Below are positions 1-64,000 of a stretch of 64,000 bases of DNA, in pieces. Source of the DNA: Kordiimonas aquimaris (GTDB taxonomy: Bacteria; Pseudomonadota; Alphaproteobacteria; Sphingomonadales; Kordiimonadaceae); NCBI RefSeq assembly GCF_025574485.1, contig NZ_JAOBPO010000001.1:69501-133500 (forward strand), given 5' to 3'. Position 1 is the first letter of the stretch, and each line of letters opens with the position of its first letter. Made by a program: the position numbers and the translations under genes. The notes below the pieces were generated by a model. The model had not been told where the DNA came from. It searched no databases and saw nothing but the letters and a program-made list of their open reading frames with translations.

Positions 1-1291
1 CTGCTGCAATAACAGCCTGAGCAACCCGGTCAGGAAAAGCTGTGCTGGCCAAGCCCTCTATACGTGCTGATAAGATATAACTCTCTTCATCAGGTGCCAT
101 ATCTCGCAGCACGGCGTCCGGATCAGGAACACCGACTGCACGTTCGGCCGGAAACAGGCTTGAAACAGTGCTGGTCGTCACAAGTGGTGTTATGGATGTG
201 GATGCATCAGCCAGCGGCTTCAATACACCTGCACTTGCAAAATTCATTGATGACACAGCACCCGTTACCACATCAGTGTCTGATAAAAAGTCGTCAGTAA
301 TGGCGAGCCAAAATACATAATCTTTTACAGAGTCTGGTCCAAATCCACCCATTTGAACACGCTGCGCAAGCGACGCATCACCCACAACCTGCCCGGCGGG
401 CATTTCAACACCCCAAGATGCCAACAACGGATCAAGTGATGAACTACTAGGCACCACTGCACGCGGATCAACCGCCTCAGCGTGCGGATCAAGGAACACA
501 AGTGCTTTTCCGCCCTTGAGTACATACTGATCAATGGCAAACATCTGGTCTTCTGAAAGTGCTGGAGGATGCACCAACATCAAAACATCAGTATCAGTCG
601 GGATTTCGGTGAAACCCTCAGCCAAATCTTCAACGTCAAAGAAATCAAATAATTGCTCGTACAGCACATAAGGTTCCGATTGCCCCGCAAGCATTGCCTG
701 CGGACCACCCGGACCAAACTGCATTGGCAACGTAGTGAGCAGTTTCAGCTTTCGACGATCAGATGTATCAAGCGTCGCCAGGAGCTTGACCAGATCATAT
801 TCAAGAAACTTTTCACGTTCTTCCGAAAAGAAAGGAATAACAGCCTCACCGTCAACGGCGTCTGCTGCGGCTAATCCTATGTAGAGCGTAGAACCATCAT
901 TAAGCGGTACACCGCGCAAACCCAGTCCAACAGCTTCATCTTCTTCCTCGGAAAATGGCTCAGGGTCAATGATAGACAACTGTATATTATCTGCATTTTC
1001 AGCCGCAAATGCCCGCAATAAGTCTTCAATACGTTTACCATAACTGAGAAGTTGCGGAAACGGTGTTGCTTGCGTTTTTGAGAAATAGAAATCAAGTGTG
1101 ATTGGCTCATCAACGCTGCGAAGCAACTCTTTGGTGCCATCAGAGAGCGTGTAAAGATTTTCTGCCGTTAGATCCAGGCGTACACTGCGAAAGTAACGAT
1201 CCGCAATAATAGTGGCTGACAGAAATACAAATGTTGCCAATATGATTTGTATTGTCGAACGACGTGACAGGAGAGATGAAATCTTTTGCAT
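1..1291 (-). CDS. GldG-like auxiliary protein of an ABC-2 transporter (partial)
   Basis: The frame is open from an ATG at 1291 to the left edge, so at least 430 residues are present and the C-terminus is outside the window. One membrane segment lies near residues 13-30. After it comes the family's typical stretch, with 'DLTAENLYTLSDGTK' at about residues 40-55, then a large extracytoplasmic region resembling the GldG/ABC-type auxiliary family. The start ATG overlaps the stop of the permease gene by one base (TAATG), so translation is probably coupled. GldG-like proteins accompany GldA/GldF ABC transporters in gliding bacteroidetes; in proteobacteria the substrate is unknown and motility should not be assumed. 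No internal stop or frameshift was seen when the strand was read through. Confidence 0.8.
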   Translation of the reverse strand, partial: MQKISSLLSRRSTIQIILATFVFLSATIIADRYFRSVRLDLTAENLYTLSDGTKELLRSVDEPITLDFYFSKTQATPFPQLLSYGKRIEDLLRAFAAENADNIQLSIIDPEPFSEEEDEAVGLGLRGVPLNDGSTLYIGLAAADAVDGEAVIPFFSEEREKFLEYDLVKLLATLDTSDRRKLKLLTTLPMQFGPGGPQAMLAGQSEPYVLYEQLFDFFDVEDLAEGFTEIPTDTDVLMLVHPPALSEDQMFAIDQYVLKGGKALVFLDPHAEAVDPRAVVPSSSSLDPLLASWGVEMPAGQVVGDASLAQRVQMGGFGPDSVKDYVFWLAITDDFLSDTDVVTGAVSSMNFASAGVLKPLADASTSITPLVTTSTVSSLFPAERAVGVPDPDAVLRDMAPDEESYILSARIEGLASTAFPDRVAQAVIAA

Positions 1292-2028
1292 TACCCTGCC
1301 TCCCTCTTGCTTTCAATCACAATACGATTGACCCATAGCCAGAAAACAATCACCGCAACAAAATAAACAACGTCACTCAACGTCACTACACCTTTTTGCA
1401 AGGCATCAAAATGCGTCAGAAAGGACAGATTTGCCACCGCGAGTACGACAGCGTCAGGCGCCCACGCTCCAACCGTGTCCAAAACCATTGGCAAACCAGA
1501 AACAAGAAACAGAAAACAAACTGTTACAGCAAGAATGAATGCAACAACCTGATTTTTGGTCACAGATGACATTGCTGCACCAATCGCCAAATAAGCACCT
1601 GCCATCAAGAATGAGCCAACATATCCCGTAATGATCACACCATTATCAGGGCTACCTAGCCAATTAACCGTTATCCATATCGGAAAGGTCAAAGCCAATG
1701 CGAGCGCCGCAAAAGCTAGTGCCGCCATATATTTACCAATAACCACGGCTCGTGTTGGTAAAGGCAAAGTCAATAACAACTCGAATGTGCCTGCTCTGCG
1801 TTCTTCTGCCCAAAGCCGCATGGCAATTGACGGCATAAGAAACAGGTACAACCAAGGTTGATACGTAAAGAACGAGACCAAATCAGCCTGTTCACGCTGA
1901 TAAAATGACCCGATGTAAAAGGTGAATAGGCCCTGCATAATCAAAAAGATCACCAAAAACACATACGCAACCGGGCTGGCAAAATAGCTGGAGAATTCAC
2001 GGCGAAGGATTGTCATAATAGCTGTCAT
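1291..2028 (-). CDS. ABC-2 type transporter permease (GldF-like)
   Basis: A 245-residue membrane protein with about six hydrophobic segments and an N-terminus ('ILRREFSSYFASPVAYVFL') typical of ABC-2 permeases of the GldF/NosY type. It would form the membrane channel of the transporter whose ATPase is encoded immediately upstream in the transcript. Its ATG overlaps the ATPase stop by four bases (ATGA), and its own stop overlaps the next start, so the three genes form one tightly coupled operon. The motif 'MRLWAEERRAGTFELLLTLP' around residues 70-90 is the conserved cytoplasmic loop of this family. The substrate cannot be read from the sequence. Confidence 0.85.
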   Translation of the reverse strand: MTAIMTILRREFSSYFASPVAYVFLVIFLIMQGLFTFYIGSFYQREQADLVSFFTYQPWLYLFLMPSIAMRLWAEERRAGTFELLLTLPLPTRAVVIGKYMAALAFAALALALTFPIWITVNWLGSPDNGVIITGYVGSFLMAGAYLAIGAAMSSVTKNQVVAFILAVTVCFLFLVSGLPMVLDTVGAWAPDAVVLAVANLSFLTHFDALQKGVVTLSDVVYFVAVIVFWLWVNRIVIESKREAG

Positions 2029-2975
2029 TGATCTTCTCCCTCGGTTAGCTGGCGAAACACATCATCCAACCTACCAGAATCAACCGTGAACTGACTAACT
2101 TGCCAATTACTAACAGCAGCAATGTCCCCGATAGTATCGGCGATTTCTCCGCCACCCCTGGCAAGGACAGTTAAACGCATCTGGTTACCTTCGCGAGCTG
2201 CTTCGACGCCAGCAATCTGCTTCAATGATTTTAATGCAGATGCTGCCAACTCAGCCCTGTCTTCCGGTAACAACATGGTCACAGCATTACGGTATTTGGA
2301 TTTCGCCTTTAATTGTGAGGGCGTACCATCCGCAACAATGCGACCTTTATTAATGATTACGGCCCGGTGACACAGTGCATCAACCTCTTCAAGAATGTGT
2401 GTCGAAATAATGATTGAACGGTCAACCGACATCGCTTCAATCAAACGGCGCACCTCGTGTTTCTGGTTTGGATCAAGGCCATCGGTAGGTTCATCAAGAA
2501 TAAGAACGTCCGGAGCATGCAAAATAGCAGCGGCCAAACCCACACGCCTCTTGAAACCTTTGGAAAGGGTTTCAATACGCTGCCCCATCACTTTCTCAAG
2601 GTTAACAGCGCTAGCGGAACTTGCTACAACATCGTCAGCTTCACGGCCAGTGATGCCGTGCGTGGCAGCAATAAATTTTAAGAATGAAGCAGGCGACATT
2701 TCGCCGTATAACGGCGCGCCCTCCGGCAGATAACCAATACGCTGACGCGCCGCTTCATTTTCAGATGTAACCAGTTCGCCGCAGATGTAGGCGCTACCAC
2801 TTGTTGGCGCCAAAAAGCCCGTTAACATCTTCATGGTTGTTGTTTTACCCGCGCCGTTTGGCCCAAGAAAACCAAGCACTTCACCTTTGGCAACCTCTAG
2901 CGAAATACCATCCACCGCTTTAAGGTTACCGAAGTGTTTATTTAAGTCGCGCGCTTCGAGAAGAACATCAGCCAC
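2025..2975 (-). CDS. ABC transporter ATP-binding protein (GldA-like)
   Basis: A 316-residue ATPase. Walker A is 'GPNGAGKTTT' near residues 39-48, the signature is 'LSKGFKRRVGLA' near 137-148, and Walker B is 'VLILDEPTDGLDP' near 157-169, followed by the switch histidine in 'ISTHILEE'. A C-terminal extension of about 90 residues is common in ABC-2 drug/gliding-type ATPases. The start is a GTG at 2975 preceded by an AGGA ribosome site. It powers the permease and GldG-like protein that follow in the same operon. Nothing is missing from the catalytic motifs. Confidence 0.92.
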   Translation of the reverse strand: MADVLLEARDLNKHFGNLKAVDGISLEVAKGEVLGFLGPNGAGKTTTMKMLTGFLAPTSGSAYICGELVTSENEAARQRIGYLPEGAPLYGEMSPASFLKFIAATHGITGREADDVVASSASAVNLEKVMGQRIETLSKGFKRRVGLAAAILHAPDVLILDEPTDGLDPNQKHEVRRLIEAMSVDRSIIISTHILEEVDALCHRAVIINKGRIVADGTPSQLKAKSKYRNAVTMLLPEDRAELAASALKSLKQIAGVEAAREGNQMRLTVLARGGGEIADTIGDIAAVSNWQVSQFTVDSGRLDDVFRQLTEGEDQ

Positions 2976-3079
2976 TAAATGATCCTTTAGTATTTTGCTT
3001 AAACTCTCGCTTCATAGCGCTTTGATATATAGAAAACTCCGGTTCTGACAACCCCGTAAGCGTTAAAATAACCCAAAAA

Positions 3080-3766
3080 TCAGACCGCCCGTGGCGCTTT
3101 TCTGGCAAAACTACCATATTGGTCAAACATACGTTCACGCCAAGCTTGAATAGGTATGCTGCCGGCAAACGGATCAAAACTGGATGGTATATGCGCAAAC
3201 ATAACTGGCCCCATTAAACAATGGTCAGCAAATGCAGGTACCGAACCAGACAAATAATCATGATTAGCAAGAATAGCTTCGATAGGTGCAAGTGAAGCTT
3301 TAAACGATTCGCGCCGTTCATCACGAGCGCTGCGGGTTGATTCTATTGTACATCCAATCCTGGGTTCACGCGTTTCTCTGAAATACACTTGCGATTCAGC
3401 ATCCAATGTATCGTGGATATCCGCAACAATCATCATAAAGACAGGCATTAGAATGTTCTGATCCATCCAATTGTTCAGGATAACCGCTTGCTCTGCAGCG
3501 AGAGGGCTCTCGAATAGCGGCTTTTCAGGAAATGTAGCATCCAGATAGCGCGCGATATCAAGGCTTTCCGAAACCCATTTTTCGCCGTACTTAATGACAG
3601 GAACACGGTTTAAACCAGACCCTTCAAGCGCAGATTTATTGGTAAACGTGACTGTTTTTGTATCGTAATCCAGTCCTTTATGTTCGAGCATCATTTTGAT
3701 GCGCCAAACATACGGACTAAACCGAATCTCTGGTCGTGCGCCGCTTAATTCAAATAGTGTTAACAT
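3080..3766 (-). CDS. Glutathione S-transferase family protein (LigE/beta-etherase-like)
   Basis: A 228-residue protein with an N-terminal thioredoxin-like GST domain: the 'SPYVWRIKMMLEHKGLDY' region near residues 17-34, the cis-proline motif 'VPVI' and the glutathione-binding 'ESLDIARYLD' pattern. A helical C-terminal domain follows. The N-terminal pattern is closest to the LigE/LigF-like branch of bacterial GSTs, which cleave aryl ethers or handle electrophiles; the substrate is not determinable. The ATG at 3766 is chosen over a GTG at 3781 because GGAGGG lies six bases before it. The ABC operon starts about 100 bases after its stop on the same strand and may be transcribed with it. Confidence 0.82.
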   Translation of the reverse strand: MLTLFELSGARPEIRFSPYVWRIKMMLEHKGLDYDTKTVTFTNKSALEGSGLNRVPVIKYGEKWVSESLDIARYLDATFPEKPLFESPLAAEQAVILNNWMDQNILMPVFMMIVADIHDTLDAESQVYFRETREPRIGCTIESTRSARDERRESFKASLAPIEAILANHDYLSGSVPAFADHCLMGPVMFAHIPSSFDPFAGSIPIQAWRERMFDQYGSFARKAPRAV

Positions 3767-3973
3767 GGGTGCCCTCCACACTTGCCGTGATGATAGCCAC
3801 GGTCACAAAATTCATGCGCGCAACCTGAACCAAATAGACGTTTGCGTCCATCAACAAAATAGTGAGTGGATTATCGGAATAATGAAGATGTTGAAGCTGA
3901 CTCAACCGGGGGACAAGAGAACCAAGGGGTCAGGGGGACCCAGGAACGCAACCGGTTGAGCCAGCAGAGGCCA

Positions 3974-4005
3974 ACAAAAAAACTATGGGCCGCGAATGCG
4001 GCCCA
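3974..4005 (-). terminator. Rho-independent terminator after the GSGD-repeat gene
   Basis: On the minus strand an 8-bp perfect GC-rich stem (GGGCCGC arms at 3987-3993 and 3998-4004, closed by T3986-A4005, GAAT-type loop) is followed by ATAG and a run of seven T. It lies about 55 bases after the stop of the DUF2807 gene ending at 4061, so it should end that transcript. Confidence 0.8.
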
Positions 4006-4060
4006 CAAATGGCTCAATTATGGCGAAATAACGCCGTCTTATTTTACTTGGATATTTTTT

Positions 4061-4774
4061 CTATCGGAGCGTTACGTCACCAGAGCCCATGCTGCGTGAT
4101 TTAACGCTTTCAGGCTTACCCCAAACATCTACATCGCCGGAGCCCATGATACCAACATCCGCTTTTTCTTTGAGGTGAACAGCCACATCGCCGGACCCCA
4201 TAATGCCGACATCGCCTGTTGCACATTCCATCTTACGCGCACTAACATCACCGGAACCTTTAACTTCCACATCAAGTGAATTGCACGTACCAGAGGCTTC
4301 CACATCACCGGAACCTTTAATATCAATAGAAAGGTCGTCCACCGTCGCATCTATAAGTTCAACATCGCCAGCACCGTGAACACTTGTTTTAAAATTGCCA
4401 CCGCTTAGACCTGTGATCGTAAAATCGCCAGAGCCATAAACCATGGCAGCCTCAAGTGATGGCACAGTTATGTCTACACGTAATACATCGATACGATGAT
4501 TGCGGCGCCATTTACGCTCGTTATCAAGCTCAATATGCAGCGTATCACCGCGTACTTCAGTTTCAATATCACCCATAATATCACTGTCTGCCGTAATTTT
4601 TACGGACTGCTCACCGCCAACAGTGACATTTACTTCAAAAGAACCTTTGTTCTTAATTTGGTTGAATGCTTCGATGTCGCGCATTTCTTCAGATGTATCT
4701 GCAGCAATCGCACCACTAATGCCCGCAAGCGTAACAACACAAGCACCGGCAACAAATTTACCAAGTGAATTCAT
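4061..4774 (-). CDS. DUF2807 (GIN-domain) exported protein with GSGD repeats, copy 1
   Basis: A 237-residue protein with a signal peptide (cleavage after 'GAIAA', about residue 25) and a beta-helix-like DUF2807 domain. The C-terminal two thirds carry seven repeats of the form [YHKM]G[SA]GD[FV], spaced roughly every 10-22 residues. DUF2807 proteins are cell-surface or periplasmic putative auto-transporter/adhesin-like domains of unknown function. The gene is preceded by a GAGGGAG ribosome site and lies 42 bases downstream of a paralogue on the same strand, so the two probably form an operon. A strong terminator follows at about 4005-3974. Confidence 0.85.
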   Translation of the reverse strand: MNSLGKFVAGACVVTLAGISGAIAADTSEEMRDIEAFNQIKNKGSFEVNVTVGGEQSVKITADSDIMGDIETEVRGDTLHIELDNERKWRRNHRIDVLRVDITVPSLEAAMVYGSGDFTITGLSGGNFKTSVHGAGDVELIDATVDDLSIDIKGSGDVEASGTCNSLDVEVKGSGDVSARKMECATGDVGIMGSGDVAVHLKEKADVGIMGSGDVDVWGKPESVKSRSMGSGDVTLR

Positions 4775-4816
4775 TGGAGTTCTCCCTCAAGCCACCGAAA
4801 AGGCAGCATCATGTCT

Positions 4817-5533
4817 TTATTTAATTGAAATGCTCGCAAAACCACCAGAATGTTTTTTCACATTCTTAGGGTTACCATAAACCGAGATGGAGGCAACACC
4901 GGCCACATCTGCATCAATGCTTTCGCTTGCGTAAACTGACGCTGAACCCGCGCCTTTCACTTCAACTTCAACATTTTCGCACTTCAGGTCATCAGCCTCA
5001 ATATCAGCTGCACCTTTCATATCGATTGTAAGCGTACCGCATGTACCACTAATATCCACATCAGCTGCGCCTCGAATATCAATTAGCAACTCATCGCTAT
5101 CAATGTTTTCAAACTCGCCGTCCACGGCACCACGCACATCAATGGCACGCAATGATTCCATGTTGATAGTTACATCAACATTCGTGTTGTTCCAAAAACG
5201 CTTACTATTACCATCTTCTTTCATGTCGATGATTAATGTGTCGCCTGATACTTCCGTCGTTACACGGTCAATACGGCTTTCACGCGCTCTAACCGTCACT
5301 TCCTGATCACTGCTGCCAGCAGTTAGCTCAAGGTCGATAGCGCCGCGTATTTCAATGCGTGTAAAGGTTGCCACATCGCGTGTTTGTGTCACGCGTTCAC
5401 CCTCATCATCATGCAACATTGTTGCACTGCCTGCGACCGAGTAAAGAACACTTGTTGCAACGCCAGCAGCCAAAACGCCTGCCAATACATTACGGCCTGT
5501 CGAATGTCGGCCAAAAATAGATGGGAATCCCAT
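4817..5533 (-). CDS. DUF2807 (GIN-domain) exported protein with GAAD repeats, copy 2
   Basis: A 238-residue paralogue of the next gene: an N-terminal hydrophobic segment (about residues 16-36) that may be an uncleaved anchor or signal peptide, then a DUF2807 beta-helix. Where copy 1 has GSGD repeats, this copy has RGAVD, RGAAD, KGAAD, KGAGS, AGVAS and GGFAS, so the repeat loops have diverged from polar GSGD to more apolar GAAD/GVAS. Otherwise domain order, length and the 'GTC' turn are shared, which indicates an old tandem duplication. It is the first gene of the minus-strand pair. Function is unknown; structural or adhesive surface roles are only inferred. Confidence 0.85.
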   Translation of the reverse strand: MGFPSIFGRHSTGRNVLAGVLAAGVATSVLYSVAGSATMLHDDEGERVTQTRDVATFTRIEIRGAIDLELTAGSSDQEVTVRARESRIDRVTTEVSGDTLIIDMKEDGNSKRFWNNTNVDVTINMESLRAIDVRGAVDGEFENIDSDELLIDIRGAADVDISGTCGTLTIDMKGAADIEADDLKCENVEVEVKGAGSASVYASESIDADVAGVASISVYGNPKNVKKHSGGFASISIK

Positions 5534-5825
5534 TGTTATATCCTCTCTGTTTGTTGTCGTTTTTATTATGTTTTTTATTAGTCACGTTTCTTCAGCGGAA
5601 ACTTATATAGACTGCATATAAATATCCCATTGATTGCTTTCAAGGTCAAGACACACAGCTTAAGTACAAGATTCATATAGAATTCCATTCCAAATACTGC
5701 TGCAATATAGAGATACTGGTTCTAAATGTTAACCGAATCGCGCAACATTCCATAAGCAACACAACCGATAGACCAATTGCATTTAACACCGTTTTGGCTC
5801 AAGATGATCATTATTGAGGAGCTTT

Positions 5826-6200
5826 ATGAGCAAAAATTCTTCTATTTATCCGCTGTTCAGCGAAAGCGACATGGCCTCTCAGAATAGTCATGCGCACCCA
5901 AAAGCGGTTTACTTTATGCGTCCGGAACTGGCACGCATCCTTAACGTTTATGGCCGTTTGGTTTCAGCCGGAGAGTGGCGGGATTATGCAATTGATCACC
6001 TGAAAGATCAGGCCGTGTTTTCCATTTTTCGCCGCGCCAGTGAAATGCCAGTTTACCGCATTATCAAAGAGCCTGCGCGCAACACCCAGCAAGGTATGTG
6101 GCGTATTGTTGGCATGGATGGCCGCATATTGAAGCGAGGGCATGCACTTGATCAATTGTTACGTTATTTTGACCGCATGATGCTTAAAGCCACAGACTAG
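5826..6200 (+). CDS. DUF2794 domain-containing protein
   Basis: A 124-residue soluble protein with the DUF2794 hallmark stretches 'ILNVYGRLVSAGEWRDYAID' (about residues 38-57), 'AVFSIFRRASE' and 'ILKRGH'. DUF2794 is an uncharacterised family almost confined to Alphaproteobacteria, so the gene is useful as a taxonomic marker. The ATG at 5826 is chosen because GAGGAG precedes it by four bases; a TTG at 5814 would overlap that ribosome site. The roughly 290 bases upstream are AT-rich and hold no other recognisable gene. It converges with the histidine kinase gene on the other strand. Confidence 0.88.
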   Translation: MSKNSSIYPLFSESDMASQNSHAHPKAVYFMRPELARILNVYGRLVSAGEWRDYAIDHLKDQAVFSIFRRASEMPVYRIIKEPARNTQQGMWRIVGMDGRILKRGHALDQLLRYFDRMMLKATD

Positions 6201-6235
6201 TTTATATCAACCACAATACAGCAATCTGTAGTTTA

Positions 6236-8254
6236 CTAATGCGTTATTGGTTTGCTTACTTTTTGGCGCACCACTTCCTGGATCGTTGCATCCAGCTTTT
6301 GCCAATCGACAGGTTTAGATACACATGCGTCAATTCCAGCTTCGCTATACTCATCCATGTGCACCTGGGTTGTGTCCGCAGTTAAGGCTATAATTGGCAA
6401 TCTACACCACGTCTCGTCCATCGCCCTTAACTCACGCGTGGCCGTTACGCCGTCCTTAACAGGCATGTGAATGTCCATGAGTACAACATCATACACATCC
6501 TTTGATAACGCTTCCAAAGCCTGTGCACCATCACCAACAACAACAACCGGATATCCCATACGCTCTACAAGAAACTTTTTCAGCATCATCTGATTAACGG
6601 GGTTGTCTTCAGCAGCAAGCACCCGGATGTTTTCTCGCCTTACATCGTTTGTGTCTTCAATAATGTCATGGTCGCGGTTTGTATTTGTGTCAGCAACAGG
6701 AAATGCTGCTTCAAAATAAAAGGTGCTTCCAGCGCCCTTTTTACTGGCACACCATACTTTTCCGCCCATTAAGCCTGCCAGTTTTTTACAAATAGAAAGA
6801 CCTAGCCCCGTCCCTTCTGAAGAACGACTACGTGTTCCCTCAGCCTGATAAAAAGGCTGAAACAACCTTTCCCGTTCAGAAGGAGACAAGCCAACACCAT
6901 CATCCCGCACGGCAAAGCTTAAGTACACTTTGCCACTTGCATCTGAGGTATAGCTCTCGTCAATATCAACAGTTAGTGCAACAGCGCCTTTTTCAGTAAA
7001 CTTTGCAGCGTTAGAGAGAAAATTATTCATAATCTGGGTCACACGCACAGGGTCCATCATCAACTGCAGCTGAGCATTGCCGTTTACAGTCAAATTGAAA
7101 GACAGACCTTTTGCTTCTATCGCCTTTTTATGTGTCTGAGAAAGCTCTTCAACCAGGTTAACCAAGTTGATTGACTGTGGGTTAAGATCAAACCGCCCGG
7201 CTTCCATTTTGGAAACATCCAACACATCTGACAAAACTGTTAACAACTGATCACTGCTGTTAAGCGCAATTTGCGATAACCGTCCGCGCTCATCAGCATC
7301 ATCTTCATCTGCCAACAACTGTAAAACACTAGTGATACCATTTAGCGGCGTGCGTATTTCATGACTAATGAGGGCAAGAAAATCTGACTTTGCCTGATTG
7401 GCTTTCACTGCTTCTTCTTTTGCCTTAACAAGCGCTGCTTCTCGCTCTTTTTTAGCGGAAATATCCTGATGCGTTCCAACAATTCTGCGCGGAGAACCAT
7501 CCTCTCGCCAGCTGACAATCTTACCCCGGCTTAATATCCAAACCAAAGTGCCGTTTTTGTGTATCATCTGGAATTCATCTTCCAGGAACCCATCACCAAC
7601 CGATTGATAGTCTTTAACCGCCTGCTCTGCATCAAGCAGGTCTTCAGGCCTACACAAAATAGACCATGTGTCGTATGTATGGGGTAGTTCGAATTGCTCA
7701 TATCCGACTATATTCATATACTGGCGGCTGAAATACACCTCACCCGTAACCACATCCCAATCCCAAAGACCGTAATCGGCACCTTCAATGGCAAAGCGCA
7801 ACTGATCGCGGTCACGAATAAGCTGCTTAACTTCGTCTACAGCATCTTCAACGCGGCGAGCCGTTACCACACAAGCAACCTTTGCTTCCTTGATAGGTAA
7901 AGCATTCCAGTATAGTGCCAGCTCACTGTCGCTTGATGATGTACTTTCAATAGTATTACCGCGAATTTGCGCCAACTGTTCTCTCAGCGCCGAACCGGCC
8001 AGAACATCCGCAAATTCAGATTCAGAGAATATGGCCTTACATTCTTCAAAATGGCTTTTTCCGACCCAAGATCCACCGTCAGGCGAGCCAAACAGTATTG
8101 CCCAGTCATTATTTACAGTAATGTAACAACCGTCTTCATCAAGCGCCGCTGCTGCAATATTCAGCGTGTCAAAAACCATGTCTGCCAATGGAATTGAAGC
8201 GCTGGCCTGATCGTGTAATTTATCTGACGGTTTATTTGCCTTTGGGCGCGACAA
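6236..8254 (-). CDS. Soluble hybrid sensor histidine kinase (PAS-PAS-HisKA-HATPase-REC)
   Basis: A 672-residue kinase without membrane segments. Two PAS regions (about 25-130 and 150-270, the second ending with the PAC motif 'GTHQDIS') lead into a HisKA box 'SHEIRTPLNG' with the phospho-accepting His298. The ATPase follows (N box 'NNFLSNAAKF' near 410, G1 'DDGVG' at 451-455, G2 'GTGLGLS' at 481-487). A receiver domain from about 543 to 665 carries Asp594 in 'VLMDIHMP'. The start is a TTG at 8254, supported by AGGAAGAG six bases upstream; no ATG near it has a ribosome site. It should sense a cytoplasmic cue and pass phosphate onward through an Hpt protein not seen here. No partner regulator is adjacent. 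Confidence 0.92.
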   Translation of the reverse strand: MSRPKANKPSDKLHDQASASIPLADMVFDTLNIAAAALDEDGCYITVNNDWAILFGSPDGGSWVGKSHFEECKAIFSESEFADVLAGSALREQLAQIRGNTIESTSSSDSELALYWNALPIKEAKVACVVTARRVEDAVDEVKQLIRDRDQLRFAIEGADYGLWDWDVVTGEVYFSRQYMNIVGYEQFELPHTYDTWSILCRPEDLLDAEQAVKDYQSVGDGFLEDEFQMIHKNGTLVWILSRGKIVSWREDGSPRRIVGTHQDISAKKEREAALVKAKEEAVKANQAKSDFLALISHEIRTPLNGITSVLQLLADEDDADERGRLSQIALNSSDQLLTVLSDVLDVSKMEAGRFDLNPQSINLVNLVEELSQTHKKAIEAKGLSFNLTVNGNAQLQLMMDPVRVTQIMNNFLSNAAKFTEKGAVALTVDIDESYTSDASGKVYLSFAVRDDGVGLSPSERERLFQPFYQAEGTRSRSSEGTGLGLSICKKLAGLMGGKVWCASKKGAGSTFYFEAAFPVADTNTNRDHDIIEDTNDVRRENIRVLAAEDNPVNQMMLKKFLVERMGYPVVVVGDGAQALEALSKDVYDVVLMDIHMPVKDGVTATRELRAMDETWCRLPIIALTADTTQVHMDEYSEAGIDACVSKPVDWQKLDATIQEVVRQKVSKPITH

Positions 8255-8371
8255 GATACTCTTCCTGTTAGGTAAACATTATTAATAGCGCGCCCTGCAC
8301 GTCACGCGAAGCTAAAAATAAGTCAATGGACAGATTTCCTGTTTCCAGCGTGAAACACCAATGGTGACTAG

Positions 8372-8947
8372 TCATAGCAACGACTTTGCACCATCTTTTG
8401 CCTGCTCAAGCATAGCAATGGGCGCGCCTGACTTCACCATCACGCGCATACCAAAGTAAATTGCACTAGCAGCGCTGGCGGTTGCCCGCAATGCTGCGCC
8501 CGCATGCTTTTCAGCTAAAGCACTTTCAAATGCCTCCTGCATGGATGCCATGCTTTCCGCCACTGATTTTTCTACATCTTTATCATACGGCGCCTGGTCC
8601 ATGGCGGCATTGCAAAGCAAACATCCGCGCCGATCATCATGTATCGTTACAGCATCAACAACTGCTTGCAACAGCGCTATCACACGCGCATTGCCCGGCA
8701 TATCAGCAGCGGCGCCACGCCCCATAAGCAAGTCTTTAGCCGCCCTCACCTCGCGCGCATCGTATTCCTGCAAGGCACGCAGATACAGCGCGTGTTTATC
8801 ACCAAATGCCGCATATAGGCTGCCTTTGTGCAATCCGCTAGCCTTGATCAGGTCATTATATGATGTGCCCTCATATCCGCTTTGCCAGAAAACATTCTTT
8901 ATGGCGTTCAGCACTTTTTCTTCTTCAAATTTTCTAGGGCGCGCCAT
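8372..8947 (-). CDS. TetR/AcrR family transcriptional regulator
   Basis: A 191-residue regulator with an N-terminal TetR helix-turn-helix ('VLNAIKNVFWQSGYEGTSYNDL', then 'ASGLHKGSLYAAFGDKHALY', residues about 12-55) and a helical ligand-binding C-terminal domain with a 'GCLLCNAA' cysteine pair near residue 110. It is read divergently from the DM13/small membrane protein genes. Two related palindromes lie between the two start codons, so the regulator probably represses both itself and the divergent transcript. The ligand is unknown. Confidence 0.9.
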   Translation of the reverse strand: MARPRKFEEEKVLNAIKNVFWQSGYEGTSYNDLIKASGLHKGSLYAAFGDKHALYLRALQEYDAREVRAAKDLLMGRGAAADMPGNARVIALLQAVVDAVTIHDDRRGCLLCNAAMDQAPYDKDVEKSVAESMASMQEAFESALAEKHAGAALRATASAASAIYFGMRVMVKSGAPIAMLEQAKDGAKSLL

Positions 8948-8978
8948 TTTCTCTCCTCACGTTAACGTGATTAACCTA

Positions 8979-9002
8979 GTTATTGACTGCGTGGTCAATA
9001 AC
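8979..9002. promoter_or_regulatory. TetR operator palindrome 1
   Basis: GTTATTGAC at 8979-8987 and its exact complement GTCAATAAC at 8994-9002, separated by six bases. It sits 32 bases upstream of the TetR start codon. The core TTGAC-N6-GTCAA has the size and symmetry of a TetR-family operator. Confidence 0.72.
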
Positions 9003-9019
9003 TGCCATTTACAGTTTTA

Positions 9020-9043
9020 GTTATTTACCACACGGTCAATAAC
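9020..9043. promoter_or_regulatory. TetR operator palindrome 2
   Basis: GTTATTTAC at 9020-9028 and GTCAATAAC at 9035-9043, six-base spacer, one mismatch from perfect symmetry. It has the same right half-site as operator 1, 41 bases away centre to centre, and lies about 65 bases upstream of the DM13 gene start. Two sites suggest joint control of the divergent promoters. Confidence 0.7.
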
Positions 9044-9109
9044 TATCAAATGAAAAATTGGCTGTGTGCCAAACATGTGAACGTTAATTTATCGGAAAGG
9101 ACTAAACCC

Positions 9110-9514
9110 ATGCTTAAGAAAATTGCCCTCACACTATTTGCCATCGCATCATTCAGCGCAGCATCTTTCACAGCGCAGGCAGCGCCCGCAGACAGTACAA
9201 CAACCATTGTCAAAAGCGGCAGCTTTGAAGGCCGGAATAACCACATAACAACCGGCGACATTTCCATCGTGAAAACAGATGCCGGCTATATAGTTGTTTT
9301 GGAAGGAAACTTCTCATTGGACGGCGCCCCTGCCCCAACACTTGGCTTTGGCAAAGGCGGCTTTGATGAAAAAACAGAATTCACCAAACTAGCATCAACA
9401 ACAGGCCTGCAAGTTTACGCAATCCCAGCGAATATTAACCCGTCACAGTTCAGCGAATTTTATGTGTGGTGTTCAGATTTCAACGTAGCACTCGGCGTTG
9501 CAACATTGAAATAA
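9110..9514 (+). CDS. Exported DM13 domain protein
   Basis: A 134-residue protein: signal peptide 'MLKKIALTLFAIASFSAASF' ending in AQA (about residue 24), then a single DM13 domain ending in the diagnostic 'YVWCSDFNVALGVA' near residues 118-131, whose Cys is the conserved redox-type cysteine of DM13. The family has been proposed to act in electron transfer or hydroxylation outside the cell; that role is predicted, not proven. The ATG at 9110 follows AAGGA; earlier in-frame codons would put a non-secretory extension in front of the signal peptide. It is the first gene downstream of the TetR operators and is followed by a strong hairpin. Confidence 0.83.
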   Translation: MLKKIALTLFAIASFSAASFTAQAAPADSTTTIVKSGSFEGRNNHITTGDISIVKTDAGYIVVLEGNFSLDGAPAPTLGFGKGGFDEKTEFTKLASTTGLQVYAIPANINPSQFSEFYVWCSDFNVALGVATLK

Positions 9515-9521
9515 TTCCCGC

Positions 9522-9557
9522 AAAAGCATCACCCACATTGCAGTGGGTGGTGCTTTT
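9522..9557 (+). terminator. Strong hairpin terminator between DM13 and the small membrane protein
   Basis: A 15-bp stem (9522-9536 with 9543-9557, one G-T wobble) with a six-base loop and a 3' TTTTCCT tail, 7 bases after the DM13 stop. It should attenuate or end the DM13 transcript; the next start at 9582 is only 24 bases farther on, so some read-through is likely if the two are co-expressed. Confidence 0.82.
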
Positions 9558-9581
9558 CCTATTACTGTCAGGAGAAGAGAC

Positions 9582-9965
9582 ATGAAATTTTTATCCATTA
9601 AAGCCCACAGTTTTATCGATTATGCGACCGCACTTGCCCTTATTATCGCGCCGTTTCTGATTGTTCCCATTGGAACACCCTTGATCGCGGTTTGGTTTTC
9701 AGTCGTGGCTGGCGTTGGGCTGATTGCATACAGTGTAATTACAGATTACGCAGCAAGTATAAGGCGTTCAATTCCTTTCAAAGTTCATCTTGTTATAGAC
9801 TTTATTGCTGGCATCGCATTTATAGCTGCACCTTTTGTCTTCGGGTTTGAAGGCATTACACAAGCATACTATTTGATTATGGGTGTCGCCGTAATTCTTG
9901 TCGTGTTGGTCACGCAGAATAATGATGACCAGCAGCCAGAAGAAGCAAATGCTGAGAGCGAATAG
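9582..9965 (+). CDS. Small membrane protein (SPW-repeat-like)
   Basis: A 127-residue protein with four hydrophobic helices in two similar halves ('HSFIDYATALALIIAPFL' at about 8-25 and 'HLVIDFIAGIAFIAAPFV' at about 68-85), each a His-x-x-x-Asp start followed by an APF turn. This internal duplication resembles SPW-repeat/DoxX-sized membrane proteins of unknown function. The C-terminus is acidic and rich in Gln/Asn/Glu. The ATG at 9582 follows GGAGAAGAG. It lies in the TetR-controlled divergent unit behind the DM13 gene. Confidence 0.7.
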   Translation: MKFLSIKAHSFIDYATALALIIAPFLIVPIGTPLIAVWFSVVAGVGLIAYSVITDYAASIRRSIPFKVHLVIDFIAGIAFIAAPFVFGFEGITQAYYLIMGVAVILVVLVTQNNDDQQPEEANAESE

Positions 9966-10079
9966 CTTCTGTTGAGAGTTTCAGCAATTCACGACACAGG
10001 GTGGTGAGTTTGCGACAAAGTAAGTATCAGCGCGCAACTTCCTTCCATAGAGTTTTACAAGAAAACTGGGAGGAAGTTT

Positions 10080-11552
10080 ATGAAAAAGTTTGTATCAACG
10101 GCCCTTACAGGGGTTTGCGCATTAGCTCTGCTGGTTAGCAGCGCGGTTGGCGCCCAAATCAACGATGTCGCCGATAAGATTGCCCACGCTTATTCTGTGG
10201 ATGGCATGGATGCAGTCAATTCAATTTCTGTTAAAATGGAAGTTAGTGTTGGGTCATTAGGTCAAAACAGAACGCCGACGTTGGGTGAATTCCATAACAT
10301 GCGCATATGGGCGGATATGGACTTTAGTGGTGAACGTTTCTCGTTAGAATACTTCAATGATTTTTACCGATCACTGCATCACTTTCGGTTCCTGGAAGTT
10401 GATGGGAAATCTCATGCGATAGTGTATCAGAGCCGTGCCTTGTTGCCAGGGGCGAGCGGTGCTGGTAGCCGGATGGGAGAACTGCTGCCGATTGTACGCA
10501 CTTCTGATTTCCTACTTGCCTACATGATTTCCAAAACCCCGGAAAAAATGGAATACCTTGCTGACGAGCAGTTTATGGGACGCGTGCTCAGCAAATACAA
10601 ATTCACCCTGGAAGGAGAACGAGTATTGTATCCTTCTATCGACCCTGAAACAGGGTTGATTGCTAAAGTGGCAATGACGGATGCATCAACTGATACTTTC
10701 TATCAATTCCGCGATCACGCGAACAAAGGCGGCCTGCGGTTTGCCCGTCAGGTCGACCTCTACAACAATGGTCGATTGGTGAGTTATCGACGCTATACAG
10801 ACGTAGCCGTCAATGATGTTTCAGCGGAGAATTTTGAGTTGGAAAACAGTTTGAGACAAATGCCGGGTAACATCGATCGGGCGGCATGGCACACAGATGA
10901 GGTTTTGCCGGGTGTATACCATATCGGTGAAGGTAGTACCTACAGCACCTTCGTTGATACAGGTGAATACCTGATTGGCGTAGGAGCTCTGCAGCGTCTT
11001 GGTAGCAGACTGGATTATTTCCGTGAGCAAATGGGCAACCAAAAACCGTTGAAATACATGGTTGCGTCACATCATCACTTTGACCACATATCAGGCATCA
11101 AAGATCTTTTAGACACCGATGTTAAGTTCATAATTACGCCAAATACAGAGCAACTGCTGTCAGAGCATGTGAGTCCAGACTTCGGCGAAGATCGTTATGA
11201 AGTGGTTTCCTCTATGCGTGAACTTGGAGAAGGACCAAACAAAGTTATCCTTAACTTGTTGAGTACTGTGGACGTATCTGAGGTTTTGCTTTTCCAGATA
11301 CCTGATAAAAAGGCGTTTGTAGCGGCTGACCATTACCGTGCCCCTTACCCGACAAGTCAAATGCGGGCAGCAACCCGTGCAGGTGTTTCTTTAAAAAATG
11401 AAATCACTAAACTAGGGTTGGATTTCGATTATGTAATTAATCTGCATGATCCTGGTAAATGGACATGGGAAGCTTTTGAAGAATCCTTTACCCGTTTCAA
11501 TGAAGAAAAGTGCCCTCTTAACCGACCAATTTGTCGTACACCTGTGGAATAG
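10080..11552 (+). CDS. Secreted metallo-beta-lactamase-fold hydrolase
   Basis: A 490-residue protein with a signal peptide (cleavage after 'AVGA', about residue 25), an N-terminal region of about 270 residues without an assignable domain, and a metallo-beta-lactamase-fold domain. The domain holds the metal motif HHHFDH at residues 331-336 (HxHxDH) and a later 'AADH' near 417 as a candidate further ligand. MBL-fold enzymes hydrolyse esters, thioesters, lactams or lactones; the substrate here is unknown. The GGAGG ribosome site is three to four bases from the ATG. It heads an operon with a LytS-type kinase and a LytTR regulator, so its level may be tied to an extracellular signal it processes or reports. 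Confidence 0.85.
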   Translation: MKKFVSTALTGVCALALLVSSAVGAQINDVADKIAHAYSVDGMDAVNSISVKMEVSVGSLGQNRTPTLGEFHNMRIWADMDFSGERFSLEYFNDFYRSLHHFRFLEVDGKSHAIVYQSRALLPGASGAGSRMGELLPIVRTSDFLLAYMISKTPEKMEYLADEQFMGRVLSKYKFTLEGERVLYPSIDPETGLIAKVAMTDASTDTFYQFRDHANKGGLRFARQVDLYNNGRLVSYRRYTDVAVNDVSAENFELENSLRQMPGNIDRAAWHTDEVLPGVYHIGEGSTYSTFVDTGEYLIGVGALQRLGSRLDYFREQMGNQKPLKYMVASHHHFDHISGIKDLLDTDVKFIITPNTEQLLSEHVSPDFGEDRYEVVSSMRELGEGPNKVILNLLSTVDVSEVLLFQIPDKKAFVAADHYRAPYPTSQMRAATRAGVSLKNEITKLGLDFDYVINLHDPGKWTWEAFEESFTRFNEEKCPLNRPICRTPVE

Positions 11553-11560
11553 AAAAATCT

Positions 11561-12637
11561 GTGAATGAAGAATTTAAGCGGTTTCTGAGGTTTAATGCCG
11601 TTGCGTGGGTGCTATTTTACTGGCTTCTGCGCACGTCCCAAGGCGTTATTTTCGACAAGCCGCTTATTTATATGGTCGTGGACCTGTCTGACACCTGCGT
11701 CGGGTTTTTGCAGTGTCTGTTGCTGAGGCCGGCATTGGACAGGTTCATCGGCCAGAAGACAATACTGCGCGGCTTTACGGCATTCATCGCGATCGTGACC
11801 TCTGTTCTGTTTTTCAAGGCCGTACACGATCTGATATATCAACAGGTCTTCCCTCCGGAGGTGCCTTATTCTTTGGTTCAGTCTGTGACCACAGGCCTCT
11901 ATTTACCGGGATATATCTTTATCGTTTGGAGTATTTGCTATGCTGCCTGGCAAGCAGTTCGACAACAAGCTCGAAGCCAGGAAGAGGCGCTGCGAGCCAA
12001 GGCAAAAATCAGCGCACTGAACGCTGAACTAGTGCGCCGCCAGATGGTGCCACACTTTGTTTTCAATACGCTCAATCTATTGGTGGCCACAGCACTCAAA
12101 GAAAAGGCTTTTCACACCAAAGACCTGCTCGTAAAATTCTCGGAGCTTTTACGCTATGTTGCGGAACGCGGCGAAAGTGGCATTTCATCTCTGGGAAGAG
12201 AAATTAACTTTGCTCTGGACTATATGGATATACAGTCCTCCCGCTTTGGACACCGGGTCATTTTTCAGCACAACTTGGCACAACTCACAACGGAAGCGTT
12301 AAGTATGGAAGTGCCGGTGTTGCTCATCCAGCCACTCCTTGAAAACGTAATCCAGCATGCCGTCGAACAGTATAAAGAAACTATTGAAGTGCAGCTGCAG
12401 GCTGATCTGAAAGACAATGGATTTCGCCTACTCTTAACCAACACATTACCTGCTGGGTCCTATGAACCGAAGGAAGGAAGCAGTTTGGGTACAGGGCTCG
12501 CTGGTCTGAAAAGTCGACTGCTGGAGAATTTTGGTACACTAGCGCAAGTGCAAGTAAATGCAGCACCAGACCTTTTTTCTGTGTCGGTGTTTGTCCCCGG
12601 AGTGGATGATGGAGGCGTATACTTTGACACTGAGTAA
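11561..12637 (+). CDS. LytS/YehU-type membrane sensor histidine kinase
   Basis: About 358 residues: four hydrophobic segments in the first 150 residues, a short coiled linker, then a His_kinase (PF06580) domain with 'QMVPHFVFNTLN', whose His is the phospho-acceptor, and a degenerate HATPase with 'LLENVIQHAVEQ' and 'GTGLAGLKSRL'. The GTG at 11561 is preferred because it follows the upstream stop by eight bases; a TTG at 11531 would overlap the MBL gene by 22 bases. The C-terminus overlaps the response-regulator start. It is the sensor of the LytTR pair; there is no large periplasmic domain, so it may sense a membrane-embedded or small ligand. Confidence 0.88.
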   Translation: MNEEFKRFLRFNAVAWVLFYWLLRTSQGVIFDKPLIYMVVDLSDTCVGFLQCLLLRPALDRFIGQKTILRGFTAFIAIVTSVLFFKAVHDLIYQQVFPPEVPYSLVQSVTTGLYLPGYIFIVWSICYAAWQAVRQQARSQEEALRAKAKISALNAELVRRQMVPHFVFNTLNLLVATALKEKAFHTKDLLVKFSELLRYVAERGESGISSLGREINFALDYMDIQSSRFGHRVIFQHNLAQLTTEALSMEVPVLLIQPLLENVIQHAVEQYKETIEVQLQADLKDNGFRLLLTNTLPAGSYEPKEGSSLGTGLAGLKSRLLENFGTLAQVQVNAAPDLFSVSVFVPGVDDGGVYFDTE

Positions 12638-13325
12638 TCTGACAGTGCTTATATGCGATGATGAGGAAGCGGGTAGAGATGTGCTTTCTTATGAGCTTAA
12701 GCAAATCGGCGTTAAACGTGTGATAACGTGTGGCTCTGCAGATGAGGTTCTGGACCGTGTTCAAGAAGGCCTACCTGACCTGTTCTTTCTGGATATCCAG
12801 ATGCCCAGTATCAATGGGATAGAACTTGCGCGGCAACTGGCCAAGTATAAATGTCATGTCGTTTTTGTAACGGCCTATGTAGGTTTTGCCGCCGAATCTT
12901 ATGATGTGGACGCACTGGATTTTATTACAAAGCCCGTAACCAATCACAAGCTGATGCGTGCACTGGAGCGAAGCATAGAACGACGATGGGATCAACCTGA
13001 CAAGCCTATCAGTTATTTAGTTAAAATTCAGGAAGGACGCCATGTCCAGCTGCTTAGCAACACAGAAATTGGATGCTTTTTGGCGGAAGACAAATACGTA
13101 CGTGTGTGTGCCAATAATCGAGAACTGCTATGGCGACAAACGATTTCTGGATTACAGAAAATTTTGCAGCCTGATTTCATACGTGTTCATCGATCGGCTA
13201 TAGTGAACCGGAACAGCATTAGAAGAGCATCTCGAAGAGATGGTCGCCTTGAACTTACCTTGCATGATGGTAGAGTTTTACCTGTTGGAAAAACGTTCGA
13301 AAAAGATGTGCGTTCAGTTCTTTGA
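12609..13325 (+). CDS. LytTR-family response regulator
   Basis: About 238 residues: receiver domain with acidic pocket 'DDEE' at 17-20, phospho-Asp62 in 'FLDIQMP' and Lys in 'ITKPV', then a C-terminal LytTR DNA-binding domain with 'FIRVHRSAIVNRNSI'. Start choice is ambiguous: ATGs at 12606 and 12609 follow GGAG closely, and a TTG at 12624 has GGAGG eight bases upstream; all overlap the kinase gene, so expression is coupled. It pairs with the kinase just upstream and probably regulates its own operon, which includes the secreted MBL-fold gene. Confidence 0.9.
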   Translation: MEAYTLTLSNLTVLICDDEEAGRDVLSYELKQIGVKRVITCGSADEVLDRVQEGLPDLFFLDIQMPSINGIELARQLAKYKCHVVFVTAYVGFAAESYDVDALDFITKPVTNHKLMRALERSIERRWDQPDKPISYLVKIQEGRHVQLLSNTEIGCFLAEDKYVRVCANNRELLWRQTISGLQKILQPDFIRVHRSAIVNRNSIRRASRRDGRLELTLHDGRVLPVGKTFEKDVRSVL

Positions 13326-13331
13326 ACTCTA

Positions 13332-13406
13332 TGGTGCTGCCGGGGAGATTCGAACTCCCGACCTCCCCCTTACCAAGGGGGTGCTCTACCCCTGAGCCAC
13401 GGCAGC
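13332..13406 (-). tRNA. tRNA-Thr (anticodon GGT)
   Basis: On the minus strand a complete cloverleaf: acceptor GCTGCCG/CGGCAGC, D-arm GCTC..GAGC, anticodon stem CCCCC/GGGGG with loop TTGGTAA (anticodon GGT, Thr), T-arm GGGAG-TTCGAAT-CTCCC, discriminator A and encoded CCA (13332-13334). It reads convergently with the LytTR regulator gene, whose stop is six bases away. Confidence 0.97.
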
Positions 13407-13567
13407 ATACCAAAAGACTGTGCACCAACAGGTAACACGCCGCGCGTATTGCCACAGTGACCAGCTTGATGCAAGTCAAAACTGTGCTGTTCAGCCAGCA
13501 TACACAGTATGGTGCATGGTTATATTTTCACTTGAAATTTTGCTGCGATCAACGCATTTTCTCGTGC

Positions 13568-13714
13568 ATGACAAACAACAAAACACATATTGCCAACAAA
13601 GCAAAATCTGATGAAAAGCAGGCACGGCTTGCTGAAGCACTGCGTGCAAACTTGCGTCGTCGCAAAACGCAGGCAAAAGAACAAGCCGCTAGCGATAAAG
13701 ACAATAACGACTAG
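13568..13714 (+). CDS. Small conserved basic protein (48 aa)
   Basis: A 48-residue, highly charged protein, 'MTNNKTHIANKAKSDEKQAR' followed by the arginine-rich 'LRANLRRRKTQAKE' and an acidic tail. The LAEALRANLRRRK pattern is familiar from tiny hypothetical proteins found in many alphaproteobacterial genomes; no function is known. The ATG at 13568 is used because upstream residues look like random translation. No strong ribosome site was seen. The predicted structure would be one helix, possibly nucleic-acid or ribosome binding by charge alone. Confidence 0.6.
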   Translation: MTNNKTHIANKAKSDEKQARLAEALRANLRRRKTQAKEQAASDKDNND

Positions 13715-13759
13715 GTTTTATCGCAGACAAACGCACCAATGATCACTCCGGAGGCTGTC

Positions 13760-14800
13760 GTGAAAGCAATGCTATATGAAGCCTTTCAAGCTGCACCGCG
13801 TGTAACGAGCGTGCCCGACCCAACACCTGTTGCCGGCGGCGTGGTTATTAAAGTAATGGCTTCCGGCCTGTGCCGCAGTGACTGGCACGGATGGATAGGA
13901 CACGATCCTGATATTGAGTTACCGCACGTGCCAGGTCATGAACTGGCCGGCGTCATTGAAGCAGTTGGCAACGGGGTCACTCGCTGGAGTGTAGGTGACC
14001 GCGTAACGGTTCCGTTCGTTGGTGGATGCGGCACATGCGGGGAATGTACAGCAGGCCATCATCAAGTGTGTGACAACCAGTTTCAGCCCGGCTTTACCCA
14101 TTGGGGCTCGTTCGCTGAATATGTCGGTGTACATTATGCCGACATTAACCTTGTGCGCTTACCGGACAGTACGGCGTTCACAACAGCAGCCAGCCTTGGC
14201 TGCCGGTTTGTGACCTCTTTTCGCGCCGTCATTGATCAAGGCCGTGTTGCAAAAGATGAATGGGTAGCCGTGCACGGCTGCGGCGGTGTTGGTTTGTCTG
14301 CCATTATGATTGCAGCAGCAGCCGGTGCCCGTGTTGTGGCCATTGATGTCACAGACGACAAGCTGTTACTTGCACGGCAACTTGGTGCAGAAGTCACGGT
14401 TAACGCAATAACCTCACCGCAAGTGGCAGAAGCAATACGGGACCAAACGGCTGGCGGCGTACATGTGTCGCTGGATGCACTCGGTCACACGCAAACCTGC
14501 CTTAACTCAATTAACAGCCTGCGCAAACGTGGCCGCCATGTACAAATTGGCCTGATGACAGAAAACCATGCAACGCCGCCCATACCGATGGATAAAGTGA
14601 TTGCACATGAGCTGGAAATTCTGGGCAGCCACGGCATGCAGGCGCACAGATACGATGCAATGATGGAAATGATCACATCTGGTGCGCTGATGCCTGAATT
14701 GCTTGTCGGCGGCACGATCAGCCTTGAAGAGGCCGTGCCTGCCTTGATGAACATGGACAATGCGCCCACTCACGGCATCACTGTTATCAACCAATTTTAG
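13760..14800 (+). CDS. Zinc-dependent alcohol dehydrogenase (MDR family)
   Basis: A 346-residue medium-chain dehydrogenase. Catalytic zinc site: Cys in 'GLCRSDWHG' (about residue 37) and 'GHELAGVIE'. Structural zinc: four Cys in '[15 protein letters not shown]' near residues 92-106. Rossmann motif '[10 protein letters not shown]' lies near 174-183. The start is a GTG at 13760, five bases after GGAGG. Such enzymes oxidise alcohols or reduce aldehydes with NAD(P); the closest pattern is the 'zinc-dependent alcohol dehydrogenase' branch with unknown in vivo substrate. It stands alone between the small basic protein and dcd. Confidence 0.92.
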
Positions 14801-14927
14801 ATGGCCTTGTTGCCCATATAATTCATACACGAACCGCCATGTGCGAAACTGGCTTGTCTGATGCGCTCGCTTGTCCTACAAAACCGAACAGAGCATCACT
14901 GCATACATAAGAGTTTGGGAGAACACA

Positions 14928-15482
14928 GTGGCCATCATGTCTGATAAATGGATCCGCCAGCAATCACAGGATAACCACATGATCGAACCGTTCGTGGATG
15001 GTCAGGTTCGTGAAGGCAATATTTCTTACGGGTTATCATCATACGGGTATGATGCGCGCGTTGCCCCCGAGTTCAAAATTTTCACCAATGTGAACAGCGC
15101 GGTTGTAGACCCAAAGAATTTTTCCTCTGAAAGCTTTGTTGACCGTGACACAGACGTATGTGTAATCCCGCCTAACAGTTTTGCACTGGCACGTACTGTG
15201 GAATATTTTCGTGTACCGAAAGACGTACTTGTGATTTGCTTAGGTAAATCCACCTATGCACGCTGCGGTATCATTGTGAATGTAACACCCCTTGAGCCAG
15301 GGTGGGAAGGTCATGTGACGCTTGAGTTTTCAAACACAACACCACTGCCCGCCAAAGTATATGCCAATGAGGGTGCATGTCAGTTCCTGTTCTTGCAAGG
15401 CAACGAACCATGCGAAACGGCATACAGCGATCGCTCGGGCAAATACCAAGGACAGACAGGCGTTACCTTGCCCAAGCTATAA
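14928..15482 (+). CDS. dcd: dCTP deaminase
   Basis: A 184-residue enzyme that deaminates dCTP to dUTP for dTTP synthesis. It matches the alphaproteobacterial form: 'DKWIRQQ' start, '[10 protein letters not shown]', '[14 protein letters not shown]' carrying the catalytic-region Glu, '[10 protein letters not shown]' and a C-terminus ending 'GVTLPKL'. The GTG at 14928 is chosen because GGGAGA precedes it and it gives the usual M-A-I-x-x-DKWIR terminus; an ATG at 14937 is the alternative. It lies just ahead of murA. Confidence 0.95.
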
Positions 15483-15572
15483 GATGTCATTTTTGGCATA
15501 TAGCCATGTTTTCGCCGCCTTCCTATTGATAGTGGGACGCGATCAAACACATTACTCGATAGGTTAGGCAAA

Positions 15573-16853
15573 ATGGAAAAACTGGTTATCACAGGCGGCA
15601 ACCGTCTTGAAGGTACGGTGGAAATCAGCGGCGCGAAAAACGCGGCCTTACCCTTAATGTGTACAGCGCTGCTAACCGATGAGCCTGTAACACTCAACAA
15701 CCTACCACGTCTTGCCGACATAACCACTCTTAGTGATCTTCTCAATCATCTTGGCGTTGCCATCGCGATAGCTGGCGGCAAGGGCCTGATGATGCGCGGG
15801 CGTAGCCTGACATTTGATGCCTCCCACATCGCAGACACGGTCGCGCCGTACGATATTGTACGCAAAATGCGCGCATCTATCCTTGTACTGGGTCCACTGG
15901 TTGCCCGCATGGGAGAAGCCACAGTGTCATTGCCTGGCGGATGTGCCATTGGTAACAGACCAATTGACTTGCACCTGAAAGCGCTCGAAGCACTGGGTGC
16001 AGACATCGAAATTGAGGATGGATATGTGCGGGCAAGCGCACCAAACGGCCTTGTAGGCGGCGTGGTACGATTTCCGTTTGTATCTGTTGGTGCAACTGAA
16101 AACATATTGATGGCAGCCACACTCGCTAAAGGTACAACCACAATTGAAAACGCTGCGCGAGAGCCGGAAATTGCCGATCTTGCACTATGCCTCAGCAGCA
16201 TGGGTGCGCGCATCACGGGCGCTGGCACACACACCATCACTGTTGAAGGTGTTGAAGAATTATCAGGCACAACACATGCAGTAATGCCCGACCGCGTAGA
16301 GGCAGGTTCATACGCAATCGCGGCCCTTATGACCAAAGGCAATCTACTGCTCAAGAACGCGCGCGCAAACGATATGCAGGCTGCACTTGATGTTCTGAGT
16401 GAGGCTGGTGGCATCGTCGAAGTTGAAGATGACGGTGTTCGTGTGCGCTCCAACGGTCACGTCAGTGGTTTTAATATCGTAACTCAGCCCTTCCCTGCTT
16501 TCCCAACGGACATGCAGGCACAGTTCATGACTTTGGCGGCTGTTGCGGACGGCGCCAGCGTTATCACGGAAGCCATTTTTGAAAACCGTTTCATGCATGT
16601 GCCTGAGCTTTGTCGCCTCGGTGCTGACATCACGGTTACCGGGTCAAGTGCTACAGTTAGGGGCGTAAACGCTTTACGCGGCGCTCAAGTTATGGCCACG
16701 GACCTCAGAGCTAGTATGAGCCTTGCCCTCGCGGGGCTTGTGGCCGAAGGCCAGACAGTTATCAACCGCCTATATCACCTAGATCGCGGGTACGAGCACT
16801 TAGAAGAAAAGTTTCGCCGCGTGGGTGCCAACATTGAGCGTGTGAACGATTAA
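15573..16853 (+). CDS. murA: UDP-N-acetylglucosamine 1-carboxyvinyltransferase
   Basis: A 426-residue MurA, the first committed enzyme of peptidoglycan synthesis, transferring enolpyruvate from PEP to UDP-GlcNAc in the cytoplasm. It has the N-terminal '[11 protein letters not shown]', the catalytic cysteine in '[10 protein letters not shown]' near residue 118 (so the fosfomycin-sensitive Cys form), and the C-terminal '[13 protein letters not shown]'. Length is normal. It heads the conserved alphaproteobacterial block that continues beyond the inserted minus-strand pair with DUF2948, hisG and hisD. It converges with the DUF885 gene. Confidence 0.97.
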
Positions 16854-16893
16854 GTAGTTGCATGCGTAATTAAATTACACAACCCTGAAGTCA

Positions 16894-18651
16894 CTAGTTA
16901 CTCACAGTCTTCTCTATATACGCGTCGATTTTATCTTCGAGTAAACTAAGCGGCAACGTACCATTTTCAAGTACGGCATCATGAAACATTCTTACATCAA
17001 ATGCCTGACCAAGTGCTTCTTCAGCACGCGCGCGAAGCTCAAGTATCTTCAGCTCGCCCATTTTATAAGCAAGTGCCTGTCCCGGCCATGATATATAGCG
17101 GTCAACCTCGGTGTTAATATTATGAACGGACAGTGCTGAGTTTTTCATAAAGAACGCAACAGCCTCGTCCCTGCTCCATCCCATTGCGTGAATGCCCGTG
17201 TCTACAACAAGCCGCCCTGCGCGCCACATTTCATAGCTCAAGCGACCAAAGTGTTCGTATGGCGTTTCATAGATACCCATCTCGATACCCAGTTTCTCGC
17301 TGTATAGTCCCCACCCTTCACCAAAGGCGTTCACATAGAGATTACGCCGAAAATCCGGAACGTTCTGAATTTCCTTCGCAAGCGCATTTTGTAGGTGGTG
17401 TCCAGGCACACCTTCATGCAATGCAAGTGCCGCCAGCGAATAAAGCGGACGCTTATCAAGCGCGTAAGTGTTGACCATAAACAGTCCGCCACGCTTACCG
17501 GGTATGGCACGCCAATATCTGCCTGTTGTGTAGTTTGGTGCAATTTCATCTGGCACGGCTCGCACGCCGTACGGTGTGCGCGGTAATTTATTAAAGAGAG
17601 CTGGCAGCTTTTCATCAATGCGTTTTGATATCCACGCCGCTTCTTTCAACAAATCTTTCGGTGTATCCGCATAAAACTGAGGATCTGTTCTTAAAAACTC
17701 CAAAAATGCCGAGAAATCACCTTTGAAACCAACCTCTTTAATGATTGCATTCATCTCATCAAGAATACGTTTAACCTCAGCCTTACCTAGCGCGTGTACT
17801 TGCTCAGGCGTAATATCAATGGTGGTATAAAACTTCACTCTGTCAGCGTAATAAGCCTCACCATTCGGCATCTTGATCGCACCAAGGGTTGAGCGCGCAG
17901 TTGTCATATAGGCTTGCTTGAAAAACTTGTTAAGTCTGCGGTATGCTGGCAGCACAATTTCGCCAACAACCTTCAGCGCTTTCATTCGCAATTGCTCTTT
18001 ATCGGCAGGTGCTATGCTGTCCGGCATTTGAGCGACAGGTTTATAAAAAGCACTATCCTTTGCATTCTTAACATCAGCATGTGCAGCAAAACTTGGGGCA
18101 ATTTTTGGCAAAATGTCGCGCGGCATGGAAAAGCCGTCATCTAATCCCTGCTGCATATTAGCAATCTGCTGATCGAAATAATTTCCAACTTTTTGCAAGC
18201 GTTCAATGTAGGCTTCGTAATTAGCAACAGAGGAAGTTGGCACTGTCTCAACAGAAGATGCCAGCGCAAGATGAAATCCTGAATCGGACAAAAAAGGAAT
18301 ACGCCAAGGCTTATACGCCGCACCTGCAATACGGGCGTCCAGCAAGTATGCGAAAATATCGTAATTAACCTGCTCGTCACCTCCCAGCGCACTGCGATCT
18401 ATTGCTCTAAGGCTTGCAAGAAACGCTCTGTCTTCAGCCAAAAATTGCGCATAAGCTGCAGGTGAGACATCTGGCAAACGGTGATCATACCCTTTGGCGC
18501 CAATGGCTGTGGCGTTTAAAGGGTTGCGCTCCAGCCGCGATGACCACTCTGCATCAAACAAAGCATGTAATTTTTCTGCTTCATCGGCAACAGAGACATT
18601 AATGAACGAAGCTGCAAACCAGATTACAAGCCCCAACACTATACGGTGCAT
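16894..18651 (-). CDS. DUF885 family exported metallopeptidase-like protein
   Basis: A 585-residue secreted protein with a signal peptide ('LGLVIWFAASFINVSVADE', residues about 5-23) and a DUF885 domain over almost its whole length. Near residue 412 it carries the family's zinc-peptidase-like motif 'LHEGVPGHHLQ' (HExxxHH). DUF885 proteins are predicted metallopeptidases, with dipeptidase activity reported for some members; the substrate here is not known. It lies 40 bases downstream of the halogenase on the same strand and probably shares its transcript. Its stop faces murA. Confidence 0.87.
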   Translation of the reverse strand: MHRIVLGLVIWFAASFINVSVADEAEKLHALFDAEWSSRLERNPLNATAIGAKGYDHRLPDVSPAAYAQFLAEDRAFLASLRAIDRSALGGDEQVNYDIFAYLLDARIAGAAYKPWRIPFLSDSGFHLALASSVETVPTSSVANYEAYIERLQKVGNYFDQQIANMQQGLDDGFSMPRDILPKIAPSFAAHADVKNAKDSAFYKPVAQMPDSIAPADKEQLRMKALKVVGEIVLPAYRRLNKFFKQAYMTTARSTLGAIKMPNGEAYYADRVKFYTTIDITPEQVHALGKAEVKRILDEMNAIIKEVGFKGDFSAFLEFLRTDPQFYADTPKDLLKEAAWISKRIDEKLPALFNKLPRTPYGVRAVPDEIAPNYTTGRYWRAIPGKRGGLFMVNTYALDKRPLYSLAALALHEGVPGHHLQNALAKEIQNVPDFRRNLYVNAFGEGWGLYSEKLGIEMGIYETPYEHFGRLSYEMWRAGRLVVDTGIHAMGWSRDEAVAFFMKNSALSVHNINTEVDRYISWPGQALAYKMGELKILELRARAEEALGQAFDVRMFHDAVLENGTLPLSLLEDKIDAYIEKTVSN

Positions 18652-18691
18652 GGCATTTCACCTTTCTTTTGCATTGCGGGCCCATATCAAC

Positions 18692-20254
18692 TTACCGGTT
18701 TGGTGCAGGTTGAAACCCTTTAGTGTAAATTTGCTCAATCAGATCCCGGTGCTTGGGCATAACAGCGATACCGCCTTGCGCCGTTCCTTTGAATTTTTGC
18801 GCCTGCTCGCGAGCGGCTTGCACATGCAGATACCGTGCTTCCTGACCGGAAAGATCAGGCACATAGTCCATACCATAAAGTACCTGCAAATGGTTGGTCA
18901 GACCAAACACTTGCGGAAAACCGGAAAATTCATACAAGCCCGGCACACGACTTTTCCATGCTTCAAGCTTATCTTGCAGTGTTGTGGTCCAGGTATCCGG
19001 ATTCGCATTATCAACCCAAAACTCTGTATCTGTTCGCTTAGTGATCGCATAGTGAAGCTTAATAAAGTCAATAATATCGGCGTACATCTCGTTCATGCGG
19101 CCATTAAAGTCCTTGGCAGCTAACTCAAACTTATCCGTTGTTGAAAGAAACTCGGCAAGCCAGCGCAAACCCATATCAACAAGGAAAATACCTGTTGATT
19201 CCAGCGGCTCAATAAATCCGGCAGAAAGCCCGATGGAGACGCAGTTGCCCTTCCACTGCTGACGCCGTTTACCGGTACGAATACCAATATGCCACACATC
19301 AATGTCCTTACCACGTGGCCCAAGATATGAGCGTAGCAGCTCTTCAGCATTTTCTTTGTCTGTATATTTATCGGAATAAACATAACCAACACCGCGCCTG
19401 TTATTGAGTGGGATATCCCATGTCCAACCTTCAGTTTGTGCAGTTGCTGTCGTGTACGGGGGAATAATTTCCTTTGGGTCTTCGTAAGGAATTTGGCATG
19501 CAACAGCATTGTTGCAAAACAACACATCGTTCATACCTGTAAACTCGGTACCCATGGCACCTTCAATAAGGCGTGCCCGAAACCCTGTGCAGTCAATATA
19601 TAGATCTGCGGTTAGCTCACCTTGTTCCTTGGTGATAACACTGGCTATGTCACCGTTTTCCTTAAGCTTCACATCATCAACTGTACCAATTAGCTGAGTA
19701 ATACCTTCTGCCTTGCCTTTTTTCTTTAACAATTCGGCCAGGCGTCCTGCATCAAAATGATAGGCATATTGCATAGGGCCTTGAAACTGTGGGTCTGTGA
19801 TCCGTTTCGGGCCGCAACCCGCATCAATAACCCCGCCTTCAAACATCGTGTAATCGACGTAATTCTCGCCGCTTTTCTCACGGTCCATCACCCAATACGG
19901 TGCCATAAGGTCTGTATTGATCTGATTAAATTTTCCGAAGGTGTGATAGTAGGTGTCTGCAATGTCACCCATATTAGCTGCGGGCGTGTTCCAATTGTCA
20001 AATTTGATAGCAAGCTTAAACGTGGCTGATGTTTCTCGCATAAATTCTGCTTCATCAAAGCCAAGCAAAGATACCAGTGTACGGATCGGTGGAATGGTTG
20101 CCTCACCGACACCAACAGTCGGAATATCACTCGATTCTACTAACGTAATCTCGGTACCACCATTATTTGTACCAAGCTGCCTTGCTAAATAATTGGCAGT
20201 CATCCAGCCAGATGTTCCACCACCAACAATAAGAATTTTTTTGATCTGCGACAT
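18692..20254 (-). CDS. FAD-dependent tryptophan-halogenase family protein
   Basis: A 520-residue flavin halogenase. It has the FAD-binding 'GGGTSGWMTANYLA' near residues 11-24, the halogenase-diagnostic 'WTWDIP' (WxWxIP) near 275, a lysine-bearing 'FKLAIKFDNW' near 83-92 in place of the catalytic-lysine segment, and 'EPLESTGIFL' near 348, where PrnA has its catalytic Glu. It would use FADH2, O2 and halide to halogenate an aromatic substrate. No flavin reductase or pathway genes are adjacent, only the DUF885 gene downstream, so free tryptophan may not be the substrate. Many such single halogenases occur in marine alphaproteobacteria near TonB receptors. Confidence 0.9.
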   Translation of the reverse strand: MSQIKKILIVGGGTSGWMTANYLARQLGTNNGGTEITLVESSDIPTVGVGEATIPPIRTLVSLLGFDEAEFMRETSATFKLAIKFDNWNTPAANMGDIADTYYHTFGKFNQINTDLMAPYWVMDREKSGENYVDYTMFEGGVIDAGCGPKRITDPQFQGPMQYAYHFDAGRLAELLKKKGKAEGITQLIGTVDDVKLKENGDIASVITKEQGELTADLYIDCTGFRARLIEGAMGTEFTGMNDVLFCNNAVACQIPYEDPKEIIPPYTTATAQTEGWTWDIPLNNRRGVGYVYSDKYTDKENAEELLRSYLGPRGKDIDVWHIGIRTGKRRQQWKGNCVSIGLSAGFIEPLESTGIFLVDMGLRWLAEFLSTTDKFELAAKDFNGRMNEMYADIIDFIKLHYAITKRTDTEFWVDNANPDTWTTTLQDKLEAWKSRVPGLYEFSGFPQVFGLTNHLQVLYGMDYVPDLSGQEARYLHVQAAREQAQKFKGTAQGGIAVMPKHRDLIEQIYTKGFQPAPNR

Positions 20255-20519
20255 AACCTAACCCTCACTTACAACTCACCGCACTATAGAGCGTGACCAC
20301 CTACATACTGTCAAGCCTGCCCTTGTTGCGACATGACCTGCACGTCGTGCAACAAATCACATATTCGCGCATTACCCAGCAAAATAGTGATAAATCCCAA
20401 TAGCCTCTTGAAGCCATTGATGGCACAGCTTACATTGCACTACGTTGGATCACATTGTTCCGATTGATTTTAATGTCATTATTATAACCATTTCCTGCAA
20501 CTGAAACGAGCCCGTCCCC

Positions 20520-20969
20520 ATGAGCAAGCCTCAAAAGAGCAAATCGCTCAAACTTATTGCGCAAACAGCAGAAGACCTAACGGTTATCTCCAGCTTAATG
20601 CAGGACACTGCTGTGCTGGTGAATGATATTGCCTGGCAACCGGAGACACAGCGATTTGCTTTCGTTGGCAATCGTTATGTTTGGGAAAAGAAGGGCTGGC
20701 TGCGGCGCCCAAAAGGTGAGCGTGTTCGTACAGCTATACACTTCAATGGTATTAGCAAGGTACAAGCTTCGGGAATTGACCTGAAAAGCAGCGACACAGT
20801 TTTGTCGCTATTGGACATGGAAGCTCATGAAACGGGCGTTGGCGTCACAATTTTACTGAACTTTGCAGACAATGCGAGTATTAGACTATCGGCTGAGGTT
20901 GTTGACGCAGTTGCAACTGACCTCTCGGAAACGTGGGAAGCGATAGCACGCCCCCGTCACGAAGGTTAG
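20520..20969 (+). CDS. DUF2948 family protein
   Basis: A 149-residue soluble protein with the DUF2948 pattern: 'DLTVISSLMQDTAVLVNDIAW' near the N-terminus, 'RFAFVGNRYVWE', 'RVRTAIHF' and 'LEAHE'-like ending. The family is alphaproteobacterial, of unknown function, and its gene typically sits between murA and hisD as here. It is 41 bases ahead of hisG and is likely the first gene of this transcript. Confidence 0.9.
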   Translation: MSKPQKSKSLKLIAQTAEDLTVISSLMQDTAVLVNDIAWQPETQRFAFVGNRYVWEKKGWLRRPKGERVRTAIHFNGISKVQASGIDLKSSDTVLSLLDMEAHETGVGVTILLNFADNASIRLSAEVVDAVATDLSETWEAIARPRHEG

Positions 20970-21013
20970 CTGCGTACGTAGATTGATTATTAAATCATCA
21001 CAGGATTAGGTTG

Positions 21014-21685
21014 ATGGAACTTTCGGAAAAGTTGGTGCTTGCGCTACCTAAAGGGCGCATTCTCGATGAAGTTATGCCTCTTGTGCGTGGTGCTGGGATT
21101 GAGCCGGAAGCAGCCTTTGATGACCCAAAGTCACGCCAGCTTGAGTTCGCGACCAATATAGACAACCTGACCATCATTCGTGTGCGCGCGTTTGATGCTG
21201 CAACTTTTGTTGCGTTTGGCGCAGCACACATAGGCGTGGTTGGTAATGATGTATTGCAGGAATTTGGCTATACAGATCTGTATTCTCCGCTTGATCTCGG
21301 GATCGGTTATTGCCGCCTGTCGCTTGCTATGCCTGTGGACGAACCGGACAGCGATCCAAAGGAATGGTCACACATTCGCGTAGCCACCAAATATCCAAAC
21401 CTTACCAGCCAGTATTATGCCAACCGCGGCGTTCAGGCTGAGTGCATTAAACTGAACGGTGCGATGGAGCTTGCGCCGAGCCTTGGTTTATCGAAGCGAA
21501 TCGTTGATTTGGTATCTACAGGCAGCACACTTAAAGCCAACAACCTCAAGGAAGTTGAGGTATTAACAGAAATCACATCTCGCCTGGTTATTAACAGATC
21601 AGCGTTCAAGACACGCCCGCGCGAACTAACATACTGGACTGATCGCTTCAGGGAGGTGCTGGAAGATGGCAAAACTGCTGAGTAG
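21014..21685 (+). CDS. hisG: ATP phosphoribosyltransferase, short form
   Basis: A 223-residue enzyme catalysing the first step of histidine synthesis (ATP + PRPP to phosphoribosyl-ATP). It shows 'LALPKGRILDEV', 'GVVGNDVLQE' and the PRPP loop 'DLVSTGSTLKAN' near residue 165. It lacks the C-terminal regulatory domain of the long form, so by family rule it should need HisZ as a regulatory partner; no hisZ is in the window. The ATG at 21014 is used rather than the adjacent TTG. Its last 20 bases overlap hisD. Confidence 0.95.
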   Translation: MELSEKLVLALPKGRILDEVMPLVRGAGIEPEAAFDDPKSRQLEFATNIDNLTIIRVRAFDAATFVAFGAAHIGVVGNDVLQEFGYTDLYSPLDLGIGYCRLSLAMPVDEPDSDPKEWSHIRVATKYPNLTSQYYANRGVQAECIKLNGAMELAPSLGLSKRIVDLVSTGSTLKANNLKEVEVLTEITSRLVINRSAFKTRPRELTYWTDRFREVLEDGKTAE

Positions 21686-22961
21686 CACCACCGCAGACTT
21701 TGAAGATCAGTTTGCAAACTTACTGGGTGCCAAACGTGAACAGTCAAATGATGTGCGCGATGCCGTAGCAGGTATTCTCACTGCCGTTCAAGAACGCGGT
21801 GACGATGCACTATTTGATTTTACAGAGCAATTTGACCGGTTTGATGCACGCACACATGGCCTTGCCATCAGCGGCGAAGAAGTTGATAGGGCATGCACTC
21901 AGGTTAACGCAGAAACCATGGACGCTCTCAAGCTAGCGGCTGACCGCATTCGCGCGTTTCATGCAAAGCAATTGCCTGAAGATATCGACTATATAGACGA
22001 CGTAGGCGTTCGCCTTGGTCAGGCATGGAAACCAGTGAGCGCTGCGGGGTTGTATGTGCCCGGGGGCCTTGCCAGTTATCCTTCTTCTGTGTTGATGAAC
22101 GCTATTCCGGCCACCGTTGCTGGTGTTGAGCGTATTGTAATGGTTGTTCCCACCCCCGACGATGTACTTAATCCACTTGTACTAGCGGCAGCTAAACTGG
22201 CAGGTGTTAGTGAAATATATCGCATCGGTGGTGCTCAGGCGGTAGCCGCGCTTGCATACGGTACTGCCACGATTTCCTCTGTAGATAAAATTGTCGGACC
22301 AGGTAATGCCTTTGTTGCAGAAGCAAAGCGGCAGGTCTTTGGCAAAGTTGGTATCGACAGCATTGCCGGACCAAGTGAAATTCTGGTGATTGCAGACAAC
22401 AAAACTGATCCGCGCTGGATTGCAGCAGATTTGTTGTCGCAAGCAGAGCACGATTCTGTGGCACAGAGCATTCTTATTACGGACGACGCCGTCTATGCCA
22501 AAATGGTTATGGACGCAGTTGAAGATCACTTGGCCACAATGGAACGTAAAGACATTGCGCTTGCAAGCTGGCGTGATTACGGCGCAGTCATTGTTGTACC
22601 TGATCTGGACGACGCTATTGCCTTAACGGACAGATTAGCCCCTGAACACCTAGAGCTCGCAGTTGATGACCCTGAGGCCATGCGCCGGAAAATAAATAAC
22701 GCAGGTGCTATTTTTATGGGGCGTCATACACCGGAAGCCATTGGCGATTATGTAGCGGGGCCTAACCACGTTCTCCCAACAGCGCGTACAGCACGCTTCT
22801 CAAGCGGGTTGAGCGTTTATGATTTCATGAAACGCACCACATTTGTGGCATGTGATGAGGCAAGCCTACAAACCATTGGCCCAGCGGCAGTGACGTTAGC
22901 AAATGAAGAAGGGCTTGGCGCACACGCACTTTCTGTTAGCATCCGGCTGAAAGATCAATAA
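21666..22961 (+). CDS. hisD: Histidinol dehydrogenase
   Basis: A 431-residue zinc enzyme that oxidises histidinol to histidine with two NAD+. Seen: '[11 protein letters not shown]', '[10 protein letters not shown]', the zinc/catalytic 'QAEHDS', 'APEHLEL' and 'GPNHVLPT'. Length is normal. Its ATG lies 20 bases inside hisG with an AGG ribosome site within that gene, so synthesis of the two is coupled. The UPF0262 gene follows 23 bases later. Confidence 0.97.
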
Positions 22962-22984
22962 GTGACCAACCTGGGCAGGAGCCT

Positions 22985-23482
22985 ATGACGAGCCGCAAAC
23001 TGATAGATGTGAAGCTGGACGAATCGACCGTGGTGCGGTGGACCGCTGACGTTGAGCATGAGCGGCGTATTGCGATCTTTGATCTGCTTGAAGAAAACAG
23101 TTTTCACCTCGTAAAGTCATCGGACGAAACTTACGAAGGTCCTTACAAGTTAACATTGGGCACCATTGAAGGGCGCCTTCAGTTTGATGTGTCTGCGATA
23201 AGCGATCAGTTACTAATGAGCTTTCGCCTTGCCATGACACCGTTTCGGCGCATCATCCGTGAGTATTTTGCTATTTGTGATAGCTACTACGAAGCGATTA
23301 AAACAGCCAGCCCTTCCCAGATTGAAGCAATCGATATGGGGCGCCGCGGCCTCCACAATGAAGGCAGCACGCTTTTGATGGAACGTCTTGAAGGTAAGGT
23401 GGAAGTGGATATGCAAACAGCACGGCGCCTGTTCACGCTGGTATGTGTGCTGCACCTCAAAGACGGCAGAGGTCCGCGATGA
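22985..23482 (+). CDS. UPF0262 family protein
   Basis: A 165-residue soluble protein of the alphaproteobacterial UPF0262 family: '[18 protein letters not shown]', '[14 protein letters not shown]', '[18 protein letters not shown]' and '[13 protein letters not shown]' match the family. Function is unknown. It is always near hisD and the phosphatase gene in this order. Its stop overlaps the next gene's ATG by four bases (ATGA). Confidence 0.93.
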
Positions 23483-23940
23483 GCGATACAGGAACATCAG
23501 CTGGCGAAAGCGGCGCCAAAAGAAAGTCGCCGAGTGTCCTCTTTGTCTGCAACCAAAATGCAGTGAGAAGCCCCATGGCAGAAGCGTTAGCCAACAAGCA
23601 TAGCAAACGACGTATGTTTGTAGAATCAGTTGGGCTTATCGCTGGTGCACTTGACCCTTTTTCTGTCGCTGCGATGGCGGAAGAAGGTATCGACATTCAA
23701 GACCACAAACCAAAGCCACTAGGTGATATCGACATAACACTGTTTGATCTGATCATTGCTTTAACACCAGAAAGCCATACTCACATTGAAAAGATGGATC
23801 TGGCTAAAAACACACGCCTTGAATATTGGGCTACGCCAGACCCATCAGACGCAGAAGGTAACCGTAATCAGGTGATGGAAAGTTACCGTTTGGTACGTGA
23901 TCGGCTGGAAGTGCAGATCGCTGATAAATTTCCCTTTTAG
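23479..23940 (+). CDS. Low-molecular-weight protein-tyrosine-phosphatase-like protein
   Basis: A 153-residue protein of the LMW-PTP/arsenate-reductase fold. The P-loop is '[18 protein letters not shown]' near residues 20-37, with the Cys-x5-Arg-Ser signature (CNQNAVRS); Asp in 'TPDPSDAEG' near 128-136 would be the general acid. It could be a phosphotyrosine phosphatase or an arsenate-reductase-like enzyme; context does not decide. It starts inside the UPF0262 stop codon and is the last gene before the infA promoter region. Confidence 0.9.
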
Positions 23941-24099
23941 CCCTGATTTAAGCGCTTTTTCGTTACAATACGCGACAAAAATTCCACATTTCAGATCGAA
24001 TCAACAAGAAAACTTAATGTTTTGGGCCAAAATGGTTGCTTTTTGATGCTAATCTCGTCATGTATGTGCCGAAATTGAGGGCCATACCAAGGAGACATA

Positions 24100-24318
24100 A
24101 TGGCTAAAGAAGAAGTTTTGGAAATGCGCGGCACGGTTACTGAACTGCTGCCAAACGCAATGTTCCGGGTAAAGCTTGAGAATGATCACGAAATTCTCGG
24201 CCACACAGCAGGTAAAATGCGCAAGAATCGCATTCGCGTGCTGGCAGGCGACGATGTTCTGGTTGAACTAACGCCGTACGACCTGACCAAGGGTCGCATT
24301 ACTTACCGTTTCAAATAA
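24100..24318 (+). CDS. infA: Translation initiation factor IF-1
   Basis: A 72-residue single S1/OB-fold protein, full length for IF-1: '[21 protein letters not shown]', '[17 protein letters not shown]' and '[11 protein letters not shown]'. It binds the ribosomal A site during initiation. AAGGAG precedes the ATG by about five bases. The 159 bases before it carry no gene and probably hold its promoter. Confidence 0.98.
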
Positions 24319-24333
24319 TCGGTTCGGTGGCCC

Positions 24334-24996
24334 ATGACCACCTCGCAGTCAAATGACGATGTAAAATCTGAAGGTACACATACGCCTTTAGTGCTGGCAT
24401 CGGCATCGCCCCGTCGTCGTGATTTGCTGGCGCAGATAGGTGTTAAGCCTGCCATCATTGCCCCAGCTGATATTGATGAAACCCCGCACAAGGACGAGTT
24501 GCCAAAACACTACGGCGAACGCATGGCGCGAGAAAAAGCGCTGGCTGTTGCACCCACACATCAAGGCAGCATTATCCTAGCCGCAGACACCGTTGTGGCT
24601 TGTGGGCGCCGTATATTACCAAAAGCAGAAGATGCAAGCACTGCCCGGCAATGTCTTGCGATGTTGTCTGGCAGGCGCCACAGGGTTATCTCAGGTATTT
24701 CACTAATCAAACCAGACGGTAAGCAGCTTGTTAAGTCTGTTACAACAACTGTCGGCTTCAAGCGCTTAAGCGATGCGGACATCGAAGCCTATATTGTCAG
24801 CGGTGAATGGAACGGCAAAGCAGGTGGCTATGCAATTCAAGGCTTGGCGGTTCTTTATGTCAGGTTTCTGTCAGGCTCTTATTCAAATGTTGTCGGCTTG
24901 CCTTTGTTCGAGATTGGCGGCTGGTTAAACGCACACTGTCGGCACGTGCTGGGTCAGCGCGCATTGGACACAACCAGCGAGCACCGCCATGACTAA
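24334..24996 (+). CDS. maf: Maf family nucleoside-triphosphate pyrophosphatase
   Basis: A 220-residue Maf protein: 'LASASPRRRDLL' near residues 22-33, the catalytic 'AADTVV' near 87-92, 'GRRHRVISG' and 'AGGYAIQGLA'. Maf proteins hydrolyse non-canonical or canonical NTPs to limit mutagenesis or affect division. The first 20 residues are an unconserved extension. It follows infA by 15 bases and overlaps the RNase E/G start by 8 bases. Confidence 0.94.
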   Translation: MTTSQSNDDVKSEGTHTPLVLASASPRRRDLLAQIGVKPAIIAPADIDETPHKDELPKHYGERMAREKALAVAPTHQGSIILAADTVVACGRRILPKAEDASTARQCLAMLSGRRHRVISGISLIKPDGKQLVKSVTTTVGFKRLSDADIEAYIVSGEWNGKAGGYAIQGLAVLYVRFLSGSYSNVVGLPLFEIGGWLNAHCRHVLGQRALDTTSEHRHD

Positions 24997-26398
24997 TGCA
25001 TCACTTACCATCATCGAGCCTGGCATCGGCCAGTGGCGCAGCGCTGACATCGACACAAACGACGGTGATGACGGCCTGCCCACCGACTTGCGCTTTCATG
25101 ATGATGTAAGCCTGAGCCCGCTAGACAGCGTGTTTGCCGCACGCATTACCCATATTGATACGGCAAATGATCTTGCCTTTGCTGACCTCGGAGAAGGCCT
25201 TACGGGGTGCATGAATCTGCGCCGCGCCAAATCACTGGTTAAAGGCAAGGCAAACAGCATCAATGACTGTGTAACAGAAGGCATGCGCCTGCTGGTGCAA
25301 GTTGTAAGCGAGCCCAGCACACAAGATGACAAAGCACTGGTTATCACACCACGCCCACGCCTTATGGGGCGTTATGTTGTTATCGAGACGGGCGGTGCCC
25401 GGCTAAATTTCTCCAAAGATATTGGTCCTGCAAAGGTCAAGAAGCTGACACCCGAGCTTGGGGCGTGTGCAGAAAACGCAGTTATCATTGTGCGTTCACG
25501 CGCAGCAAACACACCAACCGAAGCCATTACTGAGGAAGCAAAGCTTCTGGTACAAGCTATTAACAGCGCAGCCGACAAGCCTGGTGTTGTGTTTTCATAT
25601 ACACCGCTTGAAAAGGCGCTAATTGCTATTCCTGATGACAGCACACAAGTGCTGATAGAAGGAGGCTCGGCTTTTGCGTCCGCCGCTAAAACATGCGCCA
25701 AGCGCTGGCCTGATGTGCATGAGCGACTATCGCAGTATAAAGGCACTGAGCCAGCATTTGAATATTACGGGGTGAACGAGGCTATTGAGGAAGCCTTGGC
25801 TGAACGCATCATGCTGCCGTCCGGCGGCTGGATCAGCATAACCCCCACACCTGCCATGACAGTGGTGGATGTGAACATGGGCAATGCCTTCAAGGGACGC
25901 AGCGCATCAGACGCCAAAGTGATCGTCAACATGGAAGCAGCGCTGGCTGTGCTGTATCACTTGCGCTTTCAGGATATAGGCGGACTGGTTGTGGTTGACT
26001 TCATTGACATGACCGCCAAGGGCGCTGCCAAGGAGCTGATCCAGCTTATTGAAAAAGTCACCCGTGAGGACCGCGTACCTGTGCAACACACCGGCATTTC
26101 AACATTTGGTCTGGTTGAATTTGCGCGCAAACGCAGTGGCTTGTCACTGCGGGACCGTATGCAGGTTTCAGGGCTGACACGTACACGCGTTCAGGCCGCC
26201 ATGCTTGATCTGCTGCGCCGTGCCTTACAGGCGGGGCAAGCACCGCAACCCGGCACACTCGTTATCGCAGGGCCGGAACCTTTACTGGCATGGTTGAAAG
26301 CACACCCACACTATAGTGCAGAATTAACAGCCATGACCCAGCGCACTGTTGAGTTGATGCTGGGCACAACACCAGATGTTTTCCTGCGCAATACCTAA
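24989..26398 (+). CDS. rng: Ribonuclease E/G family protein
   Basis: A 469-residue endoribonuclease of the RNase G/E family, lacking the long C-terminal scaffold of RNase E. Catalytic acidic residues lie in 'TVVDVNMG' near 295 and 'VVVDFIDM' near 333. An N-terminal S1-like domain is interrupted by '[14 protein letters not shown]'. Unlike E. coli RNase E/G, no CPxC zinc-link motif follows the '[14 protein letters not shown]' stretch, a feature shared by other short alphaproteobacterial forms as far as I recall. It sits between maf and yacG. Confidence 0.9.
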
Positions 26399-26409
26399 GG
26401 GGCACGGAC

Positions 26410-26598
26410 ATGAACGAGAAAGTTAAAAGCGCCGATATGGTAAAGGCCAAGTGCCCGGAGTGCAGTAAACCTGTGGTGCACGCATACCGGCCATTTTGTT
26501 CAAAACGCTGCGCTGATCTGGACCTTGGTAAATGGTTTAACGAGCAATATGTACTGCCCGGCGACAGTGAAATAAATGATGATCTGGAAGAGAACTGA
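26410..26598 (+). CDS. yacG: DNA gyrase inhibitor YacG
   Basis: A 62-residue zinc-finger protein with four cysteines (CPEC near 15-18 and CSKRC near 30-34) and the '[15 protein letters not shown]' motif. YacG binds the GyrB subunit and blocks DNA binding; the C-terminus is acidic as usual. It is eleven bases behind the RNase E/G gene and is the last protein gene before tRNA-Phe. Confidence 0.95.
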
Positions 26599-26741
26599 TC
26601 GGCAACACAGTTTCTGTGCAGAGCCTCATAAAAAATTTGGATTGGTTCCTTGCAAAAACTTCAACTCAGCGCTGGACACAACTAATAATATTGGCTAAAA
26701 GCCCTTTCGCACGTCAGGCAACCCACCTGACAGATATATGT

Positions 26742-26816
26742 GCCCGGGTAGCTCAGGGGTAGAGCAGCGGATTGAAAATCCGCGTGTCGGTGGTTCAAAT
26801 CCGCCCCCGGGCACCA
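26742..26816 (+). tRNA. tRNA-Phe (anticodon GAA), integration hotspot
   Basis: Complete cloverleaf: acceptor GCCCGGG/CCCGGGC, D-arm GCTC..GAGC, anticodon stem GCGGA/TCCGC with loop TTGAAAA (anticodon GAA), T-arm GGTGG-TTCAAAT-CCGCC, discriminator A and encoded CCA. Downstream three degraded copies of its 3' part (from the anticodon loop or T-arm to CCA) occur within 3.7 kb, so this gene has served as an attachment site. Confidence 0.98.
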
Positions 26817-26826
26817 CTTAAAAAAC

Positions 26827-26853
26827 ATCCTGCCTTTTGGCGGGATTTTTTTT
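26827..26853 (+). terminator. Terminator after tRNA-Phe
   Basis: ATCCTGCC / GGCGGGAT stem (one wobble pair) with a TTTT loop, followed by eight T (26846-26853). It lies ten bases behind the tRNA CCA and should end its primary transcript. Confidence 0.88.
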
Positions 26854-26863
26854 GAATTGTGTT

Positions 26864-26948
26864 CCTGGGTAGCGATTTTCATCACTGTTCATACCGAGCA
26901 AAGCGAAGGTGACGAGCAACGCCGAGCCAAATCTAGCCTCGGGCACCA
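26864..26948 (+). repeat. Degraded tRNA-Phe-like copy with T-loop insertion (copy 2)
   Basis: CCTGGGTAGC at 26864-26873 resembles the tRNA-Phe 5' end. GTTCA at 26887-26891 is the left half of the T-loop; a 35-base insertion occupies 26894-26928; CAAATCTAGC then CTCGGGCACCACTT (through 26950) matches the tRNA 3' end and its flank at 13 of 14 bases. The D and anticodon arms are missing, so it cannot be a functional tRNA. It lies only 48 bases behind the intact gene and is followed by its own terminator-like hairpin. The remaining 26980-27203 up to the next gene holds nothing recognisable. Confidence 0.7.
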
Positions 26949-26952
26949 CTTC

Positions 26953-26979
26953 AAAAGCCACATTAATATGCGGCTTTTT
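26953..26979 (+). terminator. Terminator-like hairpin behind tRNA copy 2
   Basis: AAAAGCC-A-CAT / ATG-C-GGCTTTT stem with a single A-C mismatch, TAAT loop and a T5 tail, starting five bases behind the CCA of the degraded copy. This mirrors the terminator behind the intact tRNA, which suggests that copy 2 is a decayed former tRNA 3' end plus its terminator. Confidence 0.7.
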
Positions 26980-27203
26980 GCGTATTCAGCCCCGGGTATA
27001 TTCGAGTGTCCGCTAAAAGATTTTACAATATTTGACAGGAATATCTCTGACGCGACCCTGCCAAAAGCCAGCGATGCTGCAGAACTGTGAACTTTTGGAC
27101 CAAGTGGAATTGAGAGATAGGTCCTTACCAGAATTGAGAAAACGTCGCGCATCGCTCATTTCCTATTGTTGCAAAAAGACATGCAATAGGTTGTATTGTC
27201 ACA

Positions 27204-27743
27204 ATGACTAATCAAACCCCAACTATTGATAGCTCATTATGGACTGGCGAAATGACGTGTCACTTTCAAGGTAAATTTAAGAGAAGACCTCAACGGCCAG
27301 CAATAGATGTACCTAACGGTTGGTTTGCGGTGAACTTTTCACATGTTACGAAAGAAACCGACGGAAAACATGATAAGGATAAGAGTAAAGCTTATAGGCA
27401 TACAGTCCATGGAAGGTGGTTTAAAATTTCAAGCGACAAAGGCTCTGTAATCAGAGTTATCCGTTTTGCTGCGAATAATCAGTTAGCATGGACATCTCAA
27501 TCAGGCAAAAAGTCAATATCCGCCAAAAAAGTTATTTGGGTAGATTGGCAGGCTTGGATTGAACTGAATGGACGAACGGGCGTTTCTGACGAGTCACTCG
27601 ATTTAAAATTTGAAGAAGTCGGCTGGTGGAGAGCAGCTTTGGGCGCTCTTGGACACCCTGATCCTGCTGTTAAAGTTAGCGTTTGTTTGGGACTGCTTTC
27701 TTTGGCACTGGCAGTGGTGTCATTTGTTGTGGCGCTTAACTAA
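27204..27743 (+). CDS. Unknown protein with C-terminal membrane anchor (SIR2 partner candidate)
   Basis: A 179-residue protein that I do not recognise. The N-terminal 150 residues are soluble, basic and rich in Trp (seven or eight in all, for example 'VIWVDWQAWIEL' near 111-122 and 'VGWWRAALGAL' near 140-150). The last 22 residues, 'VCLGLLSLALAVVSFVVAL', form one hydrophobic helix, so it looks tail-anchored. There is no signal peptide and the ribosome site is weak. It lies 84 bases ahead of a SIR2-like gene on the same strand, and the two alone fill the segment between tRNA-Phe copies, so they probably act together. A membrane-targeted sensor or effector in phage defence is an inference. Confidence 0.65.
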   Translation: MTNQTPTIDSSLWTGEMTCHFQGKFKRRPQRPAIDVPNGWFAVNFSHVTKETDGKHDKDKSKAYRHTVHGRWFKISSDKGSVIRVIRFAANNQLAWTSQSGKKSISAKKVIWVDWQAWIELNGRTGVSDESLDLKFEEVGWWRAALGALGHPDPAVKVSVCLGLLSLALAVVSFVVALN

Positions 27744-27827
27744 ATTGGCCTGCCAAACATACACAATCAACCGAGCTCAATGCTTATCAACCAACGTAAT
27801 CTTGTGCTTTAGGCATCGGAGTAAATA

Positions 27828-28835
27828 TTGAGCATTCAAACAGGTCGAATTTTTATTCTAGGCGCCGGATTTTCAGCGGGAGCGGGAATTCCACTAACCA
27901 ACAAGTTACTTCCAGAAGCCGTACGACTGTTCAGGAAAGAGGCACCTGGCCTTCTTTCGCGTGTGGAAGGTTATGCGGATCAAATAGATGTCGACCTTGT
28001 TGGTAGTCCCGATGCGAAAGACTTCGCCCGATTGTGCACGTACTTAGATTTTGTCGAATTACGCGAGCATGCAGGGGGTGAACGCTGGAGTGATCAAGGC
28101 AGTAGGGAACGAATGGCCCTAAAGTTCTTTCTTGCAAAAGCAATCGCTTCCTCCACGCCAGCGTTGCCCAACATTCCAGACTACTACAAACACTTTGCCT
28201 CCAAACTTACCTCAGACGATATTGTGTTAACATTCAACTGGGACACTCTTCTCGAAATGACTCTTCGAAGGGAGGGCTTGCCATATTCATATGGTTTTGA
28301 AGATGACCATCTTGACATAATGAAGATGCATGGGTCGGTACATTGGATTCAAGGGCAGCCCACTACCATGGGGACAGGGGGTAAGAGTTTCGGGTTTCAG
28401 CCCATAGGATATTCTACGGAGATGCAGCCGACAGAAATTTACACGTCTGACGCGCTAGAAAACTCTGACAAATGGGACCAAGCACACTGCTTAACTGGAG
28501 AAGTTAAACCGCTGCTTGTTCTACCAGGATATGGGAAAACGAACGACCTTCGACTATTATCAACACTGTGGTATCGCCCTGAATTTCTAAACATAAGACA
28601 AGGCGGTATCTCAATAATCGGTCTTAGCGTCAGTGAAGATGACTACATCGTCGACAGTTTATTTCGCTATTTGTTTCGAGGTGTATTTTCGCCAGAGAGG
28701 AAAATCCGGATCATTAATCCAGATGCTAACGCAAGCAAGAAATTCAAGGCGTTGGCGGCGACGGATACTACCCTAGAAATCGTAGAGAAAAATTTTGATT
28801 CCGGGACCGTGCCTTTCTCCCTTCATGAAAACTGA
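27828..28835 (+). CDS. SIR2-like domain protein (putative NADase, defence candidate)
   Basis: A 335-residue protein with the SIR2 Rossmann signatures in order: 'GAGFSAGAGIP' (12-22), 'LTFNWDTLLE' (134-143, the NxD pair), catalytic His in 'MHGSVHW' (167-173), 'IIGLSVSEDD' (263-272) and 'INPD' (296-299). The four zinc-binding cysteines of protein deacetylase sirtuins are absent. This pattern fits SIR2-like proteins that hydrolyse NAD+ in bacterial antiphage systems rather than protein deacetylases. The start is TTG at 27828, seven bases behind GGAG. It has no fused sensor domain, so the anchored protein just upstream is the likely partner. It lies inside a tRNA-Phe island. Confidence 0.85.
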   Translation: MSIQTGRIFILGAGFSAGAGIPLTNKLLPEAVRLFRKEAPGLLSRVEGYADQIDVDLVGSPDAKDFARLCTYLDFVELREHAGGERWSDQGSRERMALKFFLAKAIASSTPALPNIPDYYKHFASKLTSDDIVLTFNWDTLLEMTLRREGLPYSYGFEDDHLDIMKMHGSVHWIQGQPTTMGTGGKSFGFQPIGYSTEMQPTEIYTSDALENSDKWDQAHCLTGEVKPLLVLPGYGKTNDLRLLSTLWYRPEFLNIRQGGISIIGLSVSEDDYIVDSLFRYLFRGVFSPERKIRIINPDANASKKFKALAATDTTLEIVEKNFDSGTVPFSLHEN

Positions 28836-28857
28836 TTTAGCTGATTAATCCCGAATT

Positions 28858-28908
28858 GCTGGCTTGAAAATCCGCGTGTCGGTAGTTCAAATCTACCCTC
28901 TGGCACCA
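28858..28908 (+). repeat. tRNA-Phe 3' fragment (copy 3, att-like)
   Basis: From 28864 the block TTGAAAATCCGCGTGTCGGT is identical to tRNA-Phe 26772-26791, followed by an intact T-arm in which both strands changed together (GGTAG-TTCAAAT-CTACC), then CTCTGGCACCACTT against CCCGGGCACCACTT. There is no 5' half. It begins 22 bases behind the SIR2 gene stop and marks the distal end of that cargo. A fragment running from the anticodon loop to CCA is the classical footprint left by tyrosine-integrase insertion. Confidence 0.88.
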
Positions 28909-29039
28909 CTTTTCTTTCAGAGAACGGTTCGCGTTATAGCTTACGAGCGGTTTTGTCGTTTTTACCGACACTTTTTACCGAGCGGCAGCTCGCCAACCAT
29001 CCCGTAACCAATGAATATTATATTGCACTGCTGCTATTG

Positions 29040-30227
29040 CTAAAGCTGACACAATATTTCTGCGGCTTTCAGCAAAGTGCCGTCGTTTTTAGCAAAACAC
29101 AGGCGTATCACTTTATTATTCTTAAGATAAGTTTCCCGTTGTTCCGATTGGTAAAAAGGACTGAGAGGAATGGCGGCAACGCCTATTTCTTTAGTTAACC
29201 ACTCACAAAATTCGCGGTCACCCAGTGCTGATATGGCTGAATAATCCAACAATAAAAAATACGTACCTTTTGAGGGCAGCACCTTAAAACGTGAGCCTTC
29301 TAGCGCGCTGACGAGTAAATCTCGTTTTTGCTGGTAAAAACTTGCCAAACCAGTGACATGTGATGGCTGCTCTCTTAGCATTTGTGCAATGGCTATTTGC
29401 GCAGGGGTAAATGAGCAAAAGGTGACGTATTGATGTATTTTTCTGAACTCCGCAGACAGCGCGTCCGGTGCAGCGCAGTAGCCCATTTTCCAGCCGGTAC
29501 AATGAAAAGTCTTGCCAAAACTAGAGACGACAAAGGCGCGCCTGAATAACGCGGGGTACCGTAAAACACTCTCATGCCTTAGGCCGTCAAAGGTCATGTG
29601 CTCGTATACTTCGTCGCTGATGACATATAAATTATATTTTTCAACCAATGTCTCTAGCGTACTAAGGTCAGACTGGCTCAGTATTGAACCCGTTGGATTG
29701 TGCGGGTTGTTAATGATAATGGCGCGTGTATTGGCATTAACGGTTTGTTCTACCAGTACCCAGTTTATTTCATAGCTTGGGGCCTCAAGTGCGATATGGC
29801 GACAAACGCCGCCTGCAAGCTCAACGGCAGGTTCGTAAGAGTCGTAGGCAGGGTCAAAAACAATCACTTCATCATTTTTGCGCACAAGGGTTTGTATAGC
29901 GACCCATAAGGCTTCAGTTGCGCCTGCAGTAATAGTAACGCCCTTCAGGCCATCAAGTTTTTGTTCAACAGTTAATTCAGTTTGATAATGCCTGTGCACC
30001 ATTTCGGCAATTTGAGTTAACAATTCAGGCAAACCATTTGAGGGTGCGTATTGATTGTGCCCTTCATGAATGGCCTGATTAATTTTATCTTTTAAAAAAG
30101 CGGGTGCATCAAATTCAGGGAAGCCTTGAGCCAAATTAATCGCTTGATGCTCGTTAGCCATTATCGACATTTCAGTGAAAATACTGGTCTCTAAATTTGG
30201 CAGTTTACTGGTAAAAGCAGATGACAC
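29040..30227 (-). CDS. PLP-dependent aminotransferase (methionine/kynurenine-type)
   Basis: A 395-residue class I/II aminotransferase. It has 'NLAQGFPEFDAP' near residue 32, 'NNPHNPTG' near 172-179, 'SDEVYEHM' near 205-212, the PLP-binding lysine in 'SFGKTFHCTGWKMGY' near 236-250, and Arg in 'IRLCFAK' for substrate carboxylate. The pattern matches the YbdL/methionine aminotransferase and kynurenine aminotransferase branch. The start is GTG at 30227, six bases behind AGGAG. It is the only gene between tRNA-Phe copies 3 and 4 and is read against the tRNA. The sequence feels more gammaproteobacterial than its neighbours, suggesting transfer; no search was done. Confidence 0.88.
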   Translation of the reverse strand: MSSAFTSKLPNLETSIFTEMSIMANEHQAINLAQGFPEFDAPAFLKDKINQAIHEGHNQYAPSNGLPELLTQIAEMVHRHYQTELTVEQKLDGLKGVTITAGATEALWVAIQTLVRKNDEVIVFDPAYDSYEPAVELAGGVCRHIALEAPSYEINWVLVEQTVNANTRAIIINNPHNPTGSILSQSDLSTLETLVEKYNLYVISDEVYEHMTFDGLRHESVLRYPALFRRAFVVSSFGKTFHCTGWKMGYCAAPDALSAEFRKIHQYVTFCSFTPAQIAIAQMLREQPSHVTGLASFYQQKRDLLVSALEGSRFKVLPSKGTYFLLLDYSAISALGDREFCEWLTKEIGVAAIPLSPFYQSEQRETYLKNNKVIRLCFAKNDGTLLKAAEILCQL

Positions 30228-30331
30228 CAAAGGCTCCTATGATTTTATGAGCGAGCTTGCTTAAGCTCTTTTGCAAAAGCAAAACTATTGAAATTCAATA
30301 TACTAAGCAACCCGACACCGAACCAACTACT

Positions 30332-30419
30332 GCTGGATTGAAAACCCGCGTGTCGGTGGTTCAAACCGAATGAAGCGAAGGTGGCGAGCATCGCCGAGTC
30401 TAATCCACCTCCGGCACCA
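30332..30419 (+). repeat. tRNA-Phe 3' fragment with T-loop insertion (copy 4, att-like)
   Basis: GCTGGATTGAAAACCCGCG then TGTCGGTGGTTCAAA (30332-30365) matches tRNA-Phe from the anticodon stem to mid T-loop. A 35-base insertion occupies 30366-30400. TCCACC (from 30404) then TCCGGCACCA completes the T-arm and acceptor. Removing the insertion restores a perfect GGTGG-TTCAAAT-CCACC arm. The inserted element is 29/35 identical to the one in copy 2. It marks the distal boundary of the aminotransferase cargo. Confidence 0.85.
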
Positions 30420-30506
30420 TTTTTCTAACCATTCGATTGTAATATGGTCATTCGAGTAGGTACAGCGAGTTATCGTTGTCAGTTTTTCTAATGTTATTTT
30501 GAGAGC

Positions 30507-31892
30507 TCAAGCAGCCACGGTCTGAGTCAACAGGTTCTCGTTCTTCGCAACGAAGGCTTCCAGCGTTTTGAAGAAATTTAGAATGTCTTCATTCTCATTC
30601 GTCGCATTTACTGTCACCAGCCGGATGAAAGTATCATCCCTGAACGATCCGTATCCGACCAAAAGTTCTGAATGCTCATACAGTGCCGTGCAGATGTCTT
30701 CGGCGGGAATACCTTTATAATTAAAGCAGGCCGCAATGGTGTTGTCTTCGCTGTAATCAGTATAGTCAGGGTTGTTTCTGATATATGCGCGTGCCGTATC
30801 TGCCAGTTCAAACTGCTTATCAACAATTTTTTCAAGCCCGTTTGTGCCCACACTTTTCCACAGCACCCAAAGTTTCAGCGCGTCATTTCTGCGGCCGCAC
30901 TGAACGGAGGTTTTGCCCGGGTTAAAGTCATCCTCGTCGGTTTGGTAAAGATAGCTCGCATCATTAGAGAAGGAATCATGCAGGTGTTTTTTGTCTTTCA
31001 CCACGATGAGGGAACAACTAAGCGGCGTGCCCAGCGTTTTGTGCGCATTGATCGTAAACGAGTCTGCGTTTTCTACGCCTTTAATTAAATGCTTGTACGT
31101 ATCGCTGAAAAGGACAGCGCCGCCGTATGCCCCGTCAACATGCAGCCAGATGTTATGTTCTTTTGCGATTGCGCTGGCCGCGACCAGATCATCAAACACG
31201 CCGAGCACCGTTGTGCCTGCCGTACAGTTAATGAGGACAGGGTGATACCCTTTCGCGATGTCATCCTGAATTGTTGCGCGCAAAACCGCCATATCCATAC
31301 GGCCTTGGTCGTCTGTAGCAATTTTCCTGACACCTGCGCGCCCTATGCCGACAAACGCTGCATTTTTTTGTGTACTGTAATGGCCTTCTGCTGATGTGTA
31401 GACGGTCATTTTTTGCGCTACACCTTCAAACCTTATTTGGTCATTGAAGGCATCACGGGCCATCATCATGCCCATAAAGTTGGTCATGGAACCACCGGGC
31501 GCAAGTGCGCCGTCTGCTTGCGGGCCCCAGCCGACCATATCGCACACTTCACGCAGTATCGCTTTTTCCACGCCCACCTGAGGGCCAGCCGCTTTGTATG
31601 TGTACATGCTGTTATTGAGGATAACGGACATGAGGTCACCCAGAACAGCCTTGTCCTGGCGGCCGCCAAAAAGTTGATTGAAAAACCCGGGGGTGGCTGT
31701 GCGCGGTGAGGCAAAAACCAAACTCTTTAAAGAGTTCTCAAGCGCTGTAGCGCTGATCCCTTCTTTTTGTAATTTGATATCAAGGCGCTCGTACAATTCA
31801 GTTGAGGGTATATGCTCAGCAACAGGGTTCTCTGCTTCATCCGCCAGCAGCTCACTGACCAGGCGATTGAAAATCTCTAAACTTTGTTTCAT
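30507..31892 (-). CDS. Group II PLP-dependent amino acid decarboxylase
   Basis: A 461-residue decarboxylase of the aromatic-amino-acid/glutamate/cysteine-sulfinate group. Residues seen: His170 in 'SAEGHYS' (ring stacking), 'HVDGAYGG' with Asp253 (pyridine nitrogen) and PLP-binding Lys285 in 'NAHKTLGTPL'. 'TPGFFNQLFGG' near 67-77 is the substrate-loop region typical of cysteine-sulfinate/aspartate/glutamate-like members. It removes the alpha-carboxyl of an amino acid; the substrate is not certain. GAGGG precedes the ATG. It lies just behind the last tRNA-Phe fragment and may be either resident or part of an older island layer. Confidence 0.9.
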   Translation of the reverse strand: MKQSLEIFNRLVSELLADEAENPVAEHIPSTELYERLDIKLQKEGISATALENSLKSLVFASPRTATPGFFNQLFGGRQDKAVLGDLMSVILNNSMYTYKAAGPQVGVEKAILREVCDMVGWGPQADGALAPGGSMTNFMGMMMARDAFNDQIRFEGVAQKMTVYTSAEGHYSTQKNAAFVGIGRAGVRKIATDDQGRMDMAVLRATIQDDIAKGYHPVLINCTAGTTVLGVFDDLVAASAIAKEHNIWLHVDGAYGGAVLFSDTYKHLIKGVENADSFTINAHKTLGTPLSCSLIVVKDKKHLHDSFSNDASYLYQTDEDDFNPGKTSVQCGRRNDALKLWVLWKSVGTNGLEKIVDKQFELADTARAYIRNNPDYTDYSEDNTIAACFNYKGIPAEDICTALYEHSELLVGYGSFRDDTFIRLVTVNATNENEDILNFFKTLEAFVAKNENLLTQTVAA

Positions 31893-32077
31893 TTTCCCTC
31901 AAATTCTAATTTTTAATGTGCTGCGCACATATATAGCTCAATACGCATTCACGCAAATACAAGCCTTTGTTACTGCGAACTTGATGGAAAGTGTTAGTGT
32001 TTTGTGGTTTTGCATTACCTCCAAATTCGGTTATCGTACTTAAGTTACAGGTGGGTACATGTATGGGGAGCGGTTCA

Positions 32078-34495
32078 ATGACCACATTTCAAAAATATAT
32101 TCTAACAACAACGGCGAGCATTGCCTTAATGGCTCATGCTGGTATGGCAATGGCGCAGGATGCACCCATTGTGCAACCGGGCGCGCCGGGCAAGCCAGCG
32201 CAAGCGCTTGATGCCAAGAAGGCCATTGAGATAGCCAACAACAGCTACTCCACTGATGATGTGCAATTTATGCAGGACATGATCCCGCATCATAACCAAG
32301 CCGTACAGATGGCCGCACTTGTGGCTAGTCGCACCAATACGGAAGAGCTGATTGAAATTGCAGGTCGCATTGATGCGTCTCAAGCAGATGAAATCAGATT
32401 TATGTCGCAGTGGCTGGCAGCGCGCGGTGAAAATGTACCTGAACCAACCGCGCACGAAGGCATGAACATGTCGCATGAAATGGCAGGCATGGCATCACCA
32501 ACACAAATGGCCGCATTGGCCGCAGCAAACGCGACAGACTTTGACCGCATGTTTCTGGAGCTTATGATCGCGCACCACAAAGGCGCGATTACCATGGTGA
32601 ACGACCTGCTTAGTCATTCTGGTTCTGCTTACGACCCTGTGCTCTTTGATTTTGTCAGCGACATCACCAATGACCAGACCTCGGAAATCAAGCGTATGAC
32701 CGGATTGCTTGTTGGCTTGTCTAACGATCCACGTGCCGGTTTGGCTGCTGGCTTTGATGATGCCGGTGAAGCCGCAATGAATGTTGCACTTATTGCAACA
32801 CTGCCGCGTCCTGCCGGATTTTTTGACCCGGACAATCCGTCTGACCTTCCGCCTGTCATTGAATCTGATGATGAAGCAGGTGAAACAGATGAAGAAGCAG
32901 ACGTTAAGCGCGGCGAACGCTCGCCGTTTTTGAGCTTCTCCAACACCGACATGGCCTTCTCAGGCGATAAGCTGGTTGTTGGCAGCTACCACGGTTTCAA
33001 CGTTTATCAGCTACAGGAAGGTGGTACACCCAAATTATACAGCTCCGTTGTTTGTCCCGGCGGGCAAGGCGACATCTCGATTGTTGGTGACTTGCTGATT
33101 ATGTCAGTGGAGCAAACCCGCGGCCGCGTTGATTGTGGCCGCCAAGGCATCAGTGAAGACGTAAGCGCTGACCGGTTCCGTGGTCTGCGGATTTTTGATA
33201 TCAGCGACTTGGCACGCCCACGACAAGTAGGACAGGTTCAAACCTGCCGTGGTTCACACACCCATTCGGTTGTGTCTGGACCGGGCAAAGACGGCAAGAT
33301 TGTTGTTTACAACTCAGGCACATCATCCGTGCGTAGCGAAGAAGAGCTTGCAGGGTGCGTAGGCCGCGTGCCAGGCGATGAGCGCACCGCCCTGTTCCGT
33401 ATTGATGTGATTGAAATTCCGGTTGATAACCCAGCCAATTCGCGGATTGTTGACAGCCCTGCGGTGTTTGCAGACCAAGAGACCGGCAGAATAGCTGGAT
33501 TGTGGCAAGGCGGCGACCACGGTGCCAACACGCAAGACACCAGTGAAACAGATCAATGCCACGACATCACGGTGTTCCCCGAAGCCAAAATTGCCGCGGG
33601 TGCATGCTCGGGCAACGGCATCATCTTCGATATCTCCGATCCGCTAAAACCAACACGTATCGATGTGGTGACAGACCCAGGCTTTGCTTACTGGCATTCA
33701 GCCACCTTCAACAACGATGGCACCAAAGTATTGTTTACCGATGAGTGGGGCGGCGGTGGCCGTCCGCGCTGTTTGGCGCATGACCCCAAAACATGGGGTG
33801 CGAATGTCTTTTACGATATTGTCGACAGAAAGCTGGAATACAGAGGCCGGTTCAAGCTACCTGCACCGCAGTCAGAGACGGAAAACTGCGTAGCACATAA
33901 TGGCTCTGCTGTGCCTGTGCCGGGCCGCGATATCTTTGTACAAGCATGGTATCAAGGCGGTGTATCCGTGATTGATTTTACCGATTCCACCAACCCGCAA
34001 GAGATCGCCTTCTTTGACCGTGGGCCTATCCACGAGGACGTTCTGGTCACGGGCGGTTTTTGGTCAGCCTATTGGTATAACGGCAAAATTTATGGTAGCG
34101 AAATTGTCCGCGGTCTGGATGTAATGGCCCTGTTGCCCAGTGAATATCTGACCGAAAATGAAATTGCTGCTGCTTCCATTGCAGACCAGGGAACGGTCTT
34201 CAATCCGCAGCAACAGTTCCGGGTTTCATGGCCTGCAGACCCTGTTGTGGCACGCGCCTATATCGACCAGCTTCAGCGCAGCAATGCTTTGTCAGCATCG
34301 ACTGTCTCAAATTTAACGACAGCCCTTGATCGTTCCCAGGCAAGTCTGGAACAAGGTAGCCGCGACGCAAACACAGCAAACCAATTGACAACACTCGCTA
34401 CGGCGTTGAATGCAAGCGAAGGCAACGCCAAAACGCAGGAGCGATTGGCATCACTTGGTGAAACCTTAAACGGCATTGCCGCAAAACTACGTTAA
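32078..34495 (+). CDS. Exported DUF305 - LVIVD-repeat (beta-propeller) protein
   Basis: An 805-residue secreted protein with a signal peptide ending 'MAMAQ' (about residue 26). Residues 40-225 hold a duplicated DUF305 (ferritin-like four-helix) unit, each half with its own His pair ('MIPHHNQAVQMA' and 'MIAHHKGAITMV'), suggestive of metal binding. An acidic linker (about 270-300) leads to a long LVIVD-type beta-propeller region ('RGLRIFDISD', 'GIIFDISD', 'GGVSVIDFTD') with 'CRGSHTHS' and 'YWHSATF' histidines. The last 80 residues look helical. The ATG at 32078 follows GGGGAG. It may be a periplasmic or surface metal-handling protein; its role is unproven. Confidence 0.85.
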   Translation: MTTFQKYILTTTASIALMAHAGMAMAQDAPIVQPGAPGKPAQALDAKKAIEIANNSYSTDDVQFMQDMIPHHNQAVQMAALVASRTNTEELIEIAGRIDASQADEIRFMSQWLAARGENVPEPTAHEGMNMSHEMAGMASPTQMAALAAANATDFDRMFLELMIAHHKGAITMVNDLLSHSGSAYDPVLFDFVSDITNDQTSEIKRMTGLLVGLSNDPRAGLAAGFDDAGEAAMNVALIATLPRPAGFFDPDNPSDLPPVIESDDEAGETDEEADVKRGERSPFLSFSNTDMAFSGDKLVVGSYHGFNVYQLQEGGTPKLYSSVVCPGGQGDISIVGDLLIMSVEQTRGRVDCGRQGISEDVSADRFRGLRIFDISDLARPRQVGQVQTCRGSHTHSVVSGPGKDGKIVVYNSGTSSVRSEEELAGCVGRVPGDERTALFRIDVIEIPVDNPANSRIVDSPAVFADQETGRIAGLWQGGDHGANTQDTSETDQCHDITVFPEAKIAAGACSGNGIIFDISDPLKPTRIDVVTDPGFAYWHSATFNNDGTKVLFTDEWGGGGRPRCLAHDPKTWGANVFYDIVDRKLEYRGRFKLPAPQSETENCVAHNGSAVPVPGRDIFVQAWYQGGVSVIDFTDSTNPQEIAFFDRGPIHEDVLVTGGFWSAYWYNGKIYGSEIVRGLDVMALLPSEYLTENEIAAASIADQGTVFNPQQQFRVSWPADPVVARAYIDQLQRSNALSASTVSNLTTALDRSQASLEQGSRDANTANQLTTLATALNASEGNAKTQERLASLGETLNGIAAKLR

Positions 34496-34519
34496 GTTAA
34501 AACATGACAGAACCACATC

Positions 34520-34545
34520 GGCCTGAAGTTCAACAGCTTCAGGCC
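34520..34545. terminator. Hairpin behind the DUF305-LVIVD gene
   Basis: Perfect 9-bp stem GGCCTGAAG / CTTCAGGCC (34520-34528 and 34537-34545) with an eight-base loop, 24 bases after the stop. The tail is TTATCTAT, a weak U-tract, so it is a probable rather than certain terminator. Confidence 0.6.
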
Positions 34546-34620
34546 TTATCTATAACTACCCTTTGACAAGGACGCATTTTAATCTCACAGTTTGCTCTAC
34601 CAAGATTAGGCATTAACGTT

Positions 34621-35277
34621 ATGACAAAACGCCCTGAAAAAAAGAGTGAAACAATTGAAGTTCGCGTGTCTTACACCGAAAAACTCGCATTTATGGAAGC
34701 ATGCCGCCAAGCTGGCACAACCGCAAGCCACGCCATTCGGGATTATATCGGGGATTTTCTGAACCCTGCGAGCAGCAAAACAACGCGTAATCATATGGCA
34801 ACAGCAATTGGTCTTATTCTGATCGCAGGCCTAGCAGGAACGACGGCATATTTCTCTCTCAACCAGCTAAACCACATTACTGTCGGTGAAAAAGTAGTGC
34901 GCTATTTCGACCATAACGGTGACAACGTCATAACAACTGTAGACACCATAAACCTTGCAAACAAAGACACAATTAACTGGCTTTTAGCGACAGGCGATAA
35001 AAACAAAAACGGCGCGCTGGATGCTGCAGAGATCGATGCATTCGCTGATGTAACAATCGAACTACGCGCTGAGCACCTCGATGGAGCCACAGCAAGTACT
35101 GGCGAAAAAATCATTGTTATGCCGCCAAATCTGACCCCCACCGAACGCGATGCATTTTTGAAACAGCTTACCGACATACCAACTATCAGCAACAATGATC
35201 AAGACAGGTTGAAACGACTAATTGATGCCCTCAGCACGCCAAGCGTGAAAGCAGAAAGCACCAAAAAAACCAACTAG
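34621..35277 (+). CDS. Membrane protein with RHH-like N-terminus and paired EF-hands
   Basis: A 218-residue protein with an unusual layout. Residues 9-47 ('ETIEVRVSYTEKLAFMEACR', then a helix ending at 'DYIGDFL') resemble a ribbon-helix-helix DNA-binding fold. One transmembrane helix spans 60-80. Two EF-hand loops follow: D97-x-N99-x-D101..D108 and D126-x-N128-x-N130..E137, both with acceptable calcium ligands at positions 1, 3, 5, 9 and 12. By topology the N-terminus would be cytoplasmic and the EF-hands periplasmic. The family is not recognised. It converges with and overlaps the next gene's stop by four bases. Confidence 0.72.
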   Translation: MTKRPEKKSETIEVRVSYTEKLAFMEACRQAGTTASHAIRDYIGDFLNPASSKTTRNHMATAIGLILIAGLAGTTAYFSLNQLNHITVGEKVVRYFDHNGDNVITTVDTINLANKDTINWLLATGDKNKNGALDAAEIDAFADVTIELRAEHLDGATASTGEKIIVMPPNLTPTERDAFLKQLTDIPTISNNDQDRLKRLIDALSTPSVKAESTKKTN

Positions 35278-36380
35278 ATCTGACTACCTGCATCGGCGGG
35301 CTCATAACGCCCTTTCAACCAAAGCCTAAAATCTTCTTCAAGCAAGTCCACCGTTTTAGACAAGCCATAATTTTGCCCTTCTGCCGCGAGCCACTCTGTC
35401 ATTGAATTTCCCGCAGCAATGTAACGTGCAATGTCTGCAAAGATGCGTTCGTTACCTGTTTTCTCAATCATGTAATCGGCAAAGCCACGCGACTGAGCGT
35501 AAAAAGTTACAGGATTACGGCCATCGCCGCCGGCCTCAACATCTTCGCGCGACAGAATTACAACGCCACCACGCGCGCGGCCTTCAGCTGAGTTCTGCCG
35601 TGCAGCGATTAAACGGCGCGCTTGTTCGAAAGCCGGATGAGTCATGCTAAAATATGTTTCCATATCCCACATATCGCTATAATCATCGGTTTCTGACATC
35701 GTGCCAAGCAAAGCAGTTCGGCTCGCGGTTAACACCCTGTTTTCCATCAAAACAGCTGCCATCTCATCAAGCCAGTCTGGTCCTGGGCCAGCATATCGGT
35801 TTATCTGACTTGGTCTCACTTCAACCATGCTCATGGTTTCTTCAGGCCAAAAAGACCGGATGAAAAACATATGCCCCAACTCATGTGCAAGCACCCCTTG
35901 ATGCATGTCTTCCGCATTCCGCCCTGCACTGTTTGCATTCAGACTTGCCTTCACGGATCGCTCTACAACAGCGTCCAGCGCCGCACCTTCCAGGTCCGGT
36001 TGTTGCCTTAACACTTGAGCACGTACACTGCGTGCCACCATTGCTTCACGGTCTTTTATAGTAAGCCACGGCAAAACAACTGGATAAACATCCGTGAGGC
36101 TTCTGCGAATATCCATATCCACAACCTCGCCCAGCACAACAGCCGCCTTTGGTGCCTTATGACCAAAAAAGCGCTCAAACGTTATTGCAGCTTTTTCTAT
36201 TCCGTCCGCATACGAGGCTGTTGTACCGGGCCTGCCAATTATAACGCCCACATCACTCGTTAGACATTCCACATTCTCTTGGTTACATATATCAGCAACC
36301 GCTGTTTCGGCAGTTGCGGCCTTAGCTGAAGGGTGCAGCATGACATAGCTCGCTAATGCCACTGTAATTATATTTTTCAT
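35274..36380 (-). CDS. Exported HExxH metallopeptidase-like protein
   Basis: A 368-residue protein with a signal peptide ('IITVALASYVMLHPSAKAA', about residues 3-22). The zinc motif 'HELGHMFF' lies near 165-172, followed about 37 residues later by 'DWLDEMAAVLME', whose Glu is a plausible third ligand, giving a gluzincin-like arrangement. The family is not identified beyond that. The C-terminal 'FADYMIEKTGNERIFADIARY' region resembles the helical part of peptidase-MA-like proteins. It converges with the EF-hand gene and is otherwise isolated. Confidence 0.7.
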   Translation of the reverse strand: MKNIITVALASYVMLHPSAKAATAETAVADICNQENVECLTSDVGVIIGRPGTTASYADGIEKAAITFERFFGHKAPKAAVVLGEVVDMDIRRSLTDVYPVVLPWLTIKDREAMVARSVRAQVLRQQPDLEGAALDAVVERSVKASLNANSAGRNAEDMHQGVLAHELGHMFFIRSFWPEETMSMVEVRPSQINRYAGPGPDWLDEMAAVLMENRVLTASRTALLGTMSETDDYSDMWDMETYFSMTHPAFEQARRLIAARQNSAEGRARGGVVILSREDVEAGGDGRNPVTFYAQSRGFADYMIEKTGNERIFADIARYIAAGNSMTEWLAAEGQNYGLSKTVDLLEEDFRLWLKGRYEPADAGSQI

Positions 36381-36541
36381 TCGTTTTCTCCACGCTTGTC
36401 TCTTGCTGTAGGTATAGGTGGCAAAAATCGATGTTTGCAGCGAGAGAGAAACTGTGGGGACACAGAGTTTTACAGCTCTTTTTCTGTCCGGACAGATAAG
36501 CCGTGCAATACGTGCGACAAACTAACGTGCTCTATCAGGTG

Positions 36542-37237
36542 TTAGAACCTCTGAACAAGTTGCGCGTATTTTCGCAACAATGAGGTTTCCGCAAACTCTC
36601 GGTCACACAGCTTAGCAAAAGCGAAAGCGTTGGTGATGTATTCTTTATCCTGCTCGGTAAGAGCTGCGTTGTGTTGTTTTCTGGAATAGTAAACATGCAG
36701 GTTTGTCAACATAACCAGCAACGCCTTGCTGGACGATGAAGCATTTTCTGCTTCAGTTTTACCTTGCCAGACAGCAAGAGTGTGTTCCGCTGATTGTTGC
36801 AGAGACGACGTACTTTTCATTGGTTCTAACACTTGTGCTGGCGCATTAGCACGCAACCATACAGTTAAAGCTTTGAGTTCAGTCACTGTTTCCAGCGCTG
36901 CTTCTAGGTCAGCCTGACCATTAAGCACATTTCTGGTAAGCTTGCAGAGGAAAGCGCGGCAAGAACCCGGACGTTTATCATATATGGAGCAACTAGTACC
37001 ACACAGCGCAGGGCACGGCTGATCAAATACCGGCTTACCTTTCTTGCCAGTATAAGTTTTTATCAACGTACCGCTAAGCCGGTCCACTTCTTTCTCAGCA
37101 ACATTAACATGCGAGAAAAAAGCTCCTGTGCAGCAAACACCGCAAGCCTGACACAGCTCTCCTGATTGCTTAGCAGATAGAATAACCTGAACAAGATGCT
37201 CATCGGGCTTATTGTCAGATTTTAGGTTCTCTGTCAT
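36542..37237 (-). CDS. YkgJ family cysteine cluster protein
   Basis: A 231-residue protein with the YkgJ/UPF0153 cysteine pattern: 'CQACGVCC' near residues 29-36 and 'CPALCGTSCSIYDKRPGSCR' near 75-94 with a further Cys in 'FLC'. These proteins are thought to bind zinc or an iron-sulfur cluster; function is unknown. The second half (about 100-231) is helical without assignable domain. It reads in the same direction as the lipid kinase gene upstream, 83 bases away. Confidence 0.87.
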   Translation of the reverse strand: MTENLKSDNKPDEHLVQVILSAKQSGELCQACGVCCTGAFFSHVNVAEKEVDRLSGTLIKTYTGKKGKPVFDQPCPALCGTSCSIYDKRPGSCRAFLCKLTRNVLNGQADLEAALETVTELKALTVWLRANAPAQVLEPMKSTSSLQQSAEHTLAVWQGKTEAENASSSSKALLVMLTNLHVYYSRKQHNAALTEQDKEYITNAFAFAKLCDREFAETSLLRKYAQLVQRF

Positions 37238-37320
37238 TTTCTCATCAACTTATCGGAACCAGAAACGCAAGTATCAAACACGCTGTTACTCACTGTCCAG
37301 TTGAATTTAATCAAGCCAGA

Positions 37321-38184
37321 CTAATTGCTCGGCAACAAAATTCTAACCTTCGATGATAACTCACTGACACAATGCAACGGCGTCTTGCCAGCATCGTCAC
37401 CATCACACTGGACACACAATCCGGGTTCAGGAATTGCAAAAGCAGTGCCCGCAACAAACTTTACACCATCAAAAACATGCAAGCGACCGCGTACCATCGC
37501 AAGGACAAATTTGATCACATCAACACGGCCATTCAATCGTATCAGGCAAGCGTGTAATAAAGGGTCTGTAATGCGCGCATTTTTCGCGCAGGTAAATGTC
37601 CCGCCGTAATAGCGACTATTTGATAAAATAACACCTTCACAAGCGTGATTTTCACCGTCAATTGTGACGCTAAAGCGTTGTGGCCGAAAATGCCAAAAAG
37701 CCTTTATCGCTGCCATAAAATACGCGAGCTTGCCGAAGCGCTTCTTCAATTTGAGATTAACAGTGTGCACAACATCTGCATCAAAACCAACGCTGGCCAT
37801 TACTGAAAAATAAGCGCCGTCCATGAACCCTAAATTCAACGAAACATCATTGTTGGCCATAATTGTATTTACAACATCGCGGACGCCTGCGGCCTGACCA
37901 ATCTCGGCGGCAAGAACATTTGCTGTACCACTCGGCGCAATAGCGAGCTTATAATTCTGCACAGAAAGCTTATTGATGATATCGCGGATTGTGCCATCAC
38001 CGCCGACAGCCAGCACCACGTCGATAGCCTCCGCAGGATCAACTACAATTGATCCGCCCGGACCTGTCTCGACATGTTTAACATTGAACCCATTATTACC
38101 GAGAGCCGCTATTAAATCCGTGACATAATGACTGTTGGCTCTTCCTGCAGTGGGATTGCTGATAACAAGGACATGCTGGCTCAC
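37321..38184 (-). CDS. Diacylglycerol kinase family lipid kinase
   Basis: About 287 residues with the DAGK catalytic domain: 'NPTAGRANSH' near the N-terminus, 'AVGGDGTIRDIIN' near 60-72 and 'APSGTANVLA' near 83-92, then the C-terminal YegS-like beta domain with 'SVGFDADVVH'. It would phosphorylate diacylglycerol, sphingoid or a similar lipid with ATP. The start is uncertain: a GTG at 38184 gives the usual family N-terminus and has GAGAAAG eight bases upstream, while an ATG at 38235 or a TTG at 38289 would add an unconserved leader. It may be transcribed with the YkgJ gene. Confidence 0.87.
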   Translation of the reverse strand: MSQHVLVISNPTAGRANSHYVTDLIAALGNNGFNVKHVETGPGGSIVVDPAEAIDVVLAVGGDGTIRDIINKLSVQNYKLAIAPSGTANVLAAEIGQAAGVRDVVNTIMANNDVSLNLGFMDGAYFSVMASVGFDADVVHTVNLKLKKRFGKLAYFMAAIKAFWHFRPQRFSVTIDGENHACEGVILSNSRYYGGTFTCAKNARITDPLLHACLIRLNGRVDVIKFVLAMVRGRLHVFDGVKFVAGTAFAIPEPGLCVQCDGDDAGKTPLHCVSELSSKVRILLPSN

Positions 38185-38450
38185 TGCATTAGCTTTCTCA
38201 ACTGGAATGGGATAGCAAGTATTTATCCATAACATGACATCAAACGTCGTAGCATCCAAATAAAGATAGATCAGTGCCCCTAACAGCAACCTTGATTATG
38301 GTTTAATCATCTATTTTCTAAAGCAATTGCCATATACACTGATTGCCAAAGTTGGGCATCTTGTTAAGGTGCGCTTTGCAAAACAGGCTATCGATTGGAA
38401 AATGTGTGACACAGAGTTTTGATGGTAATTTCTCAGAAGGTTGCCAGCGC

Positions 38451-40112
38451 ATGCTGCATGCCGTTGGACACGGAAGAGAAGCAGAAGCCGTGGATACATT
38501 TAGGCAAGGGGAATTCCGACCAAAGCCTATAGAGCATAGAGCTTTTATCCAGATGCTTATTGATATCAAAGCATATGATCTGGCAGCAACTGTCGCCCAA
38601 ACTGTTTACAACGAAAACAGCAAATCCATTGATAATGTTATCGCTGCTGCTCGCGCCGAACTATATGTTCAGCGCCCTGATAGCGCGATTCAAATTGCCA
38701 GCGAGGGAATGACAGCTCTAGGTAAAAGTGCCGAATTATATTTAATCGTTGGTCTTGCCATGATGTCTGTTGGCTCTCTCGATAATGCAGGCTCAGCCAT
38801 TCAGACTGGCCTACAAACACAAGAATTGCCAATCGGATATGCCTATTTGGGCGAAGTGTTGCGTCTTATGGGTCGCATTGACCAAGCAATTGCCTGCCAC
38901 GAGCGCTGTTTCAACGCTGGCTGTGCGGACGCAGAAGCATTTTTACTAGCAGGCAATGCTTACTACGATGATGGCCAGATCGGCAAAGCCATCAATCACT
39001 ATGAAAAAGCGGTTGTTGTAAAACGCCATTACGTGGATGCCCACGACACACTCAATAAAGCATTGTGGGAACACGGTGAGCACACCAACTTTATGAAAAG
39101 CCTTGATGTAGCCATACAGAACCTACCAAGCTTGCTGATACTGCGTCTGCGACAAGTCTATTTCCGCATCCTTTCCGGCAAACTTGAAGAGGCCAAAACA
39201 CAGCTTGAAAACTGTTTGAGCATGTTCGGGCCAAGCGCACGTATTTGTGCCGAGTTAGCAACAATAAATAAACAGCTAGATACCGACTTTGACCCCATTC
39301 CTCTTTATAAACAGGCTTATGCACTCGATGCCAAAGATAGCAATATGCTTAAGTCCTATGGTCGCGCCTTGATCGGCAAGGAACAATACCGCGAAGCGGC
39401 AAACATATTGACCGAATGCAAAGCAATTGATGAAAACGATCAAGAATGCCTGGCTTTTCTTGCCGCGTGTCACACACACCTGAACCCTGCAGAAGCAAAA
39501 CGGGTCAATGACTATGAAGAACTAGTTCAGGTCTTCGATGTCAGCTTGCCAAGCGGCTATGAAACACAGGCTGCATTTACCGATGCACTTCTGCGCGTAT
39601 TGCAGCCACATCATCAGTCAGATGCAGCGCCTATTGACCAAACACTTGTGCGCGGAACGCAAACCCACGGCATGTTGTTCAACAAAGGCGATGCTGAAAT
39701 CAAAGCATTGGAAAACCAGCTTCGAGCCTGCATTCAACAATATATACAACACCTTGAAAAAACAGGCCCTGATGAGTTTAAAAATCGCATAACTGATGGC
39801 TTCGACTTTTCCGGTGCATGGAGCGTACAATTGAGCGAAGGCGGGTATCACAATGACCATGTGCATACATCAGGCTGGATAAGCTCGGTTTACTATGTGG
39901 AAGTGCCCGATGAACTGGATGATGACATCCACGAAGGCTGGCTCAAGTTTGGCGACACATACTTTGATCCTCAAAATGAAGGCCCACAACGTTTTGTAAA
40001 ACCCGTTCCTGGGCGGCTTGTACTGTTTCCGTCTTATATGCTGCACGGCACAGTGCCGATAAAAGAAGGCAAGCGCCGCACAACAATCGCGTTTGATGTC
40101 GTGCCTCAATAA
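38451..40112 (+). CDS. TPR protein with C-terminal 2OG-Fe(II) oxygenase domain
   Basis: About 553 residues. The first 380 residues are TPR-like helical repeats ('YAYLGEVLRLMGRIDQAIAC', 'FLLAGNAYYDDGQIGKAINH'). The C-terminal part is a putative 2OG-Fe(II) oxygenase (PF13759-like) with 'GGYHNDHVHTSGWISSVYYV' supplying iron ligands, 'GRLVLFPSYMLHGTVP' the distal His, and 'RRTTIAFD' the 2-oxoglutarate Arg. It would hydroxylate a protein or small molecule bound by the TPR part; the target is unknown. The start is uncertain: ATG 38451 behind AGAAGG is preferred; GTG 38406 or TTG 38343 are possible. Confidence 0.85.
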   Translation: MLHAVGHGREAEAVDTFRQGEFRPKPIEHRAFIQMLIDIKAYDLAATVAQTVYNENSKSIDNVIAAARAELYVQRPDSAIQIASEGMTALGKSAELYLIVGLAMMSVGSLDNAGSAIQTGLQTQELPIGYAYLGEVLRLMGRIDQAIACHERCFNAGCADAEAFLLAGNAYYDDGQIGKAINHYEKAVVVKRHYVDAHDTLNKALWEHGEHTNFMKSLDVAIQNLPSLLILRLRQVYFRILSGKLEEAKTQLENCLSMFGPSARICAELATINKQLDTDFDPIPLYKQAYALDAKDSNMLKSYGRALIGKEQYREAANILTECKAIDENDQECLAFLAACHTHLNPAEAKRVNDYEELVQVFDVSLPSGYETQAAFTDALLRVLQPHHQSDAAPIDQTLVRGTQTHGMLFNKGDAEIKALENQLRACIQQYIQHLEKTGPDEFKNRITDGFDFSGAWSVQLSEGGYHNDHVHTSGWISSVYYVEVPDELDDDIHEGWLKFGDTYFDPQNEGPQRFVKPVPGRLVLFPSYMLHGTVPIKEGKRRTTIAFDVVPQ

Positions 40113-40176
40113 ACGCTATTTGATCCTGCATGTAGTAGAGAGGCGTGAGCCAGACACACCTCTCATGTGTAAAAAG

Positions 40177-40689
40177 CTATTCTTTCAGTTCAATAACTGC
40201 ACTGATCTCAACGGCAATGTTGCTTGGCAGGCTGCCCATACCAACGGCTGCACGTGCGCCTTTACCAGCTGGTCCAAAGGCTACAACAAAAACATCCGAA
40301 AATCCGTTAATCACGGAAGGTTGTTGACCAAAGTCAGGTGTTGCGTTGACCATACCCATGATTTGCAAAACCTGCTTCACGTTTGAAAGCTCACCCACGG
40401 CGCTTTTGATTGTAGACAGCATACAAAGTCCCGTACGCTGAGCCGCAGCATATCCTTGTTCTACAGTAAGGTCACGGCCCACTTTGCCAGTTGTTCTTTC
40501 ATCACCACATTCCCCGTGACCGGACAAATAAAGAATGTTGCCCGCCTTGCGCCACGTAACATAGTTGGCAACCGGTGATGTCGGTGACGGCAACACATGC
40601 CCGGCTTCAGCAAGCTTTTCCTCCGGTGTGTGTCCATCTGCATATGCAGGCACCGCAAACAGAATGACCAAAGCCCAAAGATAACGCAT
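40177..40689 (-). CDS. Exported RidA (YjgF/YER057c) family protein
   Basis: A 170-residue protein with a signal peptide ('MRYLWALVILFAVPAYADG') and a RidA fold. Cytoplasmic RidA deaminates reactive enamines and imines; this copy has 'ILYLSGHGECG' near 48-58 and 'AVGMGSLPSNIAVEISAVIE' at the end, but the catalytic Arg of RidA (R in 'R-x-x-V-x-V') is replaced in 'ARAAVGMGSLP', where Arg precedes the strand. Export and this layout fit the RutC-like/RidA-like secreted subgroup of unknown function. The ATG at 40689 follows GGAGAGAG. Confidence 0.82.
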   Translation of the reverse strand: MRYLWALVILFAVPAYADGHTPEEKLAEAGHVLPSPTSPVANYVTWRKAGNILYLSGHGECGDERTTGKVGRDLTVEQGYAAAQRTGLCMLSTIKSAVGELSNVKQVLQIMGMVNATPDFGQQPSVINGFSDVFVVAFGPAGKGARAAVGMGSLPSNIAVEISAVIELKE

Positions 40690-40817
40690 GTCTCTCTCCA
40701 TATTTAAATTTTACTGTGACGCGCACACGGCGCGGTAAATATTGTTATCCGTTAGAGCGAAACCAAAAATAGGTTCCGCACTTTCATCTCTTTTACGCAG
40801 CCAAAGTCATCCAGATG

Positions 40818-42848
40818 TTACTCATCTTTGACATATTGATCAAACCAACCAAGATAACGATTGTAACGATCAATTTGGAAACTTGGCCTGCGAATACCAT
40901 GGTGCTCGCCGGGATACACAACAAGCTGTGTATCAACACCGCGGCGCTTCAGAACCTGATACATTTGCTCTGAATTTTGTATCGGTACATTCCAGTCAAT
41001 TTGCCCACCCATGATCAATGTGGGTGTTGTAACATTACCAAGCTTGGTAAAGATGTTGATTGCATCAAGATCATCGTTCTTTTCCCACGGGAAACCAAAC
41101 TCGGCCTCCCATGTATTTTGGTACATGTCGTGACCGTAATTTGCCAAATGGTTCACGACACTAGCGCCTGAAACAGCACCCTTAAAACGGTTGGATTTAG
41201 TGATCATATAATTGGTCAGAATACCACCATATGACCAGCCACCTACACCGAGACGATCACCATCGCTAACGCCTGCTGCAACCAGATGATCAGCCACTGC
41301 GTCCACGTCAGCAAAGTCAGGCACACCCCATTGACGGTTCAGCGCGTATGTGAAGGCTTCGCCGTATCCGTTTGACCCATGCGGATTAGGCAACACAGCA
41401 ATATAACCGTTCGCCGCATACAATTGTCCCCATACATCAAAGGAAGCGTCATGCTGCGCCACCGGTCCACCGTGCAAGAAAAAGATGGTTGGATAAGCAC
41501 GCGAAGCATCATAGTCATGCGGATAGTATACAAAGCTTTCAACCATGTCGCCGTTCCATCCGGCAACTTTCAACCGCTCAACCTTGCCCAGTTTAACGCC
41601 ATCAAGCAGCGTATCGTTCAGTTGCGTAATGCGTGTTACTTTTTTGCCTTTTACCATGTTCACATCAAACGGCGCATCATGACTTGAAAGTAAAACCGCA
41701 ATCGCGCCGCCATCTGCAAGTGCAAAGTCTCGCACTGAAACATCGCCTTTTGTCAGCACTTCCGGCACACCACCGCTTGTCGCAATTTTCATTAATGGAT
41801 AATTGCCACCGTCCGCTGCGGTAAAATAAATTGATCTACCATTTGCTGCAAAAGTGGGATTATTGATCATCCTGTCATAGTCAGCAGTTAATATACGCGG
41901 TGTGCCACCTTCAGCGTCAACAACCGCAAGGTTACGGGTCGCATACCAGAATTTTTCTACATCTGTTGCCGTTACATAGGCAATGCTTTTACCGTCAGGG
42001 GACCATGCGGGGCTCGCGTCACTGCCTTTATTTGTGGTGAGCTGGGTCAAAGGACGTTCAACCGCACCCATATCAGCTGAAACAATCCAGATATCACTGT
42101 TTGTGTTTGCGTCAGGGTCATTATCACGTTTGGAAACAAAGGCTATACGCGTGCCATCAGGGGACCACTGCGGGTCACTGTCATCATAATCACCGGATGT
42201 TATTTGAAGCGGCTCATTATCACCGTCATATAAATATAAATGGCTACGGCGACGATCCAGATACCCCACATAATCCTGCTTGAACTGCAAGCGGTCAATC
42301 ACAACCGGTTTCGGGCTTTTACTATCTGTTTTCTTCTCGGCATCTTCAGCCTCAGGGTCGCGAATAGTTAGTACCATACGCGTCCCGTCAGGAGACCATG
42401 AAAAACCCGAAACGCCGTGTTTCACATCTGTGTATTGTTGTGCTTCACCACCCATGCGGTTTAGCAACCACACCTGAGACTTTGCGTCTTTGTCGCTGCC
42501 ACGTGTGCCAAGAAAAGCCAGTGATGTACCATCAGGATTCCAGCGCGGCATTGATGCGTTCGTATAAGATGCTGTTAACGGTAAAGTGGTTTTACCGTCT
42601 GTAGACGTCATCCATATTTGCCGAAACCCTCTATCTTTTTCTGTATCATTGCGCGCAACAACATAGGCAACCCAATCACCCTCAGGGCTTACCTGAATAT
42701 CGCGCGGTGTCTTTAATCCTATTATATGATCAACTGTCAGCGTATCACTTTTAGCTTCAGTGGCAGCATGAGCGGCGCCTGCCTGGAAACCAAAACCACA
42801 CGCAATGCCAGCTATGGTAATAGCGCGCAAAAATACATTATACTTCAT
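40818..42848 (-). CDS. S9 family (prolyl-oligopeptidase-type) peptidase
   Basis: A 676-residue secreted peptidase: signal peptide (about residues 1-28), an N-terminal WD40-like beta-propeller with repeated 'WSPDGT' blades ('FSWSPDGTRM', 'PQWSPDGTRIAF', 'PAWSPDGKSIAY'), then an alpha/beta-hydrolase domain. The nucleophile is in 'GGWSYGGIL' near residue 537, Asp in 'GQIDWNVP' and His in 'GEHHGI'. It should cleave short peptides in the periplasm. The ATG at 42848 is eight bases behind GGGGGAG. It reads towards the RidA gene, 128 bases away, and may be a separate unit. Confidence 0.94.
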   Translation of the reverse strand: MKYNVFLRAITIAGIACGFGFQAGAAHAATEAKSDTLTVDHIIGLKTPRDIQVSPEGDWVAYVVARNDTEKDRGFRQIWMTSTDGKTTLPLTASYTNASMPRWNPDGTSLAFLGTRGSDKDAKSQVWLLNRMGGEAQQYTDVKHGVSGFSWSPDGTRMVLTIRDPEAEDAEKKTDSKSPKPVVIDRLQFKQDYVGYLDRRRSHLYLYDGDNEPLQITSGDYDDSDPQWSPDGTRIAFVSKRDNDPDANTNSDIWIVSADMGAVERPLTQLTTNKGSDASPAWSPDGKSIAYVTATDVEKFWYATRNLAVVDAEGGTPRILTADYDRMINNPTFAANGRSIYFTAADGGNYPLMKIATSGGVPEVLTKGDVSVRDFALADGGAIAVLLSSHDAPFDVNMVKGKKVTRITQLNDTLLDGVKLGKVERLKVAGWNGDMVESFVYYPHDYDASRAYPTIFFLHGGPVAQHDASFDVWGQLYAANGYIAVLPNPHGSNGYGEAFTYALNRQWGVPDFADVDAVADHLVAAGVSDGDRLGVGGWSYGGILTNYMITKSNRFKGAVSGASVVNHLANYGHDMYQNTWEAEFGFPWEKNDDLDAINIFTKLGNVTTPTLIMGGQIDWNVPIQNSEQMYQVLKRRGVDTQLVVYPGEHHGIRRPSFQIDRYNRYLGWFDQYVKDE

Positions 42849-42985
42849 GAAAATCACTCCCCCTATTGCGGCAAATTAGGACATGCACTGTACTCTTTTG
42901 CAAGGGTAAAACAAAGATGCCTAGATTGCCTCCAAACACGTCTTCGTTATAATACAGCCAACAAATATATTTTTAGGAACCTGAT

Positions 42986-43447
42986 ATGCGTCTCACCATG
43001 CTTTTTTCTGCAGTGGCATTTATGGCTGCTTCAACAACATATGCTAATGAAGACATTCAAGATGACGAGGCGATCAGAGAACTGCGCGCAGCCTCTAATG
43101 TGGCAATGGCAAAACATGATGCTGATAAGTTTGTTAGCTTCTTTGACGATGATTACATCATCACATATGGCAGCAGTGTAAAATCGCTTAGTTTGGAAGC
43201 AGAAACCAAGTCAATCAGAACGTTATTCAGTGATTTTCCGGCGGTCAAATACACGCGCACACCAATGGACATTTATGTCAGCAATGCTTTGCCTCTTGCG
43301 ATGGAAAATGGCACATGGGTTGGTGGGCAAACACCCGATACAACATACCGCGGACGTTACACTGCGGCGTGGCGAAAAGTGAATGGCACGTGGAAAATAC
43401 ATAACGAACTGTTTGTGACACTTGCCTGCGAAGGCAAGGACTGCTGA
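42986..43447 (+). CDS. Exported NTF2-like/DUF4440 protein
   Basis: A 153-residue protein: signal peptide ending 'TYAN' (about residue 20), then an NTF2-like cone fold (SnoaL/DUF4440 type) with 'MAKHDADKFVSFFDDDYIIT' and the C-terminal 'YTAAWRKVNGTWKIHNELFV'. Two cysteines near the end (C-x4-C) could form a disulfide in the periplasm. Such proteins bind small ligands or act as isomerases; no residue here decides that. It converges with another NTF2-like gene 43 bases away. Confidence 0.78.
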   Translation: MRLTMLFSAVAFMAASTTYANEDIQDDEAIRELRAASNVAMAKHDADKFVSFFDDDYIITYGSSVKSLSLEAETKSIRTLFSDFPAVKYTRTPMDIYVSNALPLAMENGTWVGGQTPDTTYRGRYTAAWRKVNGTWKIHNELFVTLACEGKDC

Positions 43448-43490
43448 AACCGCAAGCCCTGGCCTTCATCAAGATTGACGCAACGCGCTC

Positions 43491-44033
43491 CTAATTTAAA
43501 TATTCTTGCGGGATAGGATAATCCGGTGTTTCGCCTTGCCAGAATATATTCATAACCCACCAGCGATCACTATGCTTCAGCAATTGAATGCTGTTAATAC
43601 CACGGGCAAAAGGCTCCGCATCTTCAAGTGTTCTCTTGGAGTCGTACGTACTGAAAACCTGAACAATATTACCATAAGCATGTTGTGCGCGGCCAATTTC
43701 GCGTTCAAAGAAACCATTATCAAAGAAGAACTGATCTGCACGTTTTATGTATGCATCCACAGTAAGGGATGTTGCACCTGCTGGTGTGTTCGCGCCGCTT
43801 GGAATGAGGCGCGCATCTTTAAAGAAAAGCGATCGGAAACGATCCCAGTCACGGCGCTGTCCCTTGGGACCAGAGATTGACGCATAAACAGCAGCCACAA
43901 TACTATCAACCGTGGCAACATCAGCAGGATCAGCCGCCATTGTTCCAGCTGTTTTACTTTGTGCAGACAAAGGCACAAAAGACATCGTCAATGCCAGGCC
44001 AATCGCAGCCAGTTTCAAAGCTGATTTTATCAT
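43491..44033 (-). CDS. Exported NTF2-like protein
   Basis: A 180-residue protein with a signal peptide ('IKSALKLAAIGLALTMSFVP', cleavage about residue 26). The rest looks like a SnoaL/NTF2-like domain: 'YASISGPKGQRRDWDRFRSLF' then 'ARLIPSG', 'DAYIKRAD' and 'INSIQLLKHSDRWWVMNIFW'. The ATG at 44033 follows GGGGGCG. It is not clearly related in sequence to the convergent DUF4440-like neighbour, though both are secreted and of the same probable fold. Confidence 0.75.
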   Translation of the reverse strand: MIKSALKLAAIGLALTMSFVPLSAQSKTAGTMAADPADVATVDSIVAAVYASISGPKGQRRDWDRFRSLFFKDARLIPSGANTPAGATSLTVDAYIKRADQFFFDNGFFEREIGRAQHAYGNIVQVFSTYDSKRTLEDAEPFARGINSIQLLKHSDRWWVMNIFWQGETPDYPIPQEYLN

Positions 44034-44162
44034 ATTTTCGCCCCCTAGTTTAAAGAAGTAATATTTCATCCAAAACAACATAAGCCCGCAAGTGCTCACG
44101 AGGCAAACATTTGTCTCATTTCAGGCTGTTGACTCGTGCTAACGAAGTTGGTATTTCTTAAT

Positions 44163-44180
44163 TGACTAACCGGTCAGTCA
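44163..44180. promoter_or_regulatory. TetR-type operator palindrome
   Basis: TGACTAACCGGTCAGTCA is an 18-bp palindrome with a single mismatched pair, 22 bases upstream of the TetR start codon at 44203. The TGAC..GGTCAGTCA core is typical of TetR-family sites, so the regulator is probably autoregulated. Confidence 0.75.
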
Positions 44181-44202
44181 TTAATAAATATTGTAGTCAT
44201 TC

Positions 44203-44760
44203 ATGCGCCCCCAACTCGGAAAAGATAAAATACTCAATGCTGCAATGGAGCTGTTTGCAAAAAATGGCTACCACAATACGTCAACAAGCCAAATCGCCAA
44301 GGCCGCCGGCGTTTCAAAAGGCCTGATGTACAACTACTACAGCAGCAAAGACGCTTTATTGCTGGCCATCATCGAACATGCCAGTGCAGGTATGTTTGTT
44401 ATTGCAGATACAATGTCATCTTCTCAGCCTTACGAAGACACGCTGCGCGCCTTCCTTCACGAATACGGGCAAGCATTAAAAACTCATAAAAGCTTCTTTG
44501 CTTTTCAACTTAGTCTAATTGTTCAACCTGATTTAAAAGCCATCATCGACACACACCTACAAAAGCGTGTTTCACATCTACTTTCGGCAACCGAGGCCAT
44601 GTTTGAGCGCACTAATGCTGCAAACCCACACATGTTGGCACGGCGTTTTATTGCCGAGCTTGACGGCACGGCACTCCAATACCTTGCCGTATTCAAAGAT
44701 TTCCCCCTAGACGAAATGCTCGAGCAAATGTTCCAGAGTTATAAGGACCCTCACCCGTGA
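44203..44760 (+). CDS. TetR/AcrR family transcriptional regulator
   Basis: A 185-residue regulator with the TetR HTH ('ILNAAMELFAKNGYHNTSTS', 'KAAGVSKGLMYNYYSSKDAL', residues about 10-52) and a helical ligand domain. A near-perfect 18-bp palindrome sits just upstream. Its stop overlaps by four bases the GTG start of a GNAT gene, so the two form a coupled operon. The ligand is unknown. Confidence 0.92.
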   Translation: MRPQLGKDKILNAAMELFAKNGYHNTSTSQIAKAAGVSKGLMYNYYSSKDALLLAIIEHASAGMFVIADTMSSSQPYEDTLRAFLHEYGQALKTHKSFFAFQLSLIVQPDLKAIIDTHLQKRVSHLLSATEAMFERTNAANPHMLARRFIAELDGTALQYLAVFKDFPLDEMLEQMFQSYKDPHP

Positions 44761-45554
44761 CCGCATACCAATTCAAAAAAACTAACGCCGGTGATTTGCA
44801 AAGTCTCAAACGAGAATATTTGCAAGACATAACCGCACCGCTGGACGGCATGTGGGAAACATTCGCCGATATGGCTGACCACTACACTGTACACATAGAC
44901 GAGAAAACCGCAGGCTATTTTGTTGTAAACAGCGAAAAGAAACTAATGCAGTTTCATTTGCCCGCCGCACCCAATGCACCTGAGATATTTCAGCGTATCA
45001 TAACTGAATTTAAGATCACTGGCGCTTTTGCAAGCACGGTGGAACCCGCGTATCTTTCATTATGTTTGGACCATCAAAGCAGAACGACCGTAAATGCATT
45101 GATGTATTACACCGATGAAACATCTCATTTGCCAGATGCTAAATTCCCTGAGGGTAGCGAGTTCAGGCTTGTGGCTAAAGGCGAGCTTGAAATTGCTGTC
45201 GCGTTCGCTGTTGAGGCGATAGGTGCAAATGAAGAATGGCTGACAGGTTACTACAGCGAGCATATTGCACAGGAGCAGCTATATGGTTTGTGGCAAGGCA
45301 ATGAAATGGTCGCTGCTGGTGAGCTGCGGAAAAGCACAAGCCAAAAACCCATTGCTGATGTTGGCATGGTTGTTTCACCGCAACAACGCGGTAACGGCAT
45401 TGCAACCAATATTCTCTTACAGCTTAGACGTTTAGCACGCGAGAATGGTTTGGCACCGATCTGCTCAACAGAACGAGAGAATATTGCCGCACAAAAGGCA
45501 ATCACAAAAGCCGGGTTTATCGCATATCACCGTGTACTGGATATCACCTTTTAG
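44757..45554 (+). CDS. GNAT family N-acetyltransferase
   Basis: A 265-residue protein. The C-terminal half is a GNAT domain with acetyl-CoA motif A 'VVSPQQRGNGIATNIL' (QRGNGI pyrophosphate loop, near 205-220) and motif B 'NIAAQKAITKAGF'. The first 130 residues lack a recognisable domain but may be a degenerate second GNAT fold. The GTG start lies in the TetR gene's stop (GTGA). Its acceptor may be the compound sensed by the regulator. Its stop overlaps the convergent TonB-C gene by four bases. Confidence 0.87.
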   Translation: MTAYQFKKTNAGDLQSLKREYLQDITAPLDGMWETFADMADHYTVHIDEKTAGYFVVNSEKKLMQFHLPAAPNAPEIFQRIITEFKITGAFASTVEPAYLSLCLDHQSRTTVNALMYYTDETSHLPDAKFPEGSEFRLVAKGELEIAVAFAVEAIGANEEWLTGYYSEHIAQEQLYGLWQGNEMVAAGELRKSTSQKPIADVGMVVSPQQRGNGIATNILLQLRRLARENGLAPICSTERENIAAQKAITKAGFIAYHRVLDITF

Positions 45555-46429
45555 TCTCGAATACATTCCTTGCTTGGCTCTGGCACACCGTCATAACTAA
45601 ACGATATTCTACATTGCTGAGATTTGCTTACAGCATTCAGTTTTCGACTAGTACCAAATGGTGCGTGATTACAGCTGCCCAGCTCAATCTCTTCAGTAGC
45701 ACCCCCAAATTCAAAACTTACTGAAAGGCTTTTCCTCTCAATTGACTTACCTGCTTTCAAGAAAGGCCGATATCGCCACTGCTTTAAAGCGCGTTTAGCT
45801 TCCGCGGAAAAACTACTTTCTTCCTCATTAGGTGCCAACGTAACGTTCTTCAATCGCCCTTTTGCATTCACATCAAATGTCAACGTCACTTGGCCTGATA
45901 CATTTTCCCGATCAGCCTTCAACGGCATATTGGGTGCCATACACTGTGCCAGATTAACGAAGGCATCGGTAGGGTCACCGGCGTGAGATGGCGGCTCAGG
46001 CATCATACTTGTCGTGCAGCGCTCATCGTCTGTCAGGTCACTGACATCTGTATCATGATCGACATAGTTAAACGTCAGAGGCACATCGAAACGTGGTGAT
46101 TCAACGCTATTTTGGATATAAGCGAAATATTCCCACTTCTTGAGCGCTCTGGCTGCACTTCTCGCTAATGCATTCGCAACGCGCTCACCACCTTCTTCAG
46201 CTGATGCGCTAACAATACGAATGTTCTCGGGCCTGCCATCAGCGGTAATATCAAAAAGGACAGACACCTTACCCGCTGTCGGATTTAATTTAGCCGCATA
46301 GGGTGCTGTTGGGTTAACACAGTACTCATTCTGCCAAAATGGGTTCTGTATATCCGCACCTTCTTGTGCCGTGACTGGCTGCACAAAAACAACAACCATC
46401 ATCAAAGCATTAATCTGCCCCCAATGCAC
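45551..46429 (-). CDS. Exported protein with two TonB C-terminal-like domains
   Basis: A 292-residue protein: short signal peptide ('INALMMVVVFVQPVTA', residues about 6-21), then two TonB_C-type modules, 'GKVSVLFDITADGRPENIRI..AARALKKWEYF' near 53-105 and 'GQVTLTFDVNAKGRLKNVTL..AKRALKQWRYRPF' near 178-230. It lacks the proline-rich linker and membrane anchor of true TonB, so it is not an energy transducer by itself. The GTG start is two bases behind the stop of the preceding gene, whose end contains its GAAGGGGA ribosome site. Confidence 0.82.
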   Translation of the reverse strand: MHWGQINALMMVVVFVQPVTAQEGADIQNPFWQNEYCVNPTAPYAAKLNPTAGKVSVLFDITADGRPENIRIVSASAEEGGERVANALARSAARALKKWEYFAYIQNSVESPRFDVPLTFNYVDHDTDVSDLTDDERCTTSMMPEPPSHAGDPTDAFVNLAQCMAPNMPLKADRENVSGQVTLTFDVNAKGRLKNVTLAPNEEESSFSAEAKRALKQWRYRPFLKAGKSIERKSLSVSFEFGGATEEIELGSCNHAPFGTSRKLNAVSKSQQCRISFSYDGVPEPSKECIRD

Positions 46430-46430
46430 T

Positions 46431-47480
46431 TTATTCCCCTTCGACTATTTTACTAACCATTGCAACAGGCTCACCTTTCCGCATTGGCGGCGTTGCAATG
46501 ACATAGTTCACCATACCCGCATAAGGCGCACGGATGGTGGCAATCGGCTCACCAAAATAATCAACCAGTTCGCCGAGCACACCGTCTTTGGCAACCGTGT
46601 AGCCGCCCTTGACACGCGCGGCAAATATGCCGTCTGCCGGGCTAGTAATCACTGTAAAGTCACCGAGCCAGACCGTTGGCTGCGGCGGCTTTTCATTGCC
46701 TGGCAGCATTTTCAGGTGGCGCAGCAAGTTCATGACACCTTCCGCATTTTTGCGCACTAGTTCTGGCGCTGTAGAGCCAACACGGCCCGCTTCTGTCGTC
46801 ATTGATGGAATACCACGTGTTAATCCTGTCATGTCAGTGAAGCGCGAAGCGTCAGCAGGCAGGTTTTCCCTACGATCAATCACGATATGATCAAGGCCAA
46901 ACGCCAAAGCCATGCCTTTAATCTTGGCATCCATCTCAGCATTACCTGTAACAGGCATGTAGATATACGGCCGCAAATCCTCATTTCCATCTCCGCTATG
47001 CATATCCACCAGATAATCGGCTTGCTCTATTACTTGCGTGGTTATGGCATGTGCAATGCGTTCACTTACCGTACCGTCTGCTTTACCGGGATAAACACGG
47101 TTCATGTTCTCACCGTCTACCGGGCTGTAATATATTGTACGCCCGAGGAACGAAGGCATATTTGCCACATGCACGATTATAACCGTACCACTTAGCATTG
47201 CAGGATCAATAAGCCGTGCCGCCTTTTGCAATCCAATAACCGGTGCATATTCATAACCGTGTGTACCTGCAACTAATGCAAGCGTTGGTCCGTTTGAGCG
47301 ACCTTGAATAATAGACACTGGAACACGACTGCCACCGTCGCCGTTATCAGTGATATCGATGAACCCTGTAACACGTTCACCTGCTACAGCCTTTAACCCG
47401 CCCACTTCTATTTGTGCATTTGCCTGCAAAGCGCCGAGCACCAGCGCCGCGATAGCTATCATCCTATAAAGAGAGTTCAT
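46431..47480 (-). CDS. Succinylglutamate desuccinylase/aspartoacylase family protein
   Basis: A 349-residue M14-like zinc hydrolase with a signal peptide ('MIAIAALVLGALQANAQ'). Zinc ligands are visible as 'AGTHGYEYAP' (HxxE, near 72-81) and the distal His in 'VDMHSGDG' near 152-159; a catalytic Glu lies in 'TTEAGR' near 227. Family members deacylate N-acyl amino acids or peptides; export suggests a periplasmic amidase. It is coupled to the TonB-C-like gene downstream. The C-terminal beta domain from about 260 resembles a biotinyl/lipoyl-like cap ('VKGGYTVAKDGVLGELVDYF'). Confidence 0.88.
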   Translation of the reverse strand: MNSLYRMIAIAALVLGALQANAQIEVGGLKAVAGERVTGFIDITDNGDGGSRVPVSIIQGRSNGPTLALVAGTHGYEYAPVIGLQKAARLIDPAMLSGTVIIVHVANMPSFLGRTIYYSPVDGENMNRVYPGKADGTVSERIAHAITTQVIEQADYLVDMHSGDGNEDLRPYIYMPVTGNAEMDAKIKGMALAFGLDHIVIDRRENLPADASRFTDMTGLTRGIPSMTTEAGRVGSTAPELVRKNAEGVMNLLRHLKMLPGNEKPPQPTVWLGDFTVITSPADGIFAARVKGGYTVAKDGVLGELVDYFGEPIATIRAPYAGMVNYVIATPPMRKGEPVAMVSKIVEGE

Positions 47481-47743
47481 GTATTTTGCCCCACGTTATT
47501 CGTTAACCCTACCATATTCAGCTTAACCTCATATGCCACCGACATCCGAAATATTTTTTGTGGGTATGTTACGCGATGAAATTTTAGTGTCCGATATCGT
47601 ACATTTTAAAGATATGAACCTAATGTCCGTAGCATTCCACTGCAACAACTCCTCCTAACATACTATAATAAAACAATGTTTTATCTCGCATAGTTTGGCC
47701 TGCAGTTTGCTTTGTTATCCGCAGGAACAAAAGAGGTAGTGAT

Positions 47744-50230
47744 ATGTTTGGCAGTTATCTGACAGTGGCGATCAGGCTTTTTCTTCGCAACAAACTTTTC
47801 AGCATCATCAATATTGGCGGCTTAACGGTTGGCCTGACCGCAGCGTTTTTCATCATCCTCTTTGTCAGAGCAGAAATCGGGTATGATACATGGATACCAA
47901 ATGCGGAACGTATTTATACTATCGAGACGTCATACGCACCGCCAGGACGCGCACCCAAACAACTTGCTCGCTCGCCCAGAGAGTTAATACCAGCCCTTGA
48001 AAAAAACTTCGCCGAGATCGAGGACACCACACGCTTTTATGCTGGTGTCGCTCCAATAAAAATTCAGGACATACAGTTTTCCGAGCCAGCATTCATTATT
48101 GAAGAAACCTTTTTTGACGTACTAGCCCTGCCATTCGCGGAAGGTAGCGCTGATACAGCACTTAAGAACGGTGCTGCTGTCGTTATCACACAGGCTATAG
48201 CTGAAAAGTATTTCCGCGACCAAACAGCACTTGGTAAAACCATTACGGTGGGTGAACAGGACTATCCGATTTCCGGCGTGTTGCAACCTTTCTCTGGTCG
48301 CACGCACATGGACTTTGAAGTGCTACTATTCAACGGACCCGGTACGCTCGATAGTGACTTTATCGACTGGACATCAGCACGGCTATACAGCTATTTTCAA
48401 CTCAGGAGCGGCACCAACATCGAATCTGTAGCATCATCTTCTCCAGAGTTTCTCGATAACAATGCCTTCTTCTCACCGGAAAGCTGGCGCGATTTTAAAC
48501 CCAGCGAGGTGATGGCGCTTTCATTTCTGCCTTTGCCTGATATTCATTTACACCAACGCGGTGAAAACCCGATAAAACCTGCCGGCAGTGCCGCGCTTGT
48601 GTATGGCTTCATCGGTATCGCTGTTCTGATACTGACCATGGCTGGTATTAATTTCATCAATCTTTCGTCTGCAAACGCAACATTACGAGAAAAGGAAATA
48701 AGCCTCCGCAAACTGGTCGGCGCAAGCCGAGGCCAACTTATATGGCGACAGCTTGCTGAAGCACTTTTTCTGGTAGGCATCGCATTCTTGGTATCCCTTA
48801 CTTTGATCGAAAGCCTCGCCTCTCTTGCATTCAACTGGATAGGCATTACAGGTTTCAACAATATTACTCTTGAAGCTGACTTTCTGATAATTGCAGCAAT
48901 CGCCAGCATAGTCACAGGCATACTTGCGGCTATATACCCTGCGATACGGCTATCTTCCCGAACACTTTCAACCGCTTTTTCCGGTGGGCGTTCAGCACCG
49001 CCTGAAACCGCCCATTTCCGCCTTGGCCTCATCATGATCCAGTACATTGTCTCGATTGTCTTGATGATCACGGCAGGGCATTTTTATTTGCAAACACGCT
49101 ATGCAATGACAGCCGATTTAGGCTTCACTGCTGACAATATCGTATCTTATTGGGGCCTGTCCGGTGCGCAGGACGCGGAAACACAAAAAGCCTTAACTGC
49201 TAACTTTCGCCGCGTACCGGGCGTAGCTTATGCAGGTAGAATGGCACAAATGCCAGGTAGAGGATCTCAAAACAATGTCAGCCTTCAAGTTACTGACATA
49301 CCAAATCAAACAAGTGCAGATTTGGCAAATACGCCTTTAGAAGCAGTAACCGTTCAAGCCGTTGCTGCCAGTGTGGATTTTGATCGCACCCTTGATATCA
49401 CAATGCTTGCGGGGCGCAGTTTCGAAGCCGGACGCCAAGCTGACACTCTAAGCGAAGCACAAGACGGTGCCGTGCTCAACACCGATGCACCTGCCTCTAT
49501 CATTATAAATGCCATGGCCGCTAAAGCACTTGGCTTTACAAACCCACCACAAGCGATTGGGGCAACATACAGAATGAAAGATTATCTGAGAGATACTGTT
49601 CTCGTTCAGGTAATCGGGGTTGCCGACAATGCTCATTTTCAAACCATTCACAGTGAAATGGTGCCAATGCTGTTTGTAGACGCCAGTGTGTTTTTGAATA
49701 CGATCGCCGTTAAACTGGAAACAGACTATACAACTGAAACAATCCAGCAGCTGGATGCACTTTGGCAAAATTACATTCCGGGCGTTCCTGTTCTTAAAAC
49801 ATTCCTTCGCGATGATTTGTCGGATCAATACGCACTTGAAGACCGCTTGACCCATGTATTCAGTGTGTTTGCCGCGCTTGCTATCGTGATTGCATTTTTG
49901 GGTATATTTGGCCTTGCGGCATTCAACGTTGAACGCCGGACAAAAGAAGTTGGTATACGCAAGGTGCTTGGTGCAACGATAAGAGACATTGTTCAACTGT
50001 TTGTTTGGCAATTCTCCAAACCGGTCCTGATCGCTAGTATCATTGCATGGCCGCTTGCTGGTTTTGTCGTTCAAAACTGGCTGCAACAATTTGCATATAG
50101 AATTGACTTGCTCCCACAAATATTCATCAGCGCAGGCGGCACTGTGTTATTGATTGCGTCACTAACAGTAGCAAGCCACGCCATTCGCATTGCACGCATC
50201 AATCCGGTTTTTGCCTTAAGGCATGAATAA
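47744..50230 (+). CDS. FtsX-like/MacB-type permease
   Basis: An 828-residue permease with two copies of the MacB_PCD-FtsX unit: TM near 20-40, periplasmic domain to about 280, three TM helices near 285-400, another TM near 430, a second periplasmic domain, and three TM helices near 705-820. Conserved 'ISLRKLVGASRGQLIWRQL' and 'EVGIRKVLGATIRDIVQLF' coupling helices would contact an ATPase, but no ABC ATPase or membrane fusion gene is adjacent. It may work with an ATPase encoded elsewhere. The 263 bases upstream hold no gene. Confidence 0.92.
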   Translation: MFGSYLTVAIRLFLRNKLFSIINIGGLTVGLTAAFFIILFVRAEIGYDTWIPNAERIYTIETSYAPPGRAPKQLARSPRELIPALEKNFAEIEDTTRFYAGVAPIKIQDIQFSEPAFIIEETFFDVLALPFAEGSADTALKNGAAVVITQAIAEKYFRDQTALGKTITVGEQDYPISGVLQPFSGRTHMDFEVLLFNGPGTLDSDFIDWTSARLYSYFQLRSGTNIESVASSSPEFLDNNAFFSPESWRDFKPSEVMALSFLPLPDIHLHQRGENPIKPAGSAALVYGFIGIAVLILTMAGINFINLSSANATLREKEISLRKLVGASRGQLIWRQLAEALFLVGIAFLVSLTLIESLASLAFNWIGITGFNNITLEADFLIIAAIASIVTGILAAIYPAIRLSSRTLSTAFSGGRSAPPETAHFRLGLIMIQYIVSIVLMITAGHFYLQTRYAMTADLGFTADNIVSYWGLSGAQDAETQKALTANFRRVPGVAYAGRMAQMPGRGSQNNVSLQVTDIPNQTSADLANTPLEAVTVQAVAASVDFDRTLDITMLAGRSFEAGRQADTLSEAQDGAVLNTDAPASIIINAMAAKALGFTNPPQAIGATYRMKDYLRDTVLVQVIGVADNAHFQTIHSEMVPMLFVDASVFLNTIAVKLETDYTTETIQQLDALWQNYIPGVPVLKTFLRDDLSDQYALEDRLTHVFSVFAALAIVIAFLGIFGLAAFNVERRTKEVGIRKVLGATIRDIVQLFVWQFSKPVLIASIIAWPLAGFVVQNWLQQFAYRIDLLPQIFISAGGTVLLIASLTVASHAIRIARINPVFALRHE

Positions 50231-50302
50231 CAAGCGCAATACAAAACCCTCGCCATCTATATCATGCATGGTACCATTCCCGGATTCGCACGGGAGGGAC
50301 TA

Positions 50303-51559
50303 ATGATGGGTACGTTTCGAATTATTACTGTAGCACTTGCAACAGTTGGCACCCTTGCTGTGCAAGTGGCTGCCCAACAGGACAATGAAACCGCGCTAGA
50401 GCACCAGCGCCGTATATACAGTGCCCATACCATAGAGAACTTTGATGATGGCGGCCCGGTTAGTCACTATGTTTGGAAAAACTTTCCTGCATTTTACAAC
50501 CACGCAACCATTGCCCGAACAAAGTCTGAAAGACCTCTCGAAAAAGCATTCAGTTCAAATGTTACAGGCTTTCGTGTTAGCGAAAAAGAAACGCTGGATC
50601 AGCATGTACAAAACAATCCATTTGTGGACGGCGTTGTTGTGCTCTCACACGGCAAAATTGTTTACGAAGCCTATCCTCGTATGAACAACTATGACCGCCA
50701 TATAGGCTGGTCCGTGACCAAGGTATATATTTCCACCGCACTTGCAGCCCTGGAGCATCAAGGCCGTGTTGATGTCAGTAAACCTGTGGAGGTTTATGTA
50801 CCAGAACTTAGCGGTAGCGCGTGGCAAGGGATAAGCGTTCGTGATATTGTTAACATGGCTTCAGGCATTGATTGCCGTGATGCAGACGGTTACCAAAACA
50901 CAGGTACATGCATATACCGGTATGAAGAAAGCCTTGATCTAACGGCGCCGCATAACACCCCGACTACGACGCTTGAGCACTTGCGTTCTATGACACTGCA
51001 CCGCGATCCAAACACTGTATATGAATATGTTTCACCGAACACGTATGTCACCGGCCTAATAATAGAAAATGTAACGGGCCTGCCGCTCTCGAAAGCCTTG
51101 CAAAACCTTCTATGGGACAAAATTGGTGCCGAAGCTGATGGCATGATGATGATCAGCAAAACCGGTAAAGCTCTGGCGCATTCAGGTCTGTCAGCAAGGT
51201 TGCGCGACATAGCAAGATTTGGACAAGCTTTCACTGCTCCAGCCACAATCGGTGTTGTTGGTACTGGTCATTTAAATGACTTACAGAGCGCAAACGGTAT
51301 TCGTTTTAATACTGAGCAAACCGCGCGGCATGCGCGCATTTTTCGAAATGACACACCCACACACGCAGCATGGCAATGGGATATGATCTGGACTGACGGC
51401 AGCGCATTCAAAGGCGGCTATTCTGGTCAGGGCATATATATTGACCCCGCACGTGATCTGGTTGTGGCGTTCTTTGGTACTTCGGGTACATCTGGTGAAA
51501 GTCATGACCTTACGCGCATCGCCCGCGCGCTTTCGCTTTCAAACCTGCCTACCCGTTAA
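50303..51559 (+). CDS. Exported serine hydrolase (class C beta-lactamase-like)
   Basis: A 418-residue secreted protein (signal peptide ending 'QVAAQ', about residue 25) with a penicillin-binding/beta-lactamase-like serine domain. The SxxK motif is 'GWSVTKVYIS' near 133-142; 'YEYVSPNTYVTG' near 239-250 supplies the YxN-like element and 'FKGGYSGQGIYID' near 370 the KTG-like strand. It may be a D,D-peptidase, esterase or amide hydrolase; the substrate is unknown. The ATG pair at 50303/50306 follows GGGAGGG. It converges with a LysR gene and abuts its end (51559/51560). Confidence 0.87.
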   Translation: MMGTFRIITVALATVGTLAVQVAAQQDNETALEHQRRIYSAHTIENFDDGGPVSHYVWKNFPAFYNHATIARTKSERPLEKAFSSNVTGFRVSEKETLDQHVQNNPFVDGVVVLSHGKIVYEAYPRMNNYDRHIGWSVTKVYISTALAALEHQGRVDVSKPVEVYVPELSGSAWQGISVRDIVNMASGIDCRDADGYQNTGTCIYRYEESLDLTAPHNTPTTTLEHLRSMTLHRDPNTVYEYVSPNTYVTGLIIENVTGLPLSKALQNLLWDKIGAEADGMMMISKTGKALAHSGLSARLRDIARFGQAFTAPATIGVVGTGHLNDLQSANGIRFNTEQTARHARIFRNDTPTHAAWQWDMIWTDGSAFKGGYSGQGIYIDPARDLVVAFFGTSGTSGESHDLTRIARALSLSNLPTR

Positions 51560-52435
51560 TCATATTGACCTCATAAGTGGGACAAGCCAGTCGATAACGG
51601 CTCGCACAGCTGGTGCGCGGCGCATATCTTCATGAACAACAAGCCATATCTCGCTTTGTTCAAGGTAAATTGGCTCTGAAACACAAATCAGGTTTTCTTC
51701 AGCATCCCCCACAAACATAGGCAAAACAGCAAGGCCAACACCTGATTTAACTGCATCCAAAAGCTGAAAGGTTTGCGAACATTTCAGAACAGGCGGAATT
51801 TCAAGCCGCGCATGCAACCAGCGAAATGATGCCAGATTTTCAAGTGCCTCAGCACCGCCGATCCAATCACACTTAACAAACCGCTGCTCTGAATAAGCAT
51901 CAGGATTATGTGCGGTATAATCTGCTGTTCCGTAAACCGCGAAGGACGCATCCAACAATTTTCGCAGCACAAGATCACCTGATGTTGGGCGTGTGTTTCT
52001 GATCGAAATATCTGCATCACCGCGGCTCAAATCACTGAGTGCGTGAGACGTGATAAAAGAAATATCGATATCAGGGTGCTCGGCATAAAACGAAGGTAAT
52101 CGCTCCATAATGAAGCGGGAAAACCAAAAGCCTGTCGCCAACCGAACAGTACCTGCTGCTTGAACATCAAGGGTGCGCGTAAAACGTTCAATTGCCTGTA
52201 TCGGCTCATCAAGCTTTTCAACAAGCTCGCGCAACCCTTCACCTTCATTGGTCAAGGAATAACCCTTAGGGCTACGGTCGAAAAGACGTGCATTTACGGT
52301 TTGCTCCAACCGTGCCATCTGCCGCGATATGGTCGGAGGACTAATGCCCAAGTCTTCAGATGCAGACAGTAAGCTACCTGCATCTGCAAGCGTACGAAAA
52401 ATACGTAAATGGTCCCAGTTTATCGTGCTCATCAT
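51560..52435 (-). CDS. LysR family transcriptional regulator
   Basis: A 291-residue regulator: winged HTH 'LRIFRTLADAGSLLSASEDL', 'SPPTISRQMARLEQTVNARLF' (about residues 8-55) and a LysR substrate domain. ATGs at 52435 and 52432 are candidates; no good ribosome site was seen, and upstream codons are unlikely because they run into a hairpin. It is divergent from the NTF2-like/dehydrogenase operon and probably controls it. Two hairpins lie in the intergenic space. Confidence 0.92.
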   Translation of the reverse strand: MMSTINWDHLRIFRTLADAGSLLSASEDLGISPPTISRQMARLEQTVNARLFDRSPKGYSLTNEGEGLRELVEKLDEPIQAIERFTRTLDVQAAGTVRLATGFWFSRFIMERLPSFYAEHPDIDISFITSHALSDLSRGDADISIRNTRPTSGDLVLRKLLDASFAVYGTADYTAHNPDAYSEQRFVKCDWIGGAEALENLASFRWLHARLEIPPVLKCSQTFQLLDAVKSGVGLAVLPMFVGDAEENLICVSEPIYLEQSEIWLVVHEDMRRAPAVRAVIDWLVPLMRSI

Positions 52436-52453
52436 GCAACCAGCATATCGCCA

Positions 52454-52468
52454 GAGGCGAAACGCCTC
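52454..52468. repeat. Short hairpin in LysR intergenic space
   Basis: GAGGCG-AAA-CGCCTC, a perfect 6-bp stem with AAA loop, immediately next to the longer inverted repeat at 52470-52503. It is a possible operator or leader structure; its role is unknown. Confidence 0.55.
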
Positions 52469-52469
52469 A

Positions 52470-52503
52470 ATGCATGGTTTTTCAAAAATGAAAAACCATG
52501 CAT
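52470..52503. promoter_or_regulatory. Perfect 15-bp inverted repeat between LysR and its target operon
   Basis: ATGCATGGTTTTTCA at 52470-52484 and its exact complement TGAAAAACCATGCAT at 52489-52503, separated by AAAA. No coding function was found there. The symmetry, position between divergent genes and size suggest either a regulator-binding site or a stable hairpin that could act as terminator for either direction (T5 within the stem). Confidence 0.65.
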
Positions 52504-52584
52504 GCAAACCAGGCCTGCCAACAATCATCATTTAAGGAGAAAATATGCGCCACACTCCTGGGAAAAGAAGGCATAGAGGTTACA

Positions 52585-53016
52585 ATGGCCACGCAAAACA
52601 ACACCGACGACTTTCAGATGATTATTAATGCTGCGCTTGATTATGCATACGGCGTTGCCAGCAAAGATTGGGACCGCATTAAACGTGCATTTGATGTGCC
52701 TAAAGCCCAAATGAAGCTTATTACCGGCACGCCAAAAGACGAAAAAGTTTATGTAATGGCAATCGTGGATGTATGGGAGAAAATATGGTCTCCGCTACCG
52801 CTTAGCCCTAATCACATTGTTGAGTTTTTGAACATATCTATTCAGGAAGGCCGCCTGGCGAACGTGACCATGAAGAATAACGGCGTGTTTCTTGACTATC
52901 TCTCGCTGTATAAAGTGGGCGGTAAATGGAAAATATATGACAAACTTGCGCGCAGTCTGGACGGAGCCAACATTCCTGAAGAAAAGTTAATCAGCCTCTT
53001 TGGTCAACAAGAATAG
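52585..53016 (+). CDS. NTF2-like (putative lumazine-binding) family protein
   Basis: A 143-residue cytoplasmic protein with the putative lumazine-binding/NTF2-like pattern (PF12893): 'ALDYAYGVASKDWDRIKRAF', 'VMAIVDVWEKIWS' and 'DYLSLYKVGGKWKIYDKLAR'. Function is unknown; such genes often flank LysR-controlled oxidoreductases. The ATG at 52585 follows AGAGGT. It is followed 10 bases later by the dehydrogenase and probably shares its transcript. Confidence 0.8.
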   Translation: MATQNNTDDFQMIINAALDYAYGVASKDWDRIKRAFDVPKAQMKLITGTPKDEKVYVMAIVDVWEKIWSPLPLSPNHIVEFLNISIQEGRLANVTMKNNGVFLDYLSLYKVGGKWKIYDKLARSLDGANIPEEKLISLFGQQE

Positions 53017-53026
53017 AGAGGGTGCA

Positions 53027-53896
53027 ATGACAAATTATCCTCTTATCGGGTTTATTGGCATGGGTATGCTCGGTGAAGCTTTGGCAGAGATGATACTCGT
53101 TGAGGTTGGAGCTTTATCTGTTTGGAACCGTACGCGTAAAAAATGTGACGCTATCGAGAAAAAAGGCGCATTCGCTGCAGAAAACATTGATGAGCTTATG
53201 CAAAAATCGGACTGGATATTTTCCTGCTTAAGCGATGACGCAGCAATGCAAGATATCACTAAGATCCTAAGCGAAAATAATACGGCAGGCAAAGTTCACA
53301 TTTCAATGACAACAGCTTCACCTGATGCCGTTCATGAAGCAACTGCGATAGCACGCAATGCTGGCATTACATTCATCAACTGCCCAGTGATGGGGCGCCC
53401 AGACATTATTCGCGCAGGCAAGGCAGGCTTTATGGTAGCCGGAGATCAGAAAACGGCTCAAACTTTGATACCACTACTGCGAAAAATTGGAGCCAACACA
53501 GCCTACTTAGGCAATGAACCTAAAACTGCTGCAGCATATAAGCTCGCAGTCAATTACTATATTGCAACGGTTATTGCCGGACTATCCGAGGCATTCACAG
53601 CAATCGAAGCTCAAGGCCTCAAACCAAAAACGCTACTCGATATTCTCATGAGCGGGCCAGCAGGAAGCCCTGTCATGGAAATGTTTGGCACGGCAATTTT
53701 AAACCCTGATGAAACTGAAGCTCTGTTTCAAACTCATCTAGCGCACAAAGACATGACATATTTCCGCGGCGCAAATGAAGACAATTCAAACCTTCATTTG
53801 CTCACCGGCATTCTTGAACACTTTGAGCAGGCAATAACACAAGGCAACAGCACCTCAGACTGGAGTTATTTTGCGCGCCACAGTTTACGCAAGTAA
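53027..53896 (+). CDS. NAD(P)-dependent oxidoreductase (3-hydroxyisobutyrate dehydrogenase family)
   Basis: A 289-residue beta-hydroxyacid dehydrogenase: Rossmann 'GFIGMGMLGEALAE' near 7-20, 'NCPVMGRPDIIRAGKAGFMV' (substrate strand) near 116-136, and the catalytic lysine in 'AAAYKLAVNYYIA' near 168-180. The cofactor choice is not obvious. It may be an imine or hydroxyacid reductase. The ATG at 53027 follows AGAGGG. It is the second gene of the LysR-linked operon. Confidence 0.9.
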   Translation: MTNYPLIGFIGMGMLGEALAEMILVEVGALSVWNRTRKKCDAIEKKGAFAAENIDELMQKSDWIFSCLSDDAAMQDITKILSENNTAGKVHISMTTASPDAVHEATAIARNAGITFINCPVMGRPDIIRAGKAGFMVAGDQKTAQTLIPLLRKIGANTAYLGNEPKTAAAYKLAVNYYIATVIAGLSEAFTAIEAQGLKPKTLLDILMSGPAGSPVMEMFGTAILNPDETEALFQTHLAHKDMTYFRGANEDNSNLHLLTGILEHFEQAITQGNSTSDWSYFARHSLRK

Positions 53897-54021
53897 TCAA
53901 TCCTTGCTGCTTACTTTGACAAAATCACTTGAACCAACCGCTCTTCAGGCATATAGACCGCGCAAGCCCATTCTGGAAAGCAATCATATGTGTTATGTGC
54001 TAGCACACTGATTATTCCTTA

Positions 54022-54046
54022 AAACCCCGCCCATGATGCGGGGTTT
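54022..54046. terminator. Terminator hairpin AAACCCCGC/GCGGGGTTT
   Basis: Perfect 9-bp stem with a seven-base loop, about 125 bases behind the dehydrogenase stop and 65 before the SulP gene. The + strand tail is ACTCTTTCC (weak); on the minus strand the stem ends in TTTTAAGG. It probably separates the two units. Confidence 0.7.
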
Positions 54047-54110
54047 ACTCTTTCCATAACCATAGCGTCGCACCGTATGCGGCCAATAAGTACAAAGAAC
54101 AAGGTACGTC

Positions 54111-55592
54111 ATGTCTTTATCTCAACTGCAAACCGAATGGTTTGGCAACGTGCGTAGTGATCTTCTCGCCGGTATGGTGGTTGCACTGGCCTTAATACCT
54201 GAAGCAATCGCATTCTCGATCATTGCAGGTGTTGATCCAAAAGTCGGGCTTTATGCGTCTTTCTGTATTGCAGTTGTGATTGCAGTTGTCGGTGGCAGAC
54301 CTGGTATGATCTCTGCTGCTACAGGGGCGATGGCACTGGTGATGGTGACACTAGTTAAAGACCATGGCTTACAATACTTGCTGGCAGCGAGTGTATTAAC
54401 TGGCGTTTTACAAATTATTGCAGGTTATCTAAAGCTGGGCGCTTTGCTGCGATTTGTCTCAAAATCCGTTATGACCGGTTTCGTGAACGCGCTTGCCATA
54501 TTGATATTCATGGCACAGTTGCCCGAGTTTGTTGGCGCTGGCTGGCAAATGTACGCAATGGTTGCTGCGGGTCTGGCCATTATTTACCTGTTTCCTTATG
54601 TGACAAAAGCAGTACCATCGCCGCTGGTAGCTATTGTCGTATTAACTGTATTCAGCATGTATGTGGGCCTTGATATACGCACTGTTGGTAACATGGGAGA
54701 TTTGCCAGACACATTGCCGTTGTTTTTGATCCCGGACATTCCGTTAACATTTGAAACACTTGCCATCATCTTTCCGTATTCCGTGACGTTGATGGCTGTT
54801 GGCTTGCTAGAGTCGCTAATGACCGCCGTTATTGTAGATGACCTGACAGATACACCAAGCGACAAAAACAGAGAATGTAAAGGCCAAGGCATTGCCAACA
54901 TCATAGCGGGCTTCTTTGGCGGTATGGCAGGCTGCGCCATGATTGGGCAATCGATCATTAACGTGAAATCCGGCGGACGCGGCAGGCTTTCAACTTTCTT
55001 TGCCGGTAGCTTCTTGTTGTTTCTCATTCTTGTTCTGAGCGAATGGGTCCAACAAATTCCAATGGCTGCGCTCGTCGCCGTAATGATTATGGTATCTATC
55101 GGCACATTTAGCTGGACGTCCGTGACAAGTTTGAGAACACACCCTAAATCTTCCAGCCTCGTGATGATTGCAACGGTTGCTGTCGTTGTTGTCACGCATG
55201 ACTTGGCACAAGGTGTGTTTGTCGGTGTCCTTATGAGCGCCTTGTTCTTTGCCCGTAAGGTAGCACACTTTTTGCACGTTAAATCTGAGCTGGATACAAA
55301 CAGCAACACCCGCACATACCAGATAACTGGCCAAGTATTTTTTGCGTCTGCATCACAGTTCAGCAATGCATTTGACTTTAAAGAAGTGGTTGAAACGGTA
55401 ACAATTGACCTGACGCAAGCACATTTCTGGGATTTGTCTGCGGTTGGGGCACTTGATAAAGTCGTACTTAAGTTTCGACGCGAAGGAGCCGATGTCAACA
55501 TTCTCGGTCTTAATGAAGCCAGCGCAACCATCGTTGATCGTTTAGGTATATACGACAAACCGGGCGCTGTTGATCTGGTAACTGACCATTAA
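54111..55592 (+). CDS. SulP family anion transporter with STAS domain
   Basis: A 493-residue inner membrane transporter with about 10-12 hydrophobic segments and SulP signatures '[20 protein letters not shown]' near 24-43 and '[20 protein letters not shown]' near 266-285. A C-terminal STAS domain (about 400-490, '[20 protein letters not shown]') follows. It may carry sulfate, bicarbonate or another anion; the sequence does not specify which. The universal stress protein gene 40 bases downstream suggests co-expression. Confidence 0.94.
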
Positions 55593-55632
55593 AATGCCGC
55601 GGCATAGACGGATTTGAATTAAAGGAAAAGCC

Positions 55633-56487
55633 ATGACAACCATCCTTGCGTGTATAGACGGATCAGCGCATATGCCAAGCGTATGTAAACTCAGCGCTTG
55701 GGCCGCCAAACAAACAGGTAAAAAGGCGATATTACTGCACGTGGTTCCTGCGCATGCCGACCATGCATCACACGATGACCTGAGCGGCCAAATTGGTCTG
55801 GGTGCAAAAACAGACCTGATGGATACATTGGTACAGTTAGATGCGGAACGCGCCAAACTTGACCAGAAAAAAGGTCAGCTTATGTTTGAGCAAGCAAGCG
55901 CATTATTCACAGAATTACACCGAGAAACACCAGACATTGTACACCGGCGCGGTACATTGGCAGACACTGTTGCTGAATTGGAAACAGATGTTGAGTTAAT
56001 TGTTATCGGTAAGCGCGGCGAAACTGCCACTAAGTCAGGACATCTGGGCTCAAACCTTGAACGCGTAACGCGCGCCGTTAGCAAACCGCTTCTGATTGCA
56101 ACTAAAAGCACCAAACCTGTTGATCAGTTTCTCATTGCTTATGACAACAGTGCAAACAGCAATAAAGCGCTGGCGTATGTTTGCAAAAATAAACTGCTGC
56201 AAGGCGCTACATGCCACCTGTTAACCGTCGCTACTGAGACAGAAGCAGCAAAAACCGCACTATCAAATGCGAAAGCTAAATTGATTACAGCCGGCTTCGA
56301 CGTAACCGCTACACTCAAAAATGCTCACAGTATTGATGATGCCGTTTCCAGCTACATTGCAGACAATAATATCAACTTACTTGTAATGGGCGCTTACGGT
56401 CATTCTGCCATTCGCCGCATGATATTTGGCAGCACAACCATGGCACAAATTGAACGATCAAAAACGCCTGTTTTGCTATTCAGGTGA
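55633..56487 (+). CDS. Tandem universal stress protein (UspA family)
   Basis: A 284-residue protein of two Usp domains. Each has an intact ATP-binding motif G-x2-G-x9-G-S: 'GKRGETATKSGHLGS' near 122-136 in the first and 'GAYGHSAIRRMIFGS' near 255-269 in the second. Tandem Usp proteins bind ATP and act in stress survival, often partnering with SulP or other transporters. AAAGGAAAAG precedes its ATG. It lies just behind the SulP gene. Confidence 0.93.
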   Translation: MTTILACIDGSAHMPSVCKLSAWAAKQTGKKAILLHVVPAHADHASHDDLSGQIGLGAKTDLMDTLVQLDAERAKLDQKKGQLMFEQASALFTELHRETPDIVHRRGTLADTVAELETDVELIVIGKRGETATKSGHLGSNLERVTRAVSKPLLIATKSTKPVDQFLIAYDNSANSNKALAYVCKNKLLQGATCHLLTVATETEAAKTALSNAKAKLITAGFDVTATLKNAHSIDDAVSSYIADNNINLLVMGAYGHSAIRRMIFGSTTMAQIERSKTPVLLFR

Positions 56488-56602
56488 CATCTGTCCGCCA
56501 CTGTAAACAGAACCGCAGGTATAAAATTGGTTTAGTTAAGCTTTTCATGCAGCGCCCCAGTTGATACACTATAACATTGTATAATTCTGGGAAGAACAGA
56601 TC

Positions 56603-57478
56603 ATGTCACCGCGCGTATTAATCAGCTTTTTCTTTCGCTTTTTGACGTTGCCTATTATCCTTGGTGCAACAACGCTGCCTTCAAGCGCGCAAGATACAGA
56701 CGGCGCACCTATCACTTTTATGCACGGGCTTAATCAGCCTGAGTATGACCAAGTTTCTTCTGAAACGCTTGGGCGTGATTTCCATGTTTATATCAGGTTG
56801 CCGGCTGGCTACCACGAAACAGAGGCAAAATACCCAGTTGTTTACCTGTTGGATGGCGGCGCAACATTCCCCATTCTTGGCGGGTATTATAACTATTTGT
56901 CTTTCGCAGGGGATGTGCCCAACATGATCGTGATAGGCATCTCATATGGCTCCAACACTCTTGAAGGCGGTAACTTCCGTAGCACAGATTATACAGCTGC
57001 GTCCCCAGAACGACGTTATTGGGGCGGCGCGCCCAAATTCCAAACCTTCCTGACGACAGAGCTTTTACCAAAAATGGAAGAGAAATACCGGATTGATACT
57101 GCGCGGCGTATTATCTTTGGCCAATCACTTGGCGGTCAGTTTGTTTTGTACACAGCCTTAACCAAGCCTGATCTGTTTTGGGGGCATATTGCCAGTAATC
57201 CGGCATTGCACCGGAATCTTCCATTTTTTCTCAACTTCACCCCGGTAGAAGAAAGCAGCAACAGTATGTTGTTTGTCTCGCTGGCCGAGAACGACGAGGA
57301 ACGGTTCAAGGTACCCGCAAATATATGGGTTAACGCTTGGCAGGCAAAAAGCACTAAACCGTGGATATTCAACACCAAGACCCTCGAAGGCGAAAATCAC
57401 TTTTCTGCTGTTACTGGCTCTTTTCGTAATGGATTAAAATGGATGTTTTCTGAGCACACCAACGACACAACACCTTAA
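56603..57478 (+). CDS. Exported alpha/beta-hydrolase (esterase D-like)
   Basis: A 291-residue secreted protein: signal peptide ending 'SSAQ' (about residue 29), then an esterase D-like alpha/beta-hydrolase fold with 'YPVVYLLDGG' near 74-83, nucleophile elbow 'FGQSLGGQFVLY' near 173-184 (GQSLG) and a C-terminal His in 'GENHFSAV' near 265. It would hydrolyse an ester in the periplasm, for example a siderophore or sugar ester. It is monocistronic as far as seen. Confidence 0.88.
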   Translation: MSPRVLISFFFRFLTLPIILGATTLPSSAQDTDGAPITFMHGLNQPEYDQVSSETLGRDFHVYIRLPAGYHETEAKYPVVYLLDGGATFPILGGYYNYLSFAGDVPNMIVIGISYGSNTLEGGNFRSTDYTAASPERRYWGGAPKFQTFLTTELLPKMEEKYRIDTARRIIFGQSLGGQFVLYTALTKPDLFWGHIASNPALHRNLPFFLNFTPVEESSNSMLFVSLAENDEERFKVPANIWVNAWQAKSTKPWIFNTKTLEGENHFSAVTGSFRNGLKWMFSEHTNDTTP

Positions 57479-57740
57479 TACCTCCCTAGACCTCTATAGA
57501 ATACGGTTCTTTATGCACTCATGCCGTGGGACCCTATGTGATTTACTCACATTATCAGGGTGTATAAACAAGCTATCTGGATAGCGTTTTCAGAATTTCA
57601 TCCCGTGTTCAGCCCACAATTTGCAACTCTTGGTTAATGGTTGCAAATAAGGGTTATAGTTTTCATAATTAAACAAACATTAAGGTTTAAACGATTAGCT
57701 TGTTTTATACGTTTGGGGGCGTTTCATTAGGATACTTAGC

Positions 57741-59264
57741 GTGAAAGTGGCTACAGGATTTTTTGCCGTAATTTTCGGGAGCTTGCTTTCCGTATTTCAA
57801 GTAGTCGCTGATGACACTTCTGCTAAAACGCGCCTTTTATATTTCTCTTCTTTTCCTGAAATTCGACAAGCGGCCGATGCACCCGGCCTCGCCGAGTTAG
57901 CAAGCGCTATCAAGGCAAAAAGCCAGGAAGTACCTGAAAGTTATTTTATTGACGGCGGCGCATCGCTTGGTCCGTCCGTTCTTGGCTCTATGGATGCTGG
58001 TGCACATATGGTCGACCTATTGAATGCCCTAGAACCAGCTTTCATGGCTATTGGAAAAAAAGAATTTTCATATGGGTTTGATCACTTTGTTGTAAACGCC
58101 CATGCAGCAACTTTCCCTATTGTCACGTCCAACCTTATCGATGTGCAAACCGATAAGCCCATTGCAATAGCTGATAGCGATTTCATCATTGATGCAGAGC
58201 AAATGACCATCGGCTTCATTGTTTTGACATCTGCGTCAGCCGTCACAGAATACGGAGCACGGCAAATCAGAGCTCTTGAAACTAAACAAGTGGTAACCAC
58301 AAAATCAGCTCAATTAAGAGAAGAAGGCTCAAATGCCATCATATTACTGGCAGACACAGACTTCGATGACCTTAGCTACCTGCAAGAAGAAGCCTTAGTG
58401 GATGTCATTTTTTATGCGCACAATTTTGACAATCCATACTCTGTAGATAATCAAGGTCAAAAACACAGCGATGGAGCTTTAGACAATAACCTGATTGTGC
58501 TTGATTTATGGCAAGAGGTAGGACCAAACGGCACAAGCATATTAAAAACAGATGTTTCCTTTACAGATATCAGCACATACAGCCCTGAACCTGCTGTTGA
58601 TGCACAAGTCAAATCCTATCAAACGCGGCTTGATCATCTGCTTGGTTCAACGCTCGCCACATTGAAGCACGGTTTTAACACATACAGAGATAACGTTCGT
58701 TCCAGTGAAAATCCTTTTGCCAACATTGTCACTGATGCAATGCAAGACGCAACAGGTGCAGATGCTGCAATTATCAATGGAGGCTCCATTCGGGGCAATA
58801 CGAACTATCACACCGGGCAACAGGTTAACCGCGGTGATATTCAACGTGAATTACCATTTGAAAATCGTGTAGTTCTATTAAGTCTGGAAGGCTCTATTAT
58901 CAAAGAAATAATAGAGCAAGGTATTGATTGTGGACTGCGCCTTGACGGTTGTTTTATCCACTTCAGCGACATTAGGGTGGTCTATGACGCTAACCTTCCA
59001 GCAGACAACCGCATTACTAGTATTGAAATGAACGGTGAAAAGCTAAACGATAACCGTTTCTACCGCGTAGCTGTCTCTGATTTTATGGCGCGCGGAAATG
59101 ATGGTTTCACCAAGCTGGAAAATGCAGAACGTATTACTGAAAAAGGCACCAATCGATTTATCTGGCGGATTGTAGCTGACTATGCTGCTGAAATGAAAAT
59201 ACTTGGCATGCGCACTGATGGCAGACTTAAGAATACAGCTGTAGAAGGTTTGACACCAAATTAA
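57741..59264 (+). CDS. Exported 5'-nucleotidase-family protein lacking metal ligands (pseudoenzyme)
   Basis: A 507-residue secreted protein (signal peptide ending 'VVADD', about residue 25) with the two-domain plan of UshA-like 5'-nucleotidases. The N-terminal metallophosphatase domain has lost every motif I can align: no D-x-H in the first strand (it reads 'LLYFSSFPEI'), GGAS at 72-75 for GGD, GKKEF at 105-109 for GNHEF, and AHNF at 226-229 for GHSH. The C-terminal substrate domain looks intact: 'INGGSIRG' (345-352), 'LPFENR' (371-376), 'RGNDGF' (451-456). It should bind a nucleotide or nucleoside without hydrolysing it. The start is GTG at 57741. Its stop overlaps the kinase start by one base (TAATG), which suggests a sensory partner role. 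Confidence 0.82.
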   Translation: MKVATGFFAVIFGSLLSVFQVVADDTSAKTRLLYFSSFPEIRQAADAPGLAELASAIKAKSQEVPESYFIDGGASLGPSVLGSMDAGAHMVDLLNALEPAFMAIGKKEFSYGFDHFVVNAHAATFPIVTSNLIDVQTDKPIAIADSDFIIDAEQMTIGFIVLTSASAVTEYGARQIRALETKQVVTTKSAQLREEGSNAIILLADTDFDDLSYLQEEALVDVIFYAHNFDNPYSVDNQGQKHSDGALDNNLIVLDLWQEVGPNGTSILKTDVSFTDISTYSPEPAVDAQVKSYQTRLDHLLGSTLATLKHGFNTYRDNVRSSENPFANIVTDAMQDATGADAAIINGGSIRGNTNYHTGQQVNRGDIQRELPFENRVVLLSLEGSIIKEIIEQGIDCGLRLDGCFIHFSDIRVVYDANLPADNRITSIEMNGEKLNDNRFYRVAVSDFMARGNDGFTKLENAERITEKGTNRFIWRIVADYAAEMKILGMRTDGRLKNTAVEGLTPN

Positions 59265-61915
59265 TGACCAAGACAGCAACACATTCCAAACATAAGTTTG
59301 GCCTCAGTTTTCGCATCAACGGCGTTATTACCGTATTGCTTATTACGGTTTTGGCTATTGCGACATTTTCTTATCGTTCTCTTCGAGACTTCAGTGACCA
59401 AATCAGCCTCTTCTCTCAGCAAACACTGCCTGCACTTAATAATACAATTACGCTAACAGCCTCGTTAGAAGAAGTGGTACATGGAACAGAAAGCCTGATG
59501 AACAGCGACATTCAGGCCAGCAGGCGAATCGCTTATACAGAAACCGTTGCTAGCCTTGGTATCATCAGGTCTTCTCTGAGCAACAATAATAATAACATTG
59601 CAGAATCCGAAGAGTTGGCCACAATTATCGACATTTTGTCCAACACGACAGAAGATTTAAACAAACTGATCGACGAACGGATAATGCTGGCAGATCGCGC
59701 AAGAGCAGTGACCGACACAATCGGGCAATGGGTATTAAATGATCTACAAACACCTGAGGGTGACGATGCCGAATCTGTAGACCCTGCCTATCTGTCCTGG
59801 TTTGGACAATTCAGGCAATTGGTCATCAGTGCCGGACAAGTATCCGGTCAAAACAGTGCGCGGGACCAAAATCGCATCATAAGAGCCTCAAACAGGCAAA
59901 TGCGCACCTTAGAGAGAAACATTGAAACACTTGCACCAGCTTCCAGAATTAAAGCACAAGAACAGCTTGAAGGGTTCGTTACAAATTACACAAGCGATGG
60001 CGGCTTATTTGAGGTTCAAAAAGCGCTTAACGGCACAACGGCCCGCTCACAAGCTCTTGCCCGGCAAATGCAGGTACTCGTTGCCGAGTTACTGCGCAAA
60101 ACGGAAGATCTGGCTGCCAGCAATAGCGCCCAAGCCCAAACCGCAAGCGACCAATTAGCGGCAAAAGTGAAACAACAAGTTACGTTGTTTCTGATCGGTG
60201 CTATTTTTGCCATTGTCGTAGCTGCATTAAGTTATGTTTTCATTGGGCGGCAGGTAATACAAAGACTACTCTCTCTACGAGAGGCAGTAACTAACCGCGC
60301 TTCTGGCGGAGAGAAACCAGTCCCAACCGACGGAAACGATGAAGTCACCGATATCGGCGAAGCCGTACAGTATTTCATTCAAGAGATTGATGGCCGCCAA
60401 CAACAGCTACAAGCCAACGCACAACAACTACAGTCTGTCATAAGGCTTTCACCTCAGGCTATGTGCATCGCAACGGAAACAGAAATACTGTATTTTAACG
60501 AAGCTTATATATCAGTGTGGGATCAAATAAACCCTGGCATACCTTTTGACTACAAACTCGGACATGCAGGTATTCCAGATAAGCTTTTATTACCATCAAA
60601 AGCAGGCGATACCATTCATGTGTCTCGCCATGCAGTAAAAGGAACAAGCAGGATAGTACAATGGTTTGACTTGGCCAGCAGTTCAGTTGAATGGCACGGC
60701 ACACCTGCAAGGCAAATCGTTATTGTTGATGTAACAAAACAGGTTCAGGTTGAACACACCCTGGAAGAAGCACGCAGAAAAGCAGAAGCTGCCGCACAAT
60801 CAAAAAGTAACTTCCTAGCGATGATGAGCCACGAAATCCGTTCTCCTATGAACGGTATAATTTCCGTCGGTGAGATATTGGAAGGCAGTAACCTTAACAA
60901 GGAACAGCGTGAACTTGTGCAGGTCATCAATCAGTCCGCAGAGACATTACTGACTATATTAAATGACATCCTGGACTTATCCAAGATTGAGGCAGGTAAA
61001 CTGGAAATCGCAACGGCCGATTTTGAATTGGCATCGGTCATACAGGGTGTTGCAAATCTATTAACTGCTGCTTTTGAACAAAAAGGTTTGACACTAAAGG
61101 TTCAGGTTGATCCAGATGTGCCAAAACACATCCATAGTGACGAAAACCGTATACGACAAATTCTCTTTAACTTGCTTGGTAATGCCTTAAAATTTACAGA
61201 AAGCGGTCACGTAAACGTAAATGCATCGCTTGTTACTCCTAACAGCAAAAACGAACCACTCATTCGTATTTCTGTAAAAGATACAGGCGTTGGTATAGCG
61301 CCGGAAGTCATAGAACGCCTGTTCCAACCTTTTGAACAGGCAGACTCGACAACAGCACGGCAGTACGGTGGAACAGGTCTTGGCCTTAGTATATGTAAAC
61401 GGTTGGCAGAATTACTGGATGGTGAGATCAAAGTTGATAGTTCTGTTGGTAAAGGTTCAGAATTTGTGCTGGATATTCCACTTCAAATTGCTGTTGCAGA
61501 CGAAGACACACCCACACTTACCAATGAACAATCCTTGGAAACCGAAGGCAATCAATTAAAACGTATTCTTGTTGTTGAAGACAACAAGGTCAATCAACTA
61601 GTCATTGGCAAAATTCTTAAATCACTTGGTTATCAATGGGACACCGCAGATGATGGCCTCAATGCACTTGAATTATTTGACCGTAAAACGCACGACTTAA
61701 TTCTGACTGACCTGCGTATGCCGCGCATGGATGGATTTGCCCTTGCCCGCGCTATCAGGTCTGATGAAGAAAAAGGCACCCGTATCCCAATTGTTGCCCT
61801 ATCTGCTGATGCAATGGATGAAGCACGTAAACTAAGCCAACAGTCTGGTATAGATGCCTTCTTGACCAAGCCTGTAAAGGTAGATGATGTGCGCCAATGT
61901 CTGAACAGTTTTTAA
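59264..61915 (+). CDS. Membrane hybrid sensor histidine kinase with large periplasmic domain
   Basis: An 883-residue kinase. TM1 spans about 18-36, a 270-residue helical periplasmic sensor lies at 37-304, and TM2 at about 305-327. A short HAMP-like linker ('VIQRLLSLREAVTNRA') leads to a PAS-like region (about 385-495). HisKA has His523 in 'MMSHEIRSPMNG'. The HATPase has 'NALKF' near 641, 'DTGVG' near 673 and 'GTGLGLS' near 704. A receiver at 767-883 carries Asp816 in 'LTDLRMP'. It is translationally coupled to the upstream pseudo-5'-nucleotidase, whose bound form could dock on the sensor domain, as LuxP does on LuxQ or TorT on TorS. No response regulator is adjacent. Confidence 0.93.
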   Translation: MTKTATHSKHKFGLSFRINGVITVLLITVLAIATFSYRSLRDFSDQISLFSQQTLPALNNTITLTASLEEVVHGTESLMNSDIQASRRIAYTETVASLGIIRSSLSNNNNNIAESEELATIIDILSNTTEDLNKLIDERIMLADRARAVTDTIGQWVLNDLQTPEGDDAESVDPAYLSWFGQFRQLVISAGQVSGQNSARDQNRIIRASNRQMRTLERNIETLAPASRIKAQEQLEGFVTNYTSDGGLFEVQKALNGTTARSQALARQMQVLVAELLRKTEDLAASNSAQAQTASDQLAAKVKQQVTLFLIGAIFAIVVAALSYVFIGRQVIQRLLSLREAVTNRASGGEKPVPTDGNDEVTDIGEAVQYFIQEIDGRQQQLQANAQQLQSVIRLSPQAMCIATETEILYFNEAYISVWDQINPGIPFDYKLGHAGIPDKLLLPSKAGDTIHVSRHAVKGTSRIVQWFDLASSSVEWHGTPARQIVIVDVTKQVQVEHTLEEARRKAEAAAQSKSNFLAMMSHEIRSPMNGIISVGEILEGSNLNKEQRELVQVINQSAETLLTILNDILDLSKIEAGKLEIATADFELASVIQGVANLLTAAFEQKGLTLKVQVDPDVPKHIHSDENRIRQILFNLLGNALKFTESGHVNVNASLVTPNSKNEPLIRISVKDTGVGIAPEVIERLFQPFEQADSTTARQYGGTGLGLSICKRLAELLDGEIKVDSSVGKGSEFVLDIPLQIAVADEDTPTLTNEQSLETEGNQLKRILVVEDNKVNQLVIGKILKSLGYQWDTADDGLNALELFDRKTHDLILTDLRMPRMDGFALARAIRSDEEKGTRIPIVALSADAMDEARKLSQQSGIDAFLTKPVKVDDVRQCLNSF

Positions 61916-61966
61916 ATTCAAAACCCATTCGAGTACGCAGCTTATTTTTACAAAGTAACTAAAACT

Positions 61967-62821
61967 CTAGCGCGCATCCAGTTCAGAAAAATACTGCGCG
62001 ATATCATCCATAATTGCCTTGAGGCGCGGCGATGTTTTAAAAACTTCATGCGTTATCATCCACAAACGCCAACCAGCATCAGGCAATATATCTGAAGCAC
62101 GTTTAAGCCTTGCATCATTATCACCCATAAAAATTGGCAAGCGCCCTATACCGCCTGCTGCAATCAATTCCTGCTTTGCCCAAATATCATCCGTATGAAC
62201 AGTTGAGATACCACCAAGTGCTTGCTTCATGTCGGGTGAAACAGGTACTTCACCATGCCGCATTACGTGAACGGCATCGGTTCTATCGTATGCACAACTT
62301 TCATATACTGCCCCTCTCAATGTTCTGAGCATCTGACCCGACAACGGATAGTCAGGCGGCTTTCGCAGGATACGCAGTGCAATGTCAGCCTCTCGTGCTT
62401 CAATTTCCTCCAGTTTATAGGTTGCGACAATATCAAATGTATATTCAGGCCGTTTTCGCACCATATCGGTAAACATTTTTGCGGTAAAAGGCGCGATATG
62501 GGGAGGCATTGTAATACGAATAGGTCCGCCAGAATTTGCATCGCCTCGAAACAACAGCTGTTCTGCTGACGTCAGTGAGGCTTCAGCGGTTTCTGCTGCA
62601 ACAAGAAGTTCTCGCCCTATAGCGGTTAAATTATACGTTCCATCAGCGCGAACAAAAAGCTTAACGCCAAGCTTTTCTTCAAAACCTTTCAGGCGCCGAC
62701 TAATCGTTGTGCGGTTCACATTTAATTGTTCAGCTGCCGCTTCCAACGTTCGAAATCGGGAAAGCGCCAGCAATATTGGCATTTCTGCCCAAATATAGTC
62801 CATATGTGCAAAATCGCTCAT
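61967..62821 (-). CDS. LysR family transcriptional regulator
   Basis: A 284-residue regulator with winged HTH 'LALSRFRTLEAAAEQLNVNR', 'TTISRRLKGFEEKLGVKLF' (about residues 18-56) and a substrate-binding domain. It is divergent from a secreted haloalkane-dehalogenase-like gene 77 bases away and probably controls it. Its 3' end converges with the hybrid kinase gene, 51 bases apart. Confidence 0.92.
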   Translation of the reverse strand: MSDFAHMDYIWAEMPILLALSRFRTLEAAAEQLNVNRTTISRRLKGFEEKLGVKLFVRADGTYNLTAIGRELLVAAETAEASLTSAEQLLFRGDANSGGPIRITMPPHIAPFTAKMFTDMVRKRPEYTFDIVATYKLEEIEAREADIALRILRKPPDYPLSGQMLRTLRGAVYESCAYDRTDAVHVMRHGEVPVSPDMKQALGGISTVHTDDIWAKQELIAAGGIGRLPIFMGDNDARLKRASDILPDAGWRLWMITHEVFKTSPRLKAIMDDIAQYFSELDAR

Positions 62822-62898
62822 TCACTTGCAATAACACACGTTGACTAATAATGCCAAGACGAAAAACTAATGCGCATCAACAGCGAAGAAGAGATAAT

Positions 62899-63915
62899 AT
62901 GATAAAAAAATCTACCCAAATATTAACGATAATCACCAGCCTTATCACAATAGGGCCAGTATCAGCACAAGTGGAAGATAGTGAATTAGCGCGCCATGAT
63001 TTTCCTTATAAGTCCAATTATGTAGAAGTTCTCGGCTCCAAAATGCATTATGTCGACACCGGCGGCGAGGGCTCCATCGTTGTCATGATCCATGGTCAAC
63101 CAACCTGGTCTTATCTATGGCGCAATGTAATTCCACATGTTGAAAATGAGCACCGCGTTATTGCACTCGACTTAATCGGGTTTGGAAAGTCAGACAAACC
63201 TGACATTGAATACCGCGCAACCGATCACGCACGTTATCTACAAGGGTTTATGGACACGCTCGCACTGGATGACATCACACTGGTTGTTCATGATTGGGGT
63301 TCCATGCTCGGTTTTGACTTCGCCGCCAAAAACCCAGAACGCATCAAAGCAATCGCCTTTATGGAAGCTGGCGTTATCACGGCACCTCCTGAAGTGCCTT
63401 ACGGGCGTGTTAAACCAAAACTCTCCGGTGAAGCCCCCACTGTTATAGAAGGTTTTGCCAACCTGATAGGACAAATCAGAACCCCTGGTGTCGGTGAAAA
63501 GATGATTCTAGAAGACAATTTCTTTCTGGAGCGTTTGGTACTACCCAGCTTTGAAGACCTGCTGACTGAAGATGAAAAAAATGCATACCGCGAACCTTTC
63601 AGCGAAGGTAAAAACCGTCGGCCTATGCTGCAATTCCCACGCGATGTCGCCATTGGTGACAAAGCGCCCCAATACACACTTGATATGATGAAAAACTACA
63701 GCATGTACCTGCTTAAGCAAAAAAACATGCCCAAGCTGCTTTTGCATTTAAGTGAAGGCTTCCTCATTCAGCGCTGGGACGTGGAATGGATGCGCCGCAA
63801 TTACGAAGACCTCACTGTCCATAATATGGGCCCAGGCGGGCATTATATGCAGGAGTTCAACCCAGACGGTATTGGCAAGGCAATAAATATCTGGATGCGT
63901 GACAACAACCTTTAA
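62899..63915 (+). CDS. Exported haloalkane-dehalogenase-like alpha/beta-hydrolase
   Basis: A 338-residue secreted protein (signal peptide ending 'PVSAQ', about residue 25) of the haloalkane dehalogenase family. It has 'HGQPTWSYLWRNVIPH' near 67-82, the nucleophile Asp and halide-binding Trp in 'VVHDWGSMLGFD' near 132-143, and the base His in 'GGHYMQEF' near 317. Where HLD-II enzymes have Asn and HLD-I Glu in HG[NE]PT, this one has Gln, so halide binding is uncertain; epoxide or ester hydrolysis is an alternative. The ATG at 62899 follows AAGAAGAGA. It is read divergently from LysR. Confidence 0.85.
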   Translation: MIKKSTQILTIITSLITIGPVSAQVEDSELARHDFPYKSNYVEVLGSKMHYVDTGGEGSIVVMIHGQPTWSYLWRNVIPHVENEHRVIALDLIGFGKSDKPDIEYRATDHARYLQGFMDTLALDDITLVVHDWGSMLGFDFAAKNPERIKAIAFMEAGVITAPPEVPYGRVKPKLSGEAPTVIEGFANLIGQIRTPGVGEKMILEDNFFLERLVLPSFEDLLTEDEKNAYREPFSEGKNRRPMLQFPRDVAIGDKAPQYTLDMMKNYSMYLLKQKNMPKLLLHLSEGFLIQRWDVEWMRRNYEDLTVHNMGPGGHYMQEFNPDGIGKAINIWMRDNNL

Positions 63916-63930
63916 TCAGAAAGACCAACA

Positions 63931-64000
63931 ATGAAAAAGATATTCTTAGCAGGTGTACTCGGTGCACTCATTAGCTCAACGGTGTTTGCACAAGGAAGCA
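63931..64000 (+). CDS. Exported protein, N-terminus only (partial)
   Basis: An ATG at 63931, 15 bases behind the dehalogenase-like stop, opens a frame to the right edge. Only 23 residues are visible: a clear signal peptide ('MKKIFLAGVLGALISSTVFA', then QGS). Nothing more can be said of the mature protein. Same direction and short spacing suggest an operon with the dehalogenase-like gene. Confidence 0.7.
   Translation, partial: MKKIFLAGVLGALISSTVFAQGS

Follow-up and report, generated by a model that had tools for sequence, protein, structure and literature searches.

A catalytically degenerate 5'-nucleotidase co-inherited with a TorS-like sensor: a probable route to extracellular nucleotide or nucleoside sensing in several bacterial families

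Introduction

For sensor kinases that rely on a separate binding protein, partners of the Peripla_BP type are known. In Kordiimonas aquimaris, a gene for a hybrid histidine kinase directly follows a gene whose product appears to be a secreted protein with the 5'-nucleotidase fold, from which most of the catalytic metal site is gone. Which function may such a pseudo-enzyme have next to a sensor kinase? We addressed this question for a stretch of 64,000 nucleotides of this genome (the window; all positions refer to it) and for homologous loci in other bacteria. An initial, sequence-only reading of the window had suggested that the protein binds extracellular nucleotides or nucleosides and reports them to the kinase.

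Results

The first gene (57741..59264, plus strand) has a GTG start and codes for a pseudo-5'-nucleotidase of 507 aa, the proposed periplasmic co-receptor. Residues 1-23 (57741..57809, plus strand) were assigned by eye as a putative signal peptide; the structure model has a helix at residues 4-20, with low confidence. The second gene (59264..61915, plus strand; ORF and Pfam) starts with ATG and codes for a hybrid histidine kinase of 883 aa. Stop and start codon share one base in the sequence TAATG (59262..59266, plus strand), and both the gene borders and the overlap are as first reported.

Pfam recognised a single domain in the pseudo-enzyme, the 5'-nucleotidase C-terminal substrate domain PF02872 (residues 306-459; 58656..59117, plus strand; 124.3 bits versus a cut-off of 23.6), while the metallophosphatase domain PF00149 gave no match up to an E value of 1. 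Among 15 pseudo-enzyme members tested, all have PF02872 and none has PF00149 at E 0.01; PF00149 is present in 5/5 intact relatives tested. The model of the window protein shows the two-domain nucleotidase fold (Foldseek E about 1e-36 for CD73, the T. thermophilus 5'-nucleotidase and E. coli c4898), and c4898 is also the best sequence match in the PDB. According to their entry titles, the c4898 structures were solved with uridine or cytidine.

Residues were mapped by aligning the window protein with its relatives and with the chains of CD73 and c4898; the aligned positions were given the roles of the metal, catalytic and pocket residues of CD73. Five of the six metal/catalytic positions are lost in the window protein (D36 of CD73 to S37, D85 to A74, N117 to K106, H118 to K107, H220 to D205), and one is retained: H227 in the motif AHNF, the first His of GHxH, aligns with CD73 H243. 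The initial claim that all metallophosphatase motifs are replaced thus holds for five residues and fails for H227. The catalytic Asn-His dyad (N117-H118) is replaced by K106-K107 (codons at 58056..58061, plus strand), and this basic pair may take over the role of the metal charge at the phosphate. The six positions of the substrate pocket are all retained (R320, N346, R351, F373, F448 and D454, all within PF02872), in agreement with the earlier view that the motifs of the substrate domain remain. The two aromatic residues among them correspond to the base-stacking positions of CD73.

We scored homologues by the number of metal positions kept, which gave 54 rows with at most three and 79 rows with four to six of the six positions. 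In the first group, 51 of 54 are immediately followed by a gene for the sensor domain found in the window kinase. None of the second group is, with neighbourhoods fetched for 78 of the 79 rows, four of which offered less than 300 bp on the sensor side. Homologues with four to six metal positions in the same operon position, which would have refuted the initial interpretation, were found in 0/78 cases. A lack of conserved linkage in other genomes would have refuted it too, but all 51 rows of the clade and 6/6 held-out loci that were fetched later show the same arrangement; one held-out locus (L233) has a weak sensor match of 21 bits, and in another (L234) the partner is short and one pocket residue differs. 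As it is seen in 50 other loci and the six held-out loci, the arrangement in the window is not due to chance. The two genes mostly overlap or are separated by short gaps, with a maximum of 94 bp. The pairing of pseudo-enzyme and sensor is a conserved module.

The 51 linked rows kept zero to two of the six metal positions. The loss is uneven: 15 rows keep D36, five D85, seven N117 and 13 H243, while the positions of H118 and H220 are lost in every row. At the H118 position, 51/51 linked rows have K or R, and 78/78 intact relatives have His. All six positions aligned with the nucleoside/phosphate pocket of CD73 are retained in 51/51 linked rows; they are also all present in 67 of the 79 rows with four to six metal positions, so the pocket residues could be retained for the fold. 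The conservation of this pocket is the reason to infer a nucleotide or nucleoside as ligand.

The widest NCBIfam match of the window protein (residues 43-490, 61.8 bits) is to SoxB (TIGR04486), a thiosulfohydrolase of the same superfamily. With a cut-off of 550, membership in this family was rejected. The width of the match nevertheless makes another ligand possible: the pseudo-enzyme could be a co-receptor of the TorS-like sensor for a sulfur compound, a sugar phosphate or something else, and its cavity is altered, as the metal site has changed and a basic pair has been gained. We consider such a ligand rather unlikely, since the two stacking aromatics together with the R, N, R and D of the pocket are retained throughout the linked rows, the SoxB score stays far below the cut-off, and the top matches by fold and by PDB sequence are nucleotidases.

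Presence and absence of pseudo-enzyme and sensor match across 147 genomes: both occur in the same genomes in 18/29 of the family of the window and in 23/118 of one gammaproteobacterial family. This matching presence speaks against the view that the protein is still a secreted hydrolase, its activity residual or altered, whose gene simply shares a transcript with that of a sensor for an unrelated signal. The retained H227 and the rows that keep N117 or D36 would fit such an enzyme, but the complete loss of H118 and H220, the lack of PF00149 in all 15 members tested and the lack of any linked intact homologue argue against it as well, and we regard it as very improbable.

In the tree, the 51 linked pseudo-enzymes form one clade (SH-aLRT 99), and the 23 cyclase-linked rows form one subclade (SH-aLRT 100). 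One fitted capture accounts for the 51 rows, some of which are near copies, and they therefore do not represent 51 independent events. The clade is conserved over two classes, and dN/dS values of 0.04-0.22 in six close pairs indicate purifying selection on the pseudo-enzyme. The lost catalytic residues could also point to a decaying pseudogene beside a kinase, and in the record of one relative (L222, A. thermophilum) the pseudo-enzyme is indeed broken across several frames. For the clade, the selection and co-occurrence tests speak against decay, as do the reading frames of the 51/51 rows from two classes, each at least 420 aa long and with all six pocket residues, and this explanation can practically be dismissed.

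The kinase has an all-helical periplasmic domain bounded by two membrane-spanning helices in the structure model, which bears out the initial estimate of about 270 residues. The sensor together with its two membrane helices comprises residues 20-345 (59321..60298, plus strand; AF2 pLDDT 84.3). It is followed by a HAMP-like linker (residues 326-375; 60239..60388, plus strand; PF00672 with 21.8 bits, under the cut-off of 25), and Pfam identified a HisKA phospho-acceptor domain with the H-box SHEIRSP (residues 513-578; 60800..60997, plus strand), a HATPase_c domain (residues 626-741; 61139..61486, plus strand) and a single receiver domain (residues 768-879; 61565..61900, plus strand). No Pfam match to Hpt was obtained in this kinase; Hpt was found in the relative L045 and in L220 of A. 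brasilense.

In the Foldseek search with the sensor model, TorS had the best PDB fold (3i9w, E 8e-4, followed by 3o1h; 3i9y with TMt 0.80 and rmsd 3.5), and the McpS chemoreceptor domain ranked beside it. Alignment of the sensor profile with four TorS-type sensors by hhalign yielded 99.5% at an E value of 2.6e-22; the Pfam TorS model PF21689 was reached by 0/15 sensors individually, and identities to the window sensor are 15-37%. By fold and by profile, the sensor of the window kinase is TorS-like. In at least five of 14 loci of distant sensor relatives, a periplasmic binding protein gene (SBP_bac_3, Peripla_BP_4 or Peripla_BP_6) lies upstream on the same strand. Both results uphold the comparison with TorT/TorS made at the outset.

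Twelve positions, S75, D92, P99 and Y171 among them, are conserved in linked rows and not in intact relatives. They could form a protein interface, and a partner can be conserved without binding any small ligand. The pseudo-enzyme might thus inhibit the sensor or act as its scaffold independently of a ligand, and be freed by envelope stress or redox change. Against this speak the retention of the whole pocket, the purifying selection on the gene and the binding proteins that occupy the same gene position at distant sensors of this type. We regard a ligand-independent subunit as improbable.

The partners of the pseudo-enzymes differ in output, being hybrid kinases, ordinary kinases (Azospirillum) or diguanylate cyclases (some gammaproteobacteria). 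The initial description of the partner as a hybrid kinase is correct for the window and does not apply in general, since 28/57 linked partners have a GGDEF domain. The GGEEF motif is present in 23/23 cyclase partners and the H-box in 28/28 kinase-type partners. Flanking genes recur just among close relatives and give no clue to the ligand; an upstream family in 10 gammaproteobacterial loci resembles, as far as we can judge, an aminoacyl-tRNA synthetase.

Discussion

Our data make it likely that the two genes encode one receptor, in which the pseudo-enzyme serves the TorS-like sensor as a ligand-binding co-receptor; a nucleoside or nucleotide is its most probable ligand. The co-inherited pair probably senses extracellular nucleotides or nucleosides in several bacterial families. 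The pseudo-enzyme would act in the periplasm as TorT does for TorS: its retained pocket would grip base, ribose and phosphate, and a nucleoside, a nucleotide or a close relative would be held between the two domains without hydrolysis. Domain closure may be the switch, and the resulting shape would be read by the helical bundle of the partner, presumably through direct contact. The signal would then cross the membrane via the HAMP-like linker and set the kinase, and the receiver presumably hands its phosphate on to a stand-alone Hpt protein and a response regulator. In Azospirillum the same unit would act on an ordinary kinase, and in some gammaproteobacteria on a diguanylate cyclase.

With less confidence, we lean towards a wider scenario, a portable receptor for extracellular nucleotides: a TorS-type sensor would have captured a nucleotidase that had lost its metal site once and kept its pocket. 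The pair would then have spread among alpha- and gammaproteobacteria, with its output changing among hybrid kinase, ordinary kinase and diguanylate cyclase. Extracellular nucleotides would thereby set phosphorelays or c-di-GMP levels.

The pair resembles TorT/TorS (PDB 3o1h, 3o1i) in that a gene for a periplasmic protein lies beside that for a hybrid kinase. It differs in the proposed ligand subunit, which has the 5'-nucleotidase and not the Peripla_BP fold, in the kinase, which has no Hpt match, and in related partners, which include diguanylate cyclases. LuxP/LuxQ and XylFII/LytS have binding-protein and sensor folds that differ from those of the window pair, and no enzyme ancestry. In both systems a separate periplasmic binding protein signals via a partner sensor kinase, as described in PMC6321045, and the same division of labour is proposed for the window pair. 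With the secreted 5'-nucleotidases UshA, CD73 and c4898 (PF00149 plus PF02872) the pseudo-enzyme shares the two-domain fold and the conserved pocket residues, but it lacks a metallophosphatase domain recognised by Pfam, the catalytic His and most metal ligands, and it is linked to a sensor gene. In open-licence literature, the titles and abstract openings among the matches listed contain no description of a nucleotidase-family co-receptor. OrhK/OrhR of uropathogenic E. coli was considered as a possibly nucleotidase-paired system and dropped, as the word nucleotidase occurs 0 times in the main text of the paper on it.

The proposed binding subunit would be a former phosphohydrolase that has become a receptor and serves signalling as a pseudoenzyme, and related pairs feed different outputs. 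Should its ligand prove to be a nucleotide or nucleoside, the module is a concrete candidate for bacterial sensing of extracellular nucleic-acid breakdown products that acts on phosphorelays or c-di-GMP. The plant-associated laboratory strain Azospirillum brasilense Sp7 harbours two pseudo-enzyme/sensor pairs, which makes the idea directly testable. Our results also bear on public annotation: at least two records (A. ramasamyi and A. brasilense Cd) assign the GO term 'nucleotide catabolic process' to the pseudo-enzyme.

A degenerate 5'-nucleotidase and its partner gene

The ORF at window 57741-59264 (+ strand, GTG start) encodes a pseudo-enzyme, a degenerate 5'-nucleotidase homologue of 507 aa whose N-terminus looks, by eye, like a signal peptide. 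The ATG of the following hybrid histidine kinase gene (59264-61915, + strand) lies inside the TAATG that ends the pseudo-enzyme gene. A contig scan gave an uncultured Kordiimonas contig as the only named relative (52% identity). The nucleotidase substrate domain PF02872 was the sole Pfam match of the pseudo-enzyme. The AlphaFold model (mean pLDDT 82.6; low confidence at residues 1-4, 19-26, 78-87 and 504-507) matched whole 5'-nucleotidases in Foldseek, namely CD73, the Thermus enzyme and E. coli c4898 (E about 1e-36). Since the model matches whole enzymes, the protein as predicted has both nucleotidase domains, the N-terminal one degenerate. Two ORFs at window 54111-56487 resemble genes for a SulP-type transporter and a UspA-like protein; L036 and L039 also have both close to the module.

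We aligned 133 proteins: the window protein, the paralogue from the same genome and 131 homologues. The homologues came from 139 profile matches in loci L034-L050, L070-L126, L152-L191 and L197-L228, of which 8 with ORFs shorter than 420 aa were dropped. Six metal or catalytic positions of CD73 (D36, D85, N117, H118, H220, H243) and six substrate positions (R354, N390, R395, F417, F500, D506) were scored, with correspondence taken from PDB alignments and with the residue roles and numbering of CD73. The sequence-only reading had held that all metallophosphatase motifs were replaced while the substrate-domain motifs remained. All six substrate positions are indeed present in the window protein; the first statement is slightly too strong, since five of the six metal positions are lost but the H243 equivalent is retained. 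The paralogue, the only other PF02872 match of the genome (C1:276087-276524; L002, L027), has all six metal positions and only 3/6 pocket positions.

Loss of the metal site goes with linkage to a sensor gene

A gene with the same sensor domain as the partner kinase, TorS-like and spanning kinase residues 20-345 with its two membrane helices, lies directly downstream on the same strand for 51 of the 133 proteins (the window and 50 others). Linked were 51 of the 54 proteins with at most three metal positions versus none of the 79 with four to six. These counts include dependent rows, as L220 is identical to L221 and others are close. Homologues with an intact metal site were not seen in the same operon position among the 78 relatives with 4-6 metal positions, four of which (L086, L087, L117, L124) had less than 300 bp on that side. 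The paralogue also has no sensor gene, the single sensor match of the genome being that of the window.

Within the 51 linked rows, the catalytic His is replaced by K or R and all six substrate positions are kept without exception, and H220 is retained in none. No metal position is kept in 12 rows, one in 38 and two in 1 (D36 in 15, D85 in 5, N117 in 7, H243 in 13). The Asn-His dyad (N117-H118) is mostly replaced by a basic pair, K at 106 in 86% and R at 107 in 94%.

Three proteins are degenerate yet unlinked: L111 (1/6 metal, 2/6 substrate), L100 (2/6, 6/6) and L099_6617 (3/6, 5/6). The L111 frame (L111:4682-6538), with no sensor match beside it, begins with the C-terminal portion of a TAXI-type binding protein (NMT1_3), an uncertain fusion because of masked bases upstream. 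Genome G607 (L099, L100) has three related nucleotidase-family genes, two partly degenerate and one of these in tandem with an intact copy; no sensor genes adjoin them. Outside the table, the window's family has eleven further loci with weaker nucleotidase matches over short stretches (L021-L026, L028-L032), none with a sensor or kinase match. From the phylum search, the fetched loci cover the 32 strongest places except G797, G804 and G965, and a minority of the weaker ones; from the class search they do not include G639, G329, G489 and G559. In Azospirillum thermophilum (L222:4010-5548), the pseudo-enzyme frame is in pieces in the record, with a sensor kinase gene adjoining.

Co-occurrence across genomes

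Among the 29 genomes of the window's family, a full-length pseudo-enzyme occurs in 18, and the sensor (E<=1e-8) in exactly these 18; G011 and G014 gave weak pseudo-enzyme-search matches only. A gammaproteobacterial family of 118 genomes shows the same agreement: the pseudo-enzyme (E<1e-140) and the sensor (E<=1e-10) are each present in 23, and these are identical sets. Weak pseudo-enzyme matches there came from two more genomes, G1027 and G1100; the one of these that was fetched (L216) has 6/6 metal positions and no sensor gene. At these thresholds, both genes occur in 41 of the 147 genomes, neither in 106, and one alone in none.

After the pattern was clear, a held-out search of 197 genomes of the gammaproteobacterial order gave 10 matches at E<=1e-100, including six new ones from two other families. 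All six new loci have lost both residues of the dyad, and the pseudo-enzyme in each adjoins a sensor-like gene, whose sensor match is weak in L233 (21 bits) and in L234 (28 bits). Five of the six have all pocket residues and a partner with a GGDEF domain with GGEEF; in L234, R395 is changed to Lys and the partner is short and lacks GGDEF. The two genes are neighbours in all 17 fetched window-family genomes besides that of the window, and linkage recurs in the six held-out loci.

A TorS-like sensor and a possible co-receptor

In the predicted model, the kinase has an all-helical periplasmic region (pLDDT 84.3). The only PDB match of this region at E<=0.001 was 3i9w, the sensor domain of TorS (8e-4); next in rank came the TorS-TorT complex 3o1h, the chemoreceptor domain of McpS, and a further TorS entry, 3i9y (TMt 0.80). 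By itself the sensor reached the Pfam TorS model in none of 15 members; profile-profile comparison with four TorS-type sensors gave 99.5% (E 2.6e-22, 329 columns).

Strong sensor matches in the class search (385 genomes) were confined to the window and G345, each beside a pseudo-enzyme. Weaker ones (E 2e-20 or worse) occurred in 12 further genomes, and the 14 loci fetched for them (L171-L184) gave no nucleotidase match. Six upstream ORFs of these loci, chosen by eye, were run against Pfam. Five are periplasmic binding proteins (SBP_bac_3 in L175, L183 and L184, Peripla_BP_4 in L180, Peripla_BP_6 in L181), encoded on the strand of the sensor gene and separated from it by 6 to 643 bp; that of L171 had no Pfam match. 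Among the eight remaining loci, the sensor proteins of L174, L176, L178 and L179 are chemoreceptors. Thus, the pseudo-enzyme occupies the gene position of binding proteins, which together with the TorS fold supports the earlier comparison with TorT/TorS. The three binding-protein families suggest that this sensor type readily swaps its ligand-binding partner.

The best-supported reading is that the pseudo-enzyme is a co-receptor for the TorS-like sensor. It would hold a ligand between its two domains, and the TorS-like bundle would read its shape. Open and closed forms of CD73, a 5'-nucleotidase of this family, have been solved (PDB titles), much as for binding proteins, and this motion could serve as the switch. 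The basic residues that replace Asn-His could supply the charge of the lost metals and favour a phosphate-bearing ligand. Complex structures of kinases with binding proteins include LytS/XylFII, TorS/TorT and LuxQ/LuxP, according to PMC6321045. No receptor of this sort is described in the excerpted parts of a review of microbial 5'-nucleotidases (PMC8475336), nor did the matches listed from the open-licence literature describe a pseudo-nucleotidase/sensor system.

Partner outputs and history of the pair

The partners in the window's family are hybrid kinases, and one that was tested (L045) has Hpt. G345 and one Azospirillum type have a PAS-type kinase with HisKA under the Pfam cut-off, while the other Azospirillum type is a hybrid kinase that includes Hpt; A. 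brasilense Sp7 carries both kinase types on a single plasmid record. All 28 kinase partners have an H-box; a single pattern matched 27 of them, and L125 has the form SHDIRTP. Gammaproteobacterial partners have GGDEF (4/4 by Pfam, the other 19 of the table by profile), with GGEEF in 23/23. Annotated records of A. ramasamyi and A. brasilense Cd carry the pair. In the latter, the next gene after the pair encodes another hybrid kinase/response regulator (WP_158283117.1, L221:8963-10162), a possible downstream partner.

A tree of 130 rows (without the paralogue, L126 and L216; metal-site columns included) was built by a quick method with SH-aLRT and no bootstrap, and rooted on L164. The 51 linked proteins group in a single clade (SH-aLRT 99), inside which the 23 with cyclase partners form a subclade (100). 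This fits one capture and one switch to cyclase output. In six close pairs dN/dS was 0.04-0.22 for the pseudo-enzyme and 0.05-0.26 for the partner genes; two further pairs were saturated. Pseudo-enzyme and sensor distances correlated (r 0.95 for 17 loci, 0.86 for 23 loci), as expected from co-inheritance.
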